From NCBI GenBank assembly GCA_947624815.1, contig CANQME010000019.1:1-39287 (forward strand): 39,287 nucleotides of DNA, in the 5' to 3' direction. The notes under the pieces are model-generated. The model saw only the letters and a list, made by a program, of their open reading frames with translations. It had not been told where the DNA came from and ran no database searches. The position numbers were made by a program, and so were the translations under genes. Numbering within the stretch: position 1 is the first letter of the stretch; each line of letters starts with the position of its first letter. Positions 1 to 39,287 of the stretch are shown piece by piece. The stretch is from an uncultured Lachnospiraceae bacterium (GTDB lineage Bacteria > Bacillota > Clostridia > Lachnospirales > Lachnospiraceae).

Positions 1-168
1 GGAACACTATGACTCCGGCGGACCGGAGATGTTGATTCCTGTGAGGAATAAGTGTTGCTTCTATATAAACTATATCTGGGTTCGAATCATTCTGCGGATC
101 TTCATCCGCTTTCATACCGGATCCGCGTCCGTACTCCGTCCGCGTCTCCGGCGCTGCCTGCCTTCGTC
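1..168. other. Non-coding stretch downstream of rpsJ with a hairpin
   Basis: No credible gene is visible here. In S10 operons rplC normally follows rpsJ closely, but no L3-like start appears before the window edge, so either the spacer exceeds 168 bases or rplC is elsewhere. Near the edge (3-33) a hairpin can form: CTCCGG and CCGGAG arms around a 4-base loop, extended by AACA/TGTT after small internal loops. It could be a structured spacer or an rplC leader. No T-run follows it on the minus strand within the window. Confidence 0.4.
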
Positions 169-486
169 TTACTTCGTCTTCATCTTGATGTCGATGTACA
201 CGCCGGCGGGCATCTCAAGCCTTGACAGAGCTTCCACCGTCTTCTGGTTCGGAGCGGTGATATCGATCAGTCTCTTGTGCGTTCTCTGCTCGAACTGCTC
301 GCGGGAGTCCTTATACTTGTGGACTGCGCGCAGGATCGTAACCACCTCTCTCTTGGTGGGCAGCGGCACCGGCCCGCTCACCTGAGATCCCGTCTTCTTC
401 ACGGTCTCGATGATCTTCGCAGCCGACTGATCGACCAGCTTGTGGTCATAAGCCTTAAGTGTGATCCTCATTACCTGACTTGCCAT
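169..486 (-). CDS. rpsJ: 30S ribosomal protein S10
   Basis: This 105-residue protein has the usual S10 length and sequence: an N-terminal [16 protein letters not shown] segment, the GPVPLPTK loop, the HKRLIDI segment and a C-terminal VYIDIKMK. S10 sits in the head of the 30S subunit and, as NusE, takes part in antitermination with NusB. The start is the ATG at 486. The AAGGAGG ribosome binding site is about 11 bases upstream, with a run of seven U residues between it and the start codon. It would normally be the first gene of the S10 operon; the next gene lies outside the window. A consensus-like promoter and a ~250-nt leader precede it. Confidence 0.97.
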
Positions 487-737
487 AAAAAAAGTCGCCT
501 CCTTTTCGCACTTGTTTGACTAAGTACGACAAGCGGTGACTGTACACGCTTCCGGGTGTGTCGCGGATCCCAAGGGAACCGCCACCCGCTTTCTACACTC
601 TTGCCTGCAGAAACTACTGTCTGTACAGTGACTTGTCGCCAGTTTTCGCAACTTGACATTCGCTCCACGGAAAACCTGCCTCGCCTCGCGACGGGCAGCA
701 ACCTCTCGCTTCATCGCTATCATGCCACAGCCTTGTG
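487..737 (-). promoter_or_regulatory. Structured 5' leader of rpsJ (candidate ribosomal-protein leader)
   Basis: About 245 transcribed bases precede rpsJ and hold no convincing ORF. A long-range imperfect inverted repeat is visible: CGACAAG plus ACTGTACA at 527-546 pairs with TGTACAGT plus CTTGTCG at 622-638, enclosing about 75 bases. Such architecture suits autoregulatory leaders of ribosomal-protein operons, where L4 is the classic regulator of S10 operons. No intrinsic terminator is obvious, so control, if any, might be translational. The structure is seen by eye and the regulatory role is inferred. Confidence 0.45.
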
Positions 738-766
738 AGTATACCATACTTTATTGGTAAATGCAA
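738..766 (-). promoter_or_regulatory. Promoter of rpsJ
   Basis: On the minus strand TTGCAT (766-761) is followed after exactly 17 bases by TATACT (743-738), which is preceded by TGG and so is an extended -10. This is a good sigma-A-type promoter; transcription would start near 731. Confidence 0.65.
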
Positions 767-780
767 GAGCTTTTTTTAAA

Positions 781-1053
781 TTAATCGTTACCTTCCTGAC
801 CGGGTTCTTCCGGGCCGCCGTCTTCTCCGGGCACTGCGCTGTCAATCAGCCGGATCAGCTCCAGAGCGCTGCGGAAATACACATGCTCATTCGTCTCCGC
901 CCGGACAATCTCGCCCTGCCAGCTGTGATTCTGCCGGCACAGGATCCTCACCAGGAATGTTCCCTGCTCCCCGTTCCGCTTCTCTCCGTCCTGTTCATGC
1001 TCCGGCAGGACGGTCCAGGATCTTTCGTCCATCTTCTTCATCCTTCCCTCCAT
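781..1053 (-). CDS. Small protein of unknown function
   Basis: This is a 90-residue, charged, apparently cytoplasmic protein. Its core runs from RSWTVLP through a short beta-like stretch (TFLVRILCRQNHSWQGEIV) to FRSALELIRLID, followed by a Gly/Glu-rich tail. I have the impression of similar short proteins in other Lachnospiraceae, with a QNxSWQG motif and a terminal FRSALEL helix, but I cannot name a family. The start ATG overlaps the stop of the upstream gene (TGATG), so the two are probably translationally coupled. No function is proposed. Confidence 0.6.
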   Translation of the reverse strand: MEGRMKKMDERSWTVLPEHEQDGEKRNGEQGTFLVRILCRQNHSWQGEIVRAETNEHVYFRSALELIRLIDSAVPGEDGGPEEPGQEGND

Positions 1054-1250
1054 CAGACAACCGCACCCTGCATGCCGGTCTGCTGCTCCCCCTTCACGGC
1101 TTTGGCATCCGTACCGGAAAGCGGCGCAGACTGGGCGAATTCCAGCGTCCGCAGCATCAGCAGCGCCTGATCCTGCGCCTGCGCGTCAAGAGACAGAAAC
1201 AGAGAATTGAACTCCTTTAAATTCTTCGTGTGCTGTCCTTTCTGTGTCAT
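1053..1250 (-). CDS. Small protein of unknown function, coupled to its neighbour
   Basis: This 65-residue, mostly helical protein has an EFNSLFLSLD...DQALLMLRTLEFAQS core. It is the first gene of a two-gene unit transcribed away from the XRE regulator. An in-frame stop lies just before the ATG at 1250, which fixes the start; the nearest purine-rich site (AAAGGA) is about 14 bases upstream, so initiation may be weak. A sigma-A-type promoter lies at 1287-1315. The pairing with a divergent XRE gene suggests a regulated cassette, but the role is unknown. Confidence 0.6.
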   Translation of the reverse strand: MTQKGQHTKNLKEFNSLFLSLDAQAQDQALLMLRTLEFAQSAPLSGTDAKAVKGEQQTGMQGAVV

Positions 1251-1276
1251 TCACTCATCACCAATCCTTTCGGGAG

Positions 1277-1367
1277 TATACAACACATTTTATCATAGGA
1301 TATACGGCTTGTCAACACTTCACCCTGTCTGACATGTGTTGACAGCACCGTTTTTGTGTTGTATGAT
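1277..1367. promoter_or_regulatory. Divergent promoters with mirrored CAACAC/GTGTTG sites
   Basis: Two consensus promoters face away from each other. Minus strand: TTGACA (1315-1310), 17 bases, TAAAAT (1292-1287). Plus strand: TTGACA (1339-1344), 17 bases, TATGAT (1362-1367). Inverted repeats are laid over them symmetrically: ATACAACACA (about 1278-1287) mirrors TGTGTTGTAT (about 1355-1364), and TGTCAACAC (1310-1318) mirrors GTGTTGACA (1336-1344). Each half overlaps a -35 box or lies beside a -10 box, as expected of operators for the adjacent XRE regulator. Binding by that protein is an inference. Confidence 0.65.
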
Positions 1368-1401
1368 AAGCGTATCGTAAAAGAAAAGGAGATAGTTACC
1401 A

Positions 1402-1737
1402 TTGCTTAATCGACTCAAAGAAGCAAGAAAAGCCCTTCATCTGTCGCAGAGGGAATTCGGCGAACGGCTCGGCGTGAGCCGCGATGTCATCAGCAATATC
1501 GAATACGGACGGGTACCTCCGAAGGATCTGCTTCTTAAGCACATCTGTGAAGTATATAATATACGGGAAGAATGGCTGCGAACCGGCGAAGGGCCGATGT
1601 TTGACACTTCGCCCAAGGCAAGCCGGAAGCTGGACGAGGCCATTTCCATTTTCCAGTCTCTGCGTCCGGAGTTTCAGGAATACGCCCTGACGCAGATCCG
1701 CCACCTGGCCGAGCTCCAGGATAAGGCACCTCTCTGA
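1402..1737 (+). CDS. XRE-family helix-turn-helix transcriptional regulator
   Basis: This 111-residue DNA-binding protein has an HTH in residues 5-60: the helix pair LSQREFGERLGVSRDVISNIEYGR is typical of the Cro/C1/XRE family. It is followed by YNIREEWLRTGEGPMF, a segment often seen in phage-type repressors and their chromosomal relatives. The C-terminal ~40 residues form an amphipathic helix that probably dimerises. The start is TTG at 1402, supported by AAAGGAG at 1385-1391; no ATG lies in a comparable position. It has its own promoter (1339-1367) and an intrinsic terminator follows. It likely represses itself and the divergent two-gene unit. Confidence 0.85.
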   Translation: MLNRLKEARKALHLSQREFGERLGVSRDVISNIEYGRVPPKDLLLKHICEVYNIREEWLRTGEGPMFDTSPKASRKLDEAISIFQSLRPEFQEYALTQIRHLAELQDKAPL

Positions 1738-1775
1738 CCGCCGTCTGCGCGGCTCTCAGTCCATAAGAAAATTCA

Positions 1776-1809
1776 GGGGAACGGATCGTTCTGGGATCCG
1801 TTCCCCTTT
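1776..1809. terminator. Bidirectional intrinsic terminator
   Basis: A perfect 12-bp stem (GGGGAACGGATC at 1776-1787, GATCCGTTCCCC at 1795-1806) has a 7-base loop. TTT follows on the plus strand and a TGAATTTTC stretch follows on the minus strand. It separates the plus-strand XRE gene from the minus-strand giant surface protein and can serve both. Confidence 0.85.
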
Positions 1810-1849
1810 CGCAATTCATGCTCCGACGCTTTCCGTGCGCCTGTCTTTA

Positions 1850-4800
1850 TCAGTCTTCTTCCTCGTCCTTCTTCAGGCCCAGGATACCGAACGCTCCCAT
1901 CATTCCCAGAGCCACGAGCCCGAACAGCGCCGTCGCGCCGATCGGCCTGTCGTCGCCGGTCATCGGGGCAAGGAACGCCAGCGGTACATCGCCGTCCTCG
2001 ATATTCTCCAGGTTGCTGAGACTTCCGAGCGGCGTCGGGTCATCCGATATCGTCACGATGTCCGGTATTCCGGGCGCCTGCGGTACCGAATTATCCGGGA
2101 TACTGAGTCCGGGCCGGTTCGGCGTCGTGTTTCCTGTCGGCCTGCCGGGCGTGGTGCCTCCGGTCGGCCGCCCCGGCGAGGTGGTCTCTTCAGGAGCTGT
2201 ACTCTCCTCCGGTGCGGTACTCTCTTCCGGTGACGTAGTTTCCTCCGGTGCTGTGGTTTCTTCAGGCGACGTAGTTTCTTCCGGTGACGTGGTTTCCTCC
2301 GGCTGCTCTTTGTAATTCTCGTATTCAACAACCGCCGTTCCTTTTTCAGAGATCGTTCCCTCAGCCGAATCCGAAGTCCGCCCGTTCACAGTCGTTCTGT
2401 AGTCGTCCAGGTTCGCTTCTTCCTCGGTCACGCTGTACCGCGTTCCCGCCGGCAGATTATGGATTGTGATCTTCTGACCATGCCGCAGTGTAATCTCAAG
2501 GACGCCGCCTGTCATGGTTCCGTCCGCAGGCGCTTCCACGCCTTCCACTATGCTCTCGCCTTCGTACTCATAAGTTCCTGCCAGAGGCTCGCCCTTCAGA
2601 TTCGTAAACGTCACGGTGAAGTTGAACGCTCTCGTCCTCTCTCCGCGGTTGCCGCTTACGGTCTTGCTGATGGACAGATCGCCAGGGCCATGGTACTCAT
2701 TCTCAAATTCCGCCCAGGTATTAGAGGTTACGGAATCCTCGCCGTCGCGCTCGTAGCTGTGGCTCTTAACCACCAGATGTCCGTCCTCGTCCTCAACTAC
2801 CACTGTCAATGTCCAGGTCCTGTCGTCATCTACCCAGAACGGGCTGTTGCTGCTGGTCTCTTTGACCTTGAAGGTGTAGGTTCCGGCCTTCTTGAAGGTG
2901 ATTCCGCCGAAGCTTCCGGTTCCTGCTCCGTTCACTGATACATGACGTCCGCTGTCGCCTTCTGCAAATTCAAAACCTTCCGTATCATTTCCCTCACCGC
3001 TTTCCAGGGTGAAGTTGAACTGTTCTTCCTCTAGCGGGTTGCCCACAATGGTCTTCTTGACCCACGGAGCATATTCCGTGGCCGTTACTTCATAATCGTT
3101 GGTAAATGTGGCCTCGTCTTCCGCGCTTGTCGTCGCCTCTCCGTCCGCCTTTGTGTATCTATGGCTGACAACTTGCAGTTGGCCTTCTGTATCCTCAATT
3201 ACAACTTCCAGATCCCAGACTGCCTTGTCATAGGTATATCCTGGGGTTTCACCCATGTCTTCCGAAATCAGGAATTTGTAGGTTCCAGGCTCAGTGAACT
3301 TAATTTCATCAAATTTTACTCTATTCTCGCCAGTTACCGTCACTGTAGGATTCTCGGGCATTTCCAGTCCACCAGTCAATGACAGCGCATATGCCGGAGG
3401 TGCATATCCATTCTCTACGATCCTAAACGTAAACTCCTTCTCCTTCGGCCTGTTTTCGCCAGTAAAGGTCTTACTAACCCTGGGCTCGTAGGACGTCGGC
3501 TCCTGCTCGTATCCATTCGTGAATATCGCCATTTCGCCAGAAGACTTCGGATTCTTTTCGACAACCTGAGTATAAGAGGTCGTGTTCACCAGCAACTGGT
3601 TCCCCTTATCAATCACCTCTACCGTCAGCTTCCATGCTGCTGTATCATACTTATAACCGGGCTTATTTTCATCCTCCTCACGGATCGTAAACTCGTAGGT
3701 TCCTGCCTCATTGAAGGTGATATCGGCAAAGGATGCGATTCCGGCGCCTGTGACTGTAACCTTCTTCGCGGTGGCTTCCTCGCTGAATGTAATATTGTCG
3801 CCGTAGTTATCAGCAGCCTCCAGCTTAAATGTGAACTCCTCCTCCGTCGGCCTTGCCGCCGCCTCACGGGCAAACTCCTTGTTCACCTTCGGCGCATACT
3901 TTACGGATTCCACATCATAATCGTTGACAAATCTCGCGCCTTCCTCGGCAGGAACATCTGCAGAATCAACCGCTTCGCCATTTTCAAGATGGTTATACTT
4001 CTTGCTCTCTACTACCAGCGTGCCGTTCTGATCTGCTACTTCCACAACCACTTTCCAGGTACTGCTGTCATAGGTATATCCGGGCAGCTGATTCCCTGTC
4101 TCTGCCTCGAAGCCGGTCATCTCATCGATCTCGAAAATGTAGGTTCCGGGCTTGGTGAACTTGATCGGATCGAAATCCACCTCTCCCAGCTTACCGGGTT
4201 CTCCGGATCCGGTGACCGATACCGTCTGCTTCTCCGGAAGCACCGCCCCATTCCGCGCTGTCGAATCGATCAACGCCATCCTGAAGTTGAATGTAGCCGT
4301 ATTTGCCTCAGGTCTCACAGAACCGGTCACATATTTGGTGACGTGAAGCTGCGTCTCCGTCGGGATCACATGATACTCATTGTAGAACGATGCAAACAGG
4401 ACATGATTCGTGTCATACATCGGATCCATGCTGTTCTCCGGACCCACGTTCTGCGTCTTAGTCCCGGCCTGTTTCGTGTAAGCTACATTCGATACCGCCA
4501 GCTGGCCGTTGATGTCTACTACGGTGACCTCCACATTCCAGGTCGTATCGTCGTAAAGATAGCCCATGGAACCGCCTTCATCGACCTCTTTGATCTTAAA
4601 GTTATAGGTTCCTGCCTTGGTGAACTCGATCGGCGCAAACTTGCCGCGTCCCACTCCTGTTACCGTGGCCGTCGCCGGATCCGGGATCACAACGCCGCTA
4701 TCCGTAAGGACGCCGTTCGGATACCAGAAGCCAGGCTCCAGGGTAAAGGTATAGATTCTGTCCTCCGGCGGCAACGACTCGCCGGAAATCAGCTTCATCA

Positions 4801-7800
4801 CTTCGGGCGCGTAGGTGGTAGGAGCCGGCTTGTATTCATTGACAAACTGCGCTGCCACAATGGCGCCATCCTGGAAGGTCACCGGCTGCCCATCTTTTTC
4901 ATAGACAGCGCTCGCCACCTCCAGCTTGCTGTTATTGTCCACAACCTCAACCGTCAGAGTCCAGGAACTCGAGTCATAGGTATATCCCGGCGCACCGGTA
5001 TTCTCTTCCTCAATGATAAACCTGTAAGTTCCAGCTTCTTCGAACGTAACCGGATAGAAGAAACCTTCGGATATCTTGTAGTCCGGCAGTCCATAGGCAC
5101 CAATCGAATCTACGCCGTTCTTCACATGCTCGTTCCACTTCACACCCTCAGGATTTTTCTCATCTTCCTTCAGAGTGAACTGGAAGTACTTACGACCCGG
5201 AACAACCTCACCGGTCACCTGCTTCGTTGCTTTCGGCTGGTAAGTGGTTGGCGTCACATGATACTCATTTTCAAAGGTCGGAATCTGGTCTTCTCCGGTG
5301 AGCTTATCGACCTCCTTCTCGTCTTCCGTCTTTGTATAAGTCACGGACGTCTTCACCAGTTTGCCGTCCTGATCCTTGACCACGATCTTCAGCGTCCATA
5401 CTGCATTCGAGTAGGTCACGCCCGGCACTCTGTCCGCTTCCTCCGGCGCGTCTTCGCTGATCACAAATACATACGTTCCAGCCTTCGTGAACTGAAGTTC
5501 TCCGAATGTAGCCGTTCCTTCTCTGTCCACGTAAGTCGACAGACTGTCTCGAGCGATACCGGCATTGTCTGCCAGTACTGCAACACCATCCGAATTGTCG
5601 AGATCCTGTGTCAGGGTGAAATCAAACCTCATATCACGATTCGGACGCTGGTTGCTGTCTTCCGTGAACGCCTTCTCTACCTTGGGCACATACGTCGTAA
5701 TATCTGCCTGATAACGGTTTGTGAAGGTAATGCTCAGCGGATTCAGCTTATCAACATCTTTGTCCGTGTAATCAAAAGCGCCCGATATTGCTTCTCCGAT
5801 CCTTCTCTGTCCGCGCACGGAAGCGACCTTCAGTGTTCCGTTTTCGCCGTCCGTCACGACCACAGTGATATACCAGATTCCATCGTCATAACTATAACCA
5901 GGAATCGTGCCCTGTACTTCCTTCATCACAAATTCATAGGTTCCGGCTTTCCCAAAGGTGACGCTGCCGAATCCAGTTTCACCAGACAGTTTGCCATTCA
6001 AGTATGTCAGCTCTACCTGATGCAAACCACTGGTAACAACCGCATCGTCGGCATACTCTTCGGCCGGGGAAAGCTCGAAGTTGAATTTAGCCTCAACGTC
6101 TTTCGGTGCATTGCCAAAAACTTCTTTTTTCACTGCGAAAGGAAGAATCACGTCACCGGCCTTATATTCATTTACAAATACAACGCCATCCGTTACATCG
6201 GACGAAGTCGCTTTCTCAACCGCATAGGTGGCGGATTTCACTTCCAGTTTCGTTCCTGCTGCCTTTTCGTCGACCACAACCGTCCAGAGACCTACCTTCT
6301 CATCGAACGTATAACCGTGATAGCCCTTCTTATCCTCCGTGATCTTAAACGTATATGTTCCGGGCTGGTTGAACTGAACCCACTTATTACCGAAGCTAAT
6401 TTCGCCTTTTCCGGTAACTGATCCGGTCAGCGATTCAAACGGCGTATCCGAACCTTCCATGGAGACACCACCGGTTGGAGGATTATTCGTTTCATCAAGA
6501 ACCATTGTAAATGTGAATTCTTTTTTCTCTGCAAGCTCATCCACATTCTTCAGTTCTATACGCTTAAATGCTCTCGGAAGCGCAAATGTCGGTTCCGTAT
6601 ATTTGTTCGTGAATACTGCTGCATCAGGATTCGTCTGTGTCTCTTCCCCGACTGTTTTCGTATAAGTATGATTCTCTGTCAGTTTACCGGGATCGTCTTG
6701 CTTATGAGAGACGGTCACTGTCAATGTCCACACAGCATTATCATACTCCACATTCAGAGAAGAGCCCTTTATTTCTTTAATAGAAAATGTATAGGTTCCC
6801 TCTTTGGTGAATTCCATTTCATCAAACAGCACCTCTTTGGAATTCGTGTCACCTAAATCACTTATGCTTAAAGTTTTTTCAACCGGATCTGGAAGTATAT
6901 AATCTACCCCTTCTGGAGTCCCGGTTTGACTAATCTCAAACGTATAATCCTTTGCTGAGTACTTATCAGAGTTTCCTTTTACAGTTTTGGTTGCCTTTGG
7001 CTGATACTTCACAGGTGCATAATTAGCAAAAGCGAAACTTTGACCTTCTACAGTCTCCTCCGGATTTAAATCATTTCCGTACCTGCCCGCTATCTTTGTA
7101 ATAGTTATATTCTCTGCACTGTAACTATTTGTTGTGTAGGTAACCGTAATTTCTTTAAATCCCAAGCTGTCTTCACCATTATTATTCGTCGTATGTTTCA
7201 AAGTAACTGTTTCAGTATTAGAATCGTTTCTCAGCTTTACATCCACTCTATACAGCGTCTTATCATATATTATATCAGCACCAGAAGCAGGAATAGCTTC
7301 CCGCAAATAAAACGTAATAGACTCCTTATCCTCGTTCAAATACTGACTGATTTTCTGATACTCGTTAAAAGTGAATGTAATAATTCCATCTGCCCCATTT
7401 TTTGCTGTCGCGGCTACGGTTTTCTTATCGCGATACAGCAGTTCGAAAGTATACGCATTTGCTGCCGGAGCAATTCCATTCATGGTCTTATTGCCACTCA
7501 ATGTCAGATTCAGTTTATCAATTACAACTTCCGAATTCTCGCTAGAACCAAAGTAAAGTCCGCCATTGCAACCGATACCACCGCCGTGTACAGTCGAAGT
7601 ATTGCCTGAAATCATCACTCCTACTGGAACTTTGTTTTTCGAATCCTGCGAAGGTGCAGCTGTAAGAGCTACATTCGTTTTCTCGTAGTTTAATACCTCA
7701 GTATCTCCTATTTTTCTATTCTCCGCTTTAGTTTTAACAGTATATTGTGCTGATCCTCCTCCGGCCATATAGTTACTGATGATACAGGAACCTGCCGTAT

Positions 7801-10177
7801 AAAAATCCATAGAATTTTCGCCTGTAATTCCTGCCGCTTTCGCAGCTCTATACCCATCAATTATTTCGTTTACTCCACCAGCACCCTTTTTTCCATGTAC
7901 TTGAGTGTTTTTTTCACCTTTAGCTTCATTATCATAAAGTGCAGCACCATCTGTTGCTACTAAAGACATTTCTCCATGGCAACATCCAGCGATACCGCCT
8001 CCAAATCCATAAGCCGTATTATCTGTAATCGTAGCATTGATTAACGTCGCTATGCCACCATTGTTGATGTATAGTCCACCACCGCCCAGATCTGTTTGAG
8101 AATTACATGTGTTATTCTGAATCGTGCCGCCAGAAATAGTTGCGATGCCCCAGACAAAAATTCCACCGCCCTCACCGGCAAATTTGTCCTTGCCTAAATC
8201 ATCGGTACTATTGAATTCAACACTACCACCCGCCATAGTAAAATTACTATTACCGGTCTTTATGTATGCTGTATATGGTTTATCGTTCTTATCTGTTTTC
8301 TGTTCAGTCCTCCACTGAATACCCACCATGATGCCGCCGCCCCGATGAGCAGTATTCCCAGAAATGGTTCCCTTTATCAGATTGAATGTTCCTTCCTCGA
8401 CATAGACGCCGCCACCAACACGGAATTTATGATCGCCCCTTGGTTCCATCTCTTCGTGCATTATTTCCGTTCCAGTACCACCGGTGACAGTAATATTACC
8501 ATTCATCGTGACATTAGCGTTGCCAGTAATAAATATAACACTGGTATTTCTACCAGTAGCATCAATTGTACCATTGCCCTCAATGGTTACAGTGCCACCA
8601 TCTATAACAATGTTTCCTTTCCATACTCCGGCATTAATTGTTTCATCCAAAATCAGAGTACCGCTTTCATTAGTAAGGGTCAGCAAACCCTCCTTGCAAG
8701 GTCTTGCCGTATCGCTGCCACTGGGTTTGAACGATAATGCCGTTTCATCCGCATCAATCAACTTCGGCCCCACATACTTCACGCACACGACCCAAGTCAG
8801 CACGGTTCCATGCTCCAGGGTTTTCTTCAGGCCCTTCTCAGGCGCTTCGGGATCGTCGTCCGCGGGTGCCTTCATGGTTGCGTTGCCGCTTGTAGCAGGT
8901 GCCGGGAGCGTCTCGAGCTCGTCTGTATCATCCGGGTCCGCCTCATCCTCAGGATCATCCTGCTGAGCCTTGGTCTCCGATGCTTTGCCGGACTCCGCCT
9001 CGGTCTCCTTAACCGCTTCGGTGCTTTCCTCTGCTGCTGTCAGCTTATCCTCCGGGATCTCAATACGGGCAAGACCTGCCAGGGGCACCTCTCCTCCCAG
9101 GATCAGCTCAATGCCGTTGCCGGAAGCTTCGCTTTCGGTTTCTTCCGTTTCAGGCGCAACAGTGCTGGCCTCCGTGTTGTCGGACGCCTCGCTCTCTTCT
9201 GCGGTCTCCTTGCTCTCGTTTTCGGTCTCTTTGCTTTCCGTTTCTTCGTTCTCGGCCTCCTCGCCGTTCACGGCCTCCGTCTTGCCGGAGGTTTCATCAT
9301 TTTCAGAGTTTTCCGCGGTAGCCTCGGTCTGATCCTTACCGGTCTCGGTCTCCATCTCTTCGGAGGTCTCGCTGCTTTCAGCGTCTTCTTCCGGGTTATC
9401 AGCCTGCTCAGGATCAGATTCCGTCTCTGCCTTGTCGGCGGTTTCAACGCTTTCCTTGCTCTCTCCGACAGTTCCTGTCTGTCCGACAACTTCATTTACG
9501 TCCTTGATGATCTCAGGAGCTGTGGACCAGAATTCTTCTTCCGTCGCGAAATCAGCATCTGCAGGCGTTGCAAGTCCTGCCTCGCCCTTCGCAGATACGA
9601 CAAGATCCTCACCCTCATAGGTGAACGTCACATTGACGATACCCTCGTCCTTGACCAGAGCGGTGCCGTCCGGGTAAACCTCCATGACGTCATCGTTGTC
9701 GCCTTCCCAGGTTCCGGGAAGGTCCATATCCAGCTTGCCGTACTCCTCAAGGTATTTTGGGGACAACAAAAGAGCCTGGCCCAGCGTATTGTCGGTCTCC
9801 TTGCCGTCGTACATATACTGGAGCCATTTGCCGGTCCATGCTATCCCGGATTCCTCGTCCTCGGCGTCCTTATCTTCCACTTCCGCGTTCTTGGTCTCCT
9901 CGCCGTCGGTTTCTTCCTCTACCGGCTCAGGCCAGATATCGACATGGAAATCGTACTCCTGCTCGTCTTCTCCGTCTTCGCTCTCTCCGACCCCCATCTG
10001 ATCCAGCATTTCCATCTGGTCGTCCGAACCATCGTCCCCGCCCATTATGATATTGAGCGCATACACCGTCTGTACATTGGCGGCGATGTTCGAAAACACC
10101 AGAACGAATGCAAGCAAACCGGCAAGAACACGCGATTTTCTCTTCGTCATTCTTAACATCTTCATCCTCTCCTTCAT
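1850..10177 (-). CDS. Giant cell-wall-anchored surface protein with beta-helix and Spy0128/FctA isopeptide repeats
   Basis: This 2775-residue protein begins with a signal peptide (basic start, hydrophobic LAGLLAFVLVF, probable cleavage after VYA near residue 40). Then come an acidic region rich in Glu, Thr and Ser (about 45-480), a Gly-rich right-handed beta-helix (about 510-900, repeated GGGI and ISGNT turns), a diverged pilin-like domain (about 890-1045) and ten tandem ~145-residue Spy0128/FctA-type domains (about 1045-2495). Each of the ten keeps an early Lys, the Glu in the F-x-I-x-E strand and a terminal Asn (F-x-N-x-Y), the triad that forms intramolecular isopeptide bonds in this family. 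A Cna-B-like/DUF7601-type domain, PEETTS repeats, APMTG, a hydrophobic segment and a charged tail end it. The start at 10177 has CAGGAGGAG about 6-8 bases upstream. Likely role: a long protease-resistant adhesin or stalk. No sortase gene lies in the window. Confidence 0.93.
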   Translation of the reverse strand: MKERMKMLRMTKRKSRVLAGLLAFVLVFSNIAANVQTVYALNIIMGGDDGSDDQMEMLDQMGVGESEDGEDEQEYDFHVDIWPEPVEEETDGEETKNAEVEDKDAEDEESGIAWTGKWLQYMYDGKETDNTLGQALLLSPKYLEEYGKLDMDLPGTWEGDNDDVMEVYPDGTALVKDEGIVNVTFTYEGEDLVVSAKGEAGLATPADADFATEEEFWSTAPEIIKDVNEVVGQTGTVGESKESVETADKAETESDPEQADNPEEDAESSETSEEMETETGKDQTEATAENSENDETSGKTEAVNGEEAENEETESKETENESKETAEESEASDNTEASTVAPETEETESEASGNGIELILGGEVPLAGLARIEIPEDKLTAAEESTEAVKETEAESGKASETKAQQDDPEDEADPDDTDELETLPAPATSGNATMKAPADDDPEAPEKGLKKTLEHGTVLTWVVCVKYVGPKLIDADETALSFKPSGSDTARPCKEGLLTLTNESGTLILDETINAGVWKGNIVIDGGTVTIEGNGTIDATGRNTSVIFITGNANVTMNGNITVTGGTGTEIMHEEMEPRGDHKFRVGGGVYVEEGTFNLIKGTISGNTAHRGGGIMVGIQWRTEQKTDKNDKPYTAYIKTGNSNFTMAGGSVEFNSTDDLGKDKFAGEGGGIFVWGIATISGGTIQNNTCNSQTDLGGGGLYINNGGIATLINATITDNTAYGFGGGIAGCCHGEMSLVATDGAALYDNEAKGEKNTQVHGKKGAGGVNEIIDGYRAAKAAGITGENSMDFYTAGSCIISNYMAGGGSAQYTVKTKAENRKIGDTEVLNYEKTNVALTAAPSQDSKNKVPVGVMISGNTSTVHGGGIGCNGGLYFGSSENSEVVIDKLNLTLSGNKTMNGIAPAANAYTFELLYRDKKTVAATAKNGADGIITFTFNEYQKISQYLNEDKESITFYLREAIPASGADIIYDKTLYRVDVKLRNDSNTETVTLKHTTNNNGEDSLGFKEITVTYTTNSYSAENITITKIAGRYGNDLNPEETVEGQSFAFANYAPVKYQPKATKTVKGNSDKYSAKDYTFEISQTGTPEGVDYILPDPVEKTLSISDLGDTNSKEVLFDEMEFTKEGTYTFSIKEIKGSSLNVEYDNAVWTLTVTVSHKQDDPGKLTENHTYTKTVGEETQTNPDAAVFTNKYTEPTFALPRAFKRIELKNVDELAEKKEFTFTMVLDETNNPPTGGVSMEGSDTPFESLTGSVTGKGEISFGNKWVQFNQPGTYTFKITEDKKGYHGYTFDEKVGLWTVVVDEKAAGTKLEVKSATYAVEKATSSDVTDGVVFVNEYKAGDVILPFAVKKEVFGNAPKDVEAKFNFELSPAEEYADDAVVTSGLHQVELTYLNGKLSGETGFGSVTFGKAGTYEFVMKEVQGTIPGYSYDDGIWYITVVVTDGENGTLKVASVRGQRRIGEAISGAFDYTDKDVDKLNPLSITFTNRYQADITTYVPKVEKAFTEDSNQRPNRDMRFDFTLTQDLDNSDGVAVLADNAGIARDSLSTYVDREGTATFGELQFTKAGTYVFVISEDAPEEADRVPGVTYSNAVWTLKIVVKDQDGKLVKTSVTYTKTEDEKEVDKLTGEDQIPTFENEYHVTPTTYQPKATKQVTGEVVPGRKYFQFTLKEDEKNPEGVKWNEHVKNGVDSIGAYGLPDYKISEGFFYPVTFEEAGTYRFIIEEENTGAPGYTYDSSSWTLTVEVVDNNSKLEVASAVYEKDGQPVTFQDGAIVAAQFVNEYKPAPTTYAPEVMKLISGESLPPEDRIYTFTLEPGFWYPNGVLTDSGVVIPDPATATVTGVGRGKFAPIEFTKAGTYNFKIKEVDEGGSMGYLYDDTTWNVEVTVVDINGQLAVSNVAYTKQAGTKTQNVGPENSMDPMYDTNHVLFASFYNEYHVIPTETQLHVTKYVTGSVRPEANTATFNFRMALIDSTARNGAVLPEKQTVSVTGSGEPGKLGEVDFDPIKFTKPGTYIFEIDEMTGFEAETGNQLPGYTYDSSTWKVVVEVADQNGTLVVESKKYNHLENGEAVDSADVPAEEGARFVNDYDVESVKYAPKVNKEFAREAAARPTEEEFTFKLEAADNYGDNITFSEEATAKKVTVTGAGIASFADITFNEAGTYEFTIREEDENKPGYKYDTAAWKLTVEVIDKGNQLLVNTTSYTQVVEKNPKSSGEMAIFTNGYEQEPTSYEPRVSKTFTGENRPKEKEFTFRIVENGYAPPAYALSLTGGLEMPENPTVTVTGENRVKFDEIKFTEPGTYKFLISEDMGETPGYTYDKAVWDLEVVIEDTEGQLQVVSHRYTKADGEATTSAEDEATFTNDYEVTATEYAPWVKKTIVGNPLEEEQFNFTLESGEGNDTEGFEFAEGDSGRHVSVNGAGTGSFGGITFKKAGTYTFKVKETSSNSPFWVDDDRTWTLTVVVEDEDGHLVVKSHSYERDGEDSVTSNTWAEFENEYHGPGDLSISKTVSGNRGERTRAFNFTVTFTNLKGEPLAGTYEYEGESIVEGVEAPADGTMTGGVLEITLRHGQKITIHNLPAGTRYSVTEEEANLDDYRTTVNGRTSDSAEGTISEKGTAVVEYENYKEQPEETTSPEETTSPEETTAPEETTSPEESTAPEESTAPEETTSPGRPTGGTTPGRPTGNTTPNRPGLSIPDNSVPQAPGIPDIVTISDDPTPLGSLSNLENIEDGDVPLAFLAPMTGDDRPIGATALFGLVALGMMGAFGILGLKKDEEED
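2177..2302 (-). repeat. 18-bp tandem repeat encoding PEETTS units
   Basis: Seven consecutive 18-base units encode PEE[T/S]T[S/A], forming the Pro/Thr/Glu-rich stalk just before the sortase-type anchor of the giant surface protein. The units differ at synonymous and Ser/Ala positions. Such spacers cross the cell wall and can vary in copy number. Confidence 0.85.
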
Positions 10178-10250
10178 AATTATTCTCCTCCTGAGATCAT
10201 CCTATATACCCTTCGCCGAAGCTTCCACCCTCCGGCGTCCACAAATAGCG

Positions 10251-10295
10251 GGATACCCCCCTACTATTGGTTTTATTATACAGAGGAGGGTATCC
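10251..10295 (-). promoter_or_regulatory. Promoter of the giant surface protein gene, bracketed by an inverted repeat
   Basis: On the minus strand a perfect TATAAT (10280-10275) lies about 100 bases before the start codon. No good -35 is present at 16-18 bases; the closest is a poor TTGCAG/TTTGCA at 14-15 bases. The -10 is flanked by an 11-base inverted repeat with one mismatch (10251-10261 and 10285-10295; arms GGATACCCCCC and GGAGGGTATCC). A weak -35 together with a palindrome around the -10 suggests regulated expression, either an operator or a hairpin at the start of the transcript. Confidence 0.45.
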
Positions 10296-10374
10296 TGCAA
10301 AGTGTCTCGCTTCCGCATCAAAATGTATTTTATTATCTTTTTATTTCTTCTGGTTTCGATTTCCCGAACGGCAC

Positions 10375-10403
10375 TTGTCAGGGGCCGGCTTATCTGGTAC
10401 AAT
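10375..10403 (+). promoter_or_regulatory. Promoter of the Rpn-family gene
   Basis: TTGTCA (10375-10380), 17 bases, TACAAT (10398-10403), with TGG directly before the -10. Each hexamer matches consensus at 5 of 6 positions. Together with the divergent promoter above, this accounts for the intergenic region 10178-10504, which holds no other gene that I can see. Confidence 0.65.
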
Positions 10404-10504
10404 CGGCTCGAACGCAGTCCGTTTATTCATAGCTTTCGCCCGGAATTTCTCCGGCGGACCCACACATTTTTTACGCAAAATGAATGGCAGGAGGAGTATT
10501 TTAC

Positions 10505-11569
10505 ATGGGAAAACTGAACCTTGAAGTCAATGATTTTCTCCGCCGGAGGGAGATCTTCGCCGATCTGATGAACGGCTCTCTCTTTCACGGCAAACAGGCG
10601 CTGCGCCCCGACGAGCTGGAACCGGTTCCGGTACAGAGCGGCATACTCGCCGTAGATCCCGGTGGGCATGCGAAAGCCGTCGAACGGACAGGAGACGTCC
10701 GCATGTGCGCCAGGCACGCCGACTATTCCGTTATTTACGCCAATGAGACCCAGAACAGGACGCATTACGCCATGCCCGTCCGGGATATGCTTTACAGCGC
10801 CCTGGAATACACGAGGCAGCTCCGGGACCTGGAGAAAGCGCATCGGGCCTCCGGCAGCCTGCCGGACCGGAACGAGTTCCTGTCGGGAATCCGGAAGGAC
10901 GACCGGATCCGGCCGGTAGTCTGTACTGTTCTCTATCTCGGCGACGACTGGGAAGGCTGTTTAAGCCTTCACGAACTTCTGGATATCGACTGGGAGGATG
11001 AGGACGCGCAGTTTCTGCGCGGCTGCATCCCTGACTACCGCATTAACCTGATTCCCGTCAGGGCTGTCGAGCATCCGGAATATTACCGGACGTGTTTACA
11101 GGAGATTTTCACTATGGTAAGATATAGAAAACAGAAGAAGGAGCTCCGCGATTATGTGGAGAAGCACCGCGACGCCTTTCGCCGGATGGACAGCGTGGAG
11201 ATGTCGGCGACGCTGGCGATGCTGGGTGCCTCGAAAAAGATGGTGGAACTGATGGAAGAAAAGAATGAGAAGGAAGGGAGCGGATACGATTTGTGTGAAG
11301 CGATTCAGGAAATGATCAATGATGGCGTGGAGCAGGGGATCACGATTGGGGAAGAACGCGGTATCGCTATCGGCGAAGAACGCGGCATCGCCATCGGCGA
11401 GGAACGCGGTATCGCTATCGGCGAGGAACGCGGCATCGCCATCGGCGAAGAGCGTCTCTGCGCGCTCTGCGAGCATCTGATGTCGGCCGGGCGGATGGAC
11501 GACCTGAACAGAGCCGTGTCCGACCAGCCGTTCCGGCAGAAGCTTTATGATGAATTCGGAATTGTATAG
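10505..11569 (+). CDS. Rpn-family recombination-promoting nuclease / PD-(D/E)XK transposase-like protein
   Basis: This 354-residue protein resembles the Rpn/PDDEXK transposase-like proteins that are abundant in Lachnospiraceae. The recognisable parts are the NLEVNDFLRRREIFADLMNG start, ANETQNRTHYAMPVRDMLY (E-x-Q as the probable PD-(D/E)XK active-site pair, then the MP-R-M-Y signature), EYTRQL and a C-terminal Glu/Gly-rich repeat. Family members are DNA endonucleases that raise RecA-independent recombination in E. coli. I chose the ATG at 10505 because AGGAGGAG (10489-10496) lies directly upstream; an in-frame ATG at 10484 precedes that site. It is convergent with the SARP-type gene, with only 5 bases between their stop codons. 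No terminal inverted repeats are visible, so it is not evidently part of an insertion sequence. Confidence 0.8.
   Translation: MGKLNLEVNDFLRRREIFADLMNGSLFHGKQALRPDELEPVPVQSGILAVDPGGHAKAVERTGDVRMCARHADYSVIYANETQNRTHYAMPVRDMLYSALEYTRQLRDLEKAHRASGSLPDRNEFLSGIRKDDRIRPVVCTVLYLGDDWEGCLSLHELLDIDWEDEDAQFLRGCIPDYRINLIPVRAVEHPEYYRTCLQEIFTMVRYRKQKKELRDYVEKHRDAFRRMDSVEMSATLAMLGASKKMVELMEEKNEKEGSGYDLCEAIQEMINDGVEQGITIGEERGIAIGEERGIAIGEERGIAIGEERGIAIGEERLCALCEHLMSAGRMDDLNRAVSDQPFRQKLYDEFGIV
11345..11455 (+). repeat. 24-bp in-frame tandem repeat in the Rpn-family gene
   Basis: There are four complete 24-base units and a fifth partial unit (period boundaries at 11345, 11369, 11393, 11417 and 11441), encoding IGEERGIA repeats. 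Units differ by scattered third-position changes. The period is a multiple of three, so gain or loss of units keeps the frame. The segment probably forms a charged helix. Confidence 0.9.
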
Positions 11570-11574
11570 ATTAC

Positions 11575-12825
11575 TTACAGAACGGTTCCGTTGATGGCTG
11601 TCTCCAGCTCCTGGGTCATGGCGGCGTGGTACCAGAGCTCGCCGCCCCCGTGCGCCATCTCATGGTAGGTGCGCTCGATCCGGGCGAAGACGATGCCGCA
11701 GTCTTCCTTATTGATGTCTGTCAGCATCAGAATGAAATGACGGTTGCCGTAGCGGGTGTAGGTGTCGCCCCTGCGCAGTGAATGGCCGATGGCTTCCTTC
11801 AGGATATCCATCTGATTCGGCGCGCTGCCGCGGCTGCCGCGTGTCAGGGTCAGGAAGAGAAGCATGGCCCGGGGATCGTGGCGCCTGCGGTTGCGCACCA
11901 GAACGCGGCAATGGTCGATAAAGCTGGGATAGGTGCAATAGTAAGCGCCCGAGACGTCGTCCTTCTCGAAGATCGTCTTGATGATATTGCCCTCGCGCCC
12001 CATGAAAATGGTATCCATGGTCTTCAGTCCCGTCAGGGACCGGCTCTCCCGGCGGTGCTGGGCGCCGCGCAGTCTGATCTCCTCGAAGCAGCGCTGCATC
12101 TCCTCCGTGGGAGGATTGCCCATATCGCGGGCGTACATCTCCATCGTCTGGTTATAGATCTCCAGAGCCTCTTCATAGCGGTACATCTCCAGATTGCAGC
12201 GGATCTGCTTCACCTGCCAGTCCTCATAAGGATAGATCGCCGCCGCCCGGGTATAGAGACCCAAAAGCTTCATGAAATCATTATTCTTGCGGTATTCCCG
12301 TTCGAGCTCCTCGATCGTTTTGGCATAGAGGGATTTATAATAGAGATTCATCTCGAAAATCCACTGGAAGGAGATGTTCATGGGAAGCAGCTCTCCCACA
12401 TAGAGCCGGTTGGCCTTCTCGTAGCAGGCGATGCGCTCCGCGCCTTCCGGGCATTCTTCCGCCTGGGCCACCGTCTCGGCGAAACGTCTTACATCCGTCT
12501 CCACCGGAAAGCTGCTGACGAAACGGCAGATGCCTGCGGTAATTTTTACATAGTTCTCCGCGGGCAGGCCGGCGTCAACCAGAATGCCCTTCAGGCGGTA
12601 GATCACATTATTCAGATTTCGGTTCCGGCTGACCGCGTCCAGGCCCTCGTCCCATCCATAGAGATTATCGATCAGTTCACTCTTAGCAATGCCGTCGGGC
12701 CCTGCTACCAGAAGCATCTGGAACAGTCGGGCTGCTTTCGAGCTGTCGATCTTCTTAAGCAGAACCGGTCGTTCGCCGTAGCGTATGGCAAAACCGCCAA
12801 ACATCTGTACCTGCAGGGTGTCCAT
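11575..12825 (-). CDS. SARP/BTAD-type transcriptional regulator with degenerate GGDEF-like C-terminus
   Basis: This 416-residue protein has three parts. Residues 1-105 form an OmpR-like winged helix of the SARP kind (MFGGFAIRYGERPVLLKK, SSKAARLFQMLL, LIDNLYG, NRNLNNVIYRLK). Residues about 110-250 are helical repeats of the bacterial transcriptional activator domain (YVGELLP, EDWQVKQIRCNLEMYRYEEAL). Residues about 280-416 resemble a nucleotidyl-cyclase fold: LRRGDTYTRYGNRHFILML lines up with the usual GD-x-x-x-RYGGDEF-x-x-LL, but the GGDEF signature is lost, so c-di-GMP synthesis is unlikely and sensing or dimerisation is more plausible. The start ATG at 12825 has GGAG about 8 bases upstream. 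The targets are unknown; the neighbouring nrf operon and surface-protein gene are only positional candidates. Confidence 0.75.
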   Translation of the reverse strand: MDTLQVQMFGGFAIRYGERPVLLKKIDSSKAARLFQMLLVAGPDGIAKSELIDNLYGWDEGLDAVSRNRNLNNVIYRLKGILVDAGLPAENYVKITAGICRFVSSFPVETDVRRFAETVAQAEECPEGAERIACYEKANRLYVGELLPMNISFQWIFEMNLYYKSLYAKTIEELEREYRKNNDFMKLLGLYTRAAAIYPYEDWQVKQIRCNLEMYRYEEALEIYNQTMEMYARDMGNPPTEEMQRCFEEIRLRGAQHRRESRSLTGLKTMDTIFMGREGNIIKTIFEKDDVSGAYYCTYPSFIDHCRVLVRNRRRHDPRAMLLFLTLTRGSRGSAPNQMDILKEAIGHSLRRGDTYTRYGNRHFILMLTDINKEDCGIVFARIERTYHEMAHGGGELWYHAAMTQELETAINGTVL

Positions 12826-12860
12826 TTCATCTTCTCCGGTAGAGTTTAAGACTACTTTTA

Positions 12861-12890
12861 ATCATACATCCGCAGGTTTTATGTTGTCAA
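12861..12890 (-). promoter_or_regulatory. Promoter of the SARP-type regulator
   Basis: On the minus strand TTGACA (12890-12885), 18 bases, TATGAT (12866-12861). The bases around the -35 read AGTGTTGACAA, identical over 11 bases to the -35 region of the two-gene unit at 1310-1319. This may be a shared operator or only promoter convergence. Confidence 0.6.
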
Positions 12891-12977
12891 CACTAAATTG
12901 CTTTATTCCTGTGTTATATACGAAAATGCGTGTTTTTTGTGTTCTACATCCGGGCGCTGCCACGCCCCTTCCGGCAG

Positions 12978-13808
12978 CTACGCGTAGCTGTGGATTCCCG
13001 GAATAAATGTGTTCACTCCGATATAGGTGAACAGCACGCAGATAAATCCGATCACCGCGAACCACGCGGCCCGGCGGCCGCGCCAGCCTTTGTTCAGCCG
13101 GAGGTGAAGATAGAGGGCGTAAATGATCCAAGTAATCAGCGACCAGGTCTCCTTCGGATCCCAGGACCAGTAGCTGCCCCAGGCGCGCTCGGCCCAGATG
13201 GCCCCAGTGATAATGACGAAGGTCAGGAACAGGAAGCCCAGCGACACGGCGCGGTAGCTGATGATATCCAGCCGGTCGTAGTCCGGAATGTTCTTCTTCC
13301 AGAAATCATGGTTTTCGCGTCCCTGCTTCAGGAGGAACATCGACGATACGGCGAACGACACGCCGAACGCTCCGTAGGAAATGATGGCGGTGGACACATG
13401 GATGCCCAGCCAGTTGCTTCTGAGAGCCGGCATCAGTTCCCGCACCTCCCGGCTCTGCATCGCGGCGTAGCCGATCAGAAGGAAGATCACCGGCGTCACG
13501 AAGGTTCCCAGCGCCTGGAAATGATACTTCTTCACGAATACCAGAAAACACAGGCAGATGCCCCAGGCGAAGCTGGTCGCGAACTCGTACTGGTTGGTCA
13601 GCGGGAGCCGTCCCGCTCCGATGCCGCGCACGAGAAGGGCCGCCGTGTGCAGCACGAACGCCACGGTGATAACCCATCCGGCGATCCGGGCCGCCTTCTC
13701 ATTCTTCATGGCGAAGAAGATGAAATACAGCACCATGGACGCCAGATAGAGGACCATGACTGCTGTGAATAATGTGTTTTCAACTGCGAGAAACTGGCTG
13801 CTATTCAT
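12978..13808 (-). CDS. ccsA: System II cytochrome c maturation protein CcsA/ResC
   Basis: This 276-residue polytopic membrane protein has about eight hydrophobic segments and the diagnostic Trp-rich heme-handling (WWD) motif WGSYWSWDPKETWSLITW near residues 205-222. With ResB it exports heme and ligates it to CXXCH motifs of apocytochromes on the outer face of the membrane. It lies 35 bases after resB, and the whole apparent operon runs from 17147 to here. Its natural client in the window is the five-heme NrfA. The start ATG at 13808 follows a GGAG-type site. The last codons sit in a perfect 16-base palindrome (12975-12990), and a GC hairpin without a T-run follows, so termination is unclear. 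Confidence 0.93.
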   Translation of the reverse strand: MNSSQFLAVENTLFTAVMVLYLASMVLYFIFFAMKNEKAARIAGWVITVAFVLHTAALLVRGIGAGRLPLTNQYEFATSFAWGICLCFLVFVKKYHFQALGTFVTPVIFLLIGYAAMQSREVRELMPALRSNWLGIHVSTAIISYGAFGVSFAVSSMFLLKQGRENHDFWKKNIPDYDRLDIISYRAVSLGFLFLTFVIITGAIWAERAWGSYWSWDPKETWSLITWIIYALYLHLRLNKGWRGRRAAWFAVIGFICVLFTYIGVNTFIPGIHSYA

Positions 13809-13843
13809 CGTATACTCTCCTTACTCCTGCTTTCTGACTGTTC

Positions 13844-15514
13844 TCAGATATTTCCATCCGTATTCTCATTCTTCTGTGCCGGAACCGCTTTTACCGAATA
13901 CGGATCCGCCTCGCCCGCGACGGGCGCCTTCTGCGCGCCCGGGCCGTCTCCGCCGCTTTTACGGGTGTTTTCTCCGTATTTCGCAAGCTCTTCCATAAAA
14001 TACGCTCCCGCCTTCCTGCTTCTGCCGGCCAGCGCCCAGGTCCCGTCGGCACGCTGTACCGCCCAGACTTCCTCCGGCGGCAGATAGAAGGCCAGAACCA
14101 GCGAGATCATGACCAGGAGCCCGCCTACGGCGGCCACCGGCGTAAACGGGTCGCGCTTGATCTGGATCAGCGTATACTGCTGCGGATCCGTGAACCGGAT
14201 CCCGTAGTCCTCCACGGTGATCATCTCATCCTCGGTCAGCACGTTCATGCCCAGGATCTGATCGTGATAGTAAAGCGTGTAGAGATAGCCGGGATTGTTA
14301 AGCTCCGGCGACGCCGTCATGGGCATACCGTCGGCGCCGCGGACATAATCCGGATAGAAGGCGTTCAGCACCACGGCCAGTCCTTCCATATCCTCGACCA
14401 GAGCGTACTCCCCGGCGCAGATCACTCCCTCCTGCAGAAGCTCGCGGTCCTTATAGATCTGCACATTCGCCGCCCAGCCAGTGGAATTCTGATAAAATTT
14501 CATCCCGTGAAGGGTCAGGGGATGGTTGACTGAAACGACGCCCGTTCCTTCCTCCGCAGCTGCCCCGCTCGCCCCGGCGCGCGACACCGTCAAAGCCGAC
14601 TTATACTGCTCTACCGTATCGTCTTCCCGGAGTTTCACCTGGAAATCGTCGATCCGCAGCTCGTAACCGGTATCCCCGATCGGTTTTACCTGACCGGGAA
14701 CGCCGTAGACCGAATACTGAACCTGGAACATCTGTCCCAGTCCGAAGCCCGCGATCACCACCAGCATTCCCAGATGGCACAGCCATGAGCCCCAGATGCC
14801 GAACCGGTGCCGCACTGCATAACGGGTTGAGCAGCCTGCGGGGGCAGGGCCCGGAACCTGCGCAGAAACCGGCGCCGGAGCAGGCACCTGGCCGGACGCT
14901 TCGGACGCCTTGCCTCCGCCTGCGCCCGTATTCTCCGGGTCTTCTGCCACCACTACTGCCGCACCCGTCTCCTGCGGCGGCTGCGCAGCGGGTACGACCC
15001 CCTGCGTCATGCTATGGAGGCCCAACTGCCGAAGAGGTTCCTCCGGGTCTTCTGCCACCACTACCGCCGCACCCGTCTCCTGCGGCGGCTGCGTAGCGGA
15101 TACGACGCCCCGCGTCACATTATGGAAGCCCAGCTGCCGGAACAGCTCCTCCGGGTCTTCCGCCGTCACCGCAGCCGGGACGCCGTCCCAGCCGGCGATC
15201 CGGCCCGCCGCGGTAAAGCCTTCCTTCATCCGCCTCATCAGCACCGGGAAGCGCAGCACGCTGCATAACAGCAGGTTAAGGCACAGAAACAGGGTCAGCC
15301 CCACGAACCACCAGCAGTGGAACACGTCGTCCAGCCGGAACAGCAGAATAGCCCCCGCCAGGGATTCCGGATAATTCGCCGTATAGTAAGCCGCCGTCTG
15401 TCCCTGTGGGACGAGGCTGCCCAGCGTACAGGCCAGCGCCAGTATCACCAGCAGGATGACCGCGCATTTCATCGAGCGCAGGAACCGCCCCGCCTTCTTG
15501 AATCGTTCCATCAT
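13844..15514 (-). CDS. resB: System II cytochrome c maturation protein ResB (Ccs1)
   Basis: This is the membrane partner of CcsA in heme attachment. Two transmembrane segments come first (about residues 15-35 and 60-80), then a long variable loop, a third segment (WGSWLCHLGMLVVIAGFGLG), an extracytoplasmic domain with the family's VNHPLTLHGMKFYQNSTGW block, and a last segment before an ~80-residue hydrophilic tail. The loop between segments 2 and 3, normally short, is expanded by a 36-residue repeat (AEDPEE..LRQLG..) and a Pro/Ala-rich stretch, making the protein about 556 residues. I prefer the ATG at 15514 (or 15511), which follows GGAGGAG directly; a longer frame begins at 15541 but lies upstream of that site. 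It sits between nrfA and ccsA. Confidence 0.9.
   Translation of the reverse strand: MMERFKKAGRFLRSMKCAVILLVILALACTLGSLVPQGQTAAYYTANYPESLAGAILLFRLDDVFHCWWFVGLTLFLCLNLLLCSVLRFPVLMRRMKEGFTAAGRIAGWDGVPAAVTAEDPEELFRQLGFHNVTRGVVSATQPPQETGAAVVVAEDPEEPLRQLGLHSMTQGVVPAAQPPQETGAAVVVAEDPENTGAGGGKASEASGQVPAPAPVSAQVPGPAPAGCSTRYAVRHRFGIWGSWLCHLGMLVVIAGFGLGQMFQVQYSVYGVPGQVKPIGDTGYELRIDDFQVKLREDDTVEQYKSALTVSRAGASGAAAEEGTGVVSVNHPLTLHGMKFYQNSTGWAANVQIYKDRELLQEGVICAGEYALVEDMEGLAVVLNAFYPDYVRGADGMPMTASPELNNPGYLYTLYYHDQILGMNVLTEDEMITVEDYGIRFTDPQQYTLIQIKRDPFTPVAAVGGLLVMISLVLAFYLPPEEVWAVQRADGTWALAGRSRKAGAYFMEELAKYGENTRKSGGDGPGAQKAPVAGEADPYSVKAVPAQKNENTDGNI
14933..15175 (-). repeat. 108-bp tandem repeat inside resB
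   Basis: Units begin at 14933, 15041 and 15149, exactly 108 bases apart (36 codons). Two are complete and the third is partial. Each starts with CTCCGGGTCTTC on the plus strand and encodes a variant of AEDPEE...RQLG...QPPQETGAAVVV. The repeat is in frame and falls in the loop between transmembrane segments 2 and 3. Confidence 0.92.
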
Positions 15515-15544
15515 AATCTCCTCCGCCGTACCGCGATACACAAC

Positions 15545-15573
15545 GAGGGCCGGCAGTCACATCTCCGGCCCTC
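15545..15573 (-). other. Hairpin between nrfA and resB
   Basis: A perfect 9-bp GC-rich stem (GAGGGCCGG and CCGGCCCTC) has an 11-base loop, in the 103-base spacer between nrfA and resB. No T-run follows on the minus strand, so it is more likely an mRNA-stabilising or processing element than a terminator. It could set a higher nrfA-to-resB expression ratio. Confidence 0.6.
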
Positions 15574-15617
15574 ACATTCCTTCCTGTTCATGCTGTGTGT
15601 TCCCTACGCGGGTCTTA

Positions 15618-16895
15618 TCAAAGCCCCAGAAGTCCCATGGCCTCCGCCGTCAGTTCCTCGCACTTGTCCAGGCAGCTTCTGGACAGGGTCGAATTATGGG
15701 CGCCCTCGCTGTTCTCCACATAGCAGAAATCCCAGTACCACTGGGCGCTGCGGTACAGCGACCGGATCTCGTTCAGCTGATCCTCGCTCATCTCTCCCGC
15801 AGCCACCTCGGCCGCCAGGGCTTCCTTCAACTCAACCAGCTTCTGTCCCAGCTCCGTCTCGCGGCCCGTGATCTCCGTCTGGATCTCCTTCACCTTCGCC
15901 GCCAGATCGGTCTCGCCGTGGCACTGCACGCAGGTATCCAGGATCGCCTGGTTGGCCAGCGGGCTCTCCCACTTATGGCTGGTATAGGTCGTCCCCTTCT
16001 CGGTCACGACCGCCATATGGCAGTCCGCACAGCTCATTCCGAAGCCCACGTGGACGCTGCCCGCGCCGAGATAGGTCTCAAACTCCGGATGCTGGGCCTT
16101 CAGCATGCCCGTTCCGGTGCTCTCCTGCGTCCAGTCGGAGAATCCCATCTCGTCGTAATATGCCAGGATCGCTTCCGGGTCCATGGCCGCCACACTGGTG
16201 TAGGGCATCATGGTCTCCTTCGTATCCGGCGCAAAGTAATACTCAATATGACACTGTCCGCAGGACAGCGTGGACGGATCGATGGTATCCATCTCACTGC
16301 CCAGGGCGTTCTTCACATAAGAGTGGGTCACGACCAGCTGGCCGCCGTTGCCGGCCTGGTTCTCATGGCAGTTGTAGCAGCTGATGTTCTCCACCATCTG
16401 CGCATGGGTCTCATTAAAATCGTACATATAGGCTTCCACGCCCATATCGTTCACCAGCTTGGTGTAATCCGGCGTCTTGCAGGTCAGGCAGTTGGCCAGG
16501 GGATGGGGACGTTCCGTCTCCGCCACATCCTCCAGCGTATACGTATGGGCAATCGCGCTCGTGTAGTCCTTCGCGAATCCGAAGCCCTCGTAGAGGGAAA
16601 CGATGTGCGGATTCTCCTCCGTATAGGCGATCCGGTAATTGTTATCGTCGTTCGCCCGGTAAGAGGCCACGATCTCCGGATAAATGCTCTCCCATTCGTC
16701 TGCGGAGATCACGCCGTTGGCCCGCGACGGCGCCGGCGCGTCCACCTGCTTGTAAACGATCACGCCCGCCGGAGCCGGAATGATAGCGGTCAGCGCCTTC
16801 TGAAGAGGCGCGGACACCGCGATCACTGCCACAGCCGCTGCCGCCATGACTCCAAGTCCTATGAAATTCTTCCTGTTCGAGTCTGTCTTTCGCAT
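15618..16895 (-). CDS. nrfA: Ammonia-forming cytochrome c nitrite reductase NrfA
   Basis: This 425-residue enzyme catalyses the six-electron reduction of nitrite to ammonium outside the membrane. It shows the diagnostic five heme motifs: one CXXCK (CLTCK, about residue 137, giving the Lys-ligated catalytic heme) and four CXXCH (CYNCH ~172, CGQCH ~211, CADCH ~289, CVQCH ~322). KAQHPEFE and SHKWESPL correspond to conserved segments around the active site and calcium site. One N-terminal hydrophobic segment (FIGLGVMAAAAVAVIAV) is an uncleaved anchor or signal. I start at the ATG at 16895, behind GGAGGGG; the longer frame from 16967 has no such site. It is co-directional with resB and ccsA, which would mature its hemes. 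No NrfH or NrfBCD is visible. Confidence 0.96.
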   Translation of the reverse strand: MRKTDSNRKNFIGLGVMAAAAVAVIAVSAPLQKALTAIIPAPAGVIVYKQVDAPAPSRANGVISADEWESIYPEIVASYRANDDNNYRIAYTEENPHIVSLYEGFGFAKDYTSAIAHTYTLEDVAETERPHPLANCLTCKTPDYTKLVNDMGVEAYMYDFNETHAQMVENISCYNCHENQAGNGGQLVVTHSYVKNALGSEMDTIDPSTLSCGQCHIEYYFAPDTKETMMPYTSVAAMDPEAILAYYDEMGFSDWTQESTGTGMLKAQHPEFETYLGAGSVHVGFGMSCADCHMAVVTEKGTTYTSHKWESPLANQAILDTCVQCHGETDLAAKVKEIQTEITGRETELGQKLVELKEALAAEVAAGEMSEDQLNEIRSLYRSAQWYWDFCYVENSEGAHNSTLSRSCLDKCEELTAEAMGLLGL

Positions 16896-16970
16896 AACAT
16901 ACCCCTCCGAAGGTAGTTTTCCTACTGTCATTCTACACGACGCCGGAGGTAAAGTCAATGTATACACGCA

Positions 16971-17147
16971 TCATTTTCTGTCATATCCCGCGCAACCCGA
17001 ACAGCCGGTGCAGCCGCCCTTGCAGGCCGAACAGCCGGAGCAGCCCGAACAGCCGGTTTTCCCTGCCTTCAGTTCCTTTCCCTTCCTGATCAGAACCGCA
17101 ACGACCGCGCCTCCGACCAGCAGTACGATGATAATATCCGCAAGCAT
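16971..17147 (-). CDS. FeoB-associated Cys-rich membrane protein
   Basis: This 58-residue protein has one N-terminal transmembrane helix (ADIIIVLLVGGAVVAVLI), a basic stretch, then a Cys/Gly cluster with eight cysteines spaced as CxxC units (GCSGC, CSAC, GCTGC, SGC). This matches the small 'FeoB-associated Cys-rich membrane protein' family, usually encoded beside the ferrous iron transporter FeoAB. No feo gene is in the window; instead it is the first gene before nrfA, 75 bases upstream. I start at 17147 because the promoter at 17223-17251 lies inside the longer open frame. Role inferred: metal binding at the membrane, perhaps iron supply for heme-rich NrfA. Confidence 0.75.
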   Translation of the reverse strand: MLADIIIVLLVGGAVVAVLIRKGKELKAGKTGCSGCSGCSACKGGCTGCSGCAGYDRK

Positions 17148-17222
17148 CTCATATGCCTCTCTTTCCTGTCTGTTTTCTCTGGCGCGGCCCGGCGGCAGCC
17201 AGATGATCCGCCGCGCAGTTTC

Positions 17223-17277
17223 ATTATATACGTACAGCGGGAAAATGTCAATCATTTTGAGAATGATTTTCATTATT
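17223..17277 (-). promoter_or_regulatory. Consensus promoter with Fur-box-like site before the nrf operon
   Basis: On the minus strand a perfect TTGACA (17251-17246), exactly 17 bases, and a perfect TATAAT (17228-17223). Just upstream, 17259-17277 (GAGAATGATTTTCATTATT on the plus strand) matches the classic 19-bp Fur box at 15 of 19 positions. A weaker overlapping match (CAAAATGATTGACATTTTC on the minus strand, about 12 of 19) runs into the -35. Iron-dependent repression of the FeoB-associated gene and nrfA-resB-ccsA is inferred. Confidence 0.75.
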
Positions 17278-17300
17278 TGGAAAAGCAGGGAGTCTCTGCA

Positions 17301-17331
17301 CCGAAAGAGCCGCCCTCTTGCGAGGCGGCTC
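17301..17331 (-). terminator. Intrinsic terminator after rpoC
   Basis: The hairpin at 17307-17331 has GAGCCGCC/GGCGGCTC arms, a 10-bp stem with one bulged base and a TTGC loop. On the minus strand it is followed by TTTCGG, a short T-run. It lies 19 bases past the rpoC stop and separates rpoBC from the nrf operon promoter. Confidence 0.65.
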
Positions 17332-17349
17332 CTGAATCCTGTTTTCGCT

Positions 17350-21066
<3,717 letters not shown>

Positions 21067-21100
21067 GAGTGATACTCCCTTCTATATGATTTTTCGATGG

Positions 21101-24988
<3,888 letters not shown>

Positions 24989-25075
24989 TTCACCCCTGTT
25001 TTCTAATCATTGTCACTGCTGTTTTGGGCACAAAAAACCATTGCACGCATAGGATTCCACAATAGTGCATTTTTC

Positions 25076-25104
25076 ATAGTATCATAGTCGTGTCAACCTG
25101 TCAA
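25076..25104 (-). promoter_or_regulatory. Promoter of rpoBC
   Basis: On the minus strand TTGACA (25104-25099), 17 bases, TACTAT (25081-25076). A second TTGACA lies at 25096-25091 in the spacer. The leader to rpoB is about 85 bases. Confidence 0.6.
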
Positions 25105-25159
25105 GGATTTTTTTGGCAGCTTTTTACCGTTTTTTCTTGCTTTTTTCTTACGGGAATGG

Positions 25160-25165
25160 TATAAT
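25160..25165 (+). promoter_or_regulatory. Extended -10 promoter element of the divergent membrane-protein gene
   Basis: A perfect TATAAT is preceded by TGG (extended -10), 49 bases before the GTG start. The -35 at 17 bases (TTGCTT) is poor, in keeping with an extended -10 promoter. Confidence 0.6.
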
Positions 25166-25214
25166 CGCGCCATAGTTTATACCCAGTTATTCCTACATAT
25201 TGGAGGTATACCCC

Positions 25215-25706
25215 GTGGACACATTTTTTAACGTATTGCTGATCGTTTTCGTCGTCGTAGTCGCCGTGCTTGCCGCTCTGTATTTCCTGGGACGCAGGCT
25301 CGAGAAGAAGCAGGTGGAGCAGCAGAACATGCTGGAAGCCGCGGCGCAGTCCGCCTCGATTCTCGTGATCGACAAGAAGAAGATGAAGCTTAAGGACGCG
25401 AACCTTCCGAAGGCCGTGATGGATCAGACTCCCAAGTACCTGCAGCGCATGAAGGTGCCGGTCGTCAAGGCCAAGATCGGACCGAAGGTCATGACTCTCC
25501 TGGCTGACGGCGATGTCTTTAATATCCTTCCGGTCAAGACGGAAGCCCGGGTCGTGATCAGCGGCATCTACATCACGCAGGTCAAGAGCATCCGCGGCGG
25601 CTCCGTTCCCACACCGCCGAAGAAGAAAGGTCTTCTGGAGAAGATCGGACTTAAGAAGAACAAAGCCGCCAAAGATACGGCGGAATCGGATAAGAAGAAG
25701 AAATAA
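25215..25706 (+). CDS. Conserved membrane-anchored protein of unknown function
   Basis: This 163-residue protein has one N-terminal transmembrane helix (VLLIVFVVVVAVLAALYFLG), a short coiled coil (RRLEKKQVEQQNMLEAAAQ), then a compact basic domain with MKLKDANLPKAVMDQTPKY, VPVVKAKIGPKVMTLLAD and VKTEARVVISGIYI, and a Lys-rich tail. The orientation is probably N-out with a large cytoplasmic domain. I recall well-conserved Lachnospiraceae proteins of this shape, without an assigned function. The start is GTG at 25215, placed 7-8 bases after GGAGGT; the frame opens at a TTG that forms part of that site. It is divergent from rpoB, has its own promoter and is followed by a terminator, so it is a single-gene unit. 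Confidence 0.75.
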   Translation: MDTFFNVLLIVFVVVVAVLAALYFLGRRLEKKQVEQQNMLEAAAQSASILVIDKKKMKLKDANLPKAVMDQTPKYLQRMKVPVVKAKIGPKVMTLLADGDVFNILPVKTEARVVISGIYITQVKSIRGGSVPTPPKKKGLLEKIGLKKNKAAKDTAESDKKKK

Positions 25707-25723
25707 CAGAATGCAGTAACAGG

Positions 25724-25758
25724 CGCCCGCCCGGGATGATCCCGGACGGGCGAATTTT
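25724..25758 (+). terminator. Intrinsic terminator after the conserved membrane-protein gene
   Basis: A 13-bp stem with one mismatch (25724-25736 with 25740-25752) and a TGA loop is followed by AATTTT. It is very GC-rich and lies about 20 bases past the stop codon. Confidence 0.88.
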
Positions 25759-25855
25759 ATGGAACCGCCCTGCGGCGGCCATATATGTTCTCAGGCCGGA
25801 CAGACACCGGCGCAGCACTTTTACGAGCCGCCGGGACGCCGATCCCGCATCCGCA

Positions 25856-26287
25856 TCAGCCTGCGGACCGCGGCCGTACCTCCAGCGTAATGTTGCAGTC
25901 CGACACATGCTCGTAATTGATATCCAGCGAGTAATCCACATCCACCTTCAGAAGATCTTCTTCCTCCTGCACCTTCACGTCTCCGGTGCGGATCCCGATC
26001 ATCATCTGGCCGAAGGGCGTCACATAGCAGGACAGGTTCTTCTTGTTCTTCTCGAACACCATCTGGGTGCTGGCCTCGCCCTTCTTGATGATCGCCATCC
26101 GGTCCGGCTGGATGCGGATCGTATTCCTGACCGAGCCGGAGCCGTCCTCCAGAAGCTCCTCGTAGATCACGTAATGCCTGCCGTTGCGTCCGAAATAATC
26201 TCCGGTGGTCACCATCTCCACCTGCTGGGGACCGTCGTCCGTCATCTGGGCGCCGGATATACTGATCAGAACGCTCTGCGTCATCAT
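25856..26287 (-). CDS. DUF1934 (YwiB-like) beta-barrel protein
   Basis: This 143-residue protein matches the DUF1934 pattern: VLISISGAQMTDDGPQQVEMVTTGDYF at the start, YVIYEE, NTIRI, VTPFGQMMIGIRT and a closing VDYSLDINYEHVSDCNITLEV. The family folds as a small calycin-like beta-barrel; its cellular role is unknown. I start at the ATG at 26287 (26284 is equally possible) because GGGGGTGG stands just upstream; an open extension to 26332 is probably not translated. It follows murI by 62 bases and ends the ddl-murI unit, an association that may reflect a link to envelope growth. Confidence 0.82.
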   Translation of the reverse strand: MMTQSVLISISGAQMTDDGPQQVEMVTTGDYFGRNGRHYVIYEELLEDGSGSVRNTIRIQPDRMAIIKKGEASTQMVFEKNKKNLSCYVTPFGQMMIGIRTGDVKVQEEEDLLKVDVDYSLDINYEHVSDCNITLEVRPRSAG

Positions 26288-26349
26288 TTCCACCCCCGTT
26301 TCCCCTGTTCTGCCGGACGCCGCGCGACGCATTGTGCCGCCGTCCGTAC

Positions 26350-27171
26350 TTAATACTTCTCGATATCGATCTTCCTCGTCTCCTTCACCTGCTTCGGCAG
26401 GATCGAAGTGGCGAACGCCGTGAATTTCTCTGCCAGATCGCTGACATAGAACTGATACTTCCCCGGCTCGTCTTCCGGCGTTCCCGGTATGCAGTCCAGA
26501 TCCCGTTCCCGCAGCAGCGCCTTAAGCTCCAGCGCCGTCTCATAGGCGGGATTCACAAGCGTCACGTCGCTGCCCATGATCCGTCCGACCGTGGACCGAA
26601 GCAGCGGATAATGGGTACAGCCCAGTACCAGCGTGTCGATGAATTTCCCTTTCAGTTCGCTCAGGTACCGGGATGCGATCTCATCGGTCACGGTATCGTG
26701 GAGAAGGCCCTCCTCCACCAGCGGCACGAACAGGGGACACGCCTTGCCGGTCACCTGCACGCCGGGATCCATCTGCTTCATGACCTCCGTATAGATCCCG
26801 CTGCCTACGGTTCCCTCCGTACCGATGACGCCGATCTTGCCGTTGCGCGTGGCGTTCACCGCCGTTAAGGCGCCGGCCCGGATCACGCCGATGACCGGCA
26901 GGTCGAACTCCTTCTCCACCGTATCCAGGGCATAGGCGCTGGCCGTGTTGCAGGCGATCACGATGGCCTTCACGTTCTTCGTCAGGAGGAACCGGATGAT
27001 CTGCCGGGAGTAACGGATGACCGTATCCCGCGACTTGCTGCCGTAAGGCACCCGGGCCGTATCGCCGAAATAGACGATCCTCTCGTCGGGCATCTGCCGG
27101 ATGATCTCCCTCGCCACCGTCAGGCCGCCGACGCCGGAATCGAAGACTCCGATGGGCGCGTTCCTATCCAT
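26350..27171 (-). CDS. murI: Glutamate racemase
   Basis: This 273-residue enzyme converts L- to D-glutamate for peptidoglycan stem peptides. The signatures are IGVFDSGVGGLTVAREI at the N-terminus, YFGDTARVPYG, and the two catalytic cysteines in IACNTAS (about residue 73) and LGCTHYPLL (about residue 184). The length fits the family. The ATG at 27171 lies inside the end of ddl (8-base overlap) behind GGGGGAGG, so the two are translationally coupled and make the D-amino-acid precursors together. Confidence 0.97.
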   Translation of the reverse strand: MDRNAPIGVFDSGVGGLTVAREIIRQMPDERIVYFGDTARVPYGSKSRDTVIRYSRQIIRFLLTKNVKAIVIACNTASAYALDTVEKEFDLPVIGVIRAGALTAVNATRNGKIGVIGTEGTVGSGIYTEVMKQMDPGVQVTGKACPLFVPLVEEGLLHDTVTDEIASRYLSELKGKFIDTLVLGCTHYPLLRSTVGRIMGSDVTLVNPAYETALELKALLRERDLDCIPGTPEDEPGKYQFYVSDLAEKFTAFATSILPKQVKETRKIDIEKY

Positions 27172-28372
27172 GGCGGACCTCCCCCGCCTGGCATGCCGCG
27201 CCGGCTTCCCGGCGTCCTCTCACAGGAAACGCGGCGTCCCGATACCGTTCCTTCGCGTGGGCGATCAGCTTCTCCACCAGCTGAGGCTTGGAGATCCCCC
27301 GAGCCTCCCACAGCATGGGATACATGCTGATGGCCGTGAAGCCGGGCATCGTATTGATCTCGTTGAAGACCACTCCGCCGTTCTCCGTCACGAAGAAATC
27401 CACCCTCGCCAGACCGTATCCGTCCACCGCGCGGAAGATCGCCGCGGCATTCTCCCGGACCGTCTCGGCGGCGTTGCCCGGAAGCTGCGGATCCACCACG
27501 GTGCGGGATTCGGAATTATAATATTTGGCGTCAAAATCATAGAACTCGGCGGCGGCCAGAATCTCGCCGACGCCGCTTACCTCCACCGGGCTCTGCCCGC
27601 CTCCGAAGACGGAGCACTCGATCTCCCGGCCCGCAATGGCCTCCTCGACCAGGATCTTCCGGTCATGCCGGGCGGCCTCCGCAAGCGCCTCCGTCAGCTC
27701 CGCGCGGTTCCTCGCCTTGCTGACGCCGCGGGAGGAACCGGCGTTGGACGGTTTGACAAATACCGGATATTCCAGCTTCGCTTCCACCTTATCCGCCGCT
27801 GCGTCCATATCCTTCAGCTCTTCCCGCATCACCGGCACATACCCGGCCTGGCGGATCCCCAGACGATCCACAATGACCTTCGTGTATAATTTGTCCATGG
27901 AGAGCGCGCTTGCCAGGACGCCGCAGCCCACATAAGGGATCTGCGCCAGCTCCAGAAGCCCCTGGACGGTTCCGTCCTCGCCGTAAAGCCCGTGCAGGAC
28001 CGGAAATACCACGTCGACAGGGATTTCGACGGCAAGCGACGCCTGCGCCGCACCCGGCACGAAAGCGCCGGCGTTCTTCAGGCACGCGGGCAGCTCCTCC
28101 GCCCTTCCGGCCTCCGCCGGGACGCTTACCACGACGCATCTTCTCGTGGCGTCGGGACTCAGGACCGCCGTGATCTTCCCGTCCCTCCATGCCCCGGAAC
28201 GGATCTCTTCCACTGACTCCGTAAGGACCCACCGTCCCTCCTCGGTAATCCCCAGAAGCAGCAGATTATATCTCTCTTTATCGATCTGGTCAATAACGTT
28301 GGCTGCCGACATGCATGACACCACATGTTCCGACGACTGCCCGCCGAACAGCACTGCTATCGTCTCTTTCAT
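27164..28372 (-). CDS. ddl: D-alanine--D-alanine ligase
   Basis: This ATP-grasp enzyme joins two D-alanines for the peptidoglycan precursor. The N-terminal FGGQSSEHVVSCMSA, VVFPVLHGLYGEDGTVQGLLE, the MDKLYTK segment, PVFVKPSNAGSSRGVSK, YDFDAKYYN and the metal-binding EINTMPGFT are all present. At 402 residues it is longer than the common ~350-370, with an insertion before VVFPVLHG (about residues 85-118) and about 20 extra residues at the C-terminus that reach over the murI start. The start at 28372 follows AAGGAGAA at a 7-base spacing. It is divergent from spoIIR and upstream of murI in one operon. Confidence 0.97.
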   Translation of the reverse strand: MKETIAVLFGGQSSEHVVSCMSAANVIDQIDKERYNLLLLGITEEGRWVLTESVEEIRSGAWRDGKITAVLSPDATRRCVVVSVPAEAGRAEELPACLKNAGAFVPGAAQASLAVEIPVDVVFPVLHGLYGEDGTVQGLLELAQIPYVGCGVLASALSMDKLYTKVIVDRLGIRQAGYVPVMREELKDMDAAADKVEAKLEYPVFVKPSNAGSSRGVSKARNRAELTEALAEAARHDRKILVEEAIAGREIECSVFGGGQSPVEVSGVGEILAAAEFYDFDAKYYNSESRTVVDPQLPGNAAETVRENAAAIFRAVDGYGLARVDFFVTENGGVVFNEINTMPGFTAISMYPMLWEARGISKPQLVEKLIAHAKERYRDAAFPVRGRREAGAACQAGEVRHG

Positions 28373-28403
28373 AAGTTCTCCTTCCAGCTGAATCCGAATT
28401 TGT

Positions 28404-28432
28404 GATTAATTATACCATAGATGGAAATAATT
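28404..28432 (+). promoter_or_regulatory. Candidate sigma-F promoter of spoIIR
   Basis: GGAAATAATT (28423-28432) fits the forespore sigma-F -10 pattern as I recall it (GG-N-R-A-N-A-H-T-D) at every defined position. GATTA (28404-28408) lies 14 bases upstream as a 4-of-5 match to the -35 GYWTA. spoIIR is a sigma-F gene in Bacillus, so the site is where one would look. Transcription would start about 32 bases before the ATG. Confidence 0.55.
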
Positions 28433-28471
28433 ACAATACAATTATATCCTGACCGGGGAGGTTCAAGAATC

Positions 28472-29179
28472 ATGAAATACAGAAAAGAACTCTATGGAGC
28501 GGCCGTCTGTTTCCTGCTGGCGCTTCTGTGCTTTGCCGCCGGACGGCGGTCGGATCAGGAGGCTCTGGCCGAACGCATCGCCCCGCATCTCCTGCGCTTT
28601 CATATCCTGGCCGACAGCAATTCCGCCGCGGACCAGGCGATGAAGCTGGAGGTAAGGGATCTGCTGCTCGGCCTGCTGGCGGAAGGCACGGCGGACGCAG
28701 ACGGTCTCTCCGAAAAGGAGGCGATCTGCCGCTACGTCACGGAGCACCGCCGGGAGCTGGAGAAGGCGGCCGAAGACTATATGGCCGCCAGGGGATACCA
28801 GCGGGACGCGGCCGTCTGCATTACGAAGTGCCGGTTTCCTACAAAATGCTACGGCGATATCGTGCTTCCCTGCGGAACCTACGACGCCGTGCAGGTCACG
28901 CTGGGGAAAGGGCGGGGGCGCAACTGGTGGTGCCTGCTCTATCCCAGACTCTGCTTCGTCGACGCCTCCCACGCCGCAGTGCCGGAAGAATCCAAAAATG
29001 AGCTGCAGAGTCTGGTGGGCGAAGACGATTTCGCCGCCCTGCTTATGCAGGACGGCGTAAAGATCCAGATTCGTTTCCGGCTGCTGGAGCTTCTTGCAGG
29101 GCTTTGGCAGCGCGGAGACGGAAGCCTTAACGCGGCCGCGCCGGACAGCGAATCTACTGCTCCGTTTGATCCGACATGA
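28472..29179 (+). CDS. spoIIR: Stage II sporulation protein R
   Basis: This 235-residue secreted signalling protein is made in the forespore; in Bacillus it triggers the protease SpoIIGA to activate sigma-E in the mother cell. The start region has a transmembrane signal (LYGAAVCFLLALLCFAAG), followed by the family's LLRFHILADSNSAADQAMKL block, KLEVRDLLL, and the closing YGDIVLPCGTYDAVQVTLG and NWWCLLYPRLCF motifs. I start at the ATG at 28472 behind GGGGAGG (28455-28461); the frame opens at 28421, but that codon lies within the promoter. Its last 26 bases overlap the end of the convergent TolC-like gene. It marks the organism as a spore former. Confidence 0.93.
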   Translation: MKYRKELYGAAVCFLLALLCFAAGRRSDQEALAERIAPHLLRFHILADSNSAADQAMKLEVRDLLLGLLAEGTADADGLSEKEAICRYVTEHRRELEKAAEDYMAARGYQRDAAVCITKCRFPTKCYGDIVLPCGTYDAVQVTLGKGRGRNWWCLLYPRLCFVDASHAAVPEESKNELQSLVGEDDFAALLMQDGVKIQIRFRLLELLAGLWQRGDGSLNAAAPDSESTAPFDPT

Positions 29180-30380
29180 TGATCCCGCGGACCGCCCATT
29201 CATAGTCCAGGATCGCCTGGGTCAGAGCCATGGAAGCGTTGTCCGCCGACACCTTCTGCTGAAGATAGGCCATTTTGGTCTGCAGGTACTGAAGCTGGCC
29301 GATCATGCCCAGCTCGTACTGCCGCCTGCCGCTCTCCTCGGTCAGCCTGGCCGCCTCCAGCGTCGTGAAGGATGCCTCATAGGCGGCCCGGTCGGCCAGA
29401 ACCGTCTGATAAAGCTCCTCCAGCTGGGTCTTGATCTCTTCTTTCGCTTCCTTTCGCACCTTTTCCTTCGTCGAATAGCCGGATTTGCTGCTCTTCAGCG
29501 TGTCGTCCAGCGTCTTTAAGGAATAGCTGTTGTCCAGAGCCTCGGTAATGTCGGCCGCCGGATTCATCGCGTCGATCTTCGTCAGATCCGGAGCGGGAAC
29601 CGTTCCGATCGCCGCCGAAGCGTCGTAGGTCCAGCCCGTCATCACATACAGATTCTGCCGGAGAGACAGAAGCGTGTTGTCCAGAGACAGCGTCTGGTTC
29701 TGTGCGGACAGAAGCGACTGCTGTGCGGACAGCACGTCGTTGTCGGTCGCCATGCCGACGTCCCGCTGCGTCTGGGCGGACCGGACGGCCGCCTGGGCAA
29801 GCTCCTCCGCCGCGGCGCACAGCTCGCGGGAGGAAAGGGCCTGATTATAGCCTATGAACATCTTCTGTACCGCGGCTGTCAGGGAATAAAGGGTCTGGTC
29901 CCGCATGTCGCGGGTCTCCTGATCCATGGTGTTGGCCGTCTTGTTGATCGCCTTAATCCCCTGCTCGATGCCGCGAACCCCTTCCTGCACCGTCTGATAG
30001 AGGCCCTTGGTCTGCTCGTACATCATCTGCTCCATCTGCGACTCCGAATTGGGATTCATCTGATCCAGCGTTTTCTTCAGCTCCTTCTCCGAATCCTTCA
30101 TCGTTTTCAGATCCTCGGAGGTCCGCATCCGGGAAGCCGTCTCCCTGCTGGCGTCGATCATGGGCTCGATCGATTCCAGGACCTGCCGGTAGGACGGGTT
30201 ATAATACCTGATCAGATTCTCCAGCTCGCCGTACTCCATCAGATTGTCCTGAAGGCTGGTCCAGGTCTGATCGTCCATGCCGCTCGGCCGCGTGACCGCG
30301 CATGCCGGACACACCGCGCCGCCGGCCAGAACCGCCGCCAGCACAGCTGCGCATACCGCTCTTCTTCCTGCGCTCCTCAT
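29154..30380 (-). CDS. TolC-family (outer membrane factor-like) protein, second copy
   Basis: This 408-residue secreted protein has a signal peptide (AVCAAVLAAVLAGGAVCPA) and two long helical halves with heptad-like patterns. Typical TolC/OEP blocks are present: GMATDNDVLSAQQSLLSAQNQ near the middle and YELGMIGQLQYLQTKMAYLQQ near the end. In diderms such proteins trimerise into an outer-membrane channel; here, in an apparent monoderm, the role is open (wall-spanning conduit or periplasm-like adaptor). The ATG at 30380 directly abuts the TAA of the preceding paralogue, so translation is coupled. Last gene of the efflux operon; its 3' end overlaps spoIIR by 26 bases, tail to tail. Confidence 0.85.
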   Translation of the reverse strand: MRSAGRRAVCAAVLAAVLAGGAVCPACAVTRPSGMDDQTWTSLQDNLMEYGELENLIRYYNPSYRQVLESIEPMIDASRETASRMRTSEDLKTMKDSEKELKKTLDQMNPNSESQMEQMMYEQTKGLYQTVQEGVRGIEQGIKAINKTANTMDQETRDMRDQTLYSLTAAVQKMFIGYNQALSSRELCAAAEELAQAAVRSAQTQRDVGMATDNDVLSAQQSLLSAQNQTLSLDNTLLSLRQNLYVMTGWTYDASAAIGTVPAPDLTKIDAMNPAADITEALDNSYSLKTLDDTLKSSKSGYSTKEKVRKEAKEEIKTQLEELYQTVLADRAAYEASFTTLEAARLTEESGRRQYELGMIGQLQYLQTKMAYLQQKVSADNASMALTQAILDYEWAVRGIIMSDQTEQ

Positions 30381-31577
30381 TTACCTCACTCCCTTTTTCA
30401 CCCAGTCGTAGGTCTCCATGGCCGCGAACAGCTGCAGCTTTTTGACCTCCAGATCGGACTGACACGAGACCAGGTTGGCCTCCGCCTGCAGCGTCTCCAT
30501 GGCGGTTCCCATACCGACCCTCTGCTTCGCCTGGGCGGAGGAGCAGGAACGGCTCGCCACGTCCAGATTCAGCGCGGCCTGGTCATAGGCCGCTTTCGAC
30601 GAAAGCACCGACTGATAGGCGGAGCTCAATGCAATGGCGATCTGCTGCTTATCGTTCTCGACCGCGGACGCGTGAACTGTCTGACCGCTCAGCGTCACGG
30701 AATTGTCCAGCTTTCTCTGATCCGACTTCAGCGTATAATCATTTTCACAGGCCGTCGCCAGATCCGTCTCCGGATTCATCGCCGCGATCCGGTTCAGATC
30801 CGGTTCCGGCAACGACCGGATCTCCGGCTGCGCGCCCTGCGCCCATCCCAGCATCACGATCAGGTTCTGACGTGTGGTCTCGATCTGGTTCTGGAGGCTC
30901 AGGATCTGGGCGTCCGCGTTCTGCAGGTTCTGCTGGGCCGTAAGCACGTCCGCATAGGTCGCCATGCCCACGGAGGAATTCTGCTGGCGTCTGGTATTAT
31001 CCAGGACCGCCGCCATCAGCTCCCGGTTCTTCTGCGCCGCCGTCAGCTGGCTCTGGAGCTGAAAATAGGTATTCATGGATGACTGCGCCTGCGCGGTCAG
31101 GGATTTCTCCGTCTTTTCCAGATCCCACCGCTTCGTCGTGCCGTCCTCGGCCGCGTCGATCGTATTCTGGATCTGGATCTCCCCCATGCGCGCCTGGTAC
31201 TCGGAGGTGATCATGGACAGATCGTCTTCCGAAAGGGCGGCCTGATCGTAGTAGTCCTCCACGGCCCGCTCCGCGTCGGTTACATAATCCTGCGTAGTCT
31301 TGCCGGAATCCGCCTTCTGCCAAGCCGAATAGCTCTCCACGACCGTCGCGTTGTATTCCTCGATCAGATCCCCGATCTCCTCGTACTCCAGCACGTCGTC
31401 CCGAAGCCTCGCCCATTCCTCCGCCGTGCGGGCGAATTCCGGGCTCGCGGCCCGCGCCGTTACAGTCAGCGGGCCTGCCGCCGCAGACATTCCTGCCAGA
31501 AGCACGGCAGCCGCCGCGGCTGCGCGGCGGGACGCCGCCGGCGTTCTGTATAGTCTCCCTGTTCCGTTCATTTTCAT
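30381..31577 (-). CDS. TolC-family (outer membrane factor-like) protein, first copy
   Basis: This 398-residue secreted coiled-coil protein is a paralogue of the next gene. The features are a signal peptide (AAAAAAVLLAGMSAAAGPLTVTARA), a long helical hairpin and the OEP block GMATYADVLTAQQNLQNADAQ, then VGMGTAMETLQAEANLVSCQSDL near the C-terminus. The two copies share the D-L-x-x-I-x-A-M-N-P motif between their halves (PEPDLNRIAAMNPETD here, PAPDLTKIDAMNPAAD in the other), which shows common descent. I start at the ATG at 31577 behind GGGGGAG; the longer frame from 31640 lacks a site. It follows the RND permease by 83 bases. Confidence 0.85.
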   Translation of the reverse strand: MKMNGTGRLYRTPAASRRAAAAAAVLLAGMSAAAGPLTVTARAASPEFARTAEEWARLRDDVLEYEEIGDLIEEYNATVVESYSAWQKADSGKTTQDYVTDAERAVEDYYDQAALSEDDLSMITSEYQARMGEIQIQNTIDAAEDGTTKRWDLEKTEKSLTAQAQSSMNTYFQLQSQLTAAQKNRELMAAVLDNTRRQQNSSVGMATYADVLTAQQNLQNADAQILSLQNQIETTRQNLIVMLGWAQGAQPEIRSLPEPDLNRIAAMNPETDLATACENDYTLKSDQRKLDNSVTLSGQTVHASAVENDKQQIAIALSSAYQSVLSSKAAYDQAALNLDVASRSCSSAQAKQRVGMGTAMETLQAEANLVSCQSDLEVKKLQLFAAMETYDWVKKGVR

Positions 31578-31660
31578 TCGGTTCTCCCCCTTTTTAAACG
31601 ATCGCACAGACCGCATTCCACGCCCCGGATACGGGCGCATCCGTTTTGCGGCCCGGCATT

Positions 31661-34600
31661 TTACATCTCATCGTCAAGCTCCGGCATCTGCAGTCCCTTA
31701 AGCTTCGACATCACTGAATAGTAGGCCGGCAGCATCAGAAGCGCCAGAAGCGTCGACGCCACAAGACCGCCCACGTCCACCAGCGCCAGACCCTGCAGCA
31801 GCTCGCCCGCGTCTCCGTAGGCCAGACACATGGGGATCATGGCCACCACCGTGGTCAGCGTGGTCATCAGGATGGGTCGCAGACGGGTGGTTCCCGCCTC
31901 GACCAGAGCTTCATTCAGCTCCATTCCGTCATGCCGGTACTGGTTCACCGTGTCCACGTAGAGGATGCCGTTGTTCACCGCGGTTCCCACCAGCATCATG
32001 AATCCCAGCATGGACGGCATGCTCAGCGTCACGTCCGTGATGTACAGACGCGAGAACGAGCCGATCAGACCGAAGGGAATGGTGGTCATGACCATCAGCG
32101 AGAACTTGGGCGATTCGAACTGGGCCGCCATGACCACGAACACCAGGAAGGCGGCGATCAGGATGGCCCTGAACAGGCTGTCCAGCTCCTCGTACATGGT
32201 CTCCGTGACCGTATTGGTCACGATGGACATTTCCCTGGCCATTCTGGGACGGATCACCTCACGGATCAGCTGCTCGGACACGGCGTCCATCACTCTTTCA
32301 TCCGTATTATCGATATAGTCCGTATAATCGGCGGTCAGGGTCGCCTGGTACTGCTTGTTATAACGGGTAATGCTCTGCGGGCTGTCCTCATATTCCACCT
32401 CCGCGATGTCCGTCAGGGCTACCATGGCGCCGGAGCTGGTGGGGATCAGGATGCCCTTCATCTGATCCAGCGTGTCGTACTCGTTCTCCGGATACTCCAC
32501 CATGACGCTCACATCATGGCCGTTCACCTCCAGGGTCGTGGCCTCCACGCCCTCCAGCATCATATTGATCATACCGGCCACCTGAACCGGGGAAAGTCCC
32601 TCTGCCGCGGCCTGGACCGGATCCAGCTTCACCTTCACCAGCGGCGCCGCGTTCTCAAGCGTGGAATGGACCTTGGTGACCTCCGGCCTCGCCGTCAGAT
32701 CCGCCGCCATCTCATCGGTAACGGCCTTCAGCGTATCGTAGTCCGTACTGGCCAGGATCACCTCGAAGCCCTCCGCCTCCGACATCAGGGAGCTCATCAT
32801 GCTGACCGGCTGAAGCGTGATGTTGCAGTCCGGGATCCGGCTCAGAACGGGACGCCATTTGCGGATCACCTCATCGGTGGAAAGCGTCCTGTCGTCCCGC
32901 AGATACGCTGTCAGGGATGCGCCGGAGCCGCCGCCGATGGAAGAGCTTAAGCCGCTGGCGCCGTAGGAGAGCATGTAGGTCGCCACATCCTCATCGTTCG
33001 CCACGATCTCCTCCGCCTGGCTCAGGATCTCATTGACCGCCTCCACCCGAAGGCCGGGCCGCGTCTCGATACTGACGTTCACCGCGCCTTCGTCGGCCAT
33101 GGGCATCAGCTCTCTGCGCAGTTGGAACGCCAGATATACGGAGCCGGCCAGCAATGCGACCGAGGTGAAGATGACCAGCCATTTGTGGGGCAGCAGCACT
33201 CTCATGACTCTCCGGTAACCGCCCTGCATCACCCGAAGGACGCCGGACATCGGCGCCTTCTGCCGTTCCCTCGGCCGGTACATGACATAGCACAGGGGCA
33301 CGATGGTCACGGCGGAGATCAGGGACGCCACCATACAGAAGACGATGGTAAAGCCCAAAGGCTTAAACAGCTGTCCGGACATTCCCTTCAGCATGGCCAG
33401 GGGCAGAAATACCACGCAGGTGGTCAGCGTCGAGCCGAAAATGGACTGGAACACGATGCCGCTGCCCTCCAGGGCGCCCCGGGTATATTCCCGGATGCTG
33501 TCCCCTCTGGTGGTACGGAAGCAGCTCTCCATGACCACGATGGAGTTATCCACCATCATGCCGACGCCCAGCACAAGGCTGCTCAGCGTGACGACATTTA
33601 AGGAAAATCCCATCAGGCTCATGGCGATCAGCGCCACCAGGATCGACACCGGTATGGACGTGCCCACGATCATCGACGCCTTCAGATCGCCGAAGAACAG
33701 CAGGATAATGACCATGGAGACCACCACGGCCATCGCCATGGTCTGCAGCACGGAGGTCAGGGAGTTGCGGATCATGACGCTGTTGTCGCTGACCACGATC
33801 ATCTCCAGATCCGGATCGGCGGCCGTCAAATCGGCAACCACCTCCTGCACCGCGTCGGATACCTCCACCTCGCTGTTGCTCTGATTCTTCTGGATGTTAA
33901 TGGAAATGGTCTCGCGCCCGTTGAAGCGTCCGATGCCGTTCTCCGCCTCCAGGGCCGGATAGATATTGGCCACATCGTCCAGATAGATGATGTTGCCGTT
34001 GCCGGCGGGGATGGGGATGTTCTTCAGGCTCTCCACAGTATCGTAGGGCACCTCGGCCGTCACCGACAGATTCTGCCGGCCCACGTCCGCGTCGCCCACC
34101 GGGAAGGTAAAATCGGCGCTTCCGATGACCGAGGCGATGGTGCTGATATCCAGCCGGTACTGGGACAGCTTCTCCGGAATCAGCTCCACCCGCACGTACT
34201 CGGCCCGGCCGCCGCTGATGTCCACGCTGGCTACGGAGGACAGCTTTTCGAACTCGGGGACGATCTCATTGTCCACATAATTATACAGGTTATCCTGTGT
34301 GTCGTTGTTGACAGCCAGACTCATGCTCGCGGTCTGGTTGATATCCATCTCGATGATGACCGGCTCCTGGACGTCGTCCGGGAACGTGGTCTTAAGCGCG
34401 TCCAGGATCTTCTTCAGATCGTTGTAGGCGTCGTCGATGTCGATGCCGTACTCATACTGGATCAGCACCACCGAGGAATTCTCGCTGGAAATACTCTGGC
34501 TGTTCTCCAGTCCGGACAGGGTACCGATGCTGTCCTCGATCGGACGGCTTACCAGCTCCATCACGTCGTCGGGGCTGGCGCCGGGATAGACCGTGAACAC

Positions 34601-34738
34601 GATCAGCATCGGCATGTTGATCTCGGGGATCAGCTCCAGCTTGGAGGAGAACACCGAACTCAGGCCGAATACCAGAAGGCTTAACACCACCATCAGGGTG
34701 GTGACCGGCCGTTTTAAAACGGTTCTTGTGATGTTCAT
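31661..34738 (-). CDS. RND-superfamily efflux permease (AcrB/HAE1-like)
   Basis: This 1025-residue proton-driven exporter has the usual RND plan: one transmembrane helix at the start (RPVTTLMVVLSLLVFGL), a large porter loop (YPGASPDDVMELVSRPIEDSIGTL), six helices, a second porter loop (about 560-830), and five to six more helices. In helix 4 the motif is GVGMMVDNSIVVMES, so the second acid of the usual Asp-Asp pair is Asn. In helix 10 the usual Lys site reads GTAVNNGILYVD, with Asn. That Asn-bearing form is seen in other non-AcrB RND pumps. The start overlaps the adaptor gene (ATGA) behind GGAGGAGG. The substrate is unknown. Confidence 0.95.
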   Translation of the reverse strand: MNITRTVLKRPVTTLMVVLSLLVFGLSSVFSSKLELIPEINMPMLIVFTVYPGASPDDVMELVSRPIEDSIGTLSGLENSQSISSENSSVVLIQYEYGIDIDDAYNDLKKILDALKTTFPDDVQEPVIIEMDINQTASMSLAVNNDTQDNLYNYVDNEIVPEFEKLSSVASVDISGGRAEYVRVELIPEKLSQYRLDISTIASVIGSADFTFPVGDADVGRQNLSVTAEVPYDTVESLKNIPIPAGNGNIIYLDDVANIYPALEAENGIGRFNGRETISINIQKNQSNSEVEVSDAVQEVVADLTAADPDLEMIVVSDNSVMIRNSLTSVLQTMAMAVVVSMVIILLFFGDLKASMIVGTSIPVSILVALIAMSLMGFSLNVVTLSSLVLGVGMMVDNSIVVMESCFRTTRGDSIREYTRGALEGSGIVFQSIFGSTLTTCVVFLPLAMLKGMSGQLFKPLGFTIVFCMVASLISAVTIVPLCYVMYRPRERQKAPMSGVLRVMQGGYRRVMRVLLPHKWLVIFTSVALLAGSVYLAFQLRRELMPMADEGAVNVSIETRPGLRVEAVNEILSQAEEIVANDEDVATYMLSYGASGLSSSIGGGSGASLTAYLRDDRTLSTDEVIRKWRPVLSRIPDCNITLQPVSMMSSLMSEAEGFEVILASTDYDTLKAVTDEMAADLTARPEVTKVHSTLENAAPLVKVKLDPVQAAAEGLSPVQVAGMINMMLEGVEATTLEVNGHDVSVMVEYPENEYDTLDQMKGILIPTSSGAMVALTDIAEVEYEDSPQSITRYNKQYQATLTADYTDYIDNTDERVMDAVSEQLIREVIRPRMAREMSIVTNTVTETMYEELDSLFRAILIAAFLVFVVMAAQFESPKFSLMVMTTIPFGLIGSFSRLYITDVTLSMPSMLGFMMLVGTAVNNGILYVDTVNQYRHDGMELNEALVEAGTTRLRPILMTTLTTVVAMIPMCLAYGDAGELLQGLALVDVGGLVASTLLALLMLPAYYSVMSKLKGLQMPELDDEM

Positions 34739-35802
34739 TGAACCCCCTCCTCCAGAAGCGCCGGCGCATTTTCATATAATTCCGGACTCCAGGTGGTGAT
34801 GACCTGATCGGAAGCGTCCAGGCCGGATACGATCTCGATGTTCTCGTCGTCGCTTAAGCCCGTCTCTATGGACACCTCATGGACGGTCCCGCCGTCGTAG
34901 GTATAGACGTACGGCTTGCTGTTCCGGTAATAGATCACGTCCACCGGCAGCGTCATCACGTTCTCCGCCTTATCCGCGGTCAGATAGAGCCGGACCGCAG
35001 AGCCGCTGATCAGCGCGTCTGCATTCTCAAGCGTCGCCTCGGCGTCGAACAGTCCGGTGTAGGAGCTGACCATGGAGCTGACCTCGGTAATGGTTCCGGT
35101 GTATTCGCTCCCGCTCTTCTCCACACGGATCGGTTCCCCTTCCTTCACATGATCCAGCATGGCCTCCGTCACCGAGAATGTGACCGTCTTGGTGTCGCCG
35201 CCGGAGATCACGCACAGCGGCGAGGACTGGGTAGCCATCCCGTGGACCTCCATGGTGCTGGACTCGATCTTGCCGGCAATGGTAGCCGTCACATGACTGA
35301 AGTCGATCTGATAATCATAGGCAAGCTTGGCGCTGTCGTACTGGATCTGGGCCGCCTTGACAGAGCTTTCCACCTGCTCGTAGGACTGGGCGGCGATATC
35401 TCCGGAAGCGTAGAGCACGCTCATACGCTCCAGATTGGTCTTGGCGTCATTCAGCTGGATCTCGGCGGCGTCCAGCTGGAGCTTCGCGGAATCCACCTGC
35501 TTCGTATCGATCTCACAGAGCAGCTGACCCTCCTCCACGTAATCGCCCACATTGACATAGACCGCCGTGATCTCCCCGGCGGCCATGGGGATCACATTGA
35601 CCACATCCGACGGCGACACGCTTCCGATCAGGCTGCGGAATACCTCGATATCACCCTTTTCGGGATTCATCACCTGCACCGTAGGCGGCGCTACCGTCTC
35701 CGCCTCCACCTCCGGCTCCGACATACGGGGCGCCACAAAAAATCCGAACGCGGCAGCCGCCGCCACGATTACGGCCGCCCCGATAACTGCTCCCTTGCTC
35801 AT
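34735..35802 (-). CDS. RND efflux membrane fusion (periplasmic adaptor) protein
   Basis: This 355-residue HlyD/AcrA-type adaptor has an N-terminal transmembrane anchor (VIGAAVIVAAAAAFGFFVAP), the first lipoyl-like half (GEITAVYVNVGDYVEEGQLLCEID), a helical hairpin with LDAAEIQLNDAKTNLERM and YEQVESSVKAAQIQYDSAK, the second lipoyl half (VTATIAGKIESS), then beta-barrel and membrane-proximal parts (PVDVIYYRNSKPYVYTYDGG, VSIETGLSDDENIEIVSGL). It would link the permease to the TolC-like proteins. I start at the ATG at 35802, 8 bases after GGAGG; the frame opens further up at 35835. It lies between tetR and the permease. Confidence 0.93.
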   Translation of the reverse strand: MSKGAVIGAAVIVAAAAAFGFFVAPRMSEPEVEAETVAPPTVQVMNPEKGDIEVFRSLIGSVSPSDVVNVIPMAAGEITAVYVNVGDYVEEGQLLCEIDTKQVDSAKLQLDAAEIQLNDAKTNLERMSVLYASGDIAAQSYEQVESSVKAAQIQYDSAKLAYDYQIDFSHVTATIAGKIESSTMEVHGMATQSSPLCVISGGDTKTVTFSVTEAMLDHVKEGEPIRVEKSGSEYTGTITEVSSMVSSYTGLFDAEATLENADALISGSAVRLYLTADKAENVMTLPVDVIYYRNSKPYVYTYDGGTVHEVSIETGLSDDENIEIVSGLDASDQVITTWSPELYENAPALLEEGVQ

Positions 35803-35851
35803 GATCCTATCCTCCAAAATGATTGTTTTCAACAAATTGCCGCCGAAGGCT

Positions 35852-36478
35852 TCACGCCGCGCCGGCCTCCTTCTGCCCGCGGTACGAACCGCGCCGGAGT
35901 ATCTTAAGAGCTCTCCGGTAATCCTCCCGAAGCTTTTCCTCCTGCTCCGGATGCAGGCAGAACTCCGACAGACAGCTGACCAGCACCATCGCCGTCAGCT
36001 TAAACACCTGGACAATATTCTCCTCCGACGGATCCTCGAACAGAGTCCGGTCGATCTTATCGAGAAGCAGGCATTTGACCTCCCGCTCGCAGTCCGACTG
36101 CTTCGGAAGGGAATCCATGATCGGCTCCGGGTACATGATCAGGTTCTTATGCAGGGCAAACAGGTTGTTATGCCTGCAGAAATCAATGGCCTGGTCCATC
36201 AGCATGGACATCAGGCCGAAATAATCTCCTCCGGCCTTCTCGATGCTTTCGAGACAGAACTGGTTCCACTGCTGTCTGGTTCCCCACAGGATGAAGGCCA
36301 GCAGCTCCCTTTTGTCTTCGAAATACGTATAGAAGCTGCCCCTGGAGATCCCGGCCTGCTTGATGATCTTGTTGATCGAGACCTTTTCGTAGGGCTGGGC
36401 GATGAATTCCTCCACGGCCGCCTTCCATATAACGGTCTGCTTCTCGCCGGACAGCCTCATGAAACGCTCACTTGGCAT
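35852..36478 (-). CDS. TetR/AcrR-family transcriptional regulator
   Basis: This 208-residue repressor-type protein has its HTH in residues about 25-60 (YEKVSINKIIKQAGISRGSFYTYFEDKRELL), followed by a helical ligand-binding domain with no recognisable ligand signature. It is the first gene of the efflux operon, 49 bases before the adaptor gene. The start is the ATG at 36478 behind AAAGGAGC. Two TGACA-N3-TGTCA palindromes overlap its promoter, so it probably represses the whole operon until a pump substrate is bound. Confidence 0.92.
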   Translation of the reverse strand: MPSERFMRLSGEKQTVIWKAAVEEFIAQPYEKVSINKIIKQAGISRGSFYTYFEDKRELLAFILWGTRQQWNQFCLESIEKAGGDYFGLMSMLMDQAIDFCRHNNLFALHKNLIMYPEPIMDSLPKQSDCEREVKCLLLDKIDRTLFEDPSEENIVQVFKLTAMVLVSCLSEFCLHPEQEEKLREDYRRALKILRRGSYRGQKEAGAA

Positions 36479-36562
36479 GATATATGGCTCCTTTCCGCGC
36501 GGCGGTCCGTCCCGTTCCCGGACAGAATCATCTGCCGGCGCCACGGTCCGTCAACGCAAAAG

Positions 36563-36607
36563 TGACAAGATGTCATTCATTATAATGACACCCTGTCACC
36601 CTGTCAA
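36563..36607 (-). promoter_or_regulatory. Consensus promoter with two TetR-type operators
   Basis: On the minus strand a perfect TTGACA (36607-36602), 17 bases, and a perfect TATAAT (36584-36579). Two perfect-armed palindromes of the form TGACA-N3-TGTCA lie at 36586-36598 (in the spacer) and 36563-36575 (just past the -10), centres 23 bases apart, with a third half-site in the -35. A protein bound here would exclude RNA polymerase. Confidence 0.85.
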
Positions 36608-36616
36608 TGCAGTCTA

Positions 36617-36631
36617 TGTATATTTTATACA
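36617..36631. promoter_or_regulatory. 15-bp palindrome between the gntR-type gene and the tetR promoter
   Basis: TGTATA-TTT-TATACA is a perfect inverted repeat (apart from the central bases), 9 bases upstream of the tetR -35 and just after the stop of the GntR-type gene. It could be an operator for the GntR/FCD protein or an upstream site for the efflux operon. There is no evidence beyond symmetry. Confidence 0.4.
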
Positions 36632-36634
36632 AAT

Positions 36635-37309
36635 TTAATTTTGTTCCTTGATATTCCTGGAAACGGTGATCTCCTGGTTGTCGATATGCTCGCGCATGGC
36701 CTCCCTGGCCTCCGCCACATGGCGGGCGCGGATCGCCTTCACGATATTCTCATGCTCCAGAAGAAGGATCTGGCGCTTATCCTCATCCTTGATGTACTCC
36801 AGGCGGTAACGGTACATCTGCTCTCTGAGGTTGTTCAGGATCTGAACGAGTCGGGAGTTGCCGGTACCGTAGAAGATCACGTCATGGAACTTCTCGTCAC
36901 ACTCGGCCATCTCCAGAATATCGCCCGACGCCACAGCCGCTGTGAACGCGTCCCTGGCCTGCTCCAGCTCGCTGATTTGCTCTTCGTCCATGCGCTGACA
37001 GGCCAGCTCCGTGGCCAGCTCCTCCAGAGAACGGCGGACCTCCAGCACGTCCCGCAGGCTCTTCTCGGAGATCCGGGCCACCTCGGCGCCCTTGCGGGGG
37101 ATCATCAGCACCAGTCCCTCCAGCTCCAGCTTGCGGATCGCTTCACGGATCGGCGTCCGGCTGACGCCCAGCCGTTCCGCCAGCTGGATCTCCATCAGCC
37201 TCTCCCCAGGCGCCAGCTCCCCCCGCAGGATCGCCTGGCGCAGCGTGTTGAAGACCACGTCGCGCAGGGGAAGGTATTCGTTCATTTTCACATTCAGATT
37301 GTACTCCAT
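36635..37309 (-). CDS. GntR-family regulator, FadR/FCD subfamily
   Basis: This 224-residue protein has an N-terminal winged helix (residues about 10-75; LRDVVFNTLRQAILRGELAPGERLMEIQLAERLGVSRTPIREAIRKLELEGLV in consecutive blocks) and a C-terminal FCD domain (about 85-220) with likely metal ligands in CDEKFHDVI, HENIVKAI and the closing MREHIDNQ. FCD regulators respond to small carboxylates or sugars acids; the ligand here is unknown. I favour the ATG at 37309, which matches the usual MEYNLN start of relatives as I recall them, over 37321; neither has a strong ribosome site. It lies downstream of ispE, separated by a tandem repeat. Confidence 0.9.
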   Translation of the reverse strand: MEYNLNVKMNEYLPLRDVVFNTLRQAILRGELAPGERLMEIQLAERLGVSRTPIREAIRKLELEGLVLMIPRKGAEVARISEKSLRDVLEVRRSLEELATELACQRMDEEQISELEQARDAFTAAVASGDILEMAECDEKFHDVIFYGTGNSRLVQILNNLREQMYRYRLEYIKDEDKRQILLLEHENIVKAIRARHVAEAREAMREHIDNQEITVSRNIKEQN

Positions 37310-37391
37310 CGCCCCATCCATCCTTTTCTCTTGTTCGTATTCCTGTCCGCCGCGGCCGTCGCCGGTCCGGCGTTTTTATCCTTTCGGCTGT

Positions 37392-37521
37392 TCCGTTCCG
37401 CTCTGCAGGTCTGCCCTCCATCGCCCGCGGCGCGGTCCGGCAGCTCTCTCTCCCGGCGGCTCCGTTCCGCTCTGCAGATCTGCCCTCCATCGCCCGCGGC
37501 GCAGTCCGGTGACTCTCTCCC
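37392..37521. repeat. 69-bp tandem direct repeat between ispE and the GntR-type gene
   Basis: Two adjacent copies begin at 37392 and 37461, 69 bases apart. They share TCCGTTCCGCTCTGCAG and CTGCCCTCCATCGCCCGCGG with only a few differences. The repeat is very GC-rich and lies in the ~230-base gap after ispE. No gene that I trust spans it. Confidence 0.9.
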
Positions 37522-37539
37522 TCTCCCGCCTGGCGCCGC

Positions 37540-38448
37540 TCAGCTCCGGATATCCTGCGGCGTCTTGCGGTTGAAGAGATTCGTCAGATACACCTGCCGC
37601 GCCAGCTGGCTTCCGGCGCCGTACCGCATCTTCTCGTAGGCCGCCTCCGCCATCCGCGGGCTGGTAAACAGTCCGAAGACCGTAGGTCCGCTGCCGCTCA
37701 TCATGGCGTTCACGGCGCCGGATTCCATCATCAGCTCCCGGATCCCGGCGATCTCCGGATGATCCGGCACCGTCACCGACTCCAGAACATTGCCCATCTT
37801 CGCCGCCACGCCCGGAAGATCCTGCCGCCGGATGGCCTCCACCATACCGTCGATATCCGGATGCTGCTCCGGCGTCAGCTCTTCCAGACGAAGCTTCTCG
37901 TAAACGCTCTTCGTGGAAACGCCGACCGCGGGTCTGGCGATCAGGATCTGGCACTGAGGCATCGGAGGAAGCGGCGTCAGGATCTCGCCGATCCCCTCGC
38001 AGAGAACCGTCCCCCGCATCACGCAGTACGGCACGTCTGCCCCGATCTTCACGCCCCGCTGCTGCAGCTGCTCCGGACTCAGCCCGAGACCGAACATCTT
38101 ATTGACGCCGAACAGCACCGCCGCCGCGTCGCTGCTGCCTCCAGCCATGCCGGCGGCCACCGGGATAAACTTCTTCAGCCGGATATGTACGCCCTGCTCC
38201 ACGCCGAATTCTTCCATCAGAAGTGCCGCCGCTTTGTAGACCAGATTATTCTCATTCACCGGGAGGTAGTAAAGATTCGTCTCTACGGTGATGCCGGGCT
38301 TCTCCGTACAGAAAAGATCGATCTTGTCATAGAGTCCCACCGTCTGCATCACCATACGGACCTCGTGATAACCGTCCTCGCGCCTGCGCAGAACGTCCAG
38401 GGCCAGATTCACTTTGCCGTATGCCTTCAGGCTCATGTACCGCACCAT
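37540..38448 (-). CDS. ispE: 4-diphosphocytidyl-2-C-methyl-D-erythritol kinase
   Basis: This 302-residue GHMP-family kinase phosphorylates CDP-methylerythritol in the non-mevalonate (MEP) isoprenoid pathway. It has the N-terminal AYGKVNLALDVL substrate motif, the ATP-binding glycine loop PVAAGMAGGSSDAAA near residue 100, and the C-terminal MSGSGPTVFGLF motif. The length is normal. The start ATG at 38448 follows AAAGGAG at an 11-base spacing, a little long; the next ATG (38436) is further off. The promoter region carries three regularly spaced TATACTGTAT motifs. Confidence 0.96.
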   Translation of the reverse strand: MVRYMSLKAYGKVNLALDVLRRREDGYHEVRMVMQTVGLYDKIDLFCTEKPGITVETNLYYLPVNENNLVYKAAALLMEEFGVEQGVHIRLKKFIPVAAGMAGGSSDAAAVLFGVNKMFGLGLSPEQLQQRGVKIGADVPYCVMRGTVLCEGIGEILTPLPPMPQCQILIARPAVGVSTKSVYEKLRLEELTPEQHPDIDGMVEAIRRQDLPGVAAKMGNVLESVTVPDHPEIAGIRELMMESGAVNAMMSGSGPTVFGLFTSPRMAEAAYEKMRYGAGSQLARQVYLTNLFNRKTPQDIRS

Positions 38449-38479
38449 GGGCTTGTGTTCTCCTTTTGCTTTTGTATTG

Positions 38480-38531
38480 TATACTGTATTCTATATACTG
38501 TATATTATATACTGTATTTCAGAAAATGCAA
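38480..38531 (-). promoter_or_regulatory. ispE promoter with three 14-bp-spaced TATACTGTAT motifs
   Basis: On the minus strand TTGCAT (38531-38526), 16 bases, TATAAT (38509-38504). TATACTGTAT occurs at 38480-38489, 38494-38503 and 38508-38517, with an exact 14-base period. Each is nearly palindromic, and the -10 lies between two of them. This could be an operator array or a simple AT-rich repeat. From 38532 to 38662 I see only AT-rich sequence with no gene. Confidence 0.5.
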
Positions 38532-38662
38532 GTGCATTTTTCCGGAAAAACTTTCTGATATTCTCCTTCAACTGGTGCCTGTCCGCTTTATTTCATAGAA
38601 ACTTTTGTAATTTTTCACAGAATTTTTCGAAAGTACTTCCCGATTATTGACGAAATTATTCG

Positions 38663-38691
38663 TTGACAATGATTTCGCGCGGTGCTATCAT
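38663..38691 (+). promoter_or_regulatory. Promoter of the ammonium transporter gene
   Basis: A perfect TTGACA (38663-38668), 17 bases, TATCAT (38686-38691; 5 of 6). Transcription would start near 38698, leaving a leader of about 250 bases. Confidence 0.75.
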
Positions 38692-38710
38692 GAAGTGCAT
38701 GATGAGCGAA

Positions 38711-38744
38711 GGGGCTATGGAATGACCATAGTCCCTTTTCTTTT
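38711..38744 (+). terminator. Leader terminator (attenuator) before the ammonium transporter gene
   Basis: GGGGCTATGG (38711-38720) and CCATAGTCCC (38726-38735) form a 10-bp stem with one G-T pair and a 5-base loop, followed by TTTTCTTTT. This is a complete intrinsic terminator only ~13 bases after the likely transcription start and 205 bases before the gene, so the gene must depend on antitermination or on readthrough. Confidence 0.8.
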
Positions 38745-38839
38745 GCAGAGAACCGTTCCCGCAGTCCGCCGGAGGTACCCCGGCGCCGGGCTGTCCGGAC
38801 ATGATTCCCCGCGAAACGTTCATCAATAATACCGGAATA

Positions 38840-38901
38840 CCGTACAGGGCGAAGGCGCTTTCAGGAGGAGGAAAGCACCCTCGCCCTTTCCTGTATATCG
38901 G
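38840..38901 (+). promoter_or_regulatory. Long imperfect hairpin in the ammonium transporter leader
   Basis: TACAGG/CCTGTA (38843-38848 with 38890-38895), GGGCGA/TCGCCC (38847-38852 with 38881-38886, sharing two bases with the first pair) and GCTTTC/GAAAGC (38857-38862 with 38871-38876) can stack into one arm with an internal loop. The apical loop is AGGAGGAG. The arm is 49 bases before the start codon and may be a regulatory structure. Confidence 0.5.
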
Positions 38902-38949
38902 ACGGCGTTCCGGCGTGATTCCAGTAAAGGATGAGAGGAGAAAGAAATT

Positions 38950-39287
38950 ATGACTGAAGAAATCTTTCGTGCTGTAAACAGCGAGGTATTTGCCGTATGG
39001 TTTCTGATCGGCGCTGCCCTGGTCTTCTGGATGCAGGCCGGCTTCGCCATGGTGGAAACGGGCTTCACCCGCGCCAAGAATGCAGGAAACATCCTGATGA
39101 AGAACCTGATGGACTTCTGCATCGGCTGTATGGTCTTCGTCCCCATCGGCTTCAGCCTCCTGCTGGGCGAGGACATCGGAGGCTTCATCGGCAAGCCGAA
39201 TTTCGCCATTTTCACGGACTACGCCAATTTCGACTGGTCCAATTTCGTATTCAACCTGGTGTTCTGCGCCACCACGGCGACCATCGT
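38950..39287 (+). CDS. amt: Ammonium transporter (Amt/MEP/Rh family), 5' part
   Basis: The gene runs off the window edge; 112 complete codons are visible. After a short extracytoplasmic start (MTEEIFRAVNSEVFAVWFLIG) it has the first Amt helix with FWMQAGFAMVETGFTRAKNAGN, the family signature, then a second helix (DFCIGCMVFVPIGFSLLLG), a loop with FAIFTDYANFDWSNF, and the start of the third helix (VFNLVFCATTATI). Amt proteins are trimeric channels for ammonium uptake, usually controlled by a PII protein encoded next door. The ATG at 38950 follows GAGAGGAG at 9 bases. Its attenuator leader suggests nitrogen-responsive control. Confidence 0.93.
   Translation, partial: MTEEIFRAVNSEVFAVWFLIGAALVFWMQAGFAMVETGFTRAKNAGNILMKNLMDFCIGCMVFVPIGFSLLLGEDIGGFIGKPNFAIFTDYANFDWSNFVFNLVFCATTATI

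Follow-up and report, generated by a model that had tools for sequence, protein, structure and literature searches.

The window analysed here, a stretch of 39,287 nucleotides from an uncultured Lachnospiraceae bacterium, contains a compact operon of five minus-strand genes in the order tetR, adaptor, RND permease, OEP-A and OEP-B. Each gene was confirmed by a profile match:

35852..36544, minus strand: regulator of the TetR family, encoded first in the operon (PF00440, E 2e-13)
34735..35835, minus strand: periplasmic adaptor, or membrane fusion protein (TIGR01730, E 5e-51, above cut-off)
31661..34738, minus strand: RND (HAE-1-like) permease of 1025 aa (PF00873, E 1e-200)
30381..31640, minus strand: OEP-A, a TolC-family protein lacking beta-barrel strands (PF02321, E 6e-15)
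29154..30380, minus strand: OEP-B, a second TolC-family protein lacking beta-barrel strands (PF02321, E 9e-15)

The adaptor and RND genes overlap in an ATGA at 34735-34738, and the TAA of OEP-A directly abuts the ATG of OEP-B (30381/30380). Five contiguous genes with these two junctions had been described in an earlier, sequence-only reading, and both profiles and coordinates confirmed this. That reading gave the span as 29154..36607; the genes do lie there, but the furthest possible start of the TetR frame is 36544 rather than 36607. Judged by eye, the likely true starts fall inside the longest open reading frames, at ~31577 for OEP-A, ~36478 for TetR and ~35802 for the adaptor, the last of these preceded by GGAGG. 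The mature proteins would then correspond to ~31445-30384 (OEP-A) and ~30290-29157 (OEP-B).

PF02321 matched two stretches in each OEP, with both proteins above the curated cut-off. Both stayed below the NCBIfam cut-offs for TolC (TIGR01844) and NodT (TIGR01845), with best scores of 40.1 and 25.6 bits against 225.15. The adaptor, which begins with a hydrophobic anchor, scored 173.4 bits against TIGR01730 (cut-off 94.9). The RND permease aligned to positions 2-1020 of the 1021 in PF00873 and fell below the curated NCBIfam subfamily cut-offs (best NF033617, 592 bits against 1250); by these profile scores, it is a divergent branch of the RND family.

The AF2 model of OEP-A was helical, with a mean pLDDT of 75.8, and neither its model nor that of OEP-B contained barrel strands; both were monomer models built from 7-row alignments. 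TolC was the best fold match for the two monomer models (Foldseek for both, and VIA for OEP-B), with an E-value of 1.5e-7 for OEP-A in Foldseek. On the fold searches, an unrelated coiled coil was rejected. When profiles A1 and A2 were run against PDB sequences, nothing matched at 1e-3, so that kinship with TolC rests on Pfam and fold. The repeat-2 hairpin measured 73-85 residues in 96/96 family rows compared with 145-146 in TolC, and the tip glycines were kept in 93/96 and 92/96 OEPs. In models and alignments, therefore, both OEPs retain TolC's helical architecture together with the glycines at the aperture tip, and the outer-membrane barrel hairpins are gone, the second deleted outright and the first modelled as helix. 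The repeat-1 helix of OEP-A is less sure because its first 110 residues were of low confidence (block means 49-63). The length of TolC repeat 1 depended on the alignment (133 vs 108), and no claim is built on repeat-1 length; for CusC, a direct count gave 135 and the alignment column, where the landmark had shifted, gave 95, and 17 values were rechecked in printed stretches.

The host genome comprises 3.54 Mb in 207 contigs and is 87.8% complete; the window is contig 19. Its six relatives are uncultured Lachnospiraceae MAGs, five of them with 'Lapin' isolate names. Upstream of the operon lie a GntR gene (profile match) and an ispE-like frame (by eye), and on the other side lies spoIIR (PF09551) on the opposite strand, beyond which ddl-, murI- and rpoB/rpoC-like frames were recognised by eye. 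At one locus in another genus of the family (L091 in G391), the operon is flanked by neighbours that look similar by eye, which suggests that it has been inherited vertically at this site.

The window also encodes a surface protein of 2775 aa whose C-terminal anchor is of the APMTG type (by eye). Together with spoIIR and the rpoB/rpoC frames, this anchor confirms the gene context cited in the sequence-only reading. Neither BamA/Omp85 nor LptD had a match in the 87.8% complete host genome, the same searches being positive in 7 and 2 of 14 control genomes, respectively. Furthermore, BamA was found in 0/14 OEP-bearing genomes in a sample of 150 genomes of the family; 10 of these 14 hosts have a completeness of 90% or more and a contamination of 5% or less. 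The source organism is thus very probably a monoderm. That it is instead a cryptic diderm with the OEPs in an outer membrane can be considered practically out of the question. An RND permease with an OEP is typical of diderms and the host genome is incomplete, but a hidden outer membrane fits neither the missing BamA and LptD matches nor two OEPs that lack barrel strands, and we rejected it. PMC4793230 describes diderm-like secretion loci as absent from monoderm genomes.

Adaptors dock through an RLS motif of characteristic spacing. With this spacing, the hairpin tip of the window adaptor keeps R and L and has A in place of S. Among 41 adaptors including this one, R was present in 39, L in 41 and S in 30; the third position was S or A in 41/41, and the full motif occurred in 28/41. 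A figure legend in PMC8277102 places the RLS motif in the adaptor hairpin. In the alignment of RND permeases, TM4 carried D-N in 35/37 and TM10 carried N-N in 31/37, as does the window protein. These pairs align with residues known from AcrB. The solved chain nearest to the window permease by sequence, MdtB (9lyq, E 2e-91), has DD and KN there, and this departure from HAE-1 pumps suggests that the proton path of the window permease may differ from that of the textbook pump.

We surveyed 397 Lachnospiraceae genomes for OEP matches at E 1e-12 or better. A match was present in 37 of them (about one in ten of those sampled), and 35 of these 37 had an adjacent pair; 84/90 matches sat in 42 adjacent pairs. 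G016 and G559 each had one unpaired match and G048 and G721 each had two, and seven genomes held two pairs (G119, G578, G588, G604, G635, G673 and G740). In a class-wide sample, 37/391 genomes matched at E 1e-6, and those outside Lachnospiraceae mostly had a single, weaker match.

Fifty-one OEP loci were read. The order tetR-adaptor-RND-OEP-OEP, for which a survey had been proposed on the basis of the window alone, was found at 28 of them. Another eight had adaptor-RND-OEP-OEP with no tetR detected (L035, which lies at a contig edge, L050, L106, L109, L114, L118, L123 and L126), and at L113 a tetR-like gene sits between the RND and OEP genes. Because the order adaptor-RND-OEP-OEP recurs across Lachnospiraceae, the operon is not a product of chance. 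A contig end was reached at L046, L130, L133 and L134. No pump was found near the OEP pair at 5/51 loci (L039, L055, L107, L115 and L116). Single OEPs occurred at L042 and L132, neither explained by a contig end; L132 stands behind a MacAB-type ABC pump, as does the pair at L054. Near-copy loci exist (L048/L128 and L044/L134), so these tallies count loci, not independent events. We dropped L056 (G129; a 451-aa OEP of canonical type, its contig looking partly Bacteroidota-like by eye), L041 (operon sequence identical to L036), L043 and L058 (no OEP match), L057 (a fragment), the cut second gene of L134 and, at both L110 and L111, the first OEP, which is broken into unjoined pieces; the first gene of L046, truncated by the contig end, was retained.

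In a careful 36-row tree, the OEPs formed two clans, each of 18 rows, separated with support of 100/99, and support for the split was only 91/66 in a 39-row tree to which three long rows had been added. A quick 91-row tree, assessed by SH-aLRT only, contained a 46-row clan (SH-aLRT 99) and left out the single or long rows L042_1, L132, L133, L054_1 and L054_2. The labels A and B were assigned once the first tree had been seen, and the 46-row clan was likewise chosen post hoc. In the 91-row tree, 43/44 pairs combined an A with a B; at L108, the exception, both genes belong to clan A. The A gene comes first in 33 pairs and the B gene in 10, and the B-first pairs apparently form one lineage in which the order was swapped (branch support 89, not strong). 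When the same tree was labelled by gene order alone, three changes were required, compared with a mean of ~31 after shuffling. Across the family, judged from gene positions and trees, A and B are thus paralogous types that have been kept adjacent, mostly with an adaptor and an RND permease.

A and B are rarely lost singly and stay adjacent, as expected for two parts of one machine. The two-clan pairing therefore argues for two non-interchangeable subunits and makes a heteromeric conduit likelier, although pairing by itself does not prove contact between them, and co-retention can also reflect two separate jobs. Each OEP might instead form a homotrimeric duct of its own, unmixed, the two being alternatives or serving different pumps. 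The five pump-less pairs and the seven two-pair genomes suggest that OEPs might be shared between pumps, and single-OEP systems occur within Lachnospiraceae (L132) as well as in other Clostridia. However, independent or interchangeable copies would need neither such adjacency nor the one-A-one-B composition of nearly every pair, and we consider unmixed homotrimers unlikely. It is far less probable still that the pair is a decaying, non-functional relic of a diderm ancestor. The barrel has been lost, G588 has its RND gene and first OEP in pieces at both of its loci (L110 and L111), and the L109 adaptor is split over two frames; most loci read, however, have whole frames, the residues of the tip and of the docking motif are conserved, and the gene order has persisted over deep divergence, as have both clans.

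A further possibility is a seat for the duct in an S-layer that replaces the outer membrane. Stubenrauch et al. (2022, PMC8809574) proposed this, noting that all of their monoderm TolC examples had S-layer genes. Among the 150 family genomes, SLH was found in 11/14 OEP hosts and in 26/136 others (Fisher p 1.2e-5, with kinship uncontrolled). Here, OEP-bearing refers to the 14 genomes with A3 profile matches; the remaining 13 of the 27 PF02321-positive genomes, namely G129 (likely a contaminant) and 12 genomes in which lone matches fell in frames of 271-1680 aa, were scored negative. This association favours an S-layer seat, but it ignores shared ancestry, and six of the 11 SLH-positive hosts had a single SLH match only. 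Moreover, CWB2 was found in 0/14 OEP-bearing genomes, and neither SLH nor CWB2 had a match in the window's own genome (87.8% complete), in its genus mate G114 (98% complete) or in G016. As far as these two S-layer types are concerned, it does not look as though SLH or CWB2 proteins are a general requirement of the duct, and we regard the S-layer seat as rather improbable.

TolC-type pumps in monoderms are already known as a general phenomenon, first reported in 2022. Stubenrauch et al. (PMC8809574) described tripartite operons with TolC-like proteins in monoderm Firmicutes and show 12 examples; one operon in that paper (L. gingivalis) has two TolC-like genes. The claim in the sequence-only reading that the architecture was not described is therefore wrong. 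The rest of that interpretation held up better: no outer-membrane machinery was found and the predicted fold is that of TolC, so that neither of the two refuting findings named in that reading turned up, and a heteromer has become likelier through the two-clan pairing. As in the pumps of PMC8809574, a TolC-like gene stands here alongside an adaptor and a pump, and the host has no BAM match and very probably no outer membrane. The C. difficile model in that paper has an omission in the beta-barrel, and a Phyre2 model there still draws a beta-barrel domain with a hydrophilic surface, whereas here the models of both paralogues lack barrel strands. The present systems also differ in the family-wide pairing of two clans and in a window genus that gave no SLH or CWB2 matches.

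With AcrAB-TolC and MexAB-OprM, the operon shares an RND permease, an adaptor with an RLS-like tip, the OEP fold with its tip glycines, and a TetR-type regulator, which in AcrAB-TolC is AcrR. It differs from them in having no outer-membrane barrel and two OEPs instead of one. As in MdtABC, a duplicated subunit is retained as a pair within one operon, but in MdtABC the permease is duplicated and here it is the exit duct; MdtBC is described in PMC8277102 as a rare RND heterotrimer. The main text of PMC5007114 does not mention TolC. In the open-access PMC articles searched, we found no report of two-clan pairing or of complete barrel loss, and apart from PMC8809574 no title resembled an account of such systems. 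Within the literature searched, the complete loss of the barrel in both paralogues, the family-scale pairing of two clans, a host genus without SLH or CWB2 matches and, at L054, the placing of a twin duct behind a pump of the MacAB type all appear to be new.

Taken together, we propose, with a probability of roughly 0.6, that the operon encodes an adaptor-permease-TolC-type RND efflux pump suited to a cell that lacks an outer membrane, in which OEP-A and OEP-B provide a helical duct through the wall as a mixed trimer or as two trimers. The best reading is that an all-helical conduit caps the adaptor-RND pump inside the cell wall. The steps of this mechanism for which there is evidence are the fold, the loss of the barrel, the docking residues that are kept, and the order and pairing of the genes; we infer the stoichiometry, seat and assembly of the duct, including any hetero-oligomerisation. 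The RND permease would take substrates from the membrane or from its outer face, and a ring of adaptor hairpins would dock tip-to-tip onto the OEP aperture. OEP-A and OEP-B, combined in a mixed trimer or forming two trimers with different jobs, would then act as a soluble, all-helical exit duct leading the substrate from the membrane through the wall. TetR is probably a substrate-sensing repressor of the operon. What the pump exports may be a toxic amphiphile, for example a bile compound, which is a guess for a gut bacterium.

A more specific and more tentative version, to which we give slightly less than an even chance, is that clan A and clan B proteins together form a hetero-oligomeric, wholly alpha-helical duct that sits in no membrane and conveys substrates pumped by RND, and sometimes by MacAB, across the wall, and that an old duplication has been kept paired in Lachnospiraceae. 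If true, efflux substrates would leave through a duct that functions in the absence of an outer membrane and depends on two dedicated paralogues. TolC's helical portion would then have a use of its own, perhaps in moving substrates through a thick wall. OEP genes are present in about one-tenth of the sampled genomes of a major gut family, in which tolerance to drugs or bile may matter.

The window's RND permease (31661-34738, minus strand) carries D-N at the TM4 site and N-N at the TM10 site, whereas MdtB, the RND permease that is its closest solved chain by sequence, has DD and KN, respectively. Because D-N at TM4 and N-N at TM10 are common to 35 and 31, respectively, of the 37 RNDs of these operons, their proton coupling may be different.

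TolC-family (OEP) genes in other genomes were located as follows, in each locus's own coordinates.

L054, 8077-14092: MacA-like adaptor, MacB-type ABC ATPase and permease, then twin OEPs (by eye and phmmer)
L100, 7597-9926: adjoining OEP pair, no pump close by (family f10)
L103, 8476-10778: adjoining OEP pair, no pump close by (family f10)
L056, 2954-4309: TolC-family gene of canonical length (contig of genome G129)

The L054 pump genes were assigned by eye and using phmmer against the window adaptor. Since the twins follow MacA-like and MacB-type genes in this gene order, the OEP pair seems to serve ABC pumps as well. The pairs in f10, a clostridial family other than Lachnospiraceae, encode OEPs of 367-403 aa and possibly represent a separate, independent duplication.

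The L056 gene is likely contamination or misassembly; G129 has 6% contamination. By eye, its contig carries Bacteroidota-like beside Firmicutes-like genes. In genome G588 (completeness 86%, contamination 6%), the RND and first OEP gene were fragmented at both copies (L110 and L111), reflecting either sequencing error or decay.

Two further window features were identified by eye only.

1850-10177, minus strand: surface protein, 2775 aa
12978-16967, minus strand: frames resembling CcsA, ResB and multihaem cytochrome c nitrite reductase

The surface protein contains numerous repeats of pilin/Cna-like modules, with an APMTG-type sorting signal close to its C-terminus, and accounts for the sortase-type anchor cited in the sequence-only reading. 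The nitrite reductase-like frame contains CXXCK and CXXCH motifs. Together, the CcsA-, ResB- and nitrite reductase-like frames suggest nitrite ammonification in a gut Lachnospiraceae bacterium.
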